Origin: Nitrospirota bacterium
GTDB lineage: Bacteria > Nitrospirota > Thermodesulfovibrionia > Thermodesulfovibrionales > Dissulfurispiraceae
Reading direction: 5' to 3'
DNA length: 64,000 bases
NCBI GenBank assembly: GCA_009773415.1
Contig: WSNO01000004.1
Location: 1-64,000, forward strand
A program made the translations under genes and the position numbers. The notes below the pieces were generated by a model, which saw only the letters and a list, made by a program, of their open reading frames with translations, made no database searches and was not told where the DNA came from. How positions within the stretch are numbered: the first letter of the stretch is position 1; the number at the start of each line of letters is the position of its first letter. Shown in pieces: positions 1 through 64,000 of this stretch.

Positions 1-1260
1 AAAACTAATCCGTAAATCATTCAGACAGCTCGCCCTGACGGCAGGCGCTCGACGCACTCCTGCGTCATTATGCGCTGAAACAGTCCTCCGGTGCCGCCAT
101 ATTCGGTGCTTTCCCAACGCCGCCAACAGCTCCGGCCAAAAGTGGAAAATTCCGGCTTCATGCTGCCGTCGGCAGGTGGGACCGCGTGGCCAAACTGGCG
201 GCCACAAGGGGAGACGGCGGGGGACGGACTCCACGCACACGGATATGCATAATATTCTGCAGTCTTTCCGGTCCTCGGCGATGGTCTCTCCGCCAGCGCT
301 GGTATTGGCCTCGCCGGTTTTTTCGGTGTCGGAATTTTCGGCACTTCTGGTGACAAATGTTTTTTTGTCAACAAAATATGATTTGTATAAATTATTATAA
401 TTATTTGGCCCCCAATGGCCCTGCCAAATCCACCGCCCATAGCGCTGCCTATCCTTAGCTGTTGGCTTGTGTTTATACATATAAATCAACAAGATAGCTA
501 GATTATTGTGGCGGTGGAGCCTGAAGCCGCCGCCGGTCAGGCCTGTAAGGTGGGCCCTAAGCAGTTGCATGTCGGGCTTTCTGTCACCGATAATCGCAAA
601 ATGTGAGTGATAACAGCTCATTGTCCAGCGATTGAGGCGGGGGGACCATACCATATGCCTGCTCCTTACCCACACAACGTCAGCATTTTTTCCAAAAAAT
701 CGCTTTATCAAATTGCGTATTGGCCTATGTATGGCCAACTGGTCGGAGAGGCCGGCATCCGAGACGCCCTGGCAGTCCATCGAGATGGTCAGGCTATATA
801 CCGACCTGCCCATCTGGAGGGCATCCGCGATAGCCTGCATCTCGGGGGTGATTTCCTCTGGAACCTGTTTTGCCTTTTTGGGGGCCTCAGGCGTCGGGGT
901 CCACTGTATGCACTCGGGCTGGTTGCTCGGCAGTTCGGGGGCCGGTGACGGAGTGACAGGAGCGGTGGCCTGTGCCTGTGTAGCAGGGGCTGGCGTGGGC
1001 TCGGGGAATGTCTGCACGACCACCAGATTGCCAGGGGCAAACGGGTCGGACCAATTCCACGTCGTCGTGTCGACGGCAACCCAATATTTGCCATCACGGG
1101 ATAATTCCGGGGTCCACCTTACCGGCTGCGGCTCCTCTTCCGGCTCGTCCGGGCCGTGAAAATATAGGAACTCGTCGTCCTCTTCAGGAGCCCAGTCGGG
1201 CAGCTCTGTATAATCCGGCGATGTCTGTGCTATTATTGTATATGAGTCTTGCTGCTGCAT
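1..1260 (-). CDS. HUH-type replication initiator-like protein (partial, runs off left edge)
   Basis: From an ATG at 1260 the minus strand is open for 420 codons to the window edge. An AGAGG-type ribosome site lies 4 bases upstream and an in-frame TAG just before that. Residues 20-145 are acidic, Pro-rich and Trp-rich. Three motifs then appear in the order of rolling-circle Rep/HUH endonucleases: a U-T-U strand (YSLTIS, 155-160), an H-x-H followed by hydrophobics (HSHFAII, 218-224) and a Y-x-x-K (Y260-K263). HUH enzymes nick DNA and become linked through tyrosine; the assignment here is inference from motifs only. Beyond about residue 330 the composition becomes less protein-like. A 46-codon frame (161 down to 21) in another phase could be a following gene or mark a frameshift. 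The iterons and tRNA attachment site downstream suggest a mobile element. Confidence 0.5.
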   Translation of the reverse strand, partial: MQQQDSYTIIAQTSPDYTELPDWAPEEDDEFLYFHGPDEPEEEPQPVRWTPELSRDGKYWVAVDTTTWNWSDPFAPGNLVVVQTFPEPTPAPATQAQATAPVTPSPAPELPSNQPECIQWTPTPEAPKKAKQVPEEITPEMQAIADALQMGRSVYSLTISMDCQGVSDAGLSDQLAIHRPIRNLIKRFFGKNADVVWVRSRHMVWSPRLNRWTMSCYHSHFAIIGDRKPDMQLLRAHLTGLTGGGFRLHRHNNLAILLIYMYKHKPTAKDRQRYGRWIWQGHWGPNNYNNLYKSYFVDKKTFVTRSAENSDTEKTGEANTSAGGETIAEDRKDCRILCISVCVESVPRRLPLWPPVWPRGPTCRRQHEAGIFHFWPELLAALGKHRIWRHRRTVSAHNDAGVRRAPAVRASCLNDLRISF

Positions 1261-1743
1261 CGAGCCTCTACCTCGGTGCGGCTATCCCTTCGGCCCCCGG
1301 CATTGTGCAATGTCGGGGGTCCTACTTTTTTGGATTTGGAATGCCGCTTATCCATATCAATAGCAAACGCAAACAAATCCACATAGACATACAAGGCATC
1401 GGGGTCATTTTCGTGCCGGACAGGCAGGGGGATGCCAGCACAGGCGGGTTTATTTAGGACAGGTCAAATAGCTTAAGTCGTTGAAATTACTTGCTATAAT
1501 GCTGCTGCTGACAAGCTGACTTGTTGACAAAATTGAGCTGGCAGGACTCTATCCCGTTTGGCAGGTACAGTACTGGGCTCAAAAGTGTGGCGTTTTTAAC
1601 ACAGCCTACAGTCTCGTCTAAAAAAGACGGGCTAAAAGTAAAAACAGTGGCGGAAGAACAACAAAAGTCCTCATGACAAGACTAGGACTAGCATAGGTAG
1701 CCCCGCCCCCTGAACATGGACCGGGATAAAGGCATGGCAGGCG
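1261..1743. other. Non-coding or unassigned part of the integrated element
   Basis: I see no convincing gene. A 12-bp hairpin at 1294-1319 (CCCCCGGCATTG and its inverse, one G-T wobble) is followed on the plus strand by a run of six T, so it could end a plus-strand transcript. It also lies 34 bases upstream of the start codon at 1260. An extended -10 box (TGCTATAAT, 1492-1500) faces the plus strand but has no clear -35. A short inverted repeat lies at 1614-1628. Confidence 0.4.
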
Positions 1744-1810
1744 GTGTGCAAGTTGTGTGTAAGTTGCGGGCCGGAAGCGCCTGAAAAACTGTGTAAGTTG
1801 TGTGCAAGTT
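1744..1810. repeat. Four 11-bp iteron-like direct repeats
   Basis: Copies of GTGTGYAAGTT lie at 1744-1754, 1755-1765, 1789-1799 (first bases CT instead of GT) and 1800-1810. They form two head-to-tail pairs separated by 23 bases. The 11-bp period places each copy on the same DNA face. Such arrays are typical of Rep-binding iterons at plasmid origins and also of arm-type integrase sites beside attachment sites. The array lies between an HUH-like gene and a tRNA attachment site, so either reading is possible. Confidence 0.6.
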
Positions 1811-1939
1811 GTCGGATGATTTCGGGTGATTTCAGATGATGCCGAGTGAAAAGGCAAAATTATAGAACTAGTTGATAAGATTGGTTAAAATAGCCGTAGT
1901 AGTGTGTTTGCAGCGCCCTGATATTTTGTCAAAATGCCA

Positions 1940-1984
1940 CTCTTAATCAGCGGGTCGGAGGTTCGAATCCTCCATGGCTCACCA
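1940..1984 (+). other. Detached 3' half of tRNA-Lys(CTT): integration attachment site
   Basis: The segment begins in the anticodon loop (CTCTTAA, anticodon CTT at 1942-1944). It continues through the variable region and a perfect T arm (GGAGG, TTCGAAT, CCTCC), then the 3' acceptor strand and an encoded CCA. The bases before 1940 cannot pair with the 3' anticodon stem, and there is no D arm or 5' acceptor. The tRNA's own terminator follows at once. This is the junction expected when a tyrosine integrase recombines at the anticodon loop, leaving the displaced native 3' half here and an intact tRNA at the other end of the element, left of the window. Confidence 0.8.
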
Positions 1985-1996
1985 TCGAAAAAACCG

Positions 1997-2034
1997 AGGC
2001 TTCAAGGAACCCTTCCTTGAAGCCTTTGTCTTTT
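1997..2034. terminator. Bidirectional intrinsic terminator
   Basis: A perfect 13-bp stem (AGGCTTCAAGGAA and its inverse) closes on a 3-base loop. It is followed on the plus strand by TTGTCTTTT, and on the minus strand by CGGTTTTTTC. It would end the tRNA-Lys transcript and the epimerase operon from the other side. Confidence 0.8.
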
Positions 2035-2074
2035 ATAGGCGTTGCCGAAGCCTCGCCATTCACAGCGCCAAACG

Positions 2075-2947
2075 TCAGGCTTGCCGCTCTGCGAGAAGAT
2101 TCTTCAGCGCCTCCTCAATGCAGGGATAGCGAAATTTAAAGCCGCTCTCCTGCAGGCGGCGCGGCAGAACATGCTGGCCTTTGATCAAAACATCCGCGCC
2201 TTCGCCGAACCGCAGGCGCAGCGCGAATGTCGGAACCGGAAGCACGGCGGGCCGGCGAAGCGTTGCGGCAAGCGTCTTGGTGAAAACAGCATTCGATACC
2301 GGGACCGGCGCCGTCAGGTTATATACGCCGCTGCACTGTTCCTGCCTGATCACGAAGAGAAAAGCTTCCGCAAGGTCATCCATATGAATCCATGAAAACG
2401 GCTGCGTGCCGTCGCCGATAATTCCGCCCAGTCCGAGCTTAAACGGCGTGAGCATCTTCGCCAGCGCTCCGCCGCCGCTGCCCAGCACGACACCAAACCT
2501 GAAAATGACCGTTCGGACGCCGAGCACTGACGCGCGCGATGCTTCGCGCTCCCAGTCCTGCGCAAGCCGTCCGAGAAAGTCTTGAGCAAGGACTGACGAT
2601 GATTCATCGCACGGCATATCCGGCGGATAAATCCCTACGGCCGAGGTCGACACAAAAAGCCGCGGCCTCTTCTCAAGCTCAGCCAATGCGGAAACCATCG
2701 CCCGGGTAGTATCAATCCTGCTCGCATAGAGCTCTTTTTTATACGCATCCGACCAGCGGGCCGCGATCGGCGCACCGGCAAGATTGACAACAACATCCGT
2801 ATTCTGCACCTTCCCGTATAACGTTTCAGCTGAACGGAACGCGTCCCTGCCAAGTGCGGTGACGGTCCATCCCTGAGCAGCAAATACCTGTTTCAGGTGC
2901 GTGCCGACAAAACCACTTGCTCCGCTCATCGCAACATTCATGTTCAT
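2075..2947 (-). CDS. TIGR01777-family NAD(P)-dependent epimerase
   Basis: 290 residues, an extended short-chain dehydrogenase of the YfcH/SDR39U1 type. A Rossmann glycine motif is near the N terminus (SGASGFVGTHL, about 8-18), with NLAGAPIA at about 55-62 and a family C-terminal extension. The protein is cytosolic and probably binds NADP; the substrate of this family is not established. The start at 2947 overlaps the stop of the upstream kinase-like gene as ATGA, so the two are translationally coupled. A second ATG two codons in (2941) is an alternative. Last gene of a three-gene operon reading leftward into the terminator at 1997-2034. Confidence 0.85.
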   Translation of the reverse strand: MNMNVAMSGASGFVGTHLKQVFAAQGWTVTALGRDAFRSAETLYGKVQNTDVVVNLAGAPIAARWSDAYKKELYASRIDTTRAMVSALAELEKRPRLFVSTSAVGIYPPDMPCDESSSVLAQDFLGRLAQDWEREASRASVLGVRTVIFRFGVVLGSGGGALAKMLTPFKLGLGGIIGDGTQPFSWIHMDDLAEAFLFVIRQEQCSGVYNLTAPVPVSNAVFTKTLAATLRRPAVLPVPTFALRLRFGEGADVLIKGQHVLPRRLQESGFKFRYPCIEEALKNLLAERQA

Positions 2948-3990
2948 AACGGATCGCTCGGCAGAATGAAGAAGAAATTGTTTCCATACTGAGTCGGCTC
3001 GTAGCCGACCCTTCCGCCGTGGATTTCGACGGCATTCCTGACAAAAAAGAGTCCATGCCCACTGCCGGGACGCGATGCAGCATTATCGGCCCGCCCGCCT
3101 TCCTGAAAAATGCGCTCGCGGTCGTTGACGCTGATGTGGCTGCCCGTAGAAAAAACATTGTACTTGATACCGTCTCTTCCCTCACCAAAACAGTTGTGAA
3201 CAACTTCCCGCCCGTACGAAATATACTTCATCTTGCCGCCATCATCGGCAATAATGCTTTCAGTGTACTTCAGCGCGTTGGAAAAGAAATTTGCATACAC
3301 CTGCGCTATGAGCCCGACGTCAACAACGCCTATCATCTCTTCATCCGGCAGCCCGCTGAAGCGGTCGTCAATCGCAATTCCTCTGGCCGCAAACTGCTCC
3401 CGGTAGCGATCTAACTGGGGTTCGACGATCTCTTTTTTCAAATTGCAGAGTTTGGTGCGAAGAATCAGGCGTCCCTGGTCAAAATGGCTCCGTCTGAACA
3501 GCGTCTCCAGAAACAGACTCATGTTGTTGTAATGGCGCTCGATATTTTCATACTCCGTCTTGAGCCCCCGATTTGCATCGGCAATCTCCTCAAGAAGACG
3601 CGGCATATTCACCATGCGACCGTCGTCCTCACGGGCATGCTGTGACAGCTCATTTTCAACCATCTGGGCCTGCTGCAGACGACCCTTCAGCTGTCGCAGA
3701 TAGAGTCGGAAAATCATGTTCGGAACGATGACGTTATGCTCTATATCGGCGACCAGCGTGCGAATGAATCTGATGTGCTGTTCATTCTTCAGCGCAAGAA
3801 ACTTATTGTGCAGGTTATAGCCGATGCGGTTGGCATACTTTCCATAAAAGAACGTCCGGTGAGGAGTTCTCTGGATGAACGGAAACAATTCCAGCAAGCC
3901 GATAACGCCGTCGTGCGTCCGGAACGGAAGCTGGTCCATAAGAACATCGCGCCCCTTAACGGTGACGACCAGCCTTTTGTTTTCAGTCAT
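2944..3990 (-). CDS. Sensor histidine kinase-like ATPase
   Basis: 348 residues. The C-terminal third is a HATPase_c domain: N-box FSNALKY (about 236-242), and a glycine-rich G2 box GSGHGLFFVR (about 311-320) near the end. A weak H-box-like segment (EHNVIVPN, about 84-91) and a long helical linker precede it. There are no membrane segments, so it is probably a cytosolic kinase. No response regulator lies beside it. Its start overlaps the stop of the 91-residue upstream gene by 4 bp and its stop overlaps the epimerase start by 4 bp, so all three form one tightly coupled unit. The phosphoacceptor histidine is uncertain. Confidence 0.75.
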   Translation of the reverse strand: MTENKRLVVTVKGRDVLMDQLPFRTHDGVIGLLELFPFIQRTPHRTFFYGKYANRIGYNLHNKFLALKNEQHIRFIRTLVADIEHNVIVPNMIFRLYLRQLKGRLQQAQMVENELSQHAREDDGRMVNMPRLLEEIADANRGLKTEYENIERHYNNMSLFLETLFRRSHFDQGRLILRTKLCNLKKEIVEPQLDRYREQFAARGIAIDDRFSGLPDEEMIGVVDVGLIAQVYANFFSNALKYTESIIADDGGKMKYISYGREVVHNCFGEGRDGIKYNVFSTGSHISVNDRERIFQEGGRADNAASRPGSGHGLFFVRNAVEIHGGRVGYEPTQYGNNFFFILPSDPL

Positions 3991-4262
3991 GTAAGGGTCT
4001 TCGCTGGGATAAACATCCGGCTCTGTGCCACAAGCAAGAGGCGCGACTCTTTTTCACTGACCATGAAAAGGCGGGCATCGTGGCCGAAAAAAACTTTCGG
4101 GATGCTGACACAGAGAGCATAGAAATCCTCCAGAGTGTCGAATTCCTGGGAGAGATCGAAAAACGCGATGATGGCGGCATTCTCCACCGATGAAAAACCG
4201 TACTCGATGAAATCCTGCTTCTTCTGCCCCACACGGTTTAAAATACGCTCTGCGATGCTCAT
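3987..4262 (-). CDS. Small protein coupled to the sensor kinase (possible split sensor module)
   Basis: 91 residues. A GAGGTGAT ribosome site sits 2 bases before the ATG at 4262, and an ATGA overlap joins it to the kinase-like gene. Residues 33-85 (dipped in F, L and V, with SQEFDTLEDFYALC and ARLFMVSE) resemble the first helix and strands of a GAF-type sensor domain. The sensory part of the kinase may therefore be encoded as a separate subunit, or the gene may have been split. I do not recognise a named family. No stop-to-start repair by a single frameshift is obvious, since the overlap is the usual coupled type. Confidence 0.65.
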   Translation of the reverse strand: MSIAERILNRVGQKKQDFIEYGFSSVENAAIIAFFDLSQEFDTLEDFYALCVSIPKVFFGHDARLFMVSEKESRLLLVAQSRMFIPAKTLT

Positions 4263-4381
4263 ACATCACCTCTTAGGGTAAGTATAGCAAATTCCGCGTG
4301 CAGCATATCCGCTCAAAAAAGTGCGCCATTCAAGCGTGGCAGTCGCCGTTGAACAAACTCCTGCTGCAATGCGGAATGTTG

Positions 4382-5488
4382 TCAGGCAAGCCAGAGGACA
4401 AGGAGGAGGCTTGCTGTCGATATGAGCACGGTAACAAACACGCTCAGAAAAAACGGCCGGAATCCGACGCGAAGCAATTGCCGGAAGTCGGTCTCCAGAC
4501 CCATGCCGGCCATAGCCATCGTGAGCAGAAACATATCAAACAGCTCGATCCAGCGGACCGCTTTCGGCGTAAAAAAATCAACGGAATTTAGTGCTACCAT
4601 GCCAAGGAACCCGAGCAGGAAAAAGGGAAAGGCAACGCCGGTTTTTTCTGCGCCGCCGCCCGGCTGAACTGCTCCCCTTGCAACCAGCATGGATATGACA
4701 AGAGCGACAGGAATGAGCGCGGCAACACGTGTCAGCTTGATGATAATGCCTATTTCTCCGCTTTCATCTCCTCCGCTGAACGCCGCGGTAATAACCTGAG
4801 CTACCTCGTGAATTGAGGCGCCTGCCCAGTAACCGTATTGTTCCGGGGACAGCGGGAGCAGCCCGAATTGAAATATCAGTGGATACGCCAGCATGGAAAT
4901 GGTTCCGAAGACCGTTATCGAACTGATTGCGACAATGACATCTTCGTCCTTTGCCCGGGCGACCGCTCCCGTTGTGAGAACGGCTGCTGCACCGCAGATC
5001 GATGTCCCCGTTCCAATCAGCAGCGCCGACATCGGCGCAACATTCAGCACGCGCCCGATGCCGACTGCGCCGAACAGTGTCAGAACAAGCGGAACGAGCG
5101 AAATAACAAGCCCCTCCCAGCCGAGGCCGATTATCTTGTCAAACGTTATTCTGACGCCGAGCAATGCTACAGCAACCCGCAGTATCTGCCGCATGGAGAA
5201 AAAAATGCCTGCCTTATAGGCATCAGGAATAATGAACGCGTTTCTCAGCAATATGCCCATCCCCATTGCGGCAATGAGCGGCGTGACATAGGTAATCTTG
5301 TCTCCGGTGTGAAGAGCAAGCGCGGATATGATGCTGGTCAGTATCAGACCCGGCAGGAGTATCTGAACATGGGGCGGTATGAAAAACCGCGTCTGTATGG
5401 CAAGACTGGATTCATCTTGACAGGTGTCGGGATCCGATGCGTTTTGGCGCAGGGGTTGCTTGCTTTCTTCAGTCTTCAATGAATACAC
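4382..5488 (-). CDS. YeiH-family putative anion (sulfate) exporter
   Basis: 368 residues, with about ten hydrophobic segments after a polar N-terminal tail of some 40 residues. Family features (PF03601, YeiH) include GTGTSICGAAAV (about 158-169) and the conserved ASIHEVAQVI (about 223-232). The family is annotated as a sulfate exporter, but the substrate is poorly proven. The annotated start is a GTG at 5488 with AAAGG directly against it. A TTG at 5479 gives better ribosome-site spacing, so the start is uncertain by three codons. It stands alone on the minus strand. Confidence 0.85.
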   Translation of the reverse strand: MYSLKTEESKQPLRQNASDPDTCQDESSLAIQTRFFIPPHVQILLPGLILTSIISALALHTGDKITYVTPLIAAMGMGILLRNAFIIPDAYKAGIFFSMRQILRVAVALLGVRITFDKIIGLGWEGLVISLVPLVLTLFGAVGIGRVLNVAPMSALLIGTGTSICGAAAVLTTGAVARAKDEDVIVAISSITVFGTISMLAYPLIFQFGLLPLSPEQYGYWAGASIHEVAQVITAAFSGGDESGEIGIIIKLTRVAALIPVALVISMLVARGAVQPGGGAEKTGVAFPFFLLGFLGMVALNSVDFFTPKAVRWIELFDMFLLTMAMAGMGLETDFRQLLRVGFRPFFLSVFVTVLISTASLLLVLWLA

Positions 5489-5910
5489 CCTTTGTAAAAA
5501 ATAAGGCTAATTTACTCCTGATTACTGACGCTCGTCAAGCGGCGGGCGGAATCTTCATGCCATAATTGACAGCATTTGTAGTGTTTCTGTCACTCACGCG
5601 CTTGTCCTGTGAAGGATGTCGGGAGCCTTTTCTCGGATTTCGTGCCGGCGGAAGGATTCCGGACCTGTCTGCGTGCAACGCACAGGCAGGCAAATATTCG
5701 ACTGATCTCACACCCAAAGCCGGCATGATAAAAGCAAAATAGAGATTTGCATGCCGGCCTGTTCTTTCATGACAATCGTATGGTTAAACAATACATATTC
5801 CATGGGATTCCCCCTCAATTACTTCCGGAATTTCGGGTTCTTGTTGTTGGGTTTCAGACATGAGAAACCCGGCAAAAAAAGCGGACAGGTTCTCCGGCTG
5901 CAAACAGCGG
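5489..5910. other. Intergenic region with two inverted repeats
   Basis: No gene is supported. An imperfect hairpin at 5664-5690 (CCTGTCTGCGTG, loop CAA, near-complement) looks like a REP-type repeat. A 9-bp inverted repeat GCCGGCATG lies at 5719-5727 and 5750-5758 with a 22-base A/T-rich loop. A third short stem, GGGTTTC/GAAACCC, lies near 5849-5870, just past the transporter stop. None has a proper T tract for the minus-strand gene. Confidence 0.5.
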
Positions 5911-7272
5911 TCATTTTACAAATGAATCGTAGATCCCCATGATCATGACGACGGCGATCAACACGGGGGCAGCGAAACGTATCAGAAAACTCCACCACTT
6001 CCCGATAGTCAGCCCTTTGGCCCCCTTGTTGGCCTGGGCCACGGCATTTTTTGTTCCCCAGACGGAAAAGGTGAAGACAGCTGCCAGCAGACCGCCGGCG
6101 GGCAGGAAAATGCAATTCGCGAACCAGTCGTATGTGTCCAGAATGTCAGTCTTGAGGCCCGGAAACGAAACGCCGCTAAACAGGCTGTACCCCAAAGCGG
6201 CCGGGAGGCCCACAACGAAAATGATTATCCCCATGAACACGGCCGCGTTTTTGCGCGCCCAGCCTTTTTCGTCGATCAGCCAGGCCGTGACGACTTCCAG
6301 AAGGGAAATAGCGGAAGTCAAAGCGGCGATAGCCAGCAAAACGAAAAACAAGACGCCGAAGACCACCCCGAAAGGCATGTGTGCGAAAACCGCGGGCAGA
6401 GTGATGAAAACAAGTCCGGGTCCGGCGCCGGGGTTGAACCCCAGAGCAAATATCGCGGGGAAAATGGCGAAACCGGCCATCAGCGCAATCAGAGTATCGA
6501 GGCCTGCGACCCAGGCGAGGCTGCCCGGAATGTCATCGTGTTTTTTTAGATAACTGCCGTACGTGATGAAAACCCCCATTCCCAGACTCAACGAAAAGAA
6601 AGCCTGGGAAAGGGCGGCCAACAGGGTGCGCCCTGAAACATGACTGAAATCCGGCTTGAGGTAATATATGAGCCCTTCCGATGCGCCCGGAAGTGTGACA
6701 GAGCGGACGATCAAAACGATCATGATGAGAAACAGAACGGGCATGAGAATGAGAGACCAGCGCTGAATGCCCTTGACCACGCCTGACGCGATGATGCCGA
6801 CGGTGAAAATCATAAAGACGGCCGACCAGATAACGGGCTCCCAGAGGCTGGTGATGTGGCTTTTAAAAACCTGCTCGTGATCGACCCCTGGCGTGGAGAG
6901 GGAAACAATCACTTTGTAGATATACGCCAAAGACCAGCCCGCTACGATGACATAATAGGAAAGGATGACAAAACCTGTGAACACGCCCAGCGCGCCGACC
7001 AGCCACCAGGGGCTGCCCGGGGCGAGCGCTCTGAACGCGCCGACGGGATTGCGCTGGGATGATCGGCCCAGAATGGTTTCATTGACCATCAGAGGATACC
7101 CGAGCAGAACAACAGCCAACAGGTAGATAACTATGAAAGCCGCTCCCCCGTGTTCCCCGGTCATGTAAGGAAATCTCCAGATATTCCCCAAACCGATCGC
7201 AGAACCCGATGCGGCCAGAATAAAACCGGCTCGGCTTGCCCAGTGTTCGCGTCCGCCCGTTGAGGTGTTCAT
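5911..7272 (-). CDS. Sodium-dependent amino-acid transporter (NSS/SNF family)
   Basis: 453 residues, inner membrane, about 11-12 helices. The first helix carries the sodium- and substrate-binding unwound signature GLGNIWRFPY (about 27-36), and the family motif NPVGAFRAL follows the second helix. Bacterial members of about 450 residues take up hydrophobic or aromatic amino acids or related compounds driven by sodium; the substrate cannot be told from sequence. The gene is monocistronic. A TetR-type palindrome lies 30 bases upstream of the start codon, which suggests local repression. Confidence 0.9.
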   Translation of the reverse strand: MNTSTGGREHWASRAGFILAASGSAIGLGNIWRFPYMTGEHGGAAFIVIYLLAVVLLGYPLMVNETILGRSSQRNPVGAFRALAPGSPWWLVGALGVFTGFVILSYYVIVAGWSLAYIYKVIVSLSTPGVDHEQVFKSHITSLWEPVIWSAVFMIFTVGIIASGVVKGIQRWSLILMPVLFLIMIVLIVRSVTLPGASEGLIYYLKPDFSHVSGRTLLAALSQAFFSLSLGMGVFITYGSYLKKHDDIPGSLAWVAGLDTLIALMAGFAIFPAIFALGFNPGAGPGLVFITLPAVFAHMPFGVVFGVLFFVLLAIAALTSAISLLEVVTAWLIDEKGWARKNAAVFMGIIIFVVGLPAALGYSLFSGVSFPGLKTDILDTYDWFANCIFLPAGGLLAAVFTFSVWGTKNAVAQANKGAKGLTIGKWWSFLIRFAAPVLIAVVMIMGIYDSFVK

Positions 7273-7301
7273 TGCCTTACCTTTTCACATTTTCCAAATG
7301 A

Positions 7302-7319
7302 CCGAACGTTTCGTTCAGT
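7302..7319. promoter_or_regulatory. Possible TetR-type operator
   Basis: Imperfect palindrome ACCGAACGTTTCGTTCAGT with arms CGAACG and CGTTC(A/G). It is of the spacing and AACG content often seen at TetR-family operators and lies just upstream of the transporter gene. No regulator gene is adjacent. Confidence 0.3.
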
Positions 7320-7408
7320 CACTGATGGTTTCTACACTATTCTTTTTTATTCTTTAATACCCGCTTCCCGATAAGATTGAGAAAGCCTTATGCCTTATCT
7401 CAAGAGAC

Positions 7409-7456
7409 GTTATCAATTCATACCATATCAGGCCGCACAGTGCACTGGGTTACTGA
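7409..7456 (+). pseudogene. IS3-family transposase C-terminal remnant
   Basis: Plus-strand codons read INSYHIRPHSALGY followed by a TGA. RPHSALGY is the hallmark end of the IS3-family OrfB DDE transposase. After the stop the same frame continues RPP-like (CCGCCGGTACCA), which also follows this motif in intact copies. The rest of the transposase and the IS ends are gone. It marks the left edge of the defence island. Confidence 0.6.
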
Positions 7457-7472
7457 CCGCCGGTACCAGTGA

Positions 7473-7842
7473 TTAAGCTGCCAGTCGCGATCCCGTTAAG
7501 CACGACTCTGTGCGTGGTACTAATGATTCGGGGCAGGTCACATGTGTGATTAAAAACATCGGGCTGGATCCGACGCAGATGGTACGCGCCACGCGGCGGC
7601 AGGCGGAGTAGCGGCCCATGTTCGGCGCGTTCCGGTCGAGCCTGAGCGGCAGGGAATGCCCCTCCGTCCACATCCTTGGCTAATGCCTTCTGCACGCGTT
7701 TACGCTCTTCCCAGGAGACCGGGCCAAGCTGCTGATATCCGGGAACTCCTGGGCATCGAATCAGGGAAACCTCCCCTCGACCTGGGGATCGCGCAGGTCC
7801 GGGTTGCCCTGGGTAAAGGGCGCGCGGTGTTGAAGAGTCTGG
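7473..7842 (-). pseudogene. Decayed frame downstream of hsdR (possible DUF499-like ATPase remnant)
   Basis: Coding-like stretches on the minus strand switch frame. EERKRVQKALAKD in one phase is followed by NMGRYSACRRVARTI in another, with stops between. The second stretch resembles my memory of the MGRYSA-RRVARTI region of DUF499/phage-defence-associated ATPases, but I cannot confirm this. It abuts the hsdR stop with no gap. Treat it as a relic of a lost defence gene. Confidence 0.3.
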
Positions 7843-10800
7843 CTATTTCTTCGTTGGCCATTCTTCCCCCGACCAATCCTTACAAATGACTTCCGCCTGC
7901 TCCAAAACAAGCTCGGTTGCATGAGCTTGCTTGTCCGGCGGGTAGCCGTATTTCCGAAGAATGCGCTTGATGATCACCCGCATCTGGGCGCGGACGTTTT
8001 CCCGGACGGTCCAGTCGATGGTGATGCTGTTCCTTACAGCCTGCATCAGTTCCTGGGCAATGGTTCGCAGCGTTTCGTCGCCAAGCACGGCCACTGCGCT
8101 GTCGTTCACCTCCAATGCGTCATAGAAGGCCACCTCGTCTTCCGTCAAACCCAGTGCCTCGCCTCGCCGGTTCGCCTCGCGCATGTCTTTTGCTAACGCG
8201 ATGAGTTCCTCAATGAGCTGTGCCGTTTCGATGGCCCGGTTCTGGTATTTTCTGATGGCCTGTTCCAGCAGTTCTGCAAATGAACGGGCCAGGACGATGT
8301 TCTTTCGGCCCCGCGCATTGATCTCGCCTTCCAGCAGCTTCTTAAGCAGTTCCACTGCCAGGTTCCGCTGCGGCATGCCCCGCACTTCCGAAAGGAATTC
8401 ATCCGACAGGATCGAAATGTCCGGTTTTCTCAGACCGGCAGCCGCAAAGATGTCGATGACCTCATCGGAGGACACAGCCTTCGACACAATCTGCCGGATG
8501 GCGTGCTCAATTTCCTCAGGGCTGCGTCGGCCGTCGCTCACGCTCTTCGTCAGCACGGACCTGACCGCCTGGAAGAAAGCAACGTCGTCATGTATTTTCA
8601 GCGCTTTCTCGTGGGGAACGGCCAGAGCAAAGGCTTTTGACAGGTCGGTGACGGCCCTCACCAGGCGGTTCTTGCCATCCTCCTGGGCCAGGACATGCTC
8701 CTGCGCCGCGGGAAGCACCGACAGCCGTGCCTTCGGCCTGCCCGTGTTCCAAGGCGACCAGTCGAAGCCATAAAAGATGGCGCAACATACCTCGTAACGC
8801 TCCAGCATGACCGCCACGGCTTCTTCCTGATTGATGGCCGCCTGGCCCTTGCCGCCGCTCTCGGTATAGTTGGCCAGGGCGTTTTTAAGCTGGTCGGCCA
8901 GCCCCAAATAGTCCACCACGAGGCCGCCGGGCTTGTCCTTGAACACTCGGTTCACCCGGGCGATGGCCTGCATCAACCCATGGCCCCGCATCGGCTTGTC
9001 CACGTACATCGTGTGCAGACACGGCGCGTCAAACCCAGTCAACCACATATCGCGGACGATTACCACTTTGAACGGGTCTTTCGGGTCCTTGAAACGCTTT
9101 GCCAGCTCCTCGCGGCGAGGCTTGTTGCGGATGTGGGGCTGCCAATCGATCGGATCCGAGGCCGAACCTGTCATCACGATCTTGAGGATTCCTGCAGCGT
9201 CCTTTTCGTGATGCCAGTCCGGACGGATCTCCGTAATGGCTTTGTAGAGTTCGACGCTGATGCGGCGGCTCATGCAGACGATCATTGCCTTGCCGTCCAT
9301 CGCCTCTAATCGGCTCTCGAAGTGCCTCACCAAATCCCCGGCGATCAGCTTCAGCCGTGTCTCTGTGCCGACCAGGGCTTCGAGTTGCGCCCACTTGGTC
9401 TTGAGCCGCTCCTTATGTTCGACCTCTTCGCCCTCGGTGGCCTCCTCGAACTCCTCGTCCAGCAGGGGTCTGGCGGTCTCATTCAATTCCAGCTTCGCCA
9501 GGCGACTTTCGTAGTAAATCGGGACGGTCGCTCCGTCCTTCACTGCCCGCTCGATGTCGTAGATGCTGACGTAGTCACCGAAGACCGCGCGGGTGTTTTT
9601 GTCGGTCAGTTCGATGGGCGTGCCGGTGAAACCGATAAACGAAGCATTCGGCAACGCCTCGCGCATGTGCCGGGCAAAGCCGTCGATGAAGTCGTATTGG
9701 CTGCGATGCGCTTCGTCGGCGATCACGACGATGTTGCGGCGGTCCGACAGCAGCGGATGTTGATCCTCGCCGTCGGTCGGAAAAAACTTGTGGACCGTCG
9801 TAAAAACAACTCCACCGGAGGCGGTCGTCAGCAACTCCCGCAGGTTCACCCTGCTCTGCGCCTGCATGGGCTGCTGGCGAAGCAATTCGTGACAGCGCGC
9901 GAATGTGCCGTAAAGCTGGTCGTCCAGGTCATTGCGGTCGGTGATCACGACCAGTGTCGGGTTCTCCATCGCCGGATGCAGCACGACTCTCCCGGCGTAG
10001 AACGCCATTGTCAGGCTCTTGCCCGACCCCTGCGTGTGCCATACCACGCCGACCCGGCGGTCACCGGGCTGGGCGTCTTTCTGGCTCTTGGCAAAATAGG
10101 TCCCCTCGTCCTCTCGCACCTGCCAAGGGGAAGCGGGAGGCACACAGGCGCGAATCGTCTCCTGCACCGCCACATTCACGGCGTGGTATTGGTGATACCC
10201 GGCCATCTTCTTAACCAGAACACCACCGCCCACATCCTCGAACACAATAAAGTGCCGGATCAGGTCCAGAAACCGCTTCTTCTCGAACACGCCCTCCAGC
10301 ACAACCTGAAGCTGCGGCAGCTTTGTATCGGCCAAATCCTCGCCCTCGATGGTCCGCCAGGGCATGAACCACTCGCGGTCAGCCGTCAGAGTGCCGATTC
10401 GCGCTTGCACGCCGTCAGAGATCACCATCGCCTCGTTGAACGAGAACAGCGACGGAATCTGCATTTTGTAGGTCTGAAGCTGGTTGAAGGCTGACCAGAC
10501 TGTGACGTTTTCGGTGGCGGCATTCTTCAGTTCCATCACCGCTATTGGCAGGCCGTTGATGAACAGCACCACGTCAGGCCGGCGTTCGTGCTGGTTCTCG
10601 ACCACGGTAAACTGATTCACCGCGAGGAATTCATTGTTCTCCGGCTCGTCGTAATCGAACACGCGGACCAGATCGCCGCCGATGGATCCATCGGCCCGCT
10701 GGTACTCGACCGGCACGCCTTCAACTAGGTATCTGTGGATGATGTGGTTGTTCGCAACCAATGACGGCGAGTCCGGCCGCGTCAGCTTGAGGAATGCTTC

Positions 10801-11007
10801 ATCTATTGCATCAGATGGTACCTGCTGGTTGAGTCGCTGGAGCGCCTGGCGCAGCCGTCGTTCAAGCACGACCTGGCCGTAGTTCTCACGCTCAGCCATT
10901 GCCTCGCCCGGGGCAATCTCCAGCCCCGACAGGATCAGATAGCCCATGCTCTCCAGCCACGCCAACGCGGCCTGCTCGATGACAGATTCACTGAATACGG
11001 GGCTCAC
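7843..11007 (-). CDS. hsdR: Type I restriction endonuclease subunit R
   Basis: 1054 residues, a normal length. The N-terminal nuclease domain shows the PD-(D/E)xK residues D145 and E159-L-K161. The motor part has Walker A HTQGSGKS (324-331), DEAH box (431-434) and GFTGTP. Together with HsdM and HsdS it forms the ATP-dependent complex that translocates and cuts unmethylated DNA. The start is a GTG at 11007, with GGAGGG 6 bases upstream, overlapping the rhuM stop by 4 bp. It is the last gene of the xre-hsdM-hsdS operon and appears intact. Confidence 0.95.
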
Positions 11008-12008
11008 TTTTTACCCTCCAATCGTTTGATTTCCCGATCGAAGTCCGAAATATATTCGCGATCCTGATGTTGCCGGAACACCTCGTATTCGGCCTCCGCC
11101 TTTAGTTTTGCCTCCAAAGCGCCAACCTTGCCTTTGTCTTTGAGGATCGGATAGTTGGAAAGCTCCAGAAAACGATTCAGGAATTCCACCCATTCGGCCA
11201 TTCGCGTGATAATGCCTCGCTCCGCCCGGTTTTCGGCCAGATCGAGATAGGCGGAGACGCTGCGATTCAGTTCCTTGATGTGCGCCTCGTTGAGGTAGTT
11301 CTTTGCCACGGCCACGTCCGACTTCAAAATTTTTCCGTTGGGCGCGTGTTTCCATGTCGCCAGTCCCATGTTGACCTTGGCGGCATCGGCGGAGGAATAG
11401 ATCAGCTCCGCCGCCGTCTGTCCGGTGATGGCCCAGTGCAGCTTGTTTTGAACGGTAGCGAAAAAATCCTTTGTGATCGGCGCCTGAGGATCGTAATCCG
11501 CCGACAGAGCGTAGATATCGGTGATCTTCTGATAAAAGCGCCGTTCGCTGGCCCGGATTTCCCGAATCCGTTCCAGCAATTCATCGAAATAATCCTTGCC
11601 GAAAACCCGCTTGCCCTGTTTAAGCCGCTCATCATCCAGCACGAATCCCTTGACGATGAACTCCCGCAGCGTCTTGGTGGCCCAGATGCGGAATTTTGTG
11701 GCCTGATAACTGTTCACCCGGTAACCCACGGCGATGATAGCATCGAGATTATAGAATTCGATGTCCCGGATGACTTCACGCCCGCCTTCCGATCGAACCA
11801 TTTCCATTTTGGAAATGGTTGCCTCCCGACTCAACTCTCCGGAATCGAAAATGTTTTTGAGATGCTTGTTGACCGCGGGCACCTTGACCCCGAATAGCTC
11901 AGCCAACGCTTTCTGCGTCAGCCAGACCGTCTCGTCCTTGAAGTAGACATCCACCTTCACAGAGCCATCCGGAGCGGTGTAGAGCAGGAATTGCTGGTTT
12001 TCGTTCAT
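11004..12008 (-). CDS. RhuM-family protein in the restriction operon
   Basis: 334 residues. The N terminus has the family core with a winged-helix-like segment ([21 protein letters not shown]) and conserved [12 protein letters not shown]. The C-terminal 200 residues are helical and charged. RhuM-type proteins are often found in type I restriction loci and mobile regions; their function is unknown, although a KilA-N/BRO-like DNA-contacting role has been suggested. I choose the ATG at 12008 because GGGAGG sits 7 bases upstream. The longer frame to 12116 is a translated REP repeat. It overlaps hsdR by 4 bp. Confidence 0.85.
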
Positions 12009-12057
12009 AACGCCCTCCCCACGATCCGATCGGCGGCGGATTCGACTTCCGATTCGG

Positions 12058-12717
12058 TCAGATGCGCCATGGTTCGTCCTTTTGTAGGGGCACGGCATTA
12101 TGTAGGGGCACGGCATGCCGTGCCCCTACGGTAATTTCCGGGTTTTCCCGGTCCATTGACCATTGCAACGGGTTATTGACTATATATTCCCGTATGAGAT
12201 TCAGGGATTCGTCGTTACGGATGATATGTTCGTAATAATTGCGTTGCCATACCGGAACGCCGGGTGTGCGGCGCATTTCATTGATGCGTTTGGTGACGGC
12301 CGATTTGAATGATCGCATGATGGTGGGGATAGACCCGGCCACGGGTCTGCCAAATTGTTCCATGCCCGGCGTGTCATTATGTTGGGGCACGGCATGTTGT
12401 AGGGGCACGGCATGTTGTAGGGGCACGGCATGCCGTGCCCCTACGGTTTTCGTGATCCACAATACGCCGTGGATATGATTCGGCATTATAACAAACGCAT
12501 CCAATTCCACATTCGGAAAATGCGCCGGTATTTCGTTCCAGCATTGTTCGACGCTCCGCCCCGCGTCGTTCAACCGCATTTCGCCACCCGCGACATCCCC
12601 GAACAAACACCCCCGGTTTTGGGTGCAAATCGTAATAAAATACGCCCCGGCTTGGGAATAATCGTATCCCCGCAGGCGAATGGAAAGGCGATGATGACGC
12701 GCGCTGTCCTGCACCAT
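12058..12717 (-). CDS. REP-associated tyrosine transposase (RAYT)
   Basis: 219 residues from the ATG at 12717, which overlaps the hsdS stop (TGATG). A GTG at 12726 is an alternative start. Y1-transposase domain: LRGYDYSQAGAYFITI (15-30), HUH motif MPNHIHGVLW (78-87; H81, H83) and catalytic tyrosine in NYYEHIIRN (160-168). RAYTs are domesticated IS200/IS605-like enzymes that act on REP palindromes. Residues 91-113 and the last 24 residues (GARHAVPL-type repeats) are translated REP copies, so the gene carries its own target repeats in-frame. Its position inside the hsd operon shows insertion after the operon formed. Confidence 0.9.
   Translation of the reverse strand: MVQDSARHHRLSIRLRGYDYSQAGAYFITICTQNRGCLFGDVAGGEMRLNDAGRSVEQCWNEIPAHFPNVELDAFVIMPNHIHGVLWITKTVGARHAVPLQHAVPLQHAVPQHNDTPGMEQFGRPVAGSIPTIMRSFKSAVTKRINEMRRTPGVPVWQRNYYEHIIRNDESLNLIREYIVNNPLQWSMDRENPEITVGARHAVPLHNAVPLQKDEPWRI
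12084..12129. repeat. REP palindrome with extra half-site
   Basis: A perfect 28-bp palindrome at 12102-12129 is made of the half-site GTAGGGGCACGGCA and its inverse. A further direct half-site lies at 12084-12097. It lies in the 3' end of the RAYT gene and encodes the protein's tail. Confidence 0.9.
12381..12444. repeat. REP palindrome with two extra half-sites inside RAYT
   Basis: A perfect 28-bp palindrome at 12417-12444 follows direct half-sites at 12381 (one base changed, GTTGGGG) and 12399-12412. All are in-frame within the transposase coding sequence between the HUH motif and the catalytic tyrosine. Confidence 0.9.
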
Positions 12718-13967
12718 CAGACGCACCTCCCCACAATTCGCTCGGCATCCGCAATGCGCAACTCGCCGGAGATGAGCTTGGGAAGAAGAGCATCCCGGAT
12801 GCTTGCCAAAATTAGCGACTGACGCTCATTGGTTTCAAACCGATCATCAAGCGGTGACACGATTCGGTCAAATACCGCAAGGATATCTGCCACCGGAACA
12901 ACGAAGGGAAGGCGCTCGAAATCGGCTTTATTGATACATCCAAAGACTGTCCCTTCGGCCTCAAACTGACCGAAGTGTTTCCCAAGATGGTTCATAGAGT
13001 AGTAAGTGAAAGAACGACTACCGCTTCGATGCCGAACTGCGGCGACACCTCGCCCCACAGCGCACCGTTCGTTCGCTATGTTCACGTCGCCAACTGGCGC
13101 TCGAACGCTGACAAGCGTATCTCCGGTCTCGGCGAAACGCGTTGGTGCGGTACAAAACACTCGTCGTGTCGGGAAACGGAATCCAAAATCAGTCCGCCCT
13201 TGGTAGAACGGCACCCCTTCTCCGATCTCGTTGTATGTGCTGCCTGGCGGCGACTGCCCCATAGTGAGCCGGAAGTGTTGGCGGACTTTGGATGCGCACC
13301 ACCCCTTCGGAATTTCGCCCAGTTCGGAGTCCTCGAAGGAGTCCGGGAAAAGGGCGGCGATTTCGGGCTTGAGGTTAGGGCAGGCGGCGCGGCTGACCTG
13401 TTCGTTGCTCCTGTCTGGATGCTCGCGGCGGATGGCGGCCTTGGCACGCACAGGGTCAAAATCCACAAACCAGCTCTTGAAGATCGCCCGCGCCATCTCC
13501 TCCAGCGTCTTGTTCATCCGCCGGTTCAATTCGATCTTGTCGTCCAGGGCCCCCAGGATGCACGCGATGGCTTGCTGTTCCTTGAGTGGGGGAACTTGCA
13601 CCTCCTTGACATAGACTGCAGCGCGCGTGGTTGATGGAATGGGCGAACCATCGTCAATTTCGCCCAGTTTGTGGTGTTTGATAGCGTAGTAAACCCAGCG
13701 CAGGTCAAGTTTGGTCTTTGGAACAACATAATAAGCCGTGTCAATTACCCAGAAAGGGTTTCGCGAGAACTCGACACCTCGGTACGCGCCTTTACGCCCG
13801 AGGATAACTCCGGGACCTGGCGCAAGCGGTTCTGACGTCCACCCAATCGGCCCATTGCTGCCGAACACGCGGTATGTGCCTTGTTCGGTGCTATAGCCGC
13901 GCAGTGCCTTGCCGTATTCGAGCGAGACTTCCTCGCCCCACACGCTTTCGCGCCAATCACCCGCCAT
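12717..13967 (-). CDS. hsdS: Type I restriction-modification specificity subunit S
   Basis: 416 residues with two target-recognition domains, each followed by a conserved helix. The central one reads [28 protein letters not shown] (about residues 127-154); the second lies near the C terminus ([26 protein letters not shown]). It sets the recognition sequence for both the methylase and the nuclease. The start overlaps the hsdM stop by 11 bp. The 3' end meets the RAYT start at a TGATG, so the transposase gene lies immediately behind it. Recognition sequence cannot be predicted. Confidence 0.93.
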
Positions 13968-15558
13968 AGCCGATGTCCTCCAGGTTGGCCCAGATAAGTT
14001 TGTCGAGCTTCTCGGCCTGGGCGGTCTGCTTGCGGAGTTCGGCAGTCAGGCGGGCCATCTTTTCCTCGAACGGCTCACCGTCGTCTTCCACCTCGGCCGC
14101 TCCGACATAGCGGCCCGGCGTGAGGATGTGGTTGTGGGCGCGGATGTCTTCTATGGTCGCGGATTTGCAGAAACCTGGCACATCCTCGTAGGGGCACGGC
14201 AATGCCGTGCCCCTATCCATAACCGCACCCCTGTCCTTGTCGCCGCGCCAGGCATGGTAGGTGTCGGCGATCTTGCGGATATCCTCGTCGGTCAGCTCGC
14301 GGTGGACGCGGTCAATCATGGTGCCCAGTTTGCGGGCGTCGATGAAGAGCGTCTGCCCGCGGCGGTCGCGGAAGCGCCCGTTCTTTTTTTCGCGGGCGAT
14401 GAACCACAGGCAGACCGGAATCTGGGTGGAATAGAAAAGCTGGCCCGGCATCGCCACCATGCAGTCCACCAGGTCGGCCTCGATGATGTTCTTGCGGATT
14501 TCGCCCTCGCCCGATTGGTTCGAGGACATGGAGCCGTTGGCAAGGACAAAGCCCGCCAGGCCGGACGGGGCCAGGTGATGGATAAAGTGCTGAACCCAGG
14601 CGAAGTTGGCGTTCCCTGCGGGCGGGATGCCGTATTTCCAGCGTTTGTCGTCCCTGAGGCGCTCGCCGCCCCAGTCGGAATCGTTAAAGGGCGGATTGGC
14701 AATACAAAAGTCGGCCTTGAGGTCGGGGTGCAGGTCGCGGTGGAAGGTGTCGGCGTGTTCCTTGCCGAGGTTGTTCTCGATCTGCCGGATGGCGAGATTC
14801 ATCTTGGCCAGCCGCCAGGTGGTGTGGTTGGATTCCTGGCCGAATATGCTGACATCGGCCTTCGCTTTTCCTCCATTACCGTTGCCGCTGGTGTGAGCCT
14901 TCACGAATTCCACCGACTGGACAAACATGCCGCCGGAGCCGCAGCAGGGGTCATAAACCCGGCCCTTGTAAGGGGCCAGCATCTCTACCAGCACACCGAC
15001 CACGCAGCGGGGCGTGTAAAACTGGCCGCCCTTCTTGCCCTCGGCGCTGGCAAACTGGGAGAGGAAGTATTCGTAAACCCTGCCGAGAATGTCTTTAGAG
15101 CGGTTTTCCTTGTCACCCAATCCAATATTGCCGATCATGTCGATTAGCTGGCCAAGCCGCTGCTTATCGAGCCGCGGATGGGCGTAGTCCTTGGGTAGCA
15201 CGGCCTTGAGCGAGGGATTGTCGCGTTCGATGGCGAGCATGGCGTCGTCAATGGTCTTGCCGATGGTCGGCTGCTTGGCCTCGGATTTGAGCTTGGACCA
15301 ACGCGCCTCTTTGGGCACCCAGAAGATGTTGACGGCCCGGTACTCGTCCGGGTCTTCCGGGTCGGCTCCCTGGGCGCGTTCAGATTCCAATGCGGCGTGC
15401 TGTTCTTCGAAGGCGTCGGATATGTACTTCAGAAAGATGAGGCCGAGGACGACATGCTTGTATTCAGCGGCATCCATGTTCGAGCGGAGGGCGTCGGCGG
15501 CACGCCAGAGCTCGCTTTCGAAGCCGAGATTCGCACTGTTGTTATTGTCTTTGGCCAT
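13957..15558 (-). CDS. hsdM: Type I N6-adenine DNA methyltransferase subunit M
   Basis: 533 residues. HsdM_N helical domain, then S-adenosylmethionine motif [10 protein letters not shown] (203-211) and catalytic NPPF (288-291). It methylates adenine at sites chosen by HsdS. Around residues 446-458 a translated REP palindrome (TALPCPY) interrupts a region that in relatives usually runs from the AWRG segment directly into the VPGFCKSA segment. The insertion keeps the frame, so the protein may still work. Start ATG at 15558, one base after the xre stop. Confidence 0.95.
14188..14216. repeat. REP palindrome inside hsdM
   Basis: Half-site GTAGGGGCACGGCA, one spacer base A, then the inverse half ending in CTAT. 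It is the same repeat as the copies at 12.1 and 12.4 kb, here embedded in-frame in the methylase gene. Confidence 0.9.
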
Positions 15559-15559
15559 G

Positions 15560-15793
15560 TCAGCTCTCCTTCATAAAGAATTCTTCGAGTAAATCCTGTC
15601 CGCGATCTCCCAGGGAAATGAGCAAATCTTCTATTTGCTTTAGAGCCAGCGGCGATGGCCTGGCGCGGCCGTTCTCCCAGCGGTTGATGGTTGGGTAGGT
15701 CACGCCGAGCTTGGCCGCGAATTTTTCCTGGGTAAGCCCTGTAAGTTCACGAAGCTCACGGACTAATCGGGGCAATTCAGCGTGTGCATTCAA
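15560..15793 (-). CDS. XRE-family regulator of the restriction operon
   Basis: 77 residues with a Cro/CI helix-turn-helix ([20 protein letters not shown], then [11 protein letters not shown]). First gene of the operon, one base before hsdM. I choose the TTG at 15793, since GGAG lies 7 bases upstream; a TTG two codons earlier is too close to the ribosome site. Small XRE proteins before hsdM commonly delay or limit restriction gene expression, here presumably through the strong promoter just upstream. The operator is not identified. Confidence 0.85.
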
Positions 15794-15867
15794 GGTCAAT
15801 CTCCTTTTAGCTCCGAAAGGGTCCTGATAGAAACAACGATCATGTCATGCGCCCCAACAGATGACTT

Positions 15868-15895
15868 ATCATACAATAAAAGAAGGCGATGTCAA
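15868..15895 (-). promoter_or_regulatory. Sigma-70 promoter of the xre-hsd operon
   Basis: On the minus strand TTGACA (15895-15890), a 16-base spacer and TATGAT (15873-15868), about 75 bases before the start codon. This is close to consensus. Confidence 0.75.
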
Positions 15896-16217
15896 GCTCG
15901 ATTTCCGCCCGCGTTTTTTGGATCGGAAATGACTTACGGCTTTCAGCGCCAGATTCCGCCGGACAGCTTTTTGATGCCCCCGGTCTAACGATCCCAAACT
16001 ACAGAGAGCCAGATCAAAAGCTCCACTCCGTTCATTCGGAACGGCACCATAACGCAGCGGTAGAGACAGAGGGTGGAACCCCTCACTTTATTATTTCCTC
16101 GGAGCTTTACTTATTTACAAAAAGGGTTCTAGGCGAAAAGATGTCTGCTGAACAGGAGGAAAGCATTGAGCACCTCCTTAACGAGAAATACTAACCCAAA
16201 CACCAAGCAAGTTATCG
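15896..16217. other. Unassigned stretch upstream of the DUF4143 gene
   Basis: A plus-strand open frame (15889-16194, 101 codons) starts within the opposite promoter and has no ribosome site. Its last 17 codons, MSAEQEESIEHLLNEKY, look protein-like, but I see no family. It may be a relic or chance. Confidence 0.3.
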
Positions 16218-16269
16218 TTTGTGCAAATCGAAATCTTAACTTGCGTTTTGCACAAACATGCTGTATCAT
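16218..16269 (+). promoter_or_regulatory. Promoter with a 10-bp inverted repeat
   Basis: TTGCGT (16241-16246), a 17-base spacer and TATCAT (16264-16269). Inverted arms TTTGTGCAAA (16218-16227) and TTTGCACAAA (16247-16256) flank and overlap the -35 box, a likely operator. Predicted transcription start is near 16276, the preferred start codon of the next gene. Confidence 0.55.
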
Positions 16270-16275
16270 CACATC

Positions 16276-17451
16276 ATGATCGCCCGAGACATCGCCCAGG
16301 GACTGATGAGATCCGCCGCCGAGTATCCCGTGGTGACCATCCTCGGACCGCGGCAGTCGGGCAAGACGACTCTGACCCGGATGACGTTTCCGGAAATGCC
16401 GTATTTTTCCCTGGAAGACCCGGACGTCCGCATGGCGGCCGAGGCCGATCCGCGAGGCTTCCTTGCGCAGATGGAAGGCGGCGGCATCCTGGACGAGATT
16501 CAACGGCTTCCCGTTCTGCTTTCCTATATCCAGGGCATGGTCGATACGACCGCGAAACGAGGACGGTTTATCCTGACCGGCAGCCATCAGCCGCAGCTCC
16601 ACGAGGCGATCAGCCAGTCGCTGGCGGGCCGGACGGCGATGCTGGCACTGTGGCCGTTTTCCCTGCGTGAAGTCCGCCGTTACGATTCGGTCCGAGACCC
16701 CTTCGATTTGATCTGCCGCGGTTTTTTTCCCAGGCTCCATGAAGAGTGCTTGGAACCCCGCCGGTTTTTCAACGGCTACCTGCAGACCTATGTCGAGCGG
16801 GATGTCCGCGCCTTAATTCAGGTGCGCGATCTGTCGTTGTTTCAGAAATTCCTGACCCTGCTGGCAGGCCGGGTTGGACAGGTCGTCAACCTCGCCTCGC
16901 TGGGCAACGACGTGGGCGCTTCCGCCACGACGATCAGAAACTGGCTCTCCGTTTTGAAGGCTTCCTATGTGGTGTTCGAGCTGCCCCCGTTTTTCGAGAA
17001 CGTGCAGAAGCGGGTGATCAAGTCGCCGAAGATCTACTTCACCGACGTGGGTCTCGCCGCCTTTCTGCTCGGCATCCACACGGCGGAGCAGGCTTCCCGC
17101 GACCCGCTGCGGGGAAGCCTTTACGAGAACTTCGTCATCGCCGACATCGTGAAAAGCGCCCTGAACCGCGGGATCCGGCCGGAAGTCTATTTTTTCCGGG
17201 ACTCCCACGGAAACGAGATCGATCTGCTCGTCAGGGAAAAAGGGAATGTCACACCGGTCGAGATCAAGTCCGCCGCGACCTTTTCCACGGATTTCGTCAA
17301 ACGACTCGAATGGTTCCAAACGCTGGACGTCAAGCGCGTCCTGCCGGGCGCGGTCCTCTACGGCGGCGAGCAGCCGTTCAACGTCCGGGGCGCGCGTATT
17401 CTCAATCCGCTCGGCGTGGACGACATCTGGCAGACGCTGACCGCTCCCTGA
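16276..17451 (+). CDS. AAA ATPase with DUF4143 domain
   Basis: 391 residues from the ATG at 16276. Walker A LGPRQSGKTTL (near residue 23), a Walker B-like GGGILDEIQR, then a sensor TGSHQ. The C-terminal DUF4143 half is nuclease-like, with NEIDLLV and PVEIKSA forming a PD-(D/E)xK pattern. The family is widespread and mobile, often linked to toxin-like or defence roles, but its function is not established. There is no ribosome site before 16276 or the earlier ATG at 16258. With the promoter spacing, the transcript may begin at the start codon itself (leaderless). It stands at the right side of the defence island before tRNA-Asn. Confidence 0.85.
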   Translation: MIARDIAQGLMRSAAEYPVVTILGPRQSGKTTLTRMTFPEMPYFSLEDPDVRMAAEADPRGFLAQMEGGGILDEIQRLPVLLSYIQGMVDTTAKRGRFILTGSHQPQLHEAISQSLAGRTAMLALWPFSLREVRRYDSVRDPFDLICRGFFPRLHEECLEPRRFFNGYLQTYVERDVRALIQVRDLSLFQKFLTLLAGRVGQVVNLASLGNDVGASATTIRNWLSVLKASYVVFELPPFFENVQKRVIKSPKIYFTDVGLAAFLLGIHTAEQASRDPLRGSLYENFVIADIVKSALNRGIRPEVYFFRDSHGNEIDLLVREKGNVTPVEIKSAATFSTDFVKRLEWFQTLDVKRVLPGAVLYGGEQPFNVRGARILNPLGVDDIWQTLTAP

Positions 17452-17716
17452 CTTCCATATATCACGGTTTCGCGGGTGTTCGTGGATTGCGTCATCGGCG
17501 CTCCCTCAGGCGTGTTTTCCTGACCTTTCAGACGGACTTCCTTTGCCGGAGACTGCGGTGGTGGTGGGATCGTCCGAAAAAGAGACGGAGAATCGGTGTA
17601 AATGTACGGGCGGGCGTAAGTCGGCGTGGACACGCCAGAAACGACAAGACCCCGAGGGGATCAGCCTGCGGGGTCGTGCGTTCAACAAGAACCGCTGAAA
17701 ACAGCGGATTGATTTT
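17452..17716. other. Island-tRNA junction, no gene seen
   Basis: No gene supported. A GACCCCG/CGGGGTC inverted repeat near 17647-17677 may end transcription. The 3' end of tRNA-Asn faces this side, the usual orientation for an integration site, but I found no duplicated tRNA end near 7.3 kb. Confidence 0.4.
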
Positions 17717-17792
17717 TGGCTCCCGGGGAGGGACTCGAACCCCCGACAGGGTGGTTAACAGCCACCTGCTCTGCCAGCTGAGCTACCCGGGA
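17717..17792 (-). tRNA. tRNA-Asn (GTT)
   Basis: 76 bases with full cloverleaf. Acceptor TCCCGGG pairs with CCCGGGA, D-arm TAGCTCAGCTGGCAGAGCA, anticodon loop CTGTTAA (anticodon GTT at 17759-17757), T-arm GGTTCGAGTCC, and encoded CCA. Confidence 0.97.
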
Positions 17793-17927
17793 AGCAACTG
17801 TTAGATTTGTAGTATCGCCAATTCCTCAATGGGTTGTCAACAATTTCGGCGCCCTGTCCCGCAACCAGACGCAGTGCGCGCCCGAAACATGCTGAAAATG
17901 CAAAATTATTTTCTTCGGTTCGCTATA

Positions 17928-17957
17928 TTGCCTCCAATATGCCCTGTTTGATATACT
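17928..17957 (+). promoter_or_regulatory. Promoter of tRNA-Met
   Basis: TTGCCT (17928-17933), 18-base spacer, TATACT (17952-17957), 13 bases before the mature 5' end. Confidence 0.6.
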
Positions 17958-17970
17958 AATCATTCGTGAC

Positions 17971-18047
17971 GGCGGCGTAGCTCAGTCGGTCAGAGCATGC
18001 GGCTCATATCCGCAGTGTCCGGGGTTCAAATCCCTGCGCCGCCACCA
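17971..18047 (+). tRNA. tRNA-Met (CAT, elongator)
   Basis: 77 bases. Acceptor GGCGGCG pairs with CGCCGCC, anticodon loop CTCATAT (anticodon CAT), T-arm GGTTCAAATCC and encoded CCA. The first acceptor pair G-C and overall sequence fit elongator Met. A tRNA-Ile with modified CAT is less likely. Confidence 0.93.
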
Positions 18048-18091
18048 CAAAGGCTCAAATCCTGAAATGGAATTTGAGCCTTTGTGTTTTT
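18048..18091 (+). terminator. Intrinsic terminator after tRNA-Met
   Basis: 13-bp perfect stem (CAAAGGCTCAAAT and its inverse) with an 11-base loop, followed by TGTTTTT. Confidence 0.85.
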
Positions 18092-18108
18092 GAATGCTCA
18101 AGGCTCAA

Positions 18109-19059
18109 TCACGAAGGAGCGCGGGGCGTTTCCTTCGGCAGGCCTATCCAGAGCAGCCGCTTATAGAGGTCGTTCATCGCGAGCAGGCGGACAACAACAA
18201 CCGCCATGATGACACGCGTAAGCAAAATCCACCAGAAGTTGCCGCCCACGACCACAAACAGCATTGTGTCCTCAATGATGGCGTGCGCGAGACAGAGAAA
18301 AACCGTTACGAGGCAGGCGTCCTTGTGGTTCAGTTGTTTTTTCTCGACGAATTGATAGAGCATTGCCGCTCCGTATGTGATGCCGACAAATACTCCGACC
18401 AGCCAGGGGGCCAGTGCACGGTCGCTCATGCCGATGGCGGTTGTCAGGCCCGTGAACCTTTTTTTGACACGATCCGCATGCTTCCACCCGGCCAGAAGTT
18501 CATAGGAGAATGTTATCAGGAAAATAATTATGACAATCTGCACCGATGTTGTCCCTATCTGGAGCAATGCGCCGCCCCAGCTGAATAGTCCGCCCTGAAC
18601 GGCCGGCTGCAGCACGATGCCGCTGACTTCGGCCGGCATGAGCGCGTGCATGATGATGCCGCTGACCAGGCCGACCACAACGCGAAACAGTGCAATGCGG
18701 ACAGTTGCTATGCCCAGATTCGTGAGGATGCCGGTCTCGATAAAGAGACTATGTGCAATGCCGAGCACAACACCGAGAATTGTAACCTGGCGGGGAGTAA
18801 GGTCGAGCGCCGCCGTGGTCGCCAGTGCCGCATAGATGGTATTGGTAAAACCTGCGAGCAGTGTTATGGCGGCTTCGCCCGGCAGCCCCATCAATCCCAT
18901 CAGCGGCGCAAAAAACGGCGCGATGACCGCCAGCAGCCCGAGCTCCCGCAGGATGACCGTCAGCACCGAAAGCGGGATGAACACCTTGAGCATCATCTTC
19001 GACACCTTGAGTGTAGGAGGAAGTGCGCGCGAGAACGCGCTTTTCACTGCATCAATCAT
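18109..19059 (-). CDS. Nucleoside-recognition (Gate) domain membrane protein
   Basis: 316 residues, about eight hydrophobic segments, inner membrane. Two Gate-domain repeats (PF07670): PLMGLMGLPGEAAITLLAGF (about 51-70) and a second near 205-250. Related proteins include SpmA/SpmB and the ferrous-iron and nucleoside transporters, but the substrate of this stand-alone type is unknown. It stands alone, facing away from the rhodanese gene and reading into the tRNA-Met terminator region. Confidence 0.8.
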   Translation of the reverse strand: MIDAVKSAFSRALPPTLKVSKMMLKVFIPLSVLTVILRELGLLAVIAPFFAPLMGLMGLPGEAAITLLAGFTNTIYAALATTAALDLTPRQVTILGVVLGIAHSLFIETGILTNLGIATVRIALFRVVVGLVSGIIMHALMPAEVSGIVLQPAVQGGLFSWGGALLQIGTTSVQIVIIIFLITFSYELLAGWKHADRVKKRFTGLTTAIGMSDRALAPWLVGVFVGITYGAAMLYQFVEKKQLNHKDACLVTVFLCLAHAIIEDTMLFVVVGGNFWWILLTRVIMAVVVVRLLAMNDLYKRLLWIGLPKETPRAPS

Positions 19060-19219
19060 GGGGGACTGGTCAGGACTTTCCGGGAAATGTCCGGTTGCGG
19101 CCGACGCATTCTGCCGGAGTATTCATGTCGATTAACGGCATTATTCTGCCCATGCAAAGCCTTTCAGGGGGGGAGTGTGGTCAATCAAGATTCGGTTATT
19201 ATGCGTGTCACAGCGGACT

Positions 19220-19537
19220 TTAGGCAAGCGGATAGTCCGCCTCTTTCCACGCCTTCACGCCGCCGTCCAGAACCTTTGCATGCGCGAAACCCTTTTCGCG
19301 ATATTCAGCCGCCACCCTGGCGGCGCCGGCATCCGCAAATCAGGCGCAGTAGAAAATAATCTCCGTGTCTTGCGGGAGCTTTTCCTCCCGGGACTTCAGT
19401 GTCGAAAGCAGGATTGCGCCTTCCAGCAGCATGCCGCGACACTTCTCGTCGTCATCATACGCGCAGACAAGAATCGCGGCGTCGCCCTCGACCTTGATAT
19501 GTGCCTCATGCGGCGATATCTTCTGCGGAATGCTCAT
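19220..19537 (-). CDS. Rhodanese-like protein with predicted selenocysteine at an in-frame TGA
   Basis: 105 residues if the TGA at 19342-19340 is read as selenocysteine. The frame continues without break for 39 codons to a TAA: FADAGAARVAAEYREKGF and LDGGVKAWKEADYPL are the standard second half of a rhodanese domain. The active-site loop reads FYCA-Sec (C64, Sec66), and from family knowledge relatives commonly carry a second cysteine here (YCxC). A GC-rich hairpin 15-32 bases after the TGA has the form of a bacterial SECIS. Start ATG 19537 with GGGAGG 5 bases upstream. Rhodaneses transfer sulfane sulfur; a C-x-Sec pair would suit redox or selenium chemistry. The alternative is a nonsense mutation. 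Confidence 0.75.
19308..19342 (-). promoter_or_regulatory. Predicted bacterial SECIS element with the UGA
   Basis: Minus strand: TGA (19342-19340), 15 bases, stem GCCGCC (19324-19319), loop AGGGT (19318-19314), stem GGCGGC (19313-19308). The loop begins 21 bases after the UGA, with G in its second position. Both fit the known pattern for SelB-binding elements. Confidence 0.6.
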
Positions 19538-19730
19538 GCCGGCCTCCCTTGCCTCTCAACGCCATTCTACCCCTGCGGGGCTGCATCATTAAACGATCTG
19601 CCTTCAATTCTGCTATTATTTGGAAAAGAAGTAAAGACCGGGAGCGCTTCGTCAGGATTTTTTGATGAATGGATGCTGCGCGGGCATCGGGTATCAACAC
19701 GTGAATTCCGTTTACTGAGGATATCAGGCT

Positions 19731-20180
19731 ATGTGGAACAAGCTGCCGCTCGAAAAAGAGCTTTCGCTTTTATTATTGACGACCGATGTTGCCAAGGCAT
19801 ATAACAACCTTGATGTCTCTTTTATTGAAGATAAACTTGCCGATGACGTCGTGTATGAGAGCCAGCAGGTGCTGGTTCCCCTGAGGGGCAAGCCGGGCGT
19901 TGTCGAGTATCTTCAGAAAAAGTTTGAGACCATCAGCAGCACACCTGACGCCATGCTCTATGTTGAGCTCGCCTTTCTCGAAAACCTCTCTGATTCGATG
20001 ATTCCAGTGGCATTCGCGCAGGACGGGCAGCCATGCCTGATTATGGCGCAGGGCTCGCCGGACAAGAAGCTGGCTGTTGTCGTTGTTCATGAGTTCAACG
20101 GCCTGATCTCCAGAATCGACCTCTGCACCGTCGCGCCGCACTGGTCGCAGGCAAAAGGCACCGGGGAGTTCCCGCGGTAG
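19731..20180 (+). CDS. Conserved hypothetical, possible SnoaL/NTF2-like fold
   Basis: 149 residues, no signal peptide. An N-terminal helical part is followed by alternating strands with a conserved-looking VELAFLENLSDS and LAVVVVHEFNGLISRIDLC. The last ends like NTF2-like proteins (strand with final D-L-C). A function cannot be given. It stands alone on the plus strand. The ribosome site is weak (GAGG about 10 bases before the ATG at 19731). Confidence 0.55.
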   Translation: MWNKLPLEKELSLLLLTTDVAKAYNNLDVSFIEDKLADDVVYESQQVLVPLRGKPGVVEYLQKKFETISSTPDAMLYVELAFLENLSDSMIPVAFAQDGQPCLIMAQGSPDKKLAVVVVHEFNGLISRIDLCTVAPHWSQAKGTGEFPR

Positions 20181-20272
20181 TTTTCAGCGGCAAGCGCGCC
20201 GATCAGATCAGCAGTGTTTCACGCGAAGGCAGGGGAAGGCGCAGGGCAGCCGGCGATGCCTGCGACCGTCCG

Positions 20273-20806
20273 CTACGGACAGAGCGCGTCGTGAAGACGG
20301 TGTTCGCGCGTCCCGGCAACAATGGTGTGCCAGCGGGTACGGGCATTCGATTCGGCGCGCAACTCTCCGGTGCTGCCGTAGTCAGCTGACGACATTACGC
20401 GGATGATGCGGTTCGGGCAGTCGACCTCGTAGTGTGCAAGCGTATATTTATAGGTATATTTATAGTCTTCGAAGCCGGGACCAAAAGTTCCGGCCTTCTT
20501 CTGATCGGCAATCCACTGCTCCCGCCCCTCTTCGCTGCGCAGAGCCTTTTTCGTCCAGACGCGGGTGTACTGCGAGGTCGGGTGCTGGATGCTCTGCGGG
20601 TTGAAGGAGTAAACGAAATAGGAATCCCGATGGTAAATCAGCCAGTCGCTGCCGGTCGCTTTATAGGCGATATCGCGGGTGCCGCGCGAGACAGTGTCTG
20701 CCGCGTCCTGCGGGCTGCGGACAATGGCGCAGCCGGGCAGCAGCGTAACGGCAAGGCACATGACGCATATCCGGAAAAGCGCGGTCTTACTCAACCGAGA
20801 CAGCAT
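20273..20806 (-). CDS. Lipoprotein with surface-adhesin E-like domain
   Basis: 177 residues. Signal peptide with lipobox LLPGC (cleavage before C26). The mature part contains YFVYSFNPQSIQ, RVWTKKAL and LAHYEVDCPNRIIRV, which follow the Adhesin_E (PF16747) pattern of small envelope lipoproteins. Role in this organism unknown. Last gene of a four-gene minus-strand run; it overlaps the preceding FlgO-like gene by 20 bp. Confidence 0.7.
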   Translation of the reverse strand: MLSRLSKTALFRICVMCLAVTLLPGCAIVRSPQDAADTVSRGTRDIAYKATGSDWLIYHRDSYFVYSFNPQSIQHPTSQYTRVWTKKALRSEEGREQWIADQKKAGTFGPGFEDYKYTYKYTLAHYEVDCPNRIIRVMSSADYGSTGELRAESNARTRWHTIVAGTREHRLHDALCP

Positions 20807-21410
20807 TGAACAGTCCTCCGCACCCGGCGGTGATTTCCCGGCTCGCCATCTTCGTTACGCGACCGGTCGCAACGTCGACTTTGCGGGCGAAGAGGAAGAG
20901 CTTGTTGCCGGAATAGCTGAATGTGCCGACAATATATTCGGAATATGGATACTCGGGATGGCGGACGCGCTTCGGGTCGCGGCTCATCGCGACAAGCCCC
21001 TTGTCCGAGAGCGTGAAGCTTTCCGAGAACTCAGCCTGAACGATCTTTGCCCTGCATGTGCGGTTGAGGCTGCTCCGCATCAGCTCACCCATGACGATGC
21101 CGTGCTTTTTCGGCTGGAGCGAATGGATGTCGACAAAATCAGTAACGAGAAATGTCGGCGAAGGGCAGGCGGTAACGTTCGGGTTGCCGGTCGGGTTGCA
21201 CGGCTCGCCGCACAGATCGGCAGCCATGCCCTGAAATACCGGCTTCATGTCGACGCGGGAGAGAATTTCCTCGAGGCTGGTCGTGCAGTCAGCGCTGCCC
21301 ATATAGCGCGCGAAGCATCCGCTCAGGACAAACAACAGCCCGAGGAGCAGCACCGCGAGGCTGCGCCGGAGAACGCTGACTGAACATATCTGCAGAAAAG
21401 GCATCTTCAT
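20787..21410 (-). CDS. FlgO-like lipoprotein
   Basis: About 207 residues from the ATG at 21410; a TTG at 21440 would add ten. Signal peptide with lipobox VLSGC. The mature part has TFLVTDFVDIHSLQ, LGRL-like helical text and the strand pair YIVGTFSYSGNKLFLFARKVDVATGRV, which match the FlgO (PF17680) domain. It is presumably anchored to the outer membrane. It sits between a second FlgO-like protein and the adhesin-like lipoprotein. The mature N terminus is rich in cysteine (six before residue 75). Confidence 0.7.
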   Translation of the reverse strand: MKMPFLQICSVSVLRRSLAVLLLGLLFVLSGCFARYMGSADCTTSLEEILSRVDMKPVFQGMAADLCGEPCNPTGNPNVTACPSPTFLVTDFVDIHSLQPKKHGIVMGELMRSSLNRTCRAKIVQAEFSESFTLSDKGLVAMSRDPKRVRHPEYPYSEYIVGTFSYSGNKLFLFARKVDVATGRVTKMASREITAGCGGLFNAVSVE

Positions 21411-21448
21411 CAGTGTATACAATACCCTCTCTTTGTGCAACAGTGAGA

Positions 21449-22264
21449 TTATTTTTCAGGAACCTTCTTTTTCGCCTGACCCTTGGGGACTGCCTTCGCA
21501 CTCTGCTTCGACTTTTCAACCTCGTCTTCAACAAGAAGCCTCATTTCGGTGGTCAGGCGCATCTTGAGATCGTCATGGACACGTTTTATCTCTTCCTGAA
21601 CGCGTTTGCGGACATCGTCATCAATCAACTTGCGCATGTCGTCGCCGGCCGAAAGCTCGGATGCGCCTTTTATGCTCATGCCGCGGTGCGGAGCGTTGTA
21701 CAGCAGCAGCTCGTTGCCTTCCGTGGGAATTGCAACCTGTCCGGTCGACAGAACCATGCCGGTGTCGGTGTCCATAAACCGGGCGTTAACCATGACGGTG
21801 TCGTTTGTAATAAGATATGTGCCGGTTACGATGCCGCCGACGCGATATGTTTCTTTTATTTTCTTCATATCGCGCGCCAGCGAGAACTCGCCGGACTCGG
21901 TGATGAGAAGATTGCTCACAAGCCGGAAATCTACGATCGACCATCTCCGCACATGCATTTCGTGCATCAGGTTTTCCGAGAGCAGGCGCCCGAGGCGGGA
22001 GGTCTCCCTGAGATTGTCGAGATTGACGAAGGTGGTGATCACGATCGGCTGGTGCTGCGCCTTCTTGTCAACGTTGCGCTCCAACTGGTCAGCAAGAAAA
22101 GTGACGAGTGCGTTCAGATTGCCTGCCGGCGTTGCGCTCCCCTGCGGCTTCAGAAGCATAGTGTAGATCGGTTTCGGGTTTTGTGCCGGCTGCTCCTCCT
22201 GGGCGGAGACTGCGCCGGCGGCGACCAGAAACACCATAATAAGCATTATCAGCAATTTTCTCAT
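21449..22264 (-). CDS. FlgO-domain secreted protein
   Basis: 271 residues. Signal peptide ends near AVSAQEE (no lipobox), so probably periplasmic. The FlgO domain spans about 50-190: ALVTFLADQLERN, ITTFVNLDNLRETSRLGRLL, and GIVTGTYLITNDTVMVNARF. A charged coiled-coil tail follows (about 205-271) and ends in KKKVPEK. FlgO proteins were named for Vibrio outer-membrane flagellar stability, but the domain is common outside flagella. No flagellar genes are nearby. Confidence 0.75.
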   Translation of the reverse strand: MRKLLIMLIMVFLVAAGAVSAQEEQPAQNPKPIYTMLLKPQGSATPAGNLNALVTFLADQLERNVDKKAQHQPIVITTFVNLDNLRETSRLGRLLSENLMHEMHVRRWSIVDFRLVSNLLITESGEFSLARDMKKIKETYRVGGIVTGTYLITNDTVMVNARFMDTDTGMVLSTGQVAIPTEGNELLLYNAPHRGMSIKGASELSAGDDMRKLIDDDVRKRVQEEIKRVHDDLKMRLTTEMRLLVEDEVEKSKQSAKAVPKGQAKKKVPEK

Positions 22265-22276
22265 CGTCTCCTCCCG

Positions 22277-22573
22277 TTATTGTGCGGTCTTCCTGATTAT
22301 CAGGACATCATGCGGGCTGCTCACTTCCTGAACAGCAACGGCCTGCCCGTCCGTGCAGATCTTCGACCGATAGGTGACCGGAACATCGTTTTGTCTCTGC
22401 CTTGTTGTGTCGTACTTCTGCAGCGGCTCGCGCGCTTCCGAACAGACAAGCACCTGCTGAACCGGCACCGGCAAGGCAGCAACCGGCTGAGCCTTTTTCG
22501 ATGAGCAACCGGCAACCATAAGTGTGCCGGCGCAGAATATGCAGAACATTAGTATTGCACTTGCCCGTTTCAT
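22277..22573 (-). CDS. Small lipoprotein, first gene of envelope operon
   Basis: 98 residues from the ATG at 22573 (GGAGG 7 bases upstream; a GTG one codon earlier is less suitable). Signal peptide with lipobox LMVAGC. The mature part has VLVCSEAREPLQKYD and a mid-region cysteine (SKICTDG). No family is recognised. It opens a minus-strand run with two FlgO-like proteins and an adhesin-like lipoprotein. Confidence 0.65.
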   Translation of the reverse strand: MKRASAILMFCIFCAGTLMVAGCSSKKAQPVAALPVPVQQVLVCSEAREPLQKYDTTRQRQNDVPVTYRSKICTDGQAVAVQEVSSPHDVLIIRKTAQ

Positions 22574-22713
22574 CACGCTTCCTCCTGTCCGATACCCTAC
22601 AATGTATTCTTATGTTCGGAGATTTGGAGAGTAACTTGAGCCGGCAAAACTGCTGCAAGCAGGCGGTTCCCCCGGAATCTGCTACAATATGTCCATCCGA
22701 TTCGGGGGGCACA

Positions 22714-24378
22714 ATGCGCTTAGGCCTTGATGTCGGCGGCACCCACACCGATGCAGTCATCATAGACACCAGCGGAATCGTCTGTTCCGTAAAGGTTCCG
22801 ACGGACCACGGCAATCTTCTCTCATCAGTCATGTCTGCCTTGAACAGCGTTCTGGACGCTGCGCCGACGCCGGTTTCCGCCGTTCACCTCAGCACGACGC
22901 TGACCACGAATGCCCTTCTTGAGGGAAAGACCGAGCCCGTGGGAGTACTCGTCTCATCGGGGCCCGGAATTCATCCGCTTCACCACCGCATCGGCGATGC
23001 CTTCTTTGTTGTTGACGGCGCGATGGATCATCGCGGAGCCGAGGTTCTGCCGCTGGATGCGGCGCAGCTCGGACATGCGGCAAACGCGTGCAAAGAGCGC
23101 GGGATTCGCTCGTTCGCGGTCGTCGGCAAATTCTCCCCGCGCAATACTATGCACGAAAAGCTCATGGCAGCCGCTCTTGCCGGACAGGCCGACTTCGTCA
23201 CCTCCGGACATATGCTCGGCGGACGCCTGAACTTTCCCCGCCGCATCACGACCGCCTATTTCAATGCAGCCGTCTGGCGGACCTATAACTCGTTTGCGGA
23301 CGCCGTTGAAGAAGGGCTCCGGAAACTGGGCATACAGCCAGACCTTGCGATACTCAAAGCGGATGGCGGAACCATGCCGCTCGCGGCCTCGCGTTCGCTT
23401 CCGGTTCAGTCGATCTTGTCGGGTCCGGCGGCAAGCATTATGGGCATAACCGCACTATGCGACGTGCAGGGCGATGCAGTTCTGCTCGACATCGGCGGCA
23501 CCTCAACCGATATCGCGGTCGTTGCAGGCGGGACTCCCCTTCTTGCTCCCGGCGGCATAGGATTTAACGGCAGACAGACCCTCGTCAGGGCTATGGTTTC
23601 GTCCTCACTGGCTGTCGGCGGTGATTCTGTGCTCCGCGCTTCAGCAGGCGGCGTTTCAGTCGGCCCTGATCGGTGCGGGCCGTGCATGGCGCTCGGAGGG
23701 AGCGTCCCGACGCTTATGGATGCCTGCAATTATTGCGGGCTGTCGCATGTCGGCTCGCTTGAGGCTTCGCGCAGCGGCATGGAAGCCCTTGCCCGGCTGT
23801 CGCACAGAGATGTCGCCGACGTAGCCCGGGAGGCTGTCTCCCGCGCTGTCGCCGCCATCAAATCGGCAGTCGATGCCCTTGTCGTTGCCGTGAACGAAAA
23901 ACCGGTGTATACGGTTCGCGAAATGCTGCATCCGGAGCGCATTGCGCCCAAAAAGATTTATGCGGTGGGCGGTCCTGCTCACGCCTTGTCGGACGCGCTG
24001 TCGTCGGCTTTTGGCCCGAATGTTGTTGTTCCACGACAGCATGCCGTCGCCAACGCGATTGGCGCTGCCATTGCACGCCCCACGTGCGGCCTCGAGCTGT
24101 ATGCCGACACCGAACGCGGGGTGAAACTTATTCCGCACCTTTCGCTTTCCGCAAAGGTTGACCGATCCTATGCCTTAGAGCACGCCAAAGAAGATGCGCG
24201 GCGGGGACTGCTTTCGCTCGTTGCAGCCGAATCGCCGACTGATATAGAGCTTGTCGAAGCATCTTCGTTCAACATGATACAGGGCGGCCGTCTTGCCGGC
24301 AAAACCATTCGCGTGCAGTGCCAGATCAGACCGGGCATCGAGGAGTCGTATCTTCCCGCCTTCCGGAGGGAATCATGA
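22714..24378 (+). CDS. Hydantoinase/oxoprolinase A-family protein
   Basis: 554 residues from the ATG at 22714, with a GGGGGG block upstream. The longer frame back to 22522 is not coding-like. N-terminal Hydant_A_N (LGLDVGGTHTDAVI, 3-16), then the ASKHA ATP-binding segments ILSGPAAS and DIGGTSTDIAVV (about 258-269). The family hydrolyses cyclic amides such as N-methylhydantoin or 5-oxoproline using ATP, often with a partner B subunit. None is present here, so the substrate is open. It overlaps the following deacetylase gene by ATGA. Confidence 0.8.
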   Translation: MRLGLDVGGTHTDAVIIDTSGIVCSVKVPTDHGNLLSSVMSALNSVLDAAPTPVSAVHLSTTLTTNALLEGKTEPVGVLVSSGPGIHPLHHRIGDAFFVVDGAMDHRGAEVLPLDAAQLGHAANACKERGIRSFAVVGKFSPRNTMHEKLMAAALAGQADFVTSGHMLGGRLNFPRRITTAYFNAAVWRTYNSFADAVEEGLRKLGIQPDLAILKADGGTMPLAASRSLPVQSILSGPAASIMGITALCDVQGDAVLLDIGGTSTDIAVVAGGTPLLAPGGIGFNGRQTLVRAMVSSSLAVGGDSVLRASAGGVSVGPDRCGPCMALGGSVPTLMDACNYCGLSHVGSLEASRSGMEALARLSHRDVADVAREAVSRAVAAIKSAVDALVVAVNEKPVYTVREMLHPERIAPKKIYAVGGPAHALSDALSSAFGPNVVVPRQHAVANAIGAAIARPTCGLELYADTERGVKLIPHLSLSAKVDRSYALEHAKEDARRGLLSLVAAESPTDIELVEASSFNMIQGGRLAGKTIRVQCQIRPGIEESYLPAFRRES

Positions 24379-25685
24379 GAGCGGGGAACCGGCTCGGCGT
24401 CATCGTTTTTCCGGCGTTTGACTGGGCAATCAGTCCGACACACCCTGAGCGTCAGGAGCGCCTGCTCTATACACAGGATCAGCTGCGGGAAGAGGGCATT
24501 TTCGACATCCCCGGCATTACTGAATACAAGCCCGAAATCGCCTCAGTGGAAGATGTAGCACGTGTGCATTTTTGCATTCCTGACGTGGCAAGCGTGACGA
24601 CCGAGTCCCACCTCATCTCCGCCGGGGGTGCCGTCAGGGCCGCGCGACTTATTATGGAAGGGCAGGCTGATAAGGCATTTGCCCTTGTGCGCCCGCCGGG
24701 ACATCATGCCATGAAGGTAGTTCACGGCAATCGGGGGTTCTGCAACGTCAATATTGAAGCAGTGATGATCGAGTGGATTCGTGAACACTACGGGCAGAAG
24801 AGAATTGCAATTGTCGACACGGACTGCCACCACGGTGACGGCACACAGGATATCTACTGGCACGACCCGAACACCCTTTTCATCTCGCTGCATCAGGACG
24901 GCAGAACCCTGTATCCCGGCTCCGGACACCTGGAAGAGCTCGGCGGTCCGAACGCATTCGCAAAGACGATAAACATCCCTCTGCCGCCGATGACCGGAGA
25001 CGAGGGCTTCCTGCATGTTATCGACAATATCGTGATCCCGATACTGAACGACTTCAGGCCCGACCTTGTCATCAACTCCGCCGGGCAGGACAACCATTAT
25101 TCCGACCCGATTACCAACATGCTGTTTACCGCCCGCGGATACGCTCTGCTCAATGAGAAGCTCAGCCCCGACATTGCTGTGCTCGAAGGCGGCTATTCGA
25201 TTCAGGGCGCCCTCCCGTATGTGAATTGCGGTATCGTGCTCGCCATGGCCGGACTCGATTACAGTTTTCTGCGTGAGCCTGATCATGACGCGCAGCGGCT
25301 CAGGCAGGATCCGCGGGTGACCCGGCAGATTCGCCTCATGACTGATGCTGTGCTGGAAAACTACTTCCGTCCGAAACGAAAGGACTTCCCTGATCCGGGA
25401 ACGTTCATTTCGCGGCGCAAGCGTATTTTTTACGATACCGATATGATTGCCGACGAACAAGTCGAGTCGGTCATGCGCTGCAGTGAGTGCGCCGGCGTGC
25501 TGATTATCGAGAGTGATTCGTCCATCAATCCGCCTGCGCTCTGCATCGAGATTCCGCTCGGAGCCTGCGCGCGCTGCCGGGAAGCGGGATTGCAACGCCA
25601 TGAGCAGCAGCTTGCACGCGGACGGCACCGCATTCTGCAACTGATAAACAGGCCGGACAAAATATATGAAAACCGTTCCGTATAA
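24375..25685 (+). CDS. Histone deacetylase/acetoin-utilisation family amidohydrolase with C-terminal Cys pairs
   Basis: 436 residues from the ATG at 24375, which overlaps the hydantoinase stop (GGAGGG 5 bases upstream). Zn-dependent deacetylase core: HHAMKV and GNRGFCNVN, then metal ligands in DTDCHHGDGTQD (about 153-164) and the loop GGYSIQGALPYVN. The last 70 residues carry two CxxC pairs (CSEC and CARC), a probable zinc ribbon unusual for the short family form. The substrate is likely a small acylated amine or protein lysine. Translational coupling to a cyclic-amide hydrolase suggests consecutive steps on one amide substrate. Confidence 0.85.
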   Translation: MRAGNRLGVIVFPAFDWAISPTHPERQERLLYTQDQLREEGIFDIPGITEYKPEIASVEDVARVHFCIPDVASVTTESHLISAGGAVRAARLIMEGQADKAFALVRPPGHHAMKVVHGNRGFCNVNIEAVMIEWIREHYGQKRIAIVDTDCHHGDGTQDIYWHDPNTLFISLHQDGRTLYPGSGHLEELGGPNAFAKTINIPLPPMTGDEGFLHVIDNIVIPILNDFRPDLVINSAGQDNHYSDPITNMLFTARGYALLNEKLSPDIAVLEGGYSIQGALPYVNCGIVLAMAGLDYSFLREPDHDAQRLRQDPRVTRQIRLMTDAVLENYFRPKRKDFPDPGTFISRRKRIFYDTDMIADEQVESVMRCSECAGVLIIESDSSINPPALCIEIPLGACARCREAGLQRHEQQLARGRHRILQLINRPDKIYENRSV

Positions 25686-25695
25686 TTCTGCCTTA

Positions 25696-25724
25696 TTGAC
25701 ACACACAGCTCACCCTGTTACGAT
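25696..25724 (+). promoter_or_regulatory. Sigma-70 promoter
   Basis: TTGACA (25696-25701), 17-base spacer, TACGAT (25719-25724). It leaves a leader of about 85 bases before the next gene. Confidence 0.65.
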
Positions 25725-25817
25725 TGATCCACACCTGCACCAGAAAGGGAAATCACCGGTGAGCTGGAACTAACCCGGAGGGTGAGGAGCAGCTGAAATA
25801 AACAACGGAGGAGTTAC

Positions 25818-26177
25818 ATGAGCGCTGCTACAGATTACAAGGAGTATGGCCGTCTGCAGGACTTTATCGCCTTCGCGAAGACCGGAGCAAAAATTAAGGC
25901 AACCGTCGCACTTTCCCGTCAGCTCGTCAGCAACAAAGTGCATCCGGGCAGTCATGAGGAAATGAAGTCGGAAGTCAATATGTTTCTCTATACTGCTGTG
26001 TTTACATTCAGGATTGGCGATGAAGACCGCACGGTATCAAAAGTGTATATGGTAAGTTCGACTGAGGAAAGCGCCAATCAGATGAAAGTCGACACCAACA
26101 TAAGCAATCAGCGGCTCAAGGTTGATTATGAACGGCTCAAGAGCGTCGGCATCGAAATGAACGAACCGCTGTTCTAA
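25818..26177 (+). CDS. Conserved hypothetical protein
   Basis: 119 residues with a strong ribosome site (GGAGGAG 5 bases before the ATG) and its own promoter. No signal peptide. An N-terminal helix, then strands around [24 protein letters not shown] and a C-terminal charged helix. I do not recognise the family. Its stop overlaps the hisF stop on the opposite strand by 4 bp. Confidence 0.65.
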
Positions 26178-27013
26178 AGACGCACCGGCACGCCTCTGGC
26201 GCGCAGATATTCCTTTGACTCTCGAACAGTGAACTCGCGATAGTGGAAAATAGAGGCAGCCAGCGCGGCATCGGCTTTGCCCGCGGTCAGTCCTTCGTAC
26301 AGGTGCTCCAGCGTACCGGCGCCGCCTGATGCAATAACGGGGATGGTCACCGCTTCGGAGACTGCGCGGGTCAGAGCTATATCGTAACCGTCTTTTGTAC
26401 CGTCCTTGTCCATGCTCGTCAGCAGGATTTCGCCCGCGCCCAGCGCTTCCATCTTTCGCGCCCAGGCGATTGCATTGATACGCTTCATTCTTCTGCCGCC
26501 GTGCGTGGAGATGGCCCATATCTGCCCGGAAACGGGAAGCGAAAGAACCACGTCTGCCATGGCTGCATCTGAGCTCCAAAGCTCGCCGGTCGCGTCGTCC
26601 ATGTTATCGGCAACGCGCTTGGCGTCGATCGCCACGACGATGCACTGACTGCCGAAGCGTTCGGCTGCCTTGCTGATGAAATGCGGGTCTTTCACTGCGG
26701 TGGTATTGATGGAAACCTTGTCGCAGCCTGCGTTCAGCAGGTCGCGTATGTCGTCGAGCGACTTGATGCCGCCGCCGACGGTAAGCGGCATGAAAACATC
26801 TTCAGCCGTCTTCTGCACAACATCAAGAATGACTTTTCTTTTTTCGTGCGAGGCGGTGATGTCAAGAAATACGAGTTCATCGGCGCCCTGCTGATCATAA
26901 AAAACGGCGTTTTCGACCGGGTCGCCCGCATCGCGCAGATTCTCGAAGCTTACCCCCTTCACAACGCGACCGTTTTTGACATCAAGGCAGGGGATTATGC
27001 GTTTGGCCAGCAT
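26174..27013 (-). CDS. hisF: Imidazole glycerol phosphate synthase subunit HisF with an internal insertion
   Basis: 279 residues; the usual length is about 252. It makes IGP and AICAR from PRFAR with ammonia from HisH in histidine biosynthesis. The TIM barrel keeps catalytic D11 ([12 protein letters not shown]) and D130 (VVAIDAKR), plus GGGIKS and [10 protein letters not shown] phosphate sites. Residues about 134-164 hold an extra 20-odd residues between the D130 strand and THGGRR, so the loop over the active face is long. It begins directly after the hisA stop (TGAATG). HisH is not in the window. Confidence 0.93.
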
Positions 27014-27736
27014 TCAGGCCGACTCCGCAATTGCAACGGCTTCCCGGAGATCAAAGGCACCAGCGTACAGCGCTTTCCCGGTAATGGCACCGAAGAGTTT
27101 TGGGATGGCTGCAAGCCTCCGGATATCGTCAAGCGACGAAACCCCGCCTGATGCAATAACCGGAATGTTCAGCTGCCTGACCAGGCTTGCGGTTGCTTCA
27201 ATATTCGGCCCGGCAAGCATGCCGTCCTTCGCAATATCGGTATAGATGACGCCTGCCGCGCCGGAGTCCTGCATGTGACGCGCAAGATCGGTTGCCAGTA
27301 CTTGTGTGACCTCAACCCAGCCCTTAACCGCCACAAAACCGTTTTTTGCATCAATGCCGACCAGCACGCGGCCGGGATATTTGGCGCACGCCTCTTTCAC
27401 CAGCTCCGGCTTTTCAATGGCAACCGTACCGAGAATAACGCGGTCGATGCCAAGCCCGATCAGCTGGTCTATCCGCACGAGATCGCGGATGCCCCCGCCG
27501 ACTTCGATATCCATGGTCACCGCATTGCGGATAGAAAGAATGCTCGCGAGATTCTTCTGTTCGCCGGTAAAGGCGCCGTCAAGATCCACAACGTGGAGCA
27601 GCTTCGCGCCGCAGGACTGCCATTTTCGAGCCGTTGCGGCAGGATTGTCAGAGTAGACCGTGGAATCGTCTTTTCTGCCCTGTAACAGCCGGACGCACTG
27701 GCCATCTTTCAGATCTATTGCAGGAATAACAAGCAT
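27014..27736 (-). CDS. hisA: ProFAR isomerase
   Basis: 240 residues, TIM barrel. It isomerises ProFAR to PRFAR, the step before HisF. Catalytic D8 in [13 protein letters not shown] and D127 in GIDAKNG; phosphate loops GGGIRD and [10 protein letters not shown]. Normal length. Upstream of hisF with no gap, so the two are co-translated. About 90 bases separate it from the divergent DUF3108 gene. Confidence 0.95.
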
Positions 27737-27831
27737 GGGTCTATCATACCAGAAAGGCCGTTTGTTCTCCCACAGCGTTACCGGTCGCCTCTCTGCGCGA
27801 CGGTACCGCTGAAAAAAGACAAGGAGTGCTG

Positions 27832-28557
27832 GTGAAGACTCTTGTATTCATCCTTCTGTGCATAGCCCTGCTTCCCGCATCCGCAGAACCGCTTTACGCT
27901 GCTGAGCGGCTTGAGTACAGTCTTTACTGGAACGGCATCAAGGCGGGCAAAGCATCGCTCGAAAAAAGAGAATCCGGCGATACGGTGCAGCTCATTTCGA
28001 CGGTTACATCAACTCCGCTCGCCGGATTTGTGTATACAGTGGATGATCTTGTGGTCAGCACACTGAAAAAGAGGCCACAGAGTGACGGCATCGGGTTGCC
28101 CTCTGCATACCGCATCAGGCTCCACGAGGGCCGCCATCGGCGCGACAAGGAGTACCGGTTCGACTACGCTGAAAAAAAGATCCTCTATATCAATCATCTT
28201 GAGAAGGAGAGGATTGAGTTCCCGCTCGCACTGCCGACGCTCGATCCGCTTTCCAGTATTTATCATGTCCGCGCCCTCCCGCTCGAAGTCGGCAAGTCTC
28301 TTCATGTCACAATATTCGACAGCAAGCGCTCGTATCGGATGGAGGTGCGCGTCCTTCGGCGTGAAGAGGTGGATACTCCGGCCGGCCGGTTTAAGACAAT
28401 CGCCATTCAGCCCGTATTGCAATCCGAAGGGTTTTTCAGCCGCAGAGGCGAGTTTTTTCTCTGGCTGACGGATGACGACCGCCGCATTCCCGTGCAGATC
28501 AAGACAAAGATAAAAGTTGGAACAGTCACAGGCCAGCTTTCAGGCATAACGTACTGA
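27832..28557 (+). CDS. DUF3108-domain periplasmic protein
   Basis: 241 residues from the GTG at 27832, which stands 5 bases after AAGGAG; a GTG two codons earlier sits on the ribosome site. Signal peptide to about residue 21 (LPASAEP). The DUF3108 pattern follows: [18 protein letters not shown], then VDDLVVSTL, the basic stretch [15 protein letters not shown] and a final [16 protein letters not shown]. Related to the LolA/LolB-like lipid-binding barrel set; function unknown. Confidence 0.8.
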
Positions 28558-28809
28558 ACTCTTCACATTTCCATCATCAGCCATGATATGCTCTCCTCCC
28601 TAATAACAGTAGACTCTCAGGCGACAACGGGTCTTTGCGCCGCTTCCTGACAAGCTCATCAACAGGACTGAGACGCACAGCACTCAACGCGGGCCCCGGT
28701 CACCGCGCAGCGTGGTAACCATATAACCTGTAGCACCGCAAGAAAGTGGTTTCACGTCATTAGAACAACATAATCACCCATAGAAATGAGTTCGTTTTTG
28801 CTATGTATC
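28558..28809. other. Intergenic region before the heat-shock operon
   Basis: No gene, hairpin terminator or repeat that I can support lies in these 250 bases. Confidence 0.5.
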
Positions 28810-28838
28810 TTGACATGATTCGAATCATGTACTATGAT
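28810..28838 (+). promoter_or_regulatory. Heat-shock operon promoter with palindromic operator
   Basis: TTGACA (28810-28815), 17-base spacer, TATGAT (28833-28838). A perfect 18-bp palindrome, ACATGATTCGAATCATGT (28813-28830), fills the spacer. It is a natural operator for the MerR-type HspR encoded in the same operon. It differs from the actinobacterial HAIR consensus but has the same inverted layout. Confidence 0.75.
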
Positions 28839-28860
28839 AAAGAATATAGAGGTGACAGAA

Positions 28861-29937
28861 ATGGCCCCAAAAGACTATTACAAGATTCTTGGTGTCAGCA
28901 AAGATGCATCGCAGGACGACCTCAAAAAGGCGTTCCGCAAGCTTGCGCGCAAACATCATCCGGACCTGAACCCGGGGAACAAGGCGGCTGAAGATAAATT
29001 CAAGGAGGCAAACGAGGCCTACGCCGTGCTCAGTGATGAGAAAAAGCGCAAAGAGTACGATGAAGGCGGCTCCTCATTTAAATTTGAAGGCTTCGACGGA
29101 TTTCAGGGATTTCAGCAGGGCGGCGGAGGCGGGTTCGATTTTAGCGACATCTTCGGCGATATTTTCGGCAGCCGCGCCGGAGGGCGTCAGCAGCATTATG
29201 AGCGCGGAGACGACCTGATAATGCAGATGGAGCTTTCGCTGGAGGACGCTTTTTCCGGGGCTACGCGTGAACTGACTATTAACCGCACCGGAGCGTGCGA
29301 TGGATGCGGTGGTAGCGGCGCAGAGTCGTTTGAAGCCTGCCCTGCATGCAAAGGCAGCGGACGGGCGCAGGCCTCACGGGGTGCTTTCACATCGGTTCAG
29401 GGGTGCCGTCAGTGCGGAGGAACGGGCAAAAAAACCAAATCTGTCTGCATGCGGTGCGGCGGCCACGGGGCTGTCCGCACGACCGACACGGTCAAGGCAA
29501 AAATACCTGCGGGAGTTGATAACGGCTCGGTGGTAAAGCTGAAAGGCAAAGGCAATGACGGCGTCGGCGGAGGGCAGGCGGGAGATTTGCTCATAAAAAT
29601 AACGGTTCGTCCGCACCCGCACTTTAAGCGCAAGGGCGACGACCTGACGGTTCATGTGCCGGTCACGTTCGGCGAGGCTGCGCTCGGCGCGAGAATAGAG
29701 GTGCCCACCATTGACGGCTTTGCCTCCATGAAGCTTCCGGCCGGCACGCAAGGCGGGCAGCGGTTCAAATTGAGCGGAAAGGGTTTTATCAATCCAAAGA
29801 CAAGAGAGCGGGGAGATCAGTTCGTCGTAATCAGGATCGCGGTGCCGAAGAATATACCCGACAGGGCTCTGGAGGCGATTCAGACCATTGAAGCATTGTA
29901 CAGCGACAATCCGCGCAAGCACTTGGGAGGCGCATAA
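28861..29937 (+). CDS. dnaJ: Chaperone DnaJ
   Basis: 358 residues from the ATG at 28861 (GAGGTGA 5 bases before). An ATG 27 bases earlier lies within the promoter -10 and is rejected. J domain with HPD (HHPDLNPG, near residue 34), Gly/Phe-rich linker (about 75-105), four zinc CxxCxG motifs (CDGCGG, CPACKG, CRQCGG, CMRCGG) and the C-terminal substrate domains. It stimulates DnaK ATPase and delivers unfolded protein. First gene of the hspR-regulated operon; the stop overlaps the hspR start (TAATG). Confidence 0.95.
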
Positions 29938-30290
29938 TGGCCCGGAAACGACAGGATCGGCAGAGTCCGTTATATATGATTAGCGTGGTGTCGCGGATGC
30001 TTGAAGTGCATCCGCAGACGCTCCGCATGTATGAGCGCGAGGGATTCATCTGTCCGCACCGCGTAAACCGCCAGCGGCTCTATTCCGACGAAGACCTGGA
30101 CCGGCTGAATCTGGTCATCAGGCTAACCAAGGAACTCGGGGTCAACAGGGCGGGGGTTGACATCATTCTGCGGATGCGCACCCAGCTTGCGGCAATGCAG
30201 GAGCAGATGGGCGATATGCTGCGCTATCTCGATGATGATATCCGTGAAGAGTTTGAGGGCAGACTTCGCAGCATTTTTGAGGAAAAGTGA
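29937..30290 (+). CDS. hspR: MerR-family heat-shock repressor HspR
   Basis: 117 residues. Winged helix with the HspR-type start PLYMISVVSRMLEVHPQTLRMYEREGFI (residues 12-39), then RLYSDEDLDRL and a coiled-coil dimer helix. HspR represses dnaJ/clpB operons and is released on heat shock, often with DnaK as co-repressor. Its likely operator is the palindrome at 28813-28830. Translation is coupled to dnaJ by TAATG. Confidence 0.92.
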   Translation: MARKRQDRQSPLYMISVVSRMLEVHPQTLRMYEREGFICPHRVNRQRLYSDEDLDRLNLVIRLTKELGVNRAGVDIILRMRTQLAAMQEQMGDMLRYLDDDIREEFEGRLRSIFEEK

Positions 30291-30365
30291 AATCATATCG
30301 GCTCGATATCTATGTAATCAAATGCACACGTGCCGTATGCGCATTACTGTTTTGATGGAGGATCA

Positions 30366-33008
30366 ATGAGACTGGATAAATTGACCGTAAAAAGCCAGGA
30401 AGCCATACAGGAAGCCCAGGCGCTATCTCAGCGCAAGGGCAATCAGGAAGTGAATGCGGAGCATCTGCTTGTGTCGCTGTTGCAGGAGGAGGAGGGAACT
30501 CCCCGGCAGATACTGAAGCAAAGCGGAGTTGCTGTTGCGGCATTGCAGAGCGACCTCGAAAAAGAACTTGAAAAATTTCCGAAGATTTCCGGGTCAGCGC
30601 CGATGGGGCAGTTGTATATGTCTGCCCGCCTGCGAAGCATCCTCGAAAAAGCATATGAGGAAACGACGAACTTCGGAGATGATTATATCAGCACCGAGCA
30701 TTTGTTGCTCGCTATGTTCAGCGACAGCGGCCCGGCTGCCGGACTGCTGCAGCGGCATGGAGCGACAAGGGATACGGTCCTGAACGCCATGAAGGAAATC
30801 CGCGGCTCCCAGCGCGTCACCGATCCGAACCCGGAGGAGAAGTACCAGGCGCTCACAAAGTACGGCAAAGACCTGACTGATCTTGCAAAACGCGGGAAAC
30901 TCGATCCCGTTATCGGACGCGATGAAGAAATTCGGCGCGTTGTACAGGTCCTCTCCCGGAGAACGAAGAACAATCCGGTACTCATTGGGGACCCGGGTGT
31001 CGGAAAGACTGCGATTGTCGAAGGCCTCGCGCTGCGCATTATTGCCGGCGACGTGCCGGAGACACTTCGCGACAAGCGCCTGGTATCCATTGACATCGGG
31101 AGCATTCTGGCCGGCGCCAAGTATCGCGGAGAATTTGAAGAAAGGCTGAAGGCGGTTCTCAAGGAAATCGAGCAGTCAGAAGGCAGAGTCATTACCTTCA
31201 TCGACGAGATGCATACACTGGTCGGCGCCGGAGCGGCAGAGGGAGCAATTGATGCTTCCAACATGCTGAAGCCGGCCCTTGCCCGCGGTGAACTGCGCTG
31301 CATCGGCGCGACGACCGTGAATGAGTACCGCAAATATATCGAAAAAGACCCGGCGCTGGAGCGGCGCTTCCAGCCGGTCGCTGTGAAAGAGCCGTCAATT
31401 GAGGACACCATTTCAATCCTCCGCGGCCTCAAAGAGCGGTATGAGGTGCATCATGGTGTCAAGATTAAGGACTCGGCGCTTATTGCCGCTACCGTACTCT
31501 CGAATCGTTACATCACCGACCGTTTTCTGCCGGACAAGGCTATCGACCTTATCGACGAAGCCGCCGCCCGCATCCGGATGGAAATTGACAGCATGCCGGT
31601 CGATCTGGACGAAATTGAGCGCAAGCTGCGGCAGCTCGAAATAGAGAAGCAGGCGCTGCTGAAAGACAATTCGGACGATGCACGGGAAAAGCTTGGCAAA
31701 ATTGCGCGGGAACATGCCGAACTTCAGGCAAAACGCGACAGCTTAAAGGCGCAGTGGATGGGAGAAAAGGAGGTCATCCAGCGCATTCGTACGATAAAAG
31801 AGCAGATTGAAGCGGCCAAGATTGAGTCAGAGCGCGCAGAGCGGGAAGGAGATCTTGCGAAGGCGGCTGAGCTGAAATACGGCAGACTGCTCGAACTTCA
31901 GCGCCGGCTCGATGTTGAAAACGGCGCGCTAAAACTGACACAGGAAAAGCGCAAAATGCTGCGGGAAGAGGTCGATGAAGAAGATATAGCACAAGTCGTC
32001 TCAAAGTGGAGCGGTGTCCCGGTTTCCCGCATGCTTGAGGGAGAAGTCCAGAAACTTATCAAGATGGAAGAACGCCTCCATCTGCGGGTTGTCGGACAGA
32101 ATGAGGCCATCACTGCCGTCGCAAATGCCGTTCGCCGCGGAAGAGCCGGTTTGCAGGATCCGAATCGGCCCATAGGCTCATTCATATTCCTCGGACCCAC
32201 CGGTGTCGGCAAAACCGAGCTTGCAAAAGCTCTTGCCGAGTTCATGTTTGATGACGAAGCCGCCATGGTTCGCATCGACATGTCTGAATACCAGGAGCGT
32301 CATACCGTCTCACGGCTTGTCGGAGCGCCTCCCGGCTATGTCGGTTACGAGGAAGGCGGTCAGCTGACTGAAGCCGTGCGCCGCCGCCCCTATTCTGTCA
32401 TCCTGTTTGACGAGGTTGAGAAAGCGCATCCGGAGGTCTTCAACCTTCTGCTGCAGCTTCTTGATGACGGCAGACTGACCGACGGACATGGCCGGACGGT
32501 TGATTTCCGAAACACCGTAGTCATCATGACGTCGAACATCGGCAGTGCGCATCTGGTTGAACTCCTTGAGGAGAAAAAACGCTGCGATGAGCACTGGAGC
32601 GGAGAAGAGAACGCGGGCATTAAAGCGAAGATCATGGGAGATCTGAAGGGATTTTTCCGGCCTGAATTCCTGAACCGGGTAGACGAGATTGTCGTCTTCG
32701 ATCCGCTTACCTGCGAAATGTTGAAAAACATTGTAGATATTCAGGTGAGCCGGATGAAAAAGTATCTGCAGGACAAGAAGATAGACATCGCGCTCAGTGA
32801 TGCAGCAAAGCAGCATGTGGCTGAAATCGGGTATGATCCGGTCTTCGGCGCACGCCCGCTCAAGAGGGCAATTCAGAGAGAGATCCTGAATCCGCTCGCC
32901 ATGAAGCTGCTTGACGGGTCGGTCAAGGAAGGCGATGTTGTTGAGGTAGAGTTGCGTGACGGGTCGCTTGCTTTTGCAACCGCTGCACGCGGAGAGCTAG
33001 TGTCTTAG
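30366..33008 (+). CDS. clpB: Disaggregase ClpB
   Basis: 880 residues from the ATG at 30366 (GGAGG 5 bases upstream). N-domain; first AAA+ with GDPGVGKTA (about 201-209); M-domain coiled coil (about 400-520); second AAA+ with [10 protein letters not shown] (about 606-615) and sensor [10 protein letters not shown]. It threads and unfolds aggregated proteins with DnaK and DnaJ. Third gene of the heat-shock operon, 75 bases after hspR. Confidence 0.97.
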
Positions 33009-33033
33009 TCTGGGCCGGCTTGAGAAACTGCTG

Positions 33034-33055
33034 AACAGGGCTGCCCTGTTTTCTT
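33034..33055 (+). terminator. Weak terminator or attenuator between clpB and hsp20
   Basis: AACAGGGC and its inverse with a very small loop, followed by TTCTTT. The short T tract may allow read-through to hsp20. Confidence 0.4.
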
Positions 33056-33102
33056 TGCTTCCGCCCTGCTCTGCCTTTTTAATACTTATTTGGAGGTGAC
33101 GC

Positions 33103-33552
33103 ATGCCGCTCGGAAAATGGAGTCCGCTCAAGGAGCTCGAAGAAATGAAGCGCGATATGGATCGGCTGTTCGATGATTTTTTTGCGGGCCGCCGCCCCCG
33201 CTGTAATAGACAGGAAGGCAGCGTGGTTGTTCCGGGCGTTGAACTGTTTGACCGCCAGACAGAACTTATCCTCAGGGCGGAACTGCCCGGCATCGCAAAG
33301 GAAGACATTGACATCACAATCACCAGAGAGGCTGTAACCCTAAAAGGCGAGTTCAGGCGGGACGAGACGACAAAGCCGGAAGACTCCTTCATTGCAGAGC
33401 GGGCATACGGAACCTTTTCCCGCACGGTTCAGCTGCCCTTTGAGATTGACGAAGACAAGGCCGATGCAATCCTGAAAAACGGTCTTCTTGAGGTTGTGCT
33501 GCCGAAAAGGGAAGACGCCCGGCCAAAGGAAGTCAGGATCGAAGTAAAGTAA
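33103..33552 (+). CDS. Small heat-shock protein (Hsp20/alpha-crystallin)
   Basis: 149 residues. The alpha-crystallin domain spans about 45-148: ELFDRQTELILRAELPGIAKED, then GEFRRDE, FSRTVQLPFEID and the I-x-V-like end VRIEVK. It holds unfolding proteins for DnaK/ClpB. GGAGGTGA stands 6 bases before the ATG. Part of, or just after, the dnaJ-hspR-clpB operon. Confidence 0.95.
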   Translation: MPLGKWSPLKELEEMKRDMDRLFDDFFAGRRPRCNRQEGSVVVPGVELFDRQTELILRAELPGIAKEDIDITITREAVTLKGEFRRDETTKPEDSFIAERAYGTFSRTVQLPFEIDEDKADAILKNGLLEVVLPKREDARPKEVRIEVK

Positions 33553-33585
33553 GAACCGGGGGGCTATTTTTATGTATACGGCAGA

Positions 33586-33612
33586 GGGGCTGCAAATTTT
33601 TTCCGCAGCCCC
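33586..33612. terminator. Hairpin between convergent hsp20 and ackA
   Basis: GGGGCTGC and GCAGCCCC with an 11-base T-rich loop. Neither strand has a full T tract after it, so termination is likely but not classical. Confidence 0.45.
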
Positions 33613-33648
33613 CTGTCGTACTATTTCAGCACAACAATGCTGTGAAGC

Positions 33649-34854
33649 TTATGCGCTCCTTATGCTCTCGACCGTCTGCTGCGCGATTTCGAGCTCTTCG
33701 TTGGTAGGAATAACCATGATCTTGACTCTGGAGCCTTCAGTCGAAATCTCGCGCATCTCGCGGGATCTGGCGGCGTTCTTCTCGTTGTCCATAGAAATGC
33801 CGAGACCTTCAAGTCCGGCGCAAATCTGCGCACGTTCATCCACGCCGTTTTCACCGATACCGCCGGTGAAAATGACCGCATCGACGGCGCCAAGGACTGC
33901 GTAGTACGCGCCGATGTACTTCTTGATGCGGTAGCAGAACATGTCGATTGCAAGCTTGGCGTTCAGGTTTCCGCCCGCTGCAAGGCGCTCAATTTCGCGC
34001 ATGTCGTTGACGCCGCAGATGCCCTTCAGCCCGCTGTGCTTGTTCAGGATATTCTCGATTTCGTCAAACGGCTTGTTCATTGCCCGGGCAAGGTAGAAGG
34101 CAATTGCCGGATCAATATCGCCCGAGCGCGTTCCCATCACAAGCCCTTCAAGCGGCGTCATGCCCATGCTGGTGTCGACGCTCCTGCCACCCTTGATCGC
34201 GGTCATGCTGCCGCCGTTGCCGATATGAATTGTGATAAGATTGCATTCGCTCAGGGGCTTCCTGAGATGCTGTGCGCACTGTTTCGCAACATAGCGGTGG
34301 GACGTGCCGTGAAAGCCGTAGCGGCGGACCTTGAGGTCTTTATAATAGCTGTAGGGAATGGCATAGTGGTAGGCAACCGGCGGCATGGTCTGGTGAAATG
34401 CCGTGTCGAATACGGCGACCTGCGGAACGCCCGGGCAGAGCGCACGGGAGACTTCAATGCCCATAAGGTTTGCCGGGTTGTGCAGCGGGGCAAGTGCGAT
34501 CATTTCGCGGATTGCATCGACAACCTTGTCATTTATCAGGGTCGGCTTCCAGAACGCTTCTCCGCCGTGAACAACGCGATGGCCGATGCCGGAAAGTTCG
34601 CTCAGATCCTTGATAACTCCCAGTTTCAACGTAAGATCAAGAATGAGCTTGAGGCCTTCGTTGTGGTCTGCCACATGCCCTTCCTGAACAGCTTCCTGCT
34701 GCTCGCCGTCGGCGTCGAGCCATTTGTATTTCAGCCGGCTGCTCACCTCGCCGATCTGCTCAAGCAGTCCAGAGGTGAGAACAAGGCTGTCTTCCATGTT
34801 GAAAATCTGATACTTGATTGAAGAGCTGCCTGCATTTAAAACCAGTACTTTCAT
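33649..34854 (-). CDS. ackA: Acetate kinase
   Basis: 401 residues from the ATG at 34854; the frame to 34884 adds ten unlikely residues. It interconverts acetyl phosphate plus ADP and acetate plus ATP. ASKHA motifs LVLNAGSSSIKYQIF (4-18), RYGFHGTSHRYV and HIGNGGSM, and GTRSGDIDP. Normal length. It follows pta with a 16-base gap, so the two form the acetate-phosphate pathway operon. Confidence 0.97.
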   Translation of the reverse strand: MKVLVLNAGSSSIKYQIFNMEDSLVLTSGLLEQIGEVSSRLKYKWLDADGEQQEAVQEGHVADHNEGLKLILDLTLKLGVIKDLSELSGIGHRVVHGGEAFWKPTLINDKVVDAIREMIALAPLHNPANLMGIEVSRALCPGVPQVAVFDTAFHQTMPPVAYHYAIPYSYYKDLKVRRYGFHGTSHRYVAKQCAQHLRKPLSECNLITIHIGNGGSMTAIKGGRSVDTSMGMTPLEGLVMGTRSGDIDPAIAFYLARAMNKPFDEIENILNKHSGLKGICGVNDMREIERLAAGGNLNAKLAIDMFCYRIKKYIGAYYAVLGAVDAVIFTGGIGENGVDERAQICAGLEGLGISMDNEKNAARSREMREISTEGSRVKIMVIPTNEELEIAQQTVESIRSA

Positions 34855-34870
34855 TTCAGCGCACCCTCTC

Positions 34871-36964
34871 TTATTTCTTGTCAAACTGCGCCTGAACGGC
34901 AGTGATTGCTACGGTATTCAGAATATCGGCAACGGTGCAGCCCCTGCTGAGGTCGTTGACCGGCTTGTTCAGCCCCTGAAGAACCGGGCCGATCGCGACT
35001 GCATTTGCGGAGCGCTGGACAGCCTTGTACGTGTTGTTGCCGGTGTTGAGGTCGGGGAAGATAAAGACTGTTGTTTTACCGGCAACTTCGCTGTTCGGCA
35101 TCTTAACCTTAGCAACCTCCGCATCAATTGCCGTATCGAACTGCAGCGGTCCCTCAATCTTGAGGTCAGGTCGTGCCGCTTTCGCCAGTTGGGTCGCCTC
35201 TTTCACTTTATCGACATCCTTCCCCTTGCCGGACTCACCGGTCGAGTAAGAGAGCATTGCAATGCGAGGCTCCACGCCGAAGGCTGCGGCTGTGTCGGCA
35301 GAGCTGATGGCAATGTCGGCAAGCTGCTGCGCGTCGGGATTCGGGTTGACGGCGCAATCACCGAAAACAAGTACGCGGTCGGACATGCACATGAGGAACA
35401 CGCTGGAGACGATCTTTACGCCAGGTTTGGTCTTGACGAACTCAAGCGACGGACGGATGGTATGCTGCGTGGTATTGACCGAGCCGGAGACCATGCCGTC
35501 GGCCTGCCCCTTGAAGACCATCATGGTGCCGAAATAGCTCGCGTCCGCCATCGTGTCGAAGGCCATCTCAGGCGTAACGCCTTTATGCTTTCTCAGCTCG
35601 AAATAGGTTTCTGCAAAGTCCTTCCGAAGCTCGGAAGTCGACGGGTCAATAATATTGATCTTCTCAAGCTTCAGGCCGAGCTCTGCAATCTTCGCCTTTA
35701 TCTTCTCGGGGTTGCCGAGAAGCGTAATGTCGCAGACCTGCCGCAGCATCAGCAGCTCAGCAGCGCGAAGGATGCGCGGCTCGTCGCCTTCGGGCAGCAC
35801 GATATGCTGTTTGTCGGTCTTTGCGCGCTGCACAAGGGAGTACTCGAACATGAGCGGAGTCATGCGGGTCGATTTGGTTACCGACAGGCAGTCTTTCAGC
35901 TCCTGCACATCAACTCCGGACTCAAAGAGACCGAGAGCGGTCTCAATTTTGCGCGGGTTTTCAGGCTGCAGCGTTCCGGCAACCTGGCTGACTCGGACTG
36001 CCGTGCTGAAGGTGTCGCCCTCAACGCTCAGAATCGGAACGACGTCCTTTGCAAAGCCGTCTATGAGCTTTTGAATCTGGGGCGACGGTCTGAAGCCGCC
36101 GGAGAGGATAAGCCCTCCGATGCGGGGATAGGTTGTAGAAAGGTCGGCGAGAACGCTGCCGATAGTAATGTCGTCGCGATCTCCCGGAGTGATGACGACG
36201 GTGCCTTCCTTGACGTGGTCGAGAAAGTTTGCGAGATGCATAGCCGCAACCTTGTAGTCAGACACTTCACGGTTAAGACACGACGCCTCCCCGCTCAGAA
36301 ACTTCGCGTCAATCGCCTTGGCAATTTCACAGATCGAGGGCTTCCAGAGCATTGCATTCTCTGCGATAGCATAGATCGGAACGCCGGCAGGAACAGCGCT
36401 TTTCAGTCGAATCGGGGCATCGATCACGAGATCCGATGCGACCCGGTTCACAATAATGGCGAGGATGTCGCATTTGCGCTTCTCAAGGGACTCAACGAGT
36501 GCGGTGACGCCTTCGCTGATTTCGACCAGATTCCTGCCGAAGCCGCGTGCGACCGGGAGCATAACGCAGTTCAGGTTGTTCGCAATATCGACATTGAAAT
36601 CGAATTCAAGCGGCGTCGTTACGCCGCTGAAGTCAGTTCCGGCGACAAGGACCACATTGCACTGCGCTTCAAGCCGCTTATACTTTTCAATGATGAGCTT
36701 CTGGAATTCATCATACCGGTCGGCGGCAATCATGTCTGCCGCGATGTCGTGCGTATATCCGCACATTTCATCATATGACAACTTCAGGTTGTAGCGGCTC
36801 TTCACCAGGTGGATCATCGGATCACGATCCACATCATCCTTAATGATGGGTTTAAAGAAACCGACCTTCTGGGTCTGATGCCAGAGGAGCTCCATCATGC
36901 CGAGAACGACGATCGCCTTGTCGGTCTGCGGCTCTGCACTCGCAACATAAATACCCTGTGCCAT
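34871..36964 (-). CDS. pta: Phosphate acetyltransferase, long form
   Basis: 697 residues from the ATG at 36964, which is 9 bases after GGAGG; an ATG at 36973 abuts the ribosome site. N-terminal P-loop/BioD-like region, then a DRTGG domain (about 210-330), then the catalytic PTA_PTB domain of the last 320 residues (VLPEGDEPRILRAAELL onward). It converts acetyl-CoA and phosphate to acetyl phosphate and CoA. The long enterobacterial-type form with the regulatory N terminus is present in full. Confidence 0.96.
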   Translation of the reverse strand: MAQGIYVASAEPQTDKAIVVLGMMELLWHQTQKVGFFKPIIKDDVDRDPMIHLVKSRYNLKLSYDEMCGYTHDIAADMIAADRYDEFQKLIIEKYKRLEAQCNVVLVAGTDFSGVTTPLEFDFNVDIANNLNCVMLPVARGFGRNLVEISEGVTALVESLEKRKCDILAIIVNRVASDLVIDAPIRLKSAVPAGVPIYAIAENAMLWKPSICEIAKAIDAKFLSGEASCLNREVSDYKVAAMHLANFLDHVKEGTVVITPGDRDDITIGSVLADLSTTYPRIGGLILSGGFRPSPQIQKLIDGFAKDVVPILSVEGDTFSTAVRVSQVAGTLQPENPRKIETALGLFESGVDVQELKDCLSVTKSTRMTPLMFEYSLVQRAKTDKQHIVLPEGDEPRILRAAELLMLRQVCDITLLGNPEKIKAKIAELGLKLEKINIIDPSTSELRKDFAETYFELRKHKGVTPEMAFDTMADASYFGTMMVFKGQADGMVSGSVNTTQHTIRPSLEFVKTKPGVKIVSSVFLMCMSDRVLVFGDCAVNPNPDAQQLADIAISSADTAAAFGVEPRIAMLSYSTGESGKGKDVDKVKEATQLAKAARPDLKIEGPLQFDTAIDAEVAKVKMPNSEVAGKTTVFIFPDLNTGNNTYKAVQRSANAVAIGPVLQGLNKPVNDLSRGCTVADILNTVAITAVQAQFDKK

Positions 36965-37264
36965 TTCCCTCATCCTCCTTTGTAGCGCTGAACCCTGTCT
37001 GCACCCTGCCCTTGCTATCTTCGTATACGGTCAAGACATGCCATCGAAAAAATACCGGATTGAATAAATCCCCAGCTTTAATTGTGCCATTTCGTAAAGA
37101 CGAGATATGTCGGCGTCTGTCTGATTTTGCATGTAGGGTTTTGTCCTACACGCAATCAATGGAGGAGTAGGTTGTTTCGGGCAAAGGATAGAGAGCGGTG
37201 AAAAGGATAAACAGGCTTACAGCAGAAAACCTTGAAATCCGGCAAATCCATGGACCCCGAACCT
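36965..37264. other. pta upstream region with an operator-like palindrome
   Basis: About 300 bases without a gene. At 37132-37150 TGTAGG and CCTACA flank a 7-base T-rich centre, a shape seen at LuxR/NarL-type response-regulator or stress-regulator sites. It lies 170 bases before pta. No regulator is adjacent. Confidence 0.4.
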
Positions 37265-38116
37265 CTATAAATCAAAAAAGCGGCGTATTGACGCTTCTTC
37301 GTCCTTGATATGATTGGCGATGCTCTCCTTGTCGTCGTCCTTCAGTCCGCATTCGGCAAAGACTCTTTGATGCTGCCCGGTCCACTCGCCGTCTCCGGCA
37401 AGATCCGGACTGAACAGTCCCATCATGCCTTCAGCAAGGTAGACAACCGGAACGAGCCCGCTGCTGCCGATGCTCTCTCCAGGTCCGTGATGCATGCCGA
37501 CCGGCTCTATCACATCCTTGGCAAACGCAAGGCTCTCAAGAAACCACCGGCCAGCCTGGGAATGGTCGCAGAACAGGCTTTCGATCTCAGCCTGCAGAAG
37601 TTCTTCCCCCTTGAGTTCAAAAATTTCTGCTGACCGCTGCATTGCCGGTTCTTCAGCATAAATCTTCATAAAAACAGAGCGTCCGACATCGTGCAGCAAT
37701 CCCGCAAGAAATGCGCTGTTGGAGTCAACACGCCCCAGCCGCTGGGCAAGAATGCCGGCCAGCGTGGCAACCGTGTAGGAATGTGCCCACATGCCGCGCA
37801 AGGCCTTTGTCTGCGGGAAGAAACCGAAAATGCAGATGCCGAGCGTGATGCCCTTCAGAAAGTCAAAACCCACCATCATGACCGCCTTTTCAAGGCTTTC
37901 GACCCTGCCGGGGATGCCGAAAAACGGGGAGTTTGCTACAGCAACAACCTTGGTCGACAATGCGGGATCGTGGCGGATAATTTCGACGATTTCCTCAACC
38001 GATGCATTCTGCTGGCTGATAGTTTTGACAAGCTTCGCCTGAATGACGGACAACGTCGGCAGATTGCTGAACTGCTTAATTTTATTCTTGATAATGGCAT
38101 TGCCGCTATCCAGCAT
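37265..38116 (-). CDS. HDOD-domain signalling protein
   Basis: 283 residues. HDOD domain from about 17 to 215: LPTLSVIQAKLVKTISQQNASVEEI, IIRHDPALSTKVVAVANSPFFG, and FLAGLLHDVGRSVFMKIY with the HD-like pair retained. HDOD proteins lack proven catalysis and act as adaptors in signalling, motility or stress. A single-domain form with no response-regulator or GGDEF part. Confidence 0.85.
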   Translation of the reverse strand: MLDSGNAIIKNKIKQFSNLPTLSVIQAKLVKTISQQNASVEEIVEIIRHDPALSTKVVAVANSPFFGIPGRVESLEKAVMMVGFDFLKGITLGICIFGFFPQTKALRGMWAHSYTVATLAGILAQRLGRVDSNSAFLAGLLHDVGRSVFMKIYAEEPAMQRSAEIFELKGEELLQAEIESLFCDHSQAGRWFLESLAFAKDVIEPVGMHHGPGESIGSSGLVPVVYLAEGMMGLFSPDLAGDGEWTGQHQRVFAECGLKDDDKESIANHIKDEEASIRRFFDL

Positions 38117-38159
38117 GAGTCCCCCTGTTCCGGCACGTCAAGCGCGTGAAAAAACTATA

Positions 38160-38627
38160 CTACGATTCAGATGGGGTTTGCAACGGTTTTTTGGTCCGGC
38201 TTCCATCAGTTCCGGCTTCGCGCGCAATACGGTCGAGGATGCCGTTAATAAACGAGGCGGAGTCGGCGGTCGAATATTTCTTGGCAATCTCTATCGCTTC
38301 ATTCATCGAAACTGCAGCCGGGATATCCTCGCAATACAGAAGCTCATACGCCCCCATACGCAGGATGTTCCGGTCAATGCTCGCCATTCGGCCAAGATCC
38401 CACTTGTCGGCAATACGGGCAATCTCTTCATCTATCGGACCGAGTTTGTTGAGCGTGCCTTCGATGATATGCTGGGCAAAAGCACGCACATCTTCATCAT
38501 CTTCCCTGGCCTCATCCCAGAAAGCACGGGTTGCATTCTTCAGGGCATCCCTGGAGGACCCGACATCCAGAAAATCGATTCGATAGAGAAACTGCAGCGC
38601 ATATTCGCGCGAACTTCTGCGCTTCAT
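38160..38627 (-). CDS. nusB: Transcription antitermination factor NusB
   Basis: 155 residues, all helical. N-terminal RRSSREYALQFLYRIDF, then the family end ELLYCEDIPAAVSMNEAIEIAKKYS and FINGILDRIAREAG. It binds NusE (S10) and boxA RNA in rRNA transcription. It starts 6 bases after the ribH stop, the usual ribH-nusB pairing. Confidence 0.95.
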   Translation of the reverse strand: MKRRSSREYALQFLYRIDFLDVGSSRDALKNATRAFWDEAREDDEDVRAFAQHIIEGTLNKLGPIDEEIARIADKWDLGRMASIDRNILRMGAYELLYCEDIPAAVSMNEAIEIAKKYSTADSASFINGILDRIAREAGTDGSRTKKPLQTPSES

Positions 38628-38633
38628 GCAGGA

Positions 38634-39095
38634 CTAAAGGCGATTGATGACTTGCGCCATCTCGATTGCCGTAATTGCAGCATCCCAGCCCTTATTGCCG
38701 GATTTCGATCCGGCACGCTCTACCGCCTGTTCAATAGTGTCGGTCGTTACAACACCGAACGCTATCGGCACGCCGCTCTCAAGAGATGCCACGGCAATCC
38801 CCTTTGAGACTTCGCCCGCAACGAAGTCGAAATGAGGTGTTGCTCCGCGGATTACCGTGCCGAGACAGATAACTGCGTTAAATGTGCCCTTCATTGCTAG
38901 TTTCTTTGCGACAAGCGGTATTTCGAACGCCCCCGGAACCCTTACCAGTTCGATATCGTCTTCACTTGCGCCATGGCGGATTAATGCGTCCAGTGCGCCG
39001 TCAAGGAGTTTTGCGGTAATAAAGTCGTTGAACCGGCTGACGACGATGCCGAATTTCAGTCCTTTCGCCTGCAGATCCCCTTCTATAATTTTCAT
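38634..39095 (-). CDS. ribH: 6,7-dimethyl-8-ribityllumazine synthase
   Basis: 153 residues from the ATG at 39095 (GGAGGG 6 bases upstream); the frame to 39128 is not used. It condenses the pyrimidine with dihydroxybutanone phosphate to give lumazine for riboflavin. Signature VSRFN (about 19-23), GAFEIP (about 53-58) and the catalytic histidine in [10 protein letters not shown] (about 81-90). No other rib gene is near. Confidence 0.96.
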
Positions 39096-39255
39096 AATGC
39101 CCTCCAAAAAACAGGATTCAATATTCACCGTTCAGTAGTCAATGGCAGACAACTCCCCACGTTCGTGCGTTTCAGAAATCTGCGCTCCGACGCCAATAAT
39201 AAAGAGGCATCATATACATCAGCTGAATCCTCACCACTGAATGCTGATTAGTAAT

Positions 39256-40392
39256 TTACCATATATGGGGATAAAACAGCTCGAAACGCCGCGTTCTGAT
39301 ACAGATGAGAATGCCGGCAGCGATAAAATTGCTGAGCAGTGCCGTGCCCCCGTAACTGACAAACGGAAGCGGAACTCCGACGACCGGCATCATGCCGAGC
39401 GTCATGCTGATGTTCACCGTAAAATACACAAAAAACATTGCCGTTATGCCCGCAGCAACAAGCCGCCCATAATCATCCTTTGCCTTCAACGCCGTGTCGA
39501 GTCCCCGCATAAACAGCATGAGATAGAGCGCCATCAGCACGAGACTGCCGAGAAATCCCCACTCCTCGGCAAAAACCGCAAAAATAAAATCAGTATGTTT
39601 TTCGGGTAAAAACCGAAGCGGTCCCTGGGTTCCCTGCATGTATCCCTTGCCGACTAATCCGCCCGAACCGATGGTAATCTTTGACTGGTTAATCTGATAA
39701 CCGATGCCGGAAGGGTCCACCTCGGGGTCGAGAAATGCGACCAGCCTGTTTTTCTGATACTCTTTCAGCCCCTCCCAGAAAATATGTCCGAAGAACGGCA
39801 ATGCAATCATGCCGAGCACCAGAACACCTGCGATGAGCTTTCGGCTCAGCCCTTTCACAAGACAGAGGACTACAAAAAGAGAGAACAGCAGAATTGCGGT
39901 GCCTAGGTCAGGCTGCTTCACAATAAGCGCCATCGGCAGCACCGCGAAAAAGAAGACTCCAGGCCATGTAAGCCTGCCGAGTCCGCCGGCAACGCCGCTT
40001 GTGAGATATGCGGAGAACCCGGCGATAAAAGCCAGCCGGAAGAACTCCGACGGCTGAAAGGTGAGTGGACCGATGCTGATCCAGCGCTGCGCACCGAGAC
40101 TCGTTTTTCCGGCAACCAGAACAACGAGGAGCAGGACAAGCCCAATACCATAAAACACATAGGCAAAGCGCTGCAGCCACACATAGTCGAAGGCAACGAT
40201 GATAAAGAGCGCGCAAAGGCTCACACAGAGCCAGACAATTTGCTTCAGATAGAAGTCCGGCCGGTCCGCACCCTCGATTGCCGGACGCGTTGCGCTTGCT
40301 ATGGTCATTATCCCTATGAGCGTTAGGGTCACAATGATTCCGAACGTCATCCAGTCAAAGCTCTTTATCAATCGACGATCAAATTTAATCAC
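39256..40392 (-). CDS. rodA: Peptidoglycan glycosyltransferase RodA
   Basis: 378 residues from the GTG at 40392, which overlaps the mrdA stop by 8 bp and follows AGGAG. SEDS family, about ten membrane helices: SLGAQRWISIGPLTFQPSEF (RodA core) and the near-C-terminal GVPLPFVSYGGTALLSN. With PBP2 it builds the lateral wall in the elongasome. Last gene of mreBCD-mrdA-rodA. Confidence 0.96.
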   Translation of the reverse strand: MIKFDRRLIKSFDWMTFGIIVTLTLIGIMTIASATRPAIEGADRPDFYLKQIVWLCVSLCALFIIVAFDYVWLQRFAYVFYGIGLVLLLVVLVAGKTSLGAQRWISIGPLTFQPSEFFRLAFIAGFSAYLTSGVAGGLGRLTWPGVFFFAVLPMALIVKQPDLGTAILLFSLFVVLCLVKGLSRKLIAGVLVLGMIALPFFGHIFWEGLKEYQKNRLVAFLDPEVDPSGIGYQINQSKITIGSGGLVGKGYMQGTQGPLRFLPEKHTDFIFAVFAEEWGFLGSLVLMALYLMLFMRGLDTALKAKDDYGRLVAAGITAMFFVYFTVNISMTLGMMPVVGVPLPFVSYGGTALLSNFIAAGILICIRTRRFELFYPHIW

Positions 40393-42172
40393 CGGTTGAC
40401 TCCTGCTGCTTTTGCTGCACTGGCTTATGGAGAATTCCCGGATCGGCAGAGCGCTTGCGAGGTCCGAAATAGGCGTCAATGGCGGCCTTTGCTATGGGAG
40501 CGGCTACAGCTCCGCCGCCGCCGCCGTGCTCCACAAATACTGCAAGGGCAATTTCCGGTCTGTCTGTCGGTGCAAATGCGACAAACCACGCATGGTCCAT
40601 ATACTTTTCGCCGGTCAATCCGCTGCTCTTGCCCACGACCTGAACAGTGCCGGTCTTGCCCCCGACAGGCACCAGCGAAGACATCGCGTTTTTGCCGGTG
40701 CCGCCGGCCACAACATCATGCAGCGCGGCACGAATGCGCCGGACGGTATCGGGCTTCAGCTCAACCGTTGCGATCGGGGAATAGTCACCCTTGATGAGCG
40801 TGGGTTGATATATTTTCCCTTCGTTGGCGACAGCCGCCATGACCTGCGCCATCTGTATCGGCGTGGTGGTGACCGCTCCCTGCCCGATGGATGAAATAAA
40901 GGTATCGCCCAGATACCAGGGGCTTTTCCGTTTCTCCCGTTTCCACTCTGTGTTCGGCATCAGGCCCGGTCTTTCTTTGACGAGCCCCAGTCCGGTTTCT
41001 TTCCCAATGCCGAAAGCAACCGCATACTTATGAATCTTGTCGATGCCGAGCCGCTTTCCAATCTCATAAAAATACACATCGCACGAATGCACAAGCGCGG
41101 AGTGCATATCCATTGCCCCGTGTCCTCCCTTTTTCCAGCAGCCGAAGGTGCGGCCGCCATGAGACAAGCCGCCGGTGCACGTCACCCGCATTGCCGGATC
41201 AACCACTCCTTCTTCGAGAGCCGCAATTGCGGTTACTATCTTGAAGGTCGATCCCGGAGGATACTGGCTTTGCAGAACGCGATTAAGCATCGGCTTTTTT
41301 TTGCTCTCCATCAGCGACTTCCATTCGGAACCGCTTATCCCCCGGGCAAACACATTCGGATCAAACGACGGGAAACTCTCAAGAGCAAGAACCTCGCCGG
41401 ACTCCGGATTCATGGCGATAAGCGCTCCCGCTTTCTCACCGAAAGAATGTTCAATCGCCATCTGGATTCCGATATCGATACTCAAATGCACATCCTTGCC
41501 GACAATCGGTGCGCGCTGTCGAATAAGCCTCAGCTCACGACCAAGCGCATTCACTTCTATCACACGCTCCCCGGCTGTGCCGCGAAGGTCTGCATCGTAA
41601 AGTTTCTCGACCCCCCACTGTCCTATCATCGCATCAGGAGGCAGATTTTTGAAGTCGGGGTTGTTTGCCTGCCCTTGCGGGATGCGCCCGAGATAGCCAA
41701 TCAGATGAGCAGCAACCTTGCCGAGCGGATACTCCCGGCCGATTTCGGTTTCGATAAAAAGCCCCGGAAAGTCCGACTTGCGCGCCTCAATGCGAGCAAC
41801 TTCCCCGAATTCCAGTCCCTGCTTCAGCTTGACAGGAACAAAGGGACTTCTGTCTTTCCTGAGCAGCTTTTCCTGCAGTTCCTGCGCCTGCATGCCGAGA
41901 AGCTCTGCAAGCGCGTCCACATCGAGCGAGTTCACATTCTCCGGCACAATCGATATGCTGAAGTTCGGAATATTCTCGACAAGAGGGATGCCGTTCCTGT
42001 CATAAATAATTCCGCGCGGTGCGGGGATCTTGACGATGCGAAAGCGGTTCTCCTCGGCGAGCCTCTTGTAACGATCGCTGTCGAAGACCTGAAGCTGAAA
42101 CATCCGGAAGAGAAGGACCGAAAAAACGAGTCCTATAAGCAGGGCACTCACCTGAACGACTCGCAGATTCAC
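40385..42172 (-). CDS. mrdA: Penicillin-binding protein 2
   Basis: 595 residues from the GTG at 42172 (AGGGGG 5 bases upstream); the frame to 42319 is the untranslated mreD end. One membrane anchor (SALLIGLVFSVLLF), PBP dimer domain and transpeptidase domain with GSTFKIVTA (serine S-x-x-K), HSCDV (S-x-D/N) and GKTGTVQVV. It crosslinks lateral-wall peptidoglycan with RodA. Normal length. Confidence 0.96.
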   Translation of the reverse strand: MNLRVVQVSALLIGLVFSVLLFRMFQLQVFDSDRYKRLAEENRFRIVKIPAPRGIIYDRNGIPLVENIPNFSISIVPENVNSLDVDALAELLGMQAQELQEKLLRKDRSPFVPVKLKQGLEFGEVARIEARKSDFPGLFIETEIGREYPLGKVAAHLIGYLGRIPQGQANNPDFKNLPPDAMIGQWGVEKLYDADLRGTAGERVIEVNALGRELRLIRQRAPIVGKDVHLSIDIGIQMAIEHSFGEKAGALIAMNPESGEVLALESFPSFDPNVFARGISGSEWKSLMESKKKPMLNRVLQSQYPPGSTFKIVTAIAALEEGVVDPAMRVTCTGGLSHGGRTFGCWKKGGHGAMDMHSALVHSCDVYFYEIGKRLGIDKIHKYAVAFGIGKETGLGLVKERPGLMPNTEWKREKRKSPWYLGDTFISSIGQGAVTTTPIQMAQVMAAVANEGKIYQPTLIKGDYSPIATVELKPDTVRRIRAALHDVVAGGTGKNAMSSLVPVGGKTGTVQVVGKSSGLTGEKYMDHAWFVAFAPTDRPEIALAVFVEHGGGGGAVAAPIAKAAIDAYFGPRKRSADPGILHKPVQQKQQESTGD

Positions 42173-42180
42173 ATTGCCCC

Positions 42181-42684
42181 CTACGCAATCCTGAGTCGCC
42201 CGGGACGGAGCGCCATGCCTAGAATGCCGCTCAGCACAACTTGCAACACAACTGCTTGCATCGTTGCGCCCGACATAAGAGGGGACGGTGCAAAAAAAGC
42301 CCGCACTCCAAGCAGACAAAGCCAGTCAAGTCCGGTAAGGGCAATCATTGCAGCAGCCCCGAAAACAGGGGTCCACCGGAACAGCACGTCGCTGAATATC
42401 ATGGCAGACAGAAAGCCTGTCAGTCCCTTGCTGAGCATTCCGGAGCCGACGAGCGCCCCGGAAATCAGGTCTTCAAAAAGGCCGACAAACAGGCCGAACC
42501 CTGCGGCGGCGTACTCTGCCCGAACACCGGAAAACCCGTGCTGCTCGGTATAGTGGTGGGCGGAGGCGCGTCCAAAAAGCGCTACAAGAACAACCGTAAG
42601 GTTCAGCGGGATGAGCACAGTACTGACCACCGTCTGCACAACAAACGCAAGGCCAGTCAACAATGCCCAGAACAGAGGGTTCAT
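42181..42684 (-). CDS. mreD: Rod-shape determining protein MreD
   Basis: 167 residues, five or six hydrophobic segments. The family core is GLFVGLFEDLISGALVGSGMLSKGL (about 50-74). Inner-membrane elongasome part, between mreC (1-base gap) and mrdA. Confidence 0.9.
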   Translation of the reverse strand: MNPLFWALLTGLAFVVQTVVSTVLIPLNLTVVLVALFGRASAHHYTEQHGFSGVRAEYAAAGFGLFVGLFEDLISGALVGSGMLSKGLTGFLSAMIFSDVLFRWTPVFGAAAMIALTGLDWLCLLGVRAFFAPSPLMSGATMQAVVLQVVLSGILGMALRPGRLRIA

Positions 42685-42685
42685 G

Positions 42686-43465
42686 CTATCGCCTGCTCAT
42701 GAGCGCTGCTTCTTCCACCTTCGCATCATCCTGGAACGGCAGAATTTCAATCGCCTGAAAAAACCCTCCGCCGTCACGACTGACAGTTGCAATGGTTCCG
42801 ACCGGAATTCCTTCCGGAAAGATCCCGTCAAGGCCGGAGGTCAGTACAACTTCACCCACCGGCACCGGTTCTTCGGGGGGAATGTACTTAAGCGTCAGCA
42901 GCCTGCTGCCGGTCCCGGAAATGACCCCCTCCTGCCGGCTCTGCTGAAGACGAACCGCTGCTGAAAAAGAAGGGTCACGGAGAAGAAGAACATCCGAAAA
43001 GGATGCTCGCACAGCGGTTACTTTCCCGACAAGCCCGCGCGGTGTTACCAGCGCCATATCTTTTCCGACGCCGTCTCTTTCTCCCTTGTCGATCACAATA
43101 GAAGTGACCATCCGGTCGTAGCCGCGGCCGATCACATTGGCGAAGAGCAGTCGATCTCGTGTCGACTGCTTGAGGCTGAGCAGTTCCCTGAGCCGTCGGT
43201 TTTCGTTCAGCACTTCCTGATGCTGTTGCTGCTCAATAAGCAGGCGAACGACGTCGCTCTTCAGTTTTCTGTTTTCCTCAAGCGCGGTGCGCCATTCCTG
43301 CATGGTGCGTCCGGTCTGTGCAAGAAGCGTATTCAGCGCGTCAAACGGCAGCGTCAGAATCGAGCGCGAACCCAATCCGGCACGGCCATGCTGATATGTG
43401 AGCAGCAGCAGCGGAATCAGCACAAGCACAATGGCAATGAGGAGCCGCTTCCTGGCTTTCCCCAT
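42686..43465 (-). CDS. mreC: Rod-shape determining protein MreC
   Basis: 259 residues. One N-terminal membrane anchor, coiled coil at about 50-95 and the periplasmic beta domain (SIVIDKGERDGV, VLTSGLDGIFPEGIPVG). It bridges MreB and PBP2. It starts 6 bases after the mreB stop. Confidence 0.95.
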   Translation of the reverse strand: MGKARKRLLIAIVLVLIPLLLLTYQHGRAGLGSRSILTLPFDALNTLLAQTGRTMQEWRTALEENRKLKSDVVRLLIEQQQHQEVLNENRRLRELLSLKQSTRDRLLFANVIGRGYDRMVTSIVIDKGERDGVGKDMALVTPRGLVGKVTAVRASFSDVLLLRDPSFSAAVRLQQSRQEGVISGTGSRLLTLKYIPPEEPVPVGEVVLTSGLDGIFPEGIPVGTIATVSRDGGGFFQAIEILPFQDDAKVEEAALMSRR

Positions 43466-43471
43466 GGAAGC

Positions 43472-44503
43472 CTAGCTCGTGCTGAGCGAGATTTTGCGAA
43501 GCAGTTCGAGCTTGTCGAGCATCATGCCGCACCCGCGAACAACCGCCGTGAGCGGGTCATCGGGCACAACAACCGGCACCCCGGTATGCTCACGAATCAG
43601 GATGTCGAGACCCTTCAGCAGCGCACCCCCGCCGGCGAGCACAATGCCTTTGTCGACAATATCAGCCGCAAGTTCCGGCGGAGTATTCTCAAGCGTTACC
43701 TTGATGGTGTCGAGAATGATGCTGACGCTCTCCATGAGCGATTCGCGCACTTCTTCTTCCGTGATATTGATGGCCTTCGGAATGCCAGAAATCAGATCGC
43801 GCCCCTTAATCTCCATCGGCTCCGTGCGTCCGGTCGGATATGCCGATCCGAGATGGTTTTTGATCAGCTCGGCTGTACGTTCGCCAACCATGAGATTGTA
43901 CTTGCGCTTGACATAAGCCATAATGGCATCGTCCATCTTGTCGCCGCCTACGCGCACAGCCTTGCTGTAAACAATGCCGTCAAGCGAAATAACCGCAACG
44001 TCGGTTGTCCCGCCGCCGATATCGACAATCATATTGCCGATCGGCTCGCCGACCGGCAGCCCGACACCTACCGCAGCAGCCATCGGCTCTTCGATAAGAT
44101 AGACCTCGCGAGCCCCCGATGCATGAGCAGCGTCTTTGACCGCACGCTGCTCGACCTGCGTAATCGCGGACGGCACGCCGATAATTACGCGCGGGGAAAT
44201 GAAGCTTTTACGATTGTGCGCCTTTGCAATAAAATATTTGAGCATTTCCTCGGTTGCATCAAAGTCTGCAATGACGCCGTCCTTCATCGGACGGACCACC
44301 ATAATATTGCCCGGCGTCCTGCCGAGCATCTCTTTCGCCTCACTGCCGACCGCGACCGGCTTCCGGTTGTCGCGCCGCAGGACAACCACCGAAGGTTCGC
44401 TGCAGATAATGCCTTTTCCCTTGATATACACCAGCGTATTCGCCGTGCCGAGATCTATCGCCAAATCATTGGAAAACAGTCCTAACAGGTTCTGAAAAAA
44501 CAC
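43472..44503 (-). CDS. mreB: Actin-like protein MreB
   Basis: 343 residues, GTG start at 44503 (AGGAGG 7 bases upstream). ATPase motifs IDLGTANTLVYIKGKGI (phosphate 1), DIGGGTTDVAVIS (phosphate 2) and GIVLAGGGALLKGLD (adenosine). It forms membrane filaments that guide cell-wall growth, implying a rod-shaped cell. First intact gene of the shape operon, directly behind a dead RDD gene. Confidence 0.97.
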   Translation of the reverse strand: MFFQNLLGLFSNDLAIDLGTANTLVYIKGKGIICSEPSVVVLRRDNRKPVAVGSEAKEMLGRTPGNIMVVRPMKDGVIADFDATEEMLKYFIAKAHNRKSFISPRVIIGVPSAITQVEQRAVKDAAHASGAREVYLIEEPMAAAVGVGLPVGEPIGNMIVDIGGGTTDVAVISLDGIVYSKAVRVGGDKMDDAIMAYVKRKYNLMVGERTAELIKNHLGSAYPTGRTEPMEIKGRDLISGIPKAINITEEEVRESLMESVSIILDTIKVTLENTPPELAADIVDKGIVLAGGGALLKGLDILIREHTGVPVVVPDDPLTAVVRGCGMMLDKLELLRKISLSTS

Positions 44504-44520
44504 GTGACGCCTCCTGAACT

Positions 44521-44972
44521 TCAGTTGTTGCCTTGCTGACCCGGCGATGCCGGTGCCGCGCTCACGACTCGGTCCTCAATGACAATCGCGCCTGCGAGTT
44601 CATCGCCGAGTCGCAGGCCGGTGCGGTTTCCAAGCATGAGCAGAAACTCAAATCAGCATACTGTGAGGGCAAGCAGCCAGCCGAAAAACGGCATGAGATA
44701 CAGCCCGCATGTGCAGGCTACAGGGGCGTTGCGAAGCACCGATTCCCGAAATCCGCAAGCCTGTCCGGACTTATTGCGGATAACGCGCAGGTCAAGAACT
44801 TTCTTGCCCACACTGCGACTGCCGAGCAGAGCATCGCTGATAAGTATATATCAGCCCGACCATGCACCCACCTGAGGCATCGCCTTCAGCGAGGCGAGGA
44901 ATATGAGCAGATCAATCGATTTCCCAATCACTCGCAGCAGAACGCCAGCCTTCCGTTTCTCCTCTCAGGCAT
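44521..44972 (-). pseudogene. RDD-family membrane protein, decayed (two in-frame TGA codons and a frameshift)
   Basis: One minus-strand frame reads as an RDD protein: KAGVLLRVIGKSIDLLIFL, then LISDALLGSRSVGKKVLDLRVI, MPFFGWLLALTV and LGNRTGLRLGDELAGAIVIED. It is interrupted by TGA after AWSG and after LTVC, and the ATG at 44972 (MPERRN) is in another phase, one frameshift away. Both TGA codons fall where tryptophan would be acceptable. Every functional gene nearby uses TGA only as a stop or has none, so decay is likelier than recoding. It ends 17 bases before mreB. Confidence 0.65.
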
Positions 44973-45347
44973 CGGGAATGATACCAGAAAAAGCATTATT
45001 TTATCAAGCAGTTGCTGTTTTTCACCGCATCAATCCCCGGCAAGAACAGCGGAATTGTGCACGTTGCGGCGTCCGGCAAAAGGGATATTCAGCCTGACAT
45101 CTCCAAAGTGCTTTTATCCCGGTCCTGTCAATTTATGAATGATATATCCCGGTTTATTCAGAAAAAATATGCCGAATAGTCTCCTTAAACTCTTGATTGC
45201 AGGTGGTAAATGTCGATTGTCTATGCTACTATAAACGGGATATTCACATTTAGTGCGGTTCAGAAAAAGCACCCATGAGGAAAGCGGCTCCCATGATGGG
45301 AATCGAAATGAATTATTTCTGATACGCACCTTCCAGGGGGGTACGGT
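44973..45347. other. Intergenic region, nothing assigned
   Basis: No gene supported. The minus strand just upstream of the dead RDD gene has a Cys-rich stretch (FRCSC) broken by stops, possibly part of the same relic. The plus side should hold the promoter of the next gene, but boxes are not clear. Confidence 0.4.
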
Positions 45348-47090
45348 ATGATATTTAACGGAGTGATGCGGCTCACGCATTTCATTGCGCTGATTATTAT
45401 CGCGGCGTTGCTGCCGGTGAGTGCAGGTGCCGCGGAAATCAGCATCAAGCCCGGCAAGTTCAGCCATTTTAATCTCATCGCTCCGGAAAGCATCGTGGCC
45501 GGAGAAAGTGCTTCACTCCAGTTACAGGCAGTCGATGCCTACGGCAATATCATCCAAAATTTTAACGAATTCACTATTGAATACCGCCTTGCAGCAACCG
45601 GATCGGCAAACATTAGCCCGCTTGCGTTTCGCGCATCAGCCTTTAAAAACGGTATTTTTCAATTCATTCTACGGGACAATATAGCCGAAACCGTAAGCCT
45701 TTCCGTCTTTGAAAGCGCAAGCCCAATCGCGATCCTCACCAAAGAAGTCCGCGTGATGCCTGCACGGCCGGCGGCATTCCGAATCAGCACCCCTCGCATC
45801 ACGGGCGCGGGAGAAAAGTTTGATGTCCGTATCACGGCGATCGACGCGCATGGCAATGTGGCGGTCGCGCCGATGCAGGGGAAGAACCTGAACGTGCTTT
45901 TCAGGGGCGACACCGAGCCTCGCATTGTAAATCAGATAATGCCGGACTTCAGCAACGGCGTATGCGTTATTACGCTCGTAGCCGAAAAAATCGGCTCGGT
46001 CGCGATAGAGATTAAAGACCTCGTGTCCGGGGTCAGCGGCGCAAGCGAACGCATTGAAGTTACAAACGGCGCTCTCCATGCTTTTCGTGTTGTTGCCCCG
46101 CGCGAATCGATTGCAGGCGAGCCGTTTGAAGTGGCAATTGTGGCGCTCGACGCCAACAACAATCTCGTCAGAAATTACGCGGCAAGCGGCAGCGGCGTGG
46201 CGCTGAGCACCACAGGAAGCCGCACCCCCCACCCGTCCACAGTACTTGCATACGAGTTTCAGAACGGTCAGGTGCGTGTCCAGCTGCGCTATGACGTCCC
46301 TGAAGAGATGCACATCGTTGCAACCGAAATCAGCAGGAAGATCAGCAGCAGGAGCGAAATGATCCGCATCATCAAGCCCGTTCCCAGCCGCTATGAAGTG
46401 ACGACGCCAGAATCCGCGATTGCCGGCCAGCGCTTCAAGGTAAAAGTGACCGCGTTCAACCAGAACAATGCCGTCATCAAAAACTACAGCTCTATCGGGC
46501 CTGACGTGCTCCTGAGCACAACCGGCACCGGCAAATTGACGCCGAACCGCGTCCCTGCAAACGAGTTTATGAACGGAACGGCTGTTGTGGACGTTCAATA
46601 CAACAAATCTGAAGCATTCAGCATAACCGCATCCGCCGATTCCTTTGCCAAAGCTCAGCTCCCGCCGGCCGTGAAAAAGCGCCTTGCAAAATCTGAGCAG
46701 CAGTTGTCGGCAGCAAAGGCGGAAACGCCAAAGACAGCGAAACCAAAAACAGCCAAGGCAAAGAAAACCAAAGGGAACGCAAAAACCGAATTAAACGCCG
46801 TCATGGCAAACGATGCAACAAGGCGCGTAACGCTTGCGATGAGTTCGACCAAAACAGTGAAATATTCTGTCTCAGTCGTTTCCCGCGAAGGGAAGAAATG
46901 GGTTGTCGTAAAGCTTTCTCCGGCTGCAAGCGCATTGTCGTCTCCTCTCCGCCTCAATTCGGCCTTCATCGGTGACGTGGTTGCCGATGAGGACGGAAAA
47001 GGCGGCATTGTCCTGAAACTTGAACTCTTGAAAGCAGCGAAGGTTCAGGTCCAGAAAGAAACGTCGGGACTGATTCTTCAGCTGAAGTAA
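45348..47090 (+). CDS. Secreted multi-Ig-like protein with C-terminal AMIN domain
   Basis: 580 residues. Signal peptide to about 28 (SAGAAE). Four repeats of about 105 residues, each opening with F/Y-x-V/L-(I/V)-x-P-x-S-I-A-G (about 38, 142, 247, 350) and containing a D-A-x-x-N element, resemble bacterial Ig-like or invasin-type modules. An Ala/Lys-rich linker (about 450-482) leads to an AMIN-like domain (about 483-580: TRRVTLAMSST, WVVVKLSP, GGIVLKLEL). AMIN domains bind peptidoglycan, so it is probably a periplasmic or envelope scaffold. A strong GGGGGG ribosome site stands 7 bases before the ATG. Confidence 0.75.
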   Translation: MIFNGVMRLTHFIALIIIAALLPVSAGAAEISIKPGKFSHFNLIAPESIVAGESASLQLQAVDAYGNIIQNFNEFTIEYRLAATGSANISPLAFRASAFKNGIFQFILRDNIAETVSLSVFESASPIAILTKEVRVMPARPAAFRISTPRITGAGEKFDVRITAIDAHGNVAVAPMQGKNLNVLFRGDTEPRIVNQIMPDFSNGVCVITLVAEKIGSVAIEIKDLVSGVSGASERIEVTNGALHAFRVVAPRESIAGEPFEVAIVALDANNNLVRNYAASGSGVALSTTGSRTPHPSTVLAYEFQNGQVRVQLRYDVPEEMHIVATEISRKISSRSEMIRIIKPVPSRYEVTTPESAIAGQRFKVKVTAFNQNNAVIKNYSSIGPDVLLSTTGTGKLTPNRVPANEFMNGTAVVDVQYNKSEAFSITASADSFAKAQLPPAVKKRLAKSEQQLSAAKAETPKTAKPKTAKAKKTKGNAKTELNAVMANDATRRVTLAMSSTKTVKYSVSVVSREGKKWVVVKLSPAASALSSPLRLNSAFIGDVVADEDGKGGIVLKLELLKAAKVQVQKETSGLILQLK

Positions 47091-47157
47091 TCTGAAAGGA
47101 ATCGGTCAGCGGCTGCCGGATTATTCCCTGGTGGTCGGCTGACCGTATTTTTTGACC

Positions 47158-48066
47158 ATGGGTTTTTTTGATCGTCTCAAAGCAGGACTCGCAAAAACAC
47201 GCCATAACTTTGTCGCACGCGTCGAATCCGTCCTCCTCAATCGCACGATCGATGAATCTGTGCTTGATGACATCGAAGAGATTCTCATCACATCGGACGT
47301 CGGCGCGGGTGCAACTGAAGACATTATTCAAATATTGAAGGAGAAAATTCGCTCCGGCGCCATCGCCGGCTCGGCAGATGTTACCGCTTGCATCCAGGGT
47401 GAAATGGCAAAGCTCCTCGGTCATCCGCAGCCGCTTGTTATAGAGGGCATCAAGCCGTATGTCATCCTCATGGCAGGAGTGAACGGCGTAGGAAAGACAA
47501 CAACCATCGGCAAACTTGCCCAGCGCTATGTTGACGAGGGGAAGTCCGTCGTGCTCGCTGCAGGCGATACATTCCGTGCGGCAGCTGTTGAACAGCTAGA
47601 GATTTGGGCTCAGCGGACCGGAGCCGCAATCATCAGGCATCAGGCTGGCTCGGATCCTGCCGCGGTTGCATTCGATGCGGTTGAGGCTGCTAAATCTCGC
47701 AATGCCGATCTGGTCATTATCGACACAGCCGGACGGCTCCACAACAAAACGCAACTGATGGATGAGCTGAAAAAGATCAATCGCGTCATTAAGAAGTCGA
47801 TCCCCGATGCTCCCCATGACATCCTGCTTGTTGTTGACGGCACGACCGGTCAGAACGCGTTGCGCCAGGCGCAGGTTTTCAATGAAGTCGTCGGCCTGAC
47901 CGGTATTGTACTGACCAAACTGGACGGCACTGCCAAGGGCGGCATTGTCTTTGCGATCTACAAGGAGCTCGGCATCCCGATCAAGTTGATCGGCATCGGG
48001 GAAAAAGCCGACGACCTGCGGGATTTCAGCGCGAATGATTTTGTAAAAGCATTATTCGAAAAGTAA
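47158..48066 (+). CDS. ftsY: Signal recognition particle receptor FtsY
   Basis: 302 residues from the ATG at 47158; a TTG two codons earlier is less likely. NG GTPase domain only, without the long acidic A domain. GVNGVGKTTTIGKLAQ (G1, about 105), AGDTFRAAAVEQL, DTAGRLHNKTQLMDEL (G3) and TKLDGTAKGG (G4). It docks the SRP-ribosome complex to the inner membrane. Confidence 0.97.
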   Translation: MGFFDRLKAGLAKTRHNFVARVESVLLNRTIDESVLDDIEEILITSDVGAGATEDIIQILKEKIRSGAIAGSADVTACIQGEMAKLLGHPQPLVIEGIKPYVILMAGVNGVGKTTTIGKLAQRYVDEGKSVVLAAGDTFRAAAVEQLEIWAQRTGAAIIRHQAGSDPAAVAFDAVEAAKSRNADLVIIDTAGRLHNKTQLMDELKKINRVIKKSIPDAPHDILLVVDGTTGQNALRQAQVFNEVVGLTGIVLTKLDGTAKGGIVFAIYKELGIPIKLIGIGEKADDLRDFSANDFVKALFEK

Positions 48067-48112
48067 TCTGACCGACTGCCTCTTCACAGGCTGCACGAAA
48101 TAAGCTCGTCGA

Positions 48113-49099
48113 CTACTGCAGATTCTGGATCTGCGTCAAACCGCCGATTTTTCTGAGCTTCTTGTACCGTTCATCAACCAGCTTTGACATTGATTTGCCC
48201 TGAAGGCTTTCGAGCGACTTGAGAATATACTCAGCAATCTTCCTGCCAACGCATTCGGGATTGCGGTGAGCGCCTCCGAGCGGCTCGGGAAGTATGTCGT
48301 CAATAATCTTGTGTGCCTTCAGGTCCTGGGCGGTCAGTTTCAATGCGGTCGCTGCGCGTGCAAAATCTCCCTGCCCGAGTTCTCCGGATCCCTTCTTCCA
48401 GAGAATCGCAGCACACCCCTCCGGTGAAATGACGGAATAGACGGCATGCTCAAGCATGGCGAGCCGGTCGCCGACACTCAACCCCAGCGCTCCTCCGCTG
48501 CCGCCTTCGCCAATTACTATTGAGAGAACAGGCACCTTCAGGCGCGACATTTCGAGCAGATTCGTAGCGATAGCCTCAGCCTGTCCGCGCTCCTCAGCGC
48601 CGATGCCGGGATATGCGCCGGGGGTGTCAATCAGGGTGACAACGGGTCGTTTAAAACGCTCGGCGAGCTTCATAAGCCGCAGGGCCTTGCGATACCCCTC
48701 CGGATTCGGCTGACCGAAGTTTCGCTGAATGCGATCCTTCGTCCCGCGCCCTTTCTGATGGCCGATTATCATCAGGGGAATGCCTCCTATTTTCCCGATG
48801 CCGCCGACAATCGCGGCATCGTCCGCAAAACGGCGGTCCCCGTGCAACTCAATAAAATCTTCGGCAATGAGTCCGATGTAATCAAGGGTATAAGGGCGTT
48901 CCGGGTGGCGGGCAATAAGCGTCTTCTGCCAGGGATTCACCGAAGAGTAAATTTCCCTGCGGAGATCCGCTGCCTTCTTTTCGAGATTCTTGATCTCTGA
49001 GGCAATGTCGATATCGCTTCCGTCCGACAGACGTTTCAGCGCATCAATCTTGTTTTCGAGGTCCTCAAGCGGCTTTTCAAACTCCAGATAATAGGCCAT
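48113..49099 (-). CDS. accA: Acetyl-CoA carboxylase carboxyltransferase subunit alpha
   Basis: 328 residues. Crotonase-fold CT domain with [28 protein letters not shown] and [16 protein letters not shown] (about 200-215). With AccD it transfers CO2 from biotin to acetyl-CoA, the first step of fatty-acid synthesis. 38 bases after dnaE on the same strand, a common dnaE-accA pairing. Convergent with ftsY. Confidence 0.97.
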
Positions 49100-49137
49100 G
49101 TCATCCTTTCATCAAAGACAAAATCACCGCTTCGGCC

Positions 49138-52100
49138 TCACTGCCGGCATCGCACCGTACAGGCTGCTGTCCGTTCGGCCTCGGCGGCAAAGTTCTGGCA
49201 CGGATACATCTGAGTGGCTATCATAACACAGCAGTCGGGCAAAAGGCAGCGGATGCTGACCGAACCGCTGCTCCCGCATCCGGGGACAGCGTCTTCGGTC
49301 AGCAGTTTTTTCACCTGAGCGATTTTCGCTTTTGCCGCTTCTTCATCGGAGCAATCGATGGTAACCTCGAACTTCTCCCTCACTTCGATTTCAACCAGAT
49401 TTCGCACATCGCGCGCCATGATTCGAGCACCCTTTTCAGCACGCATAACATTTCCTCTCAGAACCACCAGCATATTCTTTTTGAGCAACTCGGCATTTTC
49501 CTGATATGTTTTGCCAAATACAAGAGCCTCGATACGACCGGTTTCATCCTCTATCGTGACAAACACGGTGACACCCTTCTCCCGTGCCTTTGTCTTTACT
49601 TCGGTAATGACTCCCGCAATGCTCGTCTCAATGCGCTCCTCATCCTCACCATTTCCGACCTGTTCAATCCGCTTCAGCAGGTCGGAAATGCGCGAAATAT
49701 TCATGCCGGACAGCGTCTTCCGGTATTTCACCAGCGGATGGCCTGAGACAAAAAAACCGAGCGCATCTTTTTCATAGCCGAGCAGCATCGCTTCGTCCCA
49801 GATCGGCTGAGACGCGGCTGACGACTCCGGCTCACCGAACAGGCTCATCCCCCCGTTCTGGGACTTTGCCGGGTTCAGCACGGTTTCGGCGGCCGTCGCA
49901 CGGGCGATAAACCTGTTCAGGCCCCTTGCAGCATAGAGAGAATCGAATGCGCCCGATTTGATTAGGCTTTCGATCACCTTCTTGTTTACCTTCTTGCCGT
50001 CAACGCGGCTGATAAATTCCTCAAAGGTTGCAAAAGGAGCCTTGCTCCTCTCAGAAATCATGATCTCGATCGCAGAACTCCCGACTCCCTTGACCGCTTC
50101 GAGCCCGAACCGGATGGAGCTGCCGACAATCTTGAATTCGCGATCACTCTCATTCATGTCCGGAGGCATCACCTCGATACCCGCTTTGCGGCATTCTTCA
50201 ATAAGCGTAACAATACGGTCGGTGTCGCCCATGTCGGCACTCAGATTCGCCGTCATAAACTCAACCGGATAATGCGCCTTCAGGTAGGCGGTCTGATAGG
50301 CGACATACCCGTATGCGGCAGAGTGTGATTTATTAAATCCGTATTCTGCAAACTTGGCAATCAGCTCAAATAGTGCAACAGCCTTCCGCTCGGGAATGCC
50401 TTTGGCGACAGCGCCTTCCACGAAACCCTCTTTCTGCTTCGCCATTTCATCCGGCTTCTTCTTCCCCATGATTTTCCGGAGCACATCAGCCTGCGCCATG
50501 CTGAATCCGGCGATCTTGTTCGCGATCATCATGACCTGTTCCTGATACAGGATAATACCGTAAGTCTCCGCAAGAACATCGGAAAGCTCCGGTAGATCAT
50601 ATTCGATCGGAACTTCACCCTTTTTACGCTTGATGAACTCGTCAATCATCCCGCTACCGATCGGTCCGGGGCGGTACAATGCAACAAGCGCGATAAGGTC
50701 TTCGATGACATTCGGATGCATTTTCACGAGAATGTCACGCATGCCCGCACTTTCAAGCTGGAATATACCGGTGCTTTCGCCTGAGCTGAGCAGCGAAAAT
50801 GTTTTCTCGTCATCCAGCGGAATATCGGAAATGTCCAGTTCACGTCCCTGCTGCTTCAGGAACCGCAGGGTTTTATCGATAATCGTCAGCGTCTTGAGTC
50901 CGAGGAAATCGAATTTCAGCAGGCCCACCGCTTCGACAGAGCCCATGTCGAACTGGGTTGTGATAACATCTTCCGAAGGCTGCTTATATAAGGCAGTATA
51001 GTTCGTCAGCGGTTCGGGGGCAATGACCACACCGGCTGCATGTGTTGATGCGTGGCGGGAGAGTCCCTCCAGACGCATGGCGATATCAATCATCTCCCGC
51101 ACCTGCGGGTCATTTTCGTAAACCTCCTTCAATTGCGGCTCGAGCTTCAGCGCAAGGTCGAGCGACTTGACGTCGGGGCCGGTCGGAATAAGTTTGGCGA
51201 TCCTGTCAACGTCGGCATAGGGAATATGCAGCACGCGACCAACATCGCGCACCGCGGCCTTGGACGCGAGCGTCCCGAAGGTGATTATCTGCGCGACAGA
51301 CTCCTTGCCGTACTTGCCCTGAACGTAGGTGATGACCTCCTGCCGCCGGTCCTTGCAGAAATCGACGTCGATATCCGGCATGCTGATGCGTTCAGGGTTC
51401 AGAAAGCGCTCAAAGAGCAAGTTATAGCGAATCGGGTCGATCTCAGTAATGCCAAGCCCGTAAGCGACAAGGCTTCCTGCGACCGAGCCTCTCCCGGGCC
51501 CGACCGGGATGCCGTTGGTCTTCGCATATGTAATAAAATCCCAGACAATAAGAAAGTACGAGGCAAAACCCATCTTTCGGATCACTTTCAGCTCAAAATC
51601 AAGCCGATCCTGATAGTTCTGCGGCAGTGCGGTGCGAAGTTTCTTCAGTAAGCCCTTGAGGGCCAGTTCTTCGAGATACGTTCCAGGGGTGTACCCTTCA
51701 GGCACTTCGTATTTCGGCAGAAGAGTCTTGCCGAGCTCAAAGTCAAAATTGCAGCGTTCGGCTATTTTCACTGTGTTCTGGATTGCGTCCGGCACGTCAG
51801 CAAACGCAGCTTTCATTTCCTGCGGAGACTTGAAGTAGCATTGATCGGTGCCGAACGACATCCGTTTTTCATCGTTGACCGTCTTGCCGGTGCCTATGCA
51901 GAGCAGAATGTCATGCGCCCGGGTGTCTTCCTGGCGCAGATAGTGGCAATCGTTCGTAGCGACGAGCGGAATATGCAGTTCCTGCGACAGCTGAGTAAGC
52001 TTCCGGTTGACGTCAATCTGCTCCTCAAGCCCGTTGCTCTGGATTTCCAAATAGAAGTTGTCCGGTCCCAGAACCCGCTTGTACCAGAGCGCCCGTTCTC

Positions 52101-52587
52101 GGGCAAGTTCCCATCGGTCATGCGCCAGATAGAACGGAACTTCCCCCTTCAGGCAGGAGGAAAGACCGATGAGCCCGCCGCTGAACTGCTCCAGCAAATC
52201 CTTGTCGATGCGCGGTTTGTAGTAGAAACCTTCCAGATAGGCTTTCGTTACCAGCCTGCAGAGGTTCCGGTAGCCGTCACGGTTGCGGGCAAGAAGGATA
52301 AGGTGAAACGCCGCTTCATCGGAAAGTCCGTCGATATTTGCCTTTTGGCGTTCCAAGCGGCTGCCGGGCGCAATATAGACCTCGCAGCCGATAATCGGCT
52401 TTACGCCGGCTTTGGTGGCTTTCTTGTAAAATTCAACCGCGCCGAACAGTCCGCCATGGTCAGTAATAGCCACGGCAGGCAATTTATACTGAACCGCCTG
52501 CTGAACAAGCTCATCAATTTTGATGGCGCCGTCGAGCAGACTGTATTCGGTATGTACGTGGAGGGGAACAAAGTCGGCGTGCTGCAT
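49138..52587 (-). CDS. dnaE: DNA polymerase III subunit alpha
   Basis: 1149 residues, the replicative polymerase. PHP domain at the N terminus (VHTEYSLLDGA, about 11-21); catalytic palm with GPGRGSVAGSLVAY and PDIDVDFCKDRRQ (about 385-400); helix-hairpin-helix region; OB fold (about 985-1060, ITEVKTKAREKGVTVFVTIE). Full length. The extreme C terminus has seven cysteines in its last 60 residues, more than usual. Followed by accA. Confidence 0.97.
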   Translation of the reverse strand: MQHADFVPLHVHTEYSLLDGAIKIDELVQQAVQYKLPAVAITDHGGLFGAVEFYKKATKAGVKPIIGCEVYIAPGSRLERQKANIDGLSDEAAFHLILLARNRDGYRNLCRLVTKAYLEGFYYKPRIDKDLLEQFSGGLIGLSSCLKGEVPFYLAHDRWELARERALWYKRVLGPDNFYLEIQSNGLEEQIDVNRKLTQLSQELHIPLVATNDCHYLRQEDTRAHDILLCIGTGKTVNDEKRMSFGTDQCYFKSPQEMKAAFADVPDAIQNTVKIAERCNFDFELGKTLLPKYEVPEGYTPGTYLEELALKGLLKKLRTALPQNYQDRLDFELKVIRKMGFASYFLIVWDFITYAKTNGIPVGPGRGSVAGSLVAYGLGITEIDPIRYNLLFERFLNPERISMPDIDVDFCKDRRQEVITYVQGKYGKESVAQIITFGTLASKAAVRDVGRVLHIPYADVDRIAKLIPTGPDVKSLDLALKLEPQLKEVYENDPQVREMIDIAMRLEGLSRHASTHAAGVVIAPEPLTNYTALYKQPSEDVITTQFDMGSVEAVGLLKFDFLGLKTLTIIDKTLRFLKQQGRELDISDIPLDDEKTFSLLSSGESTGIFQLESAGMRDILVKMHPNVIEDLIALVALYRPGPIGSGMIDEFIKRKKGEVPIEYDLPELSDVLAETYGIILYQEQVMMIANKIAGFSMAQADVLRKIMGKKKPDEMAKQKEGFVEGAVAKGIPERKAVALFELIAKFAEYGFNKSHSAAYGYVAYQTAYLKAHYPVEFMTANLSADMGDTDRIVTLIEECRKAGIEVMPPDMNESDREFKIVGSSIRFGLEAVKGVGSSAIEIMISERSKAPFATFEEFISRVDGKKVNKKVIESLIKSGAFDSLYAARGLNRFIARATAAETVLNPAKSQNGGMSLFGEPESSAASQPIWDEAMLLGYEKDALGFFVSGHPLVKYRKTLSGMNISRISDLLKRIEQVGNGEDEERIETSIAGVITEVKTKAREKGVTVFVTIEDETGRIEALVFGKTYQENAELLKKNMLVVLRGNVMRAEKGARIMARDVRNLVEIEVREKFEVTIDCSDEEAAKAKIAQVKKLLTEDAVPGCGSSGSVSIRCLLPDCCVMIATQMYPCQNFAAEAERTAACTVRCRQ

Positions 52588-52704
52588 TCAGGCATTTTAC
52601 CTGCCGCGTTCCGGCTTAGTCAACGCAACAGGAATATGCCGGCTTCGGACAGGGAGAAGACCGCACGGAGGAACGCCGCAACGACTTTATCCTTAGCTGC
52701 GGAC

Positions 52705-53391
52705 TCAGCAACAGCCTTTTTCCCACGCCATTGCCCGTTCATAGTCGTGAAAAAGCTTCTCCCGTCTCCTGAATTCCGCAGAATGCATGACTGTGCGGCC
52801 GTTTTTCTGCTGCGTGCCGACTGCGGCATGCAGCATTTCATGGTAAACAACATATGCAACGTAGTAGTGAGGGACCGCTTTTCTGTCGAGATAGCGGCTG
52901 ATGCGAATCAAATCCCGCCTGCGGTCATAGCTGCCCAGATTTCGCTTTTGAACGCCGGAGCGGGGGGGGCGACTGCTCCAGGTTATCGCGGCTGTAATGC
53001 TTTCATGGAAATAGCGCCGGTTGATTTCCGCGAAGAGTGCTGCCAGATCATGCACCCGGCCCTCCGTGATGACGATCGTCCTGTGCTGCCGGGCCTGTCC
53101 GATTAAATGACCATGCGCCTGGATAAAGACGCGCATGAGCGGCGTCGCAGCCCGGCGGTTCCTAATGAATGCGGCGATTTCAGCCAGAACCGCCTCATCT
53201 GCCGAGAGAAACATCCGGTGCATGCGAACAGCAAGGCACGCTGCAGTTTTTCGATACGAGAGCATGCTCGAAGTGTTCTCGGTAAACACGACTTGCAACG
53301 GCAAGCCGCTCAGCCGCCGGAGCGACTGACTGACCGCATGCTCCGTCTCCGGAAACCGCATAACCAACTGTTCTTTTGCTGTCGTCTTCAC
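52705..53391 (-). CDS. SprT-like zinc metalloprotease domain protein
   Basis: 228 residues. The metalloprotease helix YHEMLHA (HExxH, about 184-190) is followed by a third histidine in MHSAEFRRREKLF. Upstream AALFAEINRRYFHESITAAITWSS fits SprT-like proteins, related to eukaryotic Spartan. It lacks the C-terminal zinc ribbon of classic SprT. A role in DNA-protein crosslink repair is family inference only. Same strand as dnaE, 118 bases upstream. Confidence 0.75.
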   Translation of the reverse strand: MKTTAKEQLVMRFPETEHAVSQSLRRLSGLPLQVVFTENTSSMLSYRKTAACLAVRMHRMFLSADEAVLAEIAAFIRNRRAATPLMRVFIQAHGHLIGQARQHRTIVITEGRVHDLAALFAEINRRYFHESITAAITWSSRPPRSGVQKRNLGSYDRRRDLIRISRYLDRKAVPHYYVAYVVYHEMLHAAVGTQQKNGRTVMHSAEFRRREKLFHDYERAMAWEKGCC

Positions 53392-53449
53392 AGATGAATG
53401 CCGCGCCTGATTCTTTCTGTTTTGTGGCTGCTTGTTCAGGGCTGCTTTT

Positions 53450-54421
53450 TTATCGGCATTCCAGCCCTTTTCTGAGAGATGCGAAGTTCTTCTCCATCAA
53501 CTGAAGAAACGTCACTCCGCGATCAAAATCAGTGCGCGAAATATTGTGCGCGCCATGCAGCAAGAGCAGTTCGGCTCCGGTCTCCCTGGCGATAGTTTCC
53601 GCAATGCGCGGCTCGACAAGTTCTTCGTGAAAAAGATACCGCACTCCCTGCTTGTTTATCAGCCTGCTCAGCCTGATCAGGTCGCGGGGCGACGGCTCTG
53701 CCGAAGGAGAAAAGCCATAGGCAGACGTGTATCTCAAACCATGCCGATTCGCCAGATACCCGAAGGCAAAATGCCCTCCGCTGATAAGCGTTTTCTTTTT
53801 GCACGTTGCCAGCATCGCGGCATATTCAGCATCAAGCGTCCGGAGACGCGCTTTCAGGTCATCCGCCCTGCGCATATAATACTCCCTATGTGCTGCATCT
53901 TTCTGCACAAAGCCGTCTCGGATGGCATCGATCATCATCACCGCATTCCTGAAGTCAAGCCAGATGTGCGGGTCGACCTTGCCATGCCCATGCTCTTCGG
54001 CATGGCTGTCTTTCTGGCCCTTTACTCCTCGTTCATGCCGGTGCTCATGCACATCATCACTCTCCAAAAGCCGTATGCCGACGCTCGCATCAACGATCAC
54101 AAGCGTGCTGCTGCCGGCTCCCTTCACCATCTTCTCGGCCCATGGTTCCATGTATTTGTTCGTGTACACAAAAATATCCGCTTTGGACAGATGCACCACG
54201 TCCGACGGTTTCGGCTCAAAGCTGTGCGCTTCGGCTCCGGGAGGCAGCAAAAGAAGTATCTCGGCCTTATCCCCCCCGATGCCGCGGGCAAAGTCATACA
54301 GCGGGAAAAGCGTTGTCACAACTTTCACTTTCGGCGTATCCGAAGCAGGTGAAGGCTGCTGCCGGCATGATACTGAACAGAGCAGGAATGCTGCAACGAG
54401 CACAAGAGCAAAACGCTTCAT
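53450..54421 (-). CDS. znuA: Zinc/manganese ABC transporter substrate-binding lipoprotein
   Basis: 323 residues from the ATG at 54421 (GGAGG 8 bases upstream). Signal peptide with a cysteine at CSVSC, probably lipid-anchored. Cluster A-I (ZnuA) fold: VVTTLFPLYDFARGIGGDKAE, LLPPGAEAHSFEPKPSD (metal histidine), PHIWLDF, and GGHFAFGYLANRHGL. A His-rich loop (HEHRHER and EEHGHG, about 128-150) is typical of zinc capture. The permease and ATPase genes are not next to it. Confidence 0.88.
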   Translation of the reverse strand: MKRFALVLVAAFLLCSVSCRQQPSPASDTPKVKVVTTLFPLYDFARGIGGDKAEILLLLPPGAEAHSFEPKPSDVVHLSKADIFVYTNKYMEPWAEKMVKGAGSSTLVIVDASVGIRLLESDDVHEHRHERGVKGQKDSHAEEHGHGKVDPHIWLDFRNAVMMIDAIRDGFVQKDAAHREYYMRRADDLKARLRTLDAEYAAMLATCKKKTLISGGHFAFGYLANRHGLRYTSAYGFSPSAEPSPRDLIRLSRLINKQGVRYLFHEELVEPRIAETIARETGAELLLLHGAHNISRTDFDRGVTFLQLMEKNFASLRKGLECR

Positions 54422-54516
54422 TTCGAAACCTCCACATGCGCGATTCTTCCCCGCCCGGGGGTTCCCTCGATACCTCCGGATACGCAAAACTGCAAACAAA
54501 AGCACTCATTTCGGGC

Positions 54517-54549
54517 AAAAAAAGCGGCGCGCCGGTTATGGCCGCGCCG
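54517..54549 (-). terminator. Terminator after the 83-residue gene
   Basis: Minus strand: CGGCGCG (54549-54543) and CGCGCCG (54531-54525) with an 11-base loop, then seven T (54523-54517). Confidence 0.75.
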
Positions 54550-54577
54550 TTCTGTGTAATCGTCCTGCACTGTCCGG

Positions 54578-54829
54578 CTAAATTTCGTCGACCTCTATGC
54601 TGTTAATCTTCAAATACGGGTTTTTCTTGATGGCGTCCTGAAGATAGACCGTGACATACTTGGCAAGATCCTGCGCCGCTATCGGATTCACCCGCAAAAT
54701 AACGGATGCCTCGATATACGGAAACTCTTCAGAGCTGTCTTCTTTCGGTGCTTCCTTGTCGGCTTGAGCCTTCTTGAATGCCATCGCCAGAGGCGATTCG
54801 TCCTGCGGAGTATCATTTGGATTTGTCAT
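54578..54829 (-). CDS. Conserved small hypothetical protein
   Basis: 83 residues, strongly acidic at the N terminus (disordered, about 1-33), followed by a compact part ASVILRVNPIAAQDLAKYVT and VYLQDAIKKNPYLKINSIEVDEI. No signal peptide. I do not recognise the family. It has its own terminator. The ribosome site upstream is an ordinary AGGTG. Confidence 0.6.
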   Translation of the reverse strand: MTNPNDTPQDESPLAMAFKKAQADKEAPKEDSSEEFPYIEASVILRVNPIAAQDLAKYVTVYLQDAIKKNPYLKINSIEVDEI

Positions 54830-55058
54830 ATCTGCACACCTGTTTCTTTAATTTTTTAGGATGATTATTACTGTCCATACAATTACTTATAAAGCTTTTC
54901 TCCTGACCTGTCAAGCGAAACCGGAGGAGAAGATTAATCAAGGCCGTCATTTAATATACACCAAAAAGGCATCTGCCTTCAGGGTATTTATTGCACAGAA
55001 GAACGAAGTCCCGCAGACGCCTGTCTCTTTGATTCCCCGGAACAACAAGGACGCACTT
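54830..55058. other. Intergenic, no feature seen
   Basis: No gene, repeat or hairpin that I can support. Confidence 0.4.
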
Positions 55059-55346
55059 TCAGCAGTATTCCCAGCCCTCAAGGACAATCCTCCTGATGCC
55101 GAGAAAAGAGCTGACAGTAATCATCAGCTCACGGTCCATCGGGAAGCGCCGCGGCAACAGCACCGGCACGCCCTGAATCTCTTTCTCAACATAGCTTTCA
55201 GGGTCATGGGGCACGCCAAAACGCACTGTAGGGCACTCCTGCAGATTAACGCAACACCCGCCCTTGATATGGCGCGGCATGTCGAGAAAAATCGGCTTGT
55301 TCTCTTTTTTTATCAGTGCAAGCGCTTCGGGCGAAATCGACAGCAT
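55059..55346 (-). CDS. Small CC/Se-motif-family protein
   Basis: 95 residues. N-terminal MLSISPEALALIKKENKPIF resembles HesB/IscA-like beginnings. The core GGCCVNLQECP (about 29-39) carries a vicinal cysteine pair plus a third cysteine. I recall a small (seleno)protein family with this CC motif, in which one cysteine can be selenocysteine. Here all are ordinary TGC/TGT codons. Function unknown, perhaps thiol or metal binding. It lies 43 bases downstream of the cyclase-family gene. Confidence 0.6.
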   Translation of the reverse strand: MLSISPEALALIKKENKPIFLDMPRHIKGGCCVNLQECPTVRFGVPHDPESYVEKEIQGVPVLLPRRFPMDRELMITVSSFLGIRRIVLEGWEYC

Positions 55347-55388
55347 GGCTCAACATTACCACACTCAGTCCCGGCCATTCAAAAGCAG

Positions 55389-56006
55389 TCAGTGAATTCG
55401 CGCAACGACTCTTGCCAGTCCTGCTTCCGCCCGGAAGCGCACCGGCAGCGCAAAGACCTCGAAACTCCGGACGCCGACGAGTTCCTCAAGATTCGTCAGG
55501 TTTTCGATAATAAGTATCCCCTGAGAAAGCAGAAGGCGATGGACGGAAAATGGCGGGCGGTCAGGGCTTGCGAAGTCAATGCCCAGCATACTGACACCGG
55601 CATCCGCCAGCGCCTGCGCAAAGGCCAGCGTCACTACCGGCGATTCCCGAAAATACTCCGGTGAGCGGTAGACTGCGGAGCGCCCGGACATGACCAGCAC
55701 AATATCGCCATGCCGAAGTTCTGCGCCTGCAAGCGCAGCATCATCGACAAGAGTACTCCCGCGCGCATCAATCAGAACGCCCCTGCCCACAAATCTTTCA
55801 ACAGGCACATCCGACAAAAAAACGCCCTCTTCAAAAACATGACGGGGGCCGTCTATATGAGTTCCGGCGTGCAGTACGGCATGCACAGAGCCGATTGCGT
55901 AGCCTGTTGAGCCAATCTCCGCTGCCTGCTGCAATTCAGGCGGAGGGTCCCCCGGATAGACCGGCATGGCGTTATCAAAAACATGCGACAAATCTATCAG
56001 CTTCAT
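55389..56006 (-). CDS. Cyclase-family hydrolase (kynurenine formamidase-like)
   Basis: 205 residues. Zn-binding motif HAGTHIDGPRHV (about 45-56), preceded by DLSHVFDNAMPVYPGDPPP and followed by GVSMLGIDFASPD. PF04199 members hydrolyse N-formylkynurenine, isatin or related cyclic amides. The substrate is unknown and no kyn genes are nearby. Same strand and close to the CC/Se-type small gene. Confidence 0.85.
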   Translation of the reverse strand: MKLIDLSHVFDNAMPVYPGDPPPELQQAAEIGSTGYAIGSVHAVLHAGTHIDGPRHVFEEGVFLSDVPVERFVGRGVLIDARGSTLVDDAALAGAELRHGDIVLVMSGRSAVYRSPEYFRESPVVTLAFAQALADAGVSMLGIDFASPDRPPFSVHRLLLSQGILIIENLTNLEELVGVRSFEVFALPVRFRAEAGLARVVARIH

Positions 56007-56174
56007 GATCTCCCCTCTTGCTTCTTCCGCTTCGACAGCATTCCATGACTAATGCGGCGGACGGGCTTCTGAGTATTTGTTTATCTTTTCTGCAACTCGC
56101 CTGCGCCGAACCCCGGAATTGCCGAAAGGAGGCAGTGTTCACAATGCAAACGCCAATGACGATTCCGGGTTTAA

Positions 56175-56210
56175 TAAGAATGGCCGCCCATTACAGGCGG
56201 CCGTTCTTAT
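56175..56210. terminator. Terminator of the acetate operon
   Basis: 14-bp stem TAAGAATGGCCGCC/GGCGGCCGTTCTTA (one G-T pair) with an 8-base loop. It stands 20 bases past the acs stop; on the minus strand TTCTTATT ends the stem. Confidence 0.75.
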
Positions 56211-56230
56211 CCTTCCTACAGCGATAAGGG

Positions 56231-58201
<1,971 letters not shown>

Positions 58202-58321
58202 CTTTTCGTCCTCCTTTAGTTATCATGTTAAAAAAGACTATCAGGCAATTACCGAATCGCCCATAATTCTACCATATCCAAATGCGCGGAATGCTTTCTC
58301 TTCAACACTTCCGGGCTTTTT

Positions 58322-59863
58322 CTATTCCGCTCCTATGCCCACGTAGCTGCGGAGTTTTTCTTCAGCGAACTTTTCTTCAGCGCCCGGATCTTTCGTCAGG
58401 AAGGAAACGACTATGGCTACAATGATTGCCGCGCCCATCGAGAAAATGCCCGGGTTCTTCATCGGAAAGAGCGCCACGGGATTCTTGAGAATGTCCACCC
58501 AGATAGTCGGGCTTATTACAATCAGTCCGACGGCAAGGAACAATCCGGTATAGATGCTCGCTACGGCTCCCTTTGTCGAAAGGCCTTTCCAGTAAATCGA
58601 CATCGCAAGCGCCGGGAAATTCGCGCTCGCCGCAACCGCAAAGGCGAGTCCCACCATGAAAGCCACGTTCTGGCCCTTGAACAACATGCCGAGCAATATC
58701 GCGGCAACGCCGAGGCCGACGGTTGCCATGCGCGCAACCCTTACCTCTTCTTTTTCATTTGCCATGCCTTTGCGGATAACGCCGACATACAGGTCATGCG
58801 AAAGCGCGGAGGCTCCCGCAAGGGTCAGGCCTGCCACAACGGCAAGAATCGTTGCGAATGCGACTGCGGCAAGAAACCCGAGAAACAGGTTGCCGCCGAG
58901 CGCCTCGGCAAGAAGCGGAGCGGCCATGTTGCCGCCCTTGTCGATGCTCATTATGATATCGGATCCGACCAGCACTGCTGCGCCGAATCCAATCGTAACT
59001 GTCAGTATATAGAAGTAGCCGATAAAGCCGGTCGCATAAAAGACGGACTTCCGGGCCTCCTTCGCGTCAGGGACGGTATAGAAGCGCATGAGGATGTGCG
59101 GAAGTCCTGCGCAGCCGAACATGAGCGCAATGCCCAGTGAGAACGCATCGAGCGGATTTGTTATCAGGCCGCCCGGCTGAAGATACCTGTCGCCATACTG
59201 GGTCGCAACTGCCTGAAACAGCTCGGGATAGCTGAAGCCGAACTTCGCGAGCGTCAGAACAACCAGGATGGTGGCGCCCCCCAGCAAAAGCACGGCCTTG
59301 ATGATCTGAACCCACGTCGTTGCGAGCATGCCGCCGAATAAAACGTAGGCAATCATCAACCCGCCGACCAGAACAATGGCTAGTTCATACGATAGCCCGA
59401 ACATAAGCTTGATGAGCGTTCCGGCGCCGACCATCTGCGCTATCAGATAAAAAAGGACGGTTACCAGCGAACCGGTCGCCGCCGCGGTGCGGATGGGCCG
59501 GTGGCTGAGCCGGTAAGCGAGAACGTCAGCAAAGGTATATTTGCCGAGGTTCCGGAGCGGCTCCGCAATAAGAAATGTAAGAATCGGCCAGCCGACAAGC
59601 CAGCCGACCGAATATATCAGTCCGTCGTAGCCGCGGGTAGAAACAAGTCCCGCGATTCCGAGAAATGAAGCGGCGCTCATGTAGTCGCCGGACAGGGCCA
59701 GACCGTTCTGGAAGCCGGTGATGCTCCTGCCGGCAGCATAGAACTCAGATGTGCTGCGCGTGCGCTTTGCTGCCCAGTAGGTAATACCGAGCGTGCTCAC
59801 CACAAACCCCAGAAAAAAAAGAATTGAGGTGATGTTCGCCTGTCCTATTGCTGTCTGTTCCAT
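58322..59863 (-). CDS. actP: Cation/acetate symporter (SSS family)
   Basis: 513 residues, about 13 helices. Solute:sodium symporter core [20 protein letters not shown] (about 59-78) and [18 protein letters not shown] (about 178-195). Of the ActP or VC_2705-like kind. It brings acetate in with sodium for Acs. It begins 1 base after the DUF485 stop. The gene symbol is assigned by context and similarity. Confidence 0.9.
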
Positions 59864-59864
59864 G

Positions 59865-60173
59865 CTATCCTCCTATGCGGTCGCGAACGCTCCGCACCAT
59901 CGCGTCATATTTCGTGTTTGCCCAGAAGACGTATACGCCGGTGAGGACCCATGAAAGAATGATTGCGCCGACGGCAATCGGAATCCCTACGGTAATGGCG
60001 CCGGAAATTTTTGTCCCGAGAAAAGGCTTATAAAAGGCAAGAAGCGTAATAAAGCCGAAGAAAACAATCATTTCGACAATCGTGAGAATCAGCGAGACTC
60101 TGTTTTTCTGTCGCGTCAGCTTCCTGAACTCAGGGTCCTCAAGCATCTTTGTTACATTCCTGTCTGTCTGCAT
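59865..60173 (-). CDS. DUF485 small membrane partner of the symporter
   Basis: 102 residues with two membrane helices ([21 protein letters not shown] and [21 protein letters not shown]). N-terminal [14 protein letters not shown] is the family start. DUF485 proteins almost always precede an acetate-type symporter and are thought to be a small subunit. Gap to actP is 1 base. Confidence 0.88.
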
Positions 60174-60187
60174 CGTGACCTCCCCCG

Positions 60188-60904
60188 TTAAAAGTTACTC
60201 ATCTGTCCGGCCGGAAGCGCGCGCGTTCCGCCTCCTGCCGGATTCCCTATCCGTAATAAACCGCCGATAGTCGTTATTTCTTCGCGGCGGAGCATCGACA
60301 GAAACCTCTGAAAGACCTGAGCGGTTGTGTAGGCGTCGCCGAGCGCGGTATGCGCCGATGCCGCCGGAATGCCGAGATCATCGGCGATGGCGAAAAGGGC
60401 TGTGCTCGCGCCGCCGGAAGCCTTTTGGGGCCGCAGGACTCCCCTGCCGGTCAGCCATTCGTAGAGCGAATATGTATCGACGACCGGATAGCCCAACTCC
60501 CTGCCCAGAAGAGCCCGAAGCTCCTTGTTCAGATAAAAAAGATCAACGTCGATACAATGGCCGACCAGAACGGAGTCCTTGCAATACGAGAGAAATTCGC
60601 CGAGTATCGGCTTCAGCGGCGGTTCAAGCTCTACTTCGCTCGGCATGACACCATGGATGACAACGCTCTTCGGATTCATTACCCGCTCCGGATTTATCAT
60701 CCGGTCGAAGTATGTGCCGAGCTCAATCTTGCTGCCGGCCATGCGGAGGGCGCCGATGGATATAAGGGAGTCGCGCCGCTGGTCCAGTCCCGTCAGCTCC
60801 GTATCAAGCACCACAAACCTGCTTTCGCTTATCGGGGCATCCGGGTCGATTGTTACGGTCAGCAGCTCTGCAGAGCGGAAAATGTCGAAGAGTCCTTTTA
60901 CCAT
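60188..60904 (-). CDS. DnaQ-like 3'-5' exonuclease of the acetate operon
   Basis: 238 residues. DEDDh exonuclease: VVLDTELTGLDQRRDSLISIGAL (Exo I, D and E, about 31-53), VLVGHCIDVDLFYLN (Exo II) and HTALGDAYTTAQVFQRFL (Exo III, H and D). Its start overlaps the regulator stop by 7 bp. A stand-alone exonuclease between a CBS regulator and an acetate symporter is a known but unexplained gene order; a nucleotide-signal turnover role is possible. Confidence 0.88.
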   Translation of the reverse strand: MVKGLFDIFRSAELLTVTIDPDAPISESRFVVLDTELTGLDQRRDSLISIGALRMAGSKIELGTYFDRMINPERVMNPKSVVIHGVMPSEVELEPPLKPILGEFLSYCKDSVLVGHCIDVDLFYLNKELRALLGRELGYPVVDTYSLYEWLTGRGVLRPQKASGGASTALFAIADDLGIPAASAHTALGDAYTTAQVFQRFLSMLRREEITTIGGLLRIGNPAGGGTRALPAGQMSNF

Positions 60905-62805
60905 ATCATGTGCTTGTATCGTTCAATGACCATGTCCTGCACCCGGCTGATAAGGTGGAACGCTTCTTTGGCGGTTTTCTTTTCGAGTGGAGTTAATGTT
61001 TCCGGATTGATGAAGTTGTCCGGCATGTTCCCTTTTGTAACTTGGTCAAACTGGTGCTGCATTCTGAGCAGCATGATAAACTCAAACGCCTGCGCCAGCT
61101 CTTCGCCATATTCGGTGACAATCGAATGCTTTCCCTTCAGGGCGCGAATCCGTTCGAGCGTGGAGGTCTCGCGCGCCTGCTTTTCGAGCGCGAAGAGCCG
61201 CACCAGATCGACAATGGGCGCGAGCCCTTTTATCTTCATGTTCAGCATGTCCTTATGCTCGCCGCTCTTTTCAACCACAAACGTTTTTAAAAAGCCTATC
61301 GGCGGGCGGTTCTTGATCGCCATGTTGGCGATGTAGCCAAGAAACACCTTGCGATCCTTTAACTGTGAACAGAGAAAATCACGCAGCTCCTCGGCAAGCA
61401 TCCGTTCACCGTGGACTGACCGGAAATCAAAGAAGGTGACCGAATTGAGCACTGCGGAGGCTGTAGGCTCGGCTATCCATTGAGAGAAATATTTTTTCCA
61501 GTTCTTCAGCGGCTGGCACCACTTCGGATTGCTCGCCATAAAGCCGGCGGGGCAGAGCGGAACTCCGCACTGGACCAGGCTTTCACGCACAAACGAAGCG
61601 AATCCCGAAAAATAGCGCTCGGCGCTGTCGGCTTCGTGCGGAGTCGCCGGGTCGGCGTGGATTATCGCGTTATCCTGGTCGGTCCTGAACGTCTGTTCTT
61701 TCCGGCCTTCGCTGCCGAACGCTATCCAGCAATAACGGAGCGGTGGCTGGCCATACTTGCGCTCGGCGATTTCGAGCAGTTTGCGCACGAGCCGGTCATT
61801 GATTTCCGTAATGACACGCACAATGCTGCTGGCGCGCGCCCCTTCTTTCATGAGCATGCCGACGATGCCGGTCACCTGCCGCGAAACACCGGCAAGTCCC
61901 TCAACGCTCTGCTGTTCCTCGATGTCTCTGGCTATCGAAAGAGGTGAGTTGCCGTGCAGCAGCATGAGGTCGTGGTTGGTCAGCATGCCGCACATCGCGC
62001 CGTCCTTCACCACAAGCAGATGATGTATGTTGTACCGGATCATCTTCAATACCGCTTCGAAGCAAAGATCCCGCGCATCCGAACGGATCAACGGGGCGCT
62101 CATGACGTATCGGACCGGTTCGTTCACGTCGCGGCCCCGCGCAACCACTTTGCCGCGCAGGTCGCGGTCAGTCACGATTCCTGACGGAAGGCCATTGGCA
62201 TCCGTCAGCACAACCGCGCTGATTTTGTTCTGGCACATGATGCCTGCGGCCTCCCTGATTGAAATGCTGTCCGGCGCGGTAATCACGTTCTTTGATGCGA
62301 TCTCTCCGACAGTGGCCGTGAACATGATGCGGTCCGCAGACGATGTGGACATGCTTTTGTCGTGCATCTCCTTGAAGGTTTTATCTATGTAGATGTTCAG
62401 AAAGGATTTCAGAAAGAATTCGCGGACGCCCTCATTCGTGTCGAGCAGTTTGCGGACGGTCGCCCGATCGATTTGATAACAGATGGTGTCTTCAGCCGTA
62501 ACGACATTCGCCCGGGACTTGTCGCCCCCGAAAAGCGACAGATAACCGAACAGGTCGCCCTCGCTGCGATAATCAATGGTGACGTCCCCTTCATCCGCCG
62601 TGGAGCGGGATACCCGGATGCCGCCCTTTTTAATGACATACAGATACTCGCTCGCCTTGCCGCCCTGCTTGAGAATGAGCGTGCCCTTCGGATAAAACTC
62701 CAGAGAGACGCCGTGCGCCACAGCGGTAAGTTGCGGTTCGTCGAGGAGCTGAAACGGCGGAACCTTTCCGAGAAACTCTACTATTTCTCCGATTATCATG
62801 TTCAT
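60898..62805 (-). CDS. cNMP-binding/CBS/DUF294 nucleotidyltransferase regulator
   Basis: About 635 residues from the ATG at 62805; a TTG at 62817 and an ATG at 62799 are alternatives, and none has a clear ribosome site. Domain order: cyclic-nucleotide-binding fold (about 10-125, FYPKGTLILKQGGKASEYLYVI), two CBS domains (about 165-285), nucleotidyltransferase core FGSEGRKEQTFRTDQDN (G-S, then D-x-D, about 365-381) and DUF294 C domain. Similar to GlnD-like nucleotidyltransferases. It would sense a nucleotide and modify a partner, perhaps the transporter or Acs. First gene of the operon. A truncated paralog lies at the right edge. Confidence 0.85.
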   Translation of the reverse strand: MNMIIGEIVEFLGKVPPFQLLDEPQLTAVAHGVSLEFYPKGTLILKQGGKASEYLYVIKKGGIRVSRSTADEGDVTIDYRSEGDLFGYLSLFGGDKSRANVVTAEDTICYQIDRATVRKLLDTNEGVREFFLKSFLNIYIDKTFKEMHDKSMSTSSADRIMFTATVGEIASKNVITAPDSISIREAAGIMCQNKISAVVLTDANGLPSGIVTDRDLRGKVVARGRDVNEPVRYVMSAPLIRSDARDLCFEAVLKMIRYNIHHLLVVKDGAMCGMLTNHDLMLLHGNSPLSIARDIEEQQSVEGLAGVSRQVTGIVGMLMKEGARASSIVRVITEINDRLVRKLLEIAERKYGQPPLRYCWIAFGSEGRKEQTFRTDQDNAIIHADPATPHEADSAERYFSGFASFVRESLVQCGVPLCPAGFMASNPKWCQPLKNWKKYFSQWIAEPTASAVLNSVTFFDFRSVHGERMLAEELRDFLCSQLKDRKVFLGYIANMAIKNRPPIGFLKTFVVEKSGEHKDMLNMKIKGLAPIVDLVRLFALEKQARETSTLERIRALKGKHSIVTEYGEELAQAFEFIMLLRMQHQFDQVTKGNMPDNFINPETLTPLEKKTAKEAFHLISRVQDMVIERYKHMIW

Positions 62806-63091
62806 GGTAGTAAGCAATGATTATGCCATCAGATTGCGGGATTGCACGAAAAATATGACTATCAATGAAAATTCAAGATGTTAATAAAGAGATTTCTTAT
62901 TGCCATGCTATATGTGACTTGCATAACCATGCGAAGAAAGGTGACGCAGACGCTCGACATGTTACGGAAAGTAACACCATTCACACGTCACTTGTATGCA
63001 ACGCGTCTCTCCTATGACTCTGCAATGAAACCTGCTACAATTAGTCACATGCACATATTAACCGGCAGCTCAATGAACAAGGAGGTGCGTT
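62806..63091. other. Intergenic region between divergent genes
   Basis: About 286 bases. An extended -10 box (TGCTACAAT, near 63033-63041) could serve the zinc-ribbon gene, but I see no good -35. GTTAC/GTAAC form a short inverted repeat near 62960-62974. Nothing else seen. Confidence 0.35.
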
Positions 63092-63259
63092 ATGCCTGCT
63101 TATGATTTCATCTGCAAGGACTGCAAGAAGGAATTTACGGCGTTTTACTCAATCGGTGAGTACCAGGCAAACCCGGCAATCAGGTGTCCTCTGTGCGGAA
63201 GCGATAACATTCAGCGGAAGTTTTCAGGGGTTTTCGCAAAAACGAGCAAAAAATCGTAA
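63092..63259 (+). CDS. FmdB-type zinc-ribbon protein
   Basis: 55 residues. Single zinc ribbon: CKDC (8-11) and CPLC (32-35), with the standard FmdB start MPAYDFICKDCKKEF and the middle PAIRCPLCGSDNIQRKFSG. A GGAGG ribosome site stands 7 bases before the ATG. The family is a small putative regulator or zinc carrier of unknown role. Too short for most gene calls. Confidence 0.85.
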   Translation: MPAYDFICKDCKKEFTAFYSIGEYQANPAIRCPLCGSDNIQRKFSGVFAKTSKKS

Positions 63260-63395
63260 CTGCTGAGGCTCGCCACAGAGCGGAACGATAGGGTTTTCAG
63301 GTCGCCGGCTCCCGGCGCTCCCGCCAATGGCATGGAGATCGCGTTTCCGGCAAGCCGCGCGGACGGAAACTGTTTTTCTCCGGGCAGTGAGCTGG

Positions 63396-64000
63396 TCAGG
63401 AAAAAGCCTTGAGGGAATATTTTTCGAACAGGGCCTCCTGAAGTTCCTTAATCACCGAGAAGACCTCCATGAGAGTATGGCGCTCGACCTTGCCCAGCAT
63501 GTTCGGATTGATGTAATTGTCGGCCGGAACCCCTTTGCGGATCTGCTCAGCCTGATTTCTGAATCTTAAGTCCATCAGGAAGGCGTAGGACTCCTCCAGA
63601 TTGACAGCGCTGCTCCGCGCAAGAGCTCCAATCCGCGCGAGCTCCCGGATGCGGACAAAGGTGCTCGAATCCCTGAGCCCCCGGTCGAGCGCGAGGACAC
63701 GGATCCCCTGTACGATAGGATAGATGCCGCCCTTCTTGATGTCGAACTTCCCTTCCTGAGCTCCTCCCTTTTCGACGATTATGTTTTTGAAAAAACCGAC
63801 CGGCGGCTTGAACCGCACCGCCTCAAGAGCGAGATACGGGAGAAAGAGCTTGCTCCGCCGGATGGTTTTGACGATCACTTCCCAGAGTTCGTCAGCAAGG
63901 GAGGCATCACCATACACCGGGCGAAAATCGAAAAATATTGCGATATTCAGGACATTTTGCGGCTTCGGCGTCTCTATCCAGGATGTTGCCTGGGAGACCC
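63396..64000 (-). CDS. DUF294 C-terminal part of a second nucleotidyltransferase regulator (5' end beyond window)
   Basis: At least 201 residues; the frame runs off the right edge. LPYLALEAVRFKPPVGFFKN, IKKGGIYPIVQGIRVLALD and EESYAFLMDLRFRNQAEQ match the DUF294 C domain of the regulator at 60898-62805, so this is a paralog or a truncated copy. The nucleotidyltransferase core would lie beyond 64000. Confidence 0.75.
   Translation of the reverse strand, partial: VSQATSWIETPKPQNVLNIAIFFDFRPVYGDASLADELWEVIVKTIRRSKLFLPYLALEAVRFKPPVGFFKNIIVEKGGAQEGKFDIKKGGIYPIVQGIRVLALDRGLRDSSTFVRIRELARIGALARSSAVNLEESYAFLMDLRFRNQAEQIRKGVPADNYINPNMLGKVERHTLMEVFSVIKELQEALFEKYSLKAFS

What the first reader, a model, noticed from the sequence alone, without database searches (positions are those of the whole stretch)
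19220..19537. Rhodanese with predicted selenocysteine in a C-A-U motif
An in-frame TGA stands where relatives commonly have the second cysteine of a YCxC active-site loop. The frame is otherwise perfect for 39 more codons of rhodanese, and a GC hairpin with G in its loop begins at SECIS distance. Seen: frame, TGA and hairpin. Known: bacterial SECIS lies just after UGA. Inferred: Sec insertion, giving a selenium or redox rhodanese.
Basis: partly seen in the sequence, partly recalled or inferred. Interest (0 to 1): 0.78.

Follow-up and report, generated by a model that had tools for sequence, protein, structure and literature searches.

The report
Selenocysteine rhodanese from a distinct clade
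A small sulfur-handling enzyme gene in this bacterium carries a stop codon that the cell almost certainly reads as selenocysteine; it belongs to a widespread branch, not called by the existing family model, of a known selenoprotein kind in which selenocysteine is nearly obligatory and is sometimes doubled.

Summary
On the minus strand, a 105-codon rhodanese gene (19537..19223) has an in-frame TGA at codon 66, two after catalytic-position Cys64. Sec insertion is strongly supported. The genome has selA, selB, tRNA-Sec (anticodon TCA) and a selD with its own in-frame TGA. Of 66 members of its clade (several phyla), 65 have TGA at this codon and one has Cys; distant Nitrospirota relatives without selA have Cys. 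In all 124 TGA-bearing genes the codon eight after TGA has G in the middle, and in 123 it is NG(T/G), the bacterial SECIS loop signature (Cys versions: 14 of 35). A stem pair between third codon positions covaries (38 T-A, 18 C-G, 3 mixed; p=5e-12). CxU rhodanese selenoproteins are already known (NCBIfam NF041203; review 'form 3'), but this protein scores below that model's cut-off (52.9 vs 115) and sits in a separate, well-supported clade with an extra invariant Cys25. In 17 relatives Cys64 is also TGA (U-x-U), a double-Sec form I did not find described. The chemistry (selenenylsulfide/persulfide sulfurtransferase or reductase) is inferred; no conserved neighbours hint at a substrate. Sec itself is unproven without mass spectrometry.

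The parts
19223..19537 (-). Rhodanese-like selenoprotein, 105 residues with TGA read as Sec66 (stop TAA at 19220-19222)
   Evidence: 71-74% identical full-length same-genus relative L017/L078 with the same TGA
19340..19342 (-). In-frame TGA, codon 66, predicted selenocysteine
   Evidence: TGA in 65 of 66 members of its clade, Cys in one
19346..19348 (-). Cys64, position of the rhodanese catalytic cysteine
   Evidence: aligned with the Cys of the FYC loop of solved rhodanese 6mxv; Cys or TGA throughout the collected family
19463..19465 (-). Cys25, invariant in the clade, near where other rhodaneses have the Asp of the D-V-R motif
   Evidence: invariant in 56 aligned members; DVR in the LYCxU sister group
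19308..19324 (-). SECIS stem-loop in the register conserved across the family: GCCGCC-AGGGU-GGCGGC, loop 21 nt after TGA
19308..19330 (-). Alternative, thermodynamically preferred hairpin in this sequence, loop GCCAG 18 nt after TGA
   Evidence: probability about 0.85 in the predicted ensemble
19543..19548 (-). GGGAGG, Shine-Dalgarno-like, 5 nt before the ATG
   Evidence: sequence

Best explanation
The gene encodes a small rhodanese-fold selenoprotein without an evident signal peptide. Shown by sequence: the frame, the TGA, the sel machinery in the genome, Cys/Sec exchange in relatives, and a covarying SECIS. Inferred: SelB and Sec-tRNA read the UGA as Sec66. Cys64, at the catalytic position, accepts a sulfane sulfur (persulfide). 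Sec66, two residues on at the start of the next helix, attacks it or forms a Cys64-Sec66 selenenylsulfide, so that sulfur is released or passed on and the enzyme is recycled by thiols. Cys25 may be a third, resolving or relay, group. Net role: sulfur (or selenium) transfer or persulfide reduction in the cytoplasm. The confidence given is for Sec insertion in a rhodanese-fold protein; I put about 0.55 on the sulfur/selenium-transfer or persulfide-reduction role.
For: Sec trait in the genome: selA 614 bits, selB 345 bits, tRNA-Sec with anticodon TCA, selD with an in-frame TGA in the sequence KAAGUAAK. Clade: 65 of 66 members TGA, 1 Cys. Codon +8 is NG(T/G) in 123 of 124 TGA genes vs 14 of 35 Cys genes, Fisher p=5.5e-16. 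In the clade Gly at +8 is GGT in 45 of 45, against 18% of Gly codons elsewhere in the same genes. Third bases of codons +6 and +10 covary in the clade (Fisher p=5e-12) and in the LYCxU sister group (p=9e-9). The named helix is 85.5% paired, vs at most 54% for slid versions and 78.5% for shuffles. SECIS rules are met at -7.5 kcal/mol by 52 of 63 clade genes vs 15 expected from synonymous recoding. Outside the order, 7 of 9 TGA-form genomes have selA, while 37 of 38 non-TGA genomes lack it. Rhodanese fold: pLDDT 91.8, PDB hits.
Against: For the window gene alone the hairpin is only marginally significant, and its best fold is not the family register. Two TGA-form genomes outside the order (G194, G246) and one within it (G086) have no detected selA; all are fragmented assemblies of 260-430 contigs. 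Sister-group hairpins are weaker: 13 of 47 pass -7.5 kcal/mol. Chemistry, substrate and expression are untested, and there are no conserved neighbours.
Confidence: 0.95

Rival explanations
1. The TGA is an ordinary stop: the gene is a truncated or decaying rhodanese, or the TGA is a sequencing error.
For: For the window sequence alone the hairpin is only marginal.
Against: The TGA is kept at the same codon in 65 clade members from several phyla, with the protein conserved on both sides, Cys in the exception, and covariation at third codon positions downstream.
Confidence: 0.02
2. UGA is read as another residue (Trp, Gly or Cys) by a genome-wide changed code or a suppressor rather than as Sec.
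For: Translation with TGA as any residue gives the same open frame.
Against: The genome has selA, selB, tRNA-Sec and a selD whose own TGA sits at the usual Sec site; Cys stands at this site in the non-TGA relatives; selA and selB of this genome are open without any TGA.
Confidence: 0.01
3. It is a selenoprotein, but its role is not sulfur transfer: it is a thiol-disulfide or peroxide oxidoreductase, or binds metals or oxyanions, on a rhodanese scaffold.
For: Glu at Sec+3 in 53 of 63 clade members, Cys25 invariant in place of the Asp of D-V-R; two to three chalcogen groups look redox-active; some members are fused to a YHS (seleno)protein domain.
Against: The catalytic Cys position and rhodanese fold are kept.
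Confidence: 0.4

Closest known systems
Rhodanese-like selenoprotein form 3, CxU (NCBIfam NF041203 rhodanese_LYCAU; PMC9312934, PMC13188914)
   Same: Rhodanese domain, C-x-U with Sec two after the catalytic-position Cys, same downstream hairpin register
   Different: Clade members whose bit scores I read are below the curated cut-off (52.9-68.7 vs 115), with V-C-A-Y in place of the D-V-R stretch and an invariant Cys25, mostly no evident signal peptide, and Sec in 65 of 66. Three long LYCxU members with a hydrophobic N-terminus score 159-170.
GlpE-type single-domain thiosulfate sulfurtransferase (E. coli GlpE, 1gmx)
   Same: Fold and catalytic Cys position
   Different: No Sec; NF001195 cut-off not met (17.7 vs 102)
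TsoB rhodanese/DsbD fusion-like selenoprotein (NF045694, UxxxxU)
   Same: Rhodanese with Sec, two Sec in that family (PMC13188914)
   Different: Much larger protein, different motif, score far below cut-off (12.4 vs 805)
Nitrospirota and proteobacterial C-x-C rhodaneses
   Same: Cys at the Sec site, related loop
   Different: Cys in place of Sec; codon +8 free of the SECIS constraint; Nitrospirota hosts without selA

Membership tests
Rhodanese domain (PF00581) | Score over Pfam gathering cut-off | tested here: met
   33.6 vs 22.2 bits
Rhodanese domain (PF00581) | Rhodanese alpha/beta fold | tested here: met
   AlphaFold2 model pLDDT 91.8; best PDB matches are rhodanese domains, TM up to 0.79
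Rhodanese domain (PF00581) | Catalytic Cys in the active-site loop | tested here: met
   Cys64 aligns with the loop Cys of 6mxv
NF041203 rhodanese_LYCAU (seleno)protein, equivalog | Score over curated cut-off 115 bits | tested here: not met
   52.9 bits, local match only; other clade members 53-69 bits
NF041203 rhodanese_LYCAU (seleno)protein, equivalog | C-x-U/C motif | tested here: met
Bacterial selenoprotein | sel machinery in the genome | tested here: met
Bacterial selenoprotein | Cys or Sec at the TGA site in relatives | tested here: met
   124 TGA and 35 Cys genes, collected with a Cys-or-TGA pattern; in the pattern-free parse of the 76 scan loci every clade member that could be read had TGA or Cys there
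Bacterial selenoprotein | bSECIS: loop 16-37 nt after UGA, G in the first two loop positions, 4-16 bp stem, at most -7.5 kcal/mol (PMC13188914) | tested here: met
   covariation
Bacterial selenoprotein | Sec physically present in the protein | not testable with these tools
   needs mass spectrometry or 75Se labelling
Sulfurtransferase activity | Transfer of sulfane sulfur | not testable with these tools
   needs enzyme assay

The most novel reading that the evidence does not exclude
The V-C-A-Y clade is a separate, essentially Sec-obligate sulfurtransferase or reductase family whose active site combines Cys25, Cys64 and Sec66. In its U-x-U members, and in those of the LYCxU sister group, one SECIS decodes two UGA codons only one codon apart, so both active-site chalcogens are selenium.
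Probability: 0.4. Interest if true: 0.7.

Novelty: new variant of a known kind. Interest (0 to 1): 0.55.

Why it matters
Standard annotation would end this gene at the TGA, and the existing NCBIfam model does not call the clade, so a selenoprotein present in several phyla is probably recorded as truncated rhodanese fragments or not at all (inference; public annotations of these loci were not available here). Near-complete retention of Sec is unusual, since most selenoprotein families have many Cys versions (general knowledge). It makes a direct test possible of what selenium adds to rhodanese chemistry. The U-x-U relatives would test whether one SECIS can serve two closely spaced UGA codons.

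Tried and rejected
Neighbourhood clustering over the clade loci found no conserved gene partner beyond groups of 3-4 loci. Co-occurrence of the TGA form with selA inside the order is uninformative because 153 of 176 genomes have selA; the phylum-wide comparison was used instead. The single-sequence hairpin z-score is weak on its own and was not relied on. Rfam scan of the window at gathering thresholds found only two tRNAs. Plasmid search found one distant match. The quick tree has few columns, so only the VCAY clade (SH-aLRT 99) and the minimum number of C/U changes are quoted from it. The paper library holds only open-licence papers; I could not check whether the accession cited for form 3 (TKB26178.1) belongs to this clade.

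Full report
Observation. The gene is on the minus strand: ATG 19537, TGA as codon 66 (19342..19340), 39 more codons, TAA at 19222..19220. A GGGAGG lies 5 nt before the ATG. Read through, it is a 105-residue rhodanese: Pfam 33.6 bits against a cut-off of 22.2, with the match running across the TGA. An AlphaFold2 model built on 56 family members has pLDDT 91.8, and its best matches in the PDB are rhodanese domains.

Machinery. The window's genome (2.46 Mb, estimated 100% complete) has selA (614 bits) on the same contig, selB (345 bits), a tRNA-Sec with anticodon TCA, and a selD that itself has an in-frame TGA in the sequence KAAGUAAK. The Rfam tRNA-Sec model also rings in genomes without the trait, so the anticodon and the selA and selB cut-offs carry the weight.

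Relatives. A genome-collection scan used patterns that do not include codon 66, and gave more than sixty close relatives in MAGs and isolates titled Nitrospirae, Deltaproteobacteria, Planctomycetota, Synergistales, Acidobacteria and Rokuibacteriota. One of the two patterns does include codon 64 as Cys, so the Cys64-to-Sec64 ratio is biased towards Cys. With sequences from whole-genome searches the total is 124 genes with TGA and 35 with Cys at this site; the collecting pattern in my script admitted only Cys or TGA there. In the clade that holds the window protein (VCAY clade, 66 rows, SH-aLRT 99), 65 have TGA and one (L121) has Cys. In Nitrospirota outside the order, 7 of 9 genomes with the TGA form have selA, and 37 of 38 genomes with a form lacking TGA do not.

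SECIS. All 63 clade sequences first collected align without gaps after the TGA. The consensus hairpin is a 5-7 bp stem with its loop 21 nt after the TGA. Codon +8 supplies the loop: it is GGT, CGT, AGT, CGG, AGG, TGG or (once) CGC in all 124 TGA genes, so the residue may be Gly, Arg, Ser or Trp, but the middle base is always G and the next is T or G in 123 of 124. Cys genes have NG(T/G) in 14 of 35 (Fisher p=5.5e-16) and tolerate Phe, Gln, Met, Leu and Lys there. In the clade Gly at +8 is always GGT (45 of 45), although GGT is 18% of Gly codons elsewhere in the same genes. The stem pair between the third bases of codons +6 and +10, largely free of coding constraint, is T-A in 38, C-G in 18 and T-G or C-A in 3 (p=5e-12); the sister group shows the same (p=9e-9). 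The named helix beats all 500 shuffles on the percentage of cells paired, the cells changed on both sides and the covariation score, and beats every slid version on cells paired and covariation score. These sequences are related, so the p-values overstate independence, but the sister group repeats the pattern. With published bSECIS rules (PMC13188914), 52 of 63 clade genes pass at -7.5 kcal/mol; synonymous recoding predicts 15.

Caveat for the window gene. Its predicted best hairpin is a shifted one (loop GCCAG, 18 nt, -15.3 kcal/mol, about 85% of the ensemble). The family register (loop AGGGU, 21 nt, about -12 kcal/mol) is a minority. Both fit the rules; which one SelB uses is open.

What kind it is. 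CxU rhodanese selenoproteins are known from prediction: form 3 in the reviews PMC9312934 and PMC13188914, and NCBIfam NF041203. Three long LYCxU members of the collected set score 159-170 bits on that model and two short ones 110-114, but the window protein scores 52.9 and the other clade members read one by one score 53-69 against a cut-off of 115. I therefore do not file it in NF041203, but as a sister clade. Its marks are the stretch LVCAYDD(D/E)EK where others have D-V-R, with Cys25 invariant; invariant Glu59, Phe62, Cys/Sec64 and Sec/Cys66; mostly no signal peptide evident; and near-obligate Sec.

Mechanism. Shown: fold, catalytic-position Cys64, Sec66 two residues on, Cys25 at the end of a predicted strand. 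Inferred: Cys64 takes up sulfane sulfur, and Sec66 makes a selenenylsulfide with it or receives the sulfur, speeding release or onward transfer; Cys25 may resolve. The distance between Cys25 and the loop was not measured. I put about 0.55 on sulfur or selenium transfer or persulfide reduction as the role and 0.4 on another redox or metal-related role. No neighbour is conserved.

Double Sec. In 17 of the 124 TGA genes codon 64 is also TGA (UAU, UTU, USU, UGU, UVU), in both groups, with at least 11 changes between C and U on a poorly resolved tree. The first UGA is then 27 nt from the loop, still within the 16-37 nt rule, so one SECIS could serve both. The 2026 review lists form 3 with one Sec only (PMC13188914); I found no report of U-x-U rhodanese in the papers held. 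This concerns relatives, not the window gene.

Verdict. Confirmed selenoprotein gene prediction (0.95 for Sec insertion), a new variant of a known kind.

Noticed in passing
L018, L019, L109, L221, L223; also L022, L023, L027, L029, L032, L040, L154, L156, L157, L218, L219, L220: Relatives in which the catalytic-position Cys is also TGA, giving U-x-U; 17 of 124 TGA-bearing genes, scattered over the tree.
   Followed up: partly
L109:1828-2628 (+); L019 also looks fused: Double-Sec rhodanese of this clade fused to a YHS (seleno)protein-type domain (NF041384, 151.9 bits in L109).
   Followed up: partly
L037 (G003:C102:5338-5508): A different rhodanese with two in-frame TGAs in a Y-U-G-G-x-x-U loop, where C-G-G-x-x-C would be expected.
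   Followed up: no
L124:4796 and 5174; L177 and L178: Two rhodanese selenoprotein genes close together on one strand.
   Followed up: no
G000:C59:99593-100507 (L174): selD of the window's genome has an in-frame TGA at the usual SelD Sec site (KAAGUAAK).
   Followed up: yes
window 20276-20806 and 20790-21440, minus strand; 18112-19059 minus strand: Neighbouring genes match surface-adhesin protein E and FlgO families, and the Gate (nucleoside recognition) domain. No gene family recurs beside the rhodanese across the clade.
   Followed up: partly
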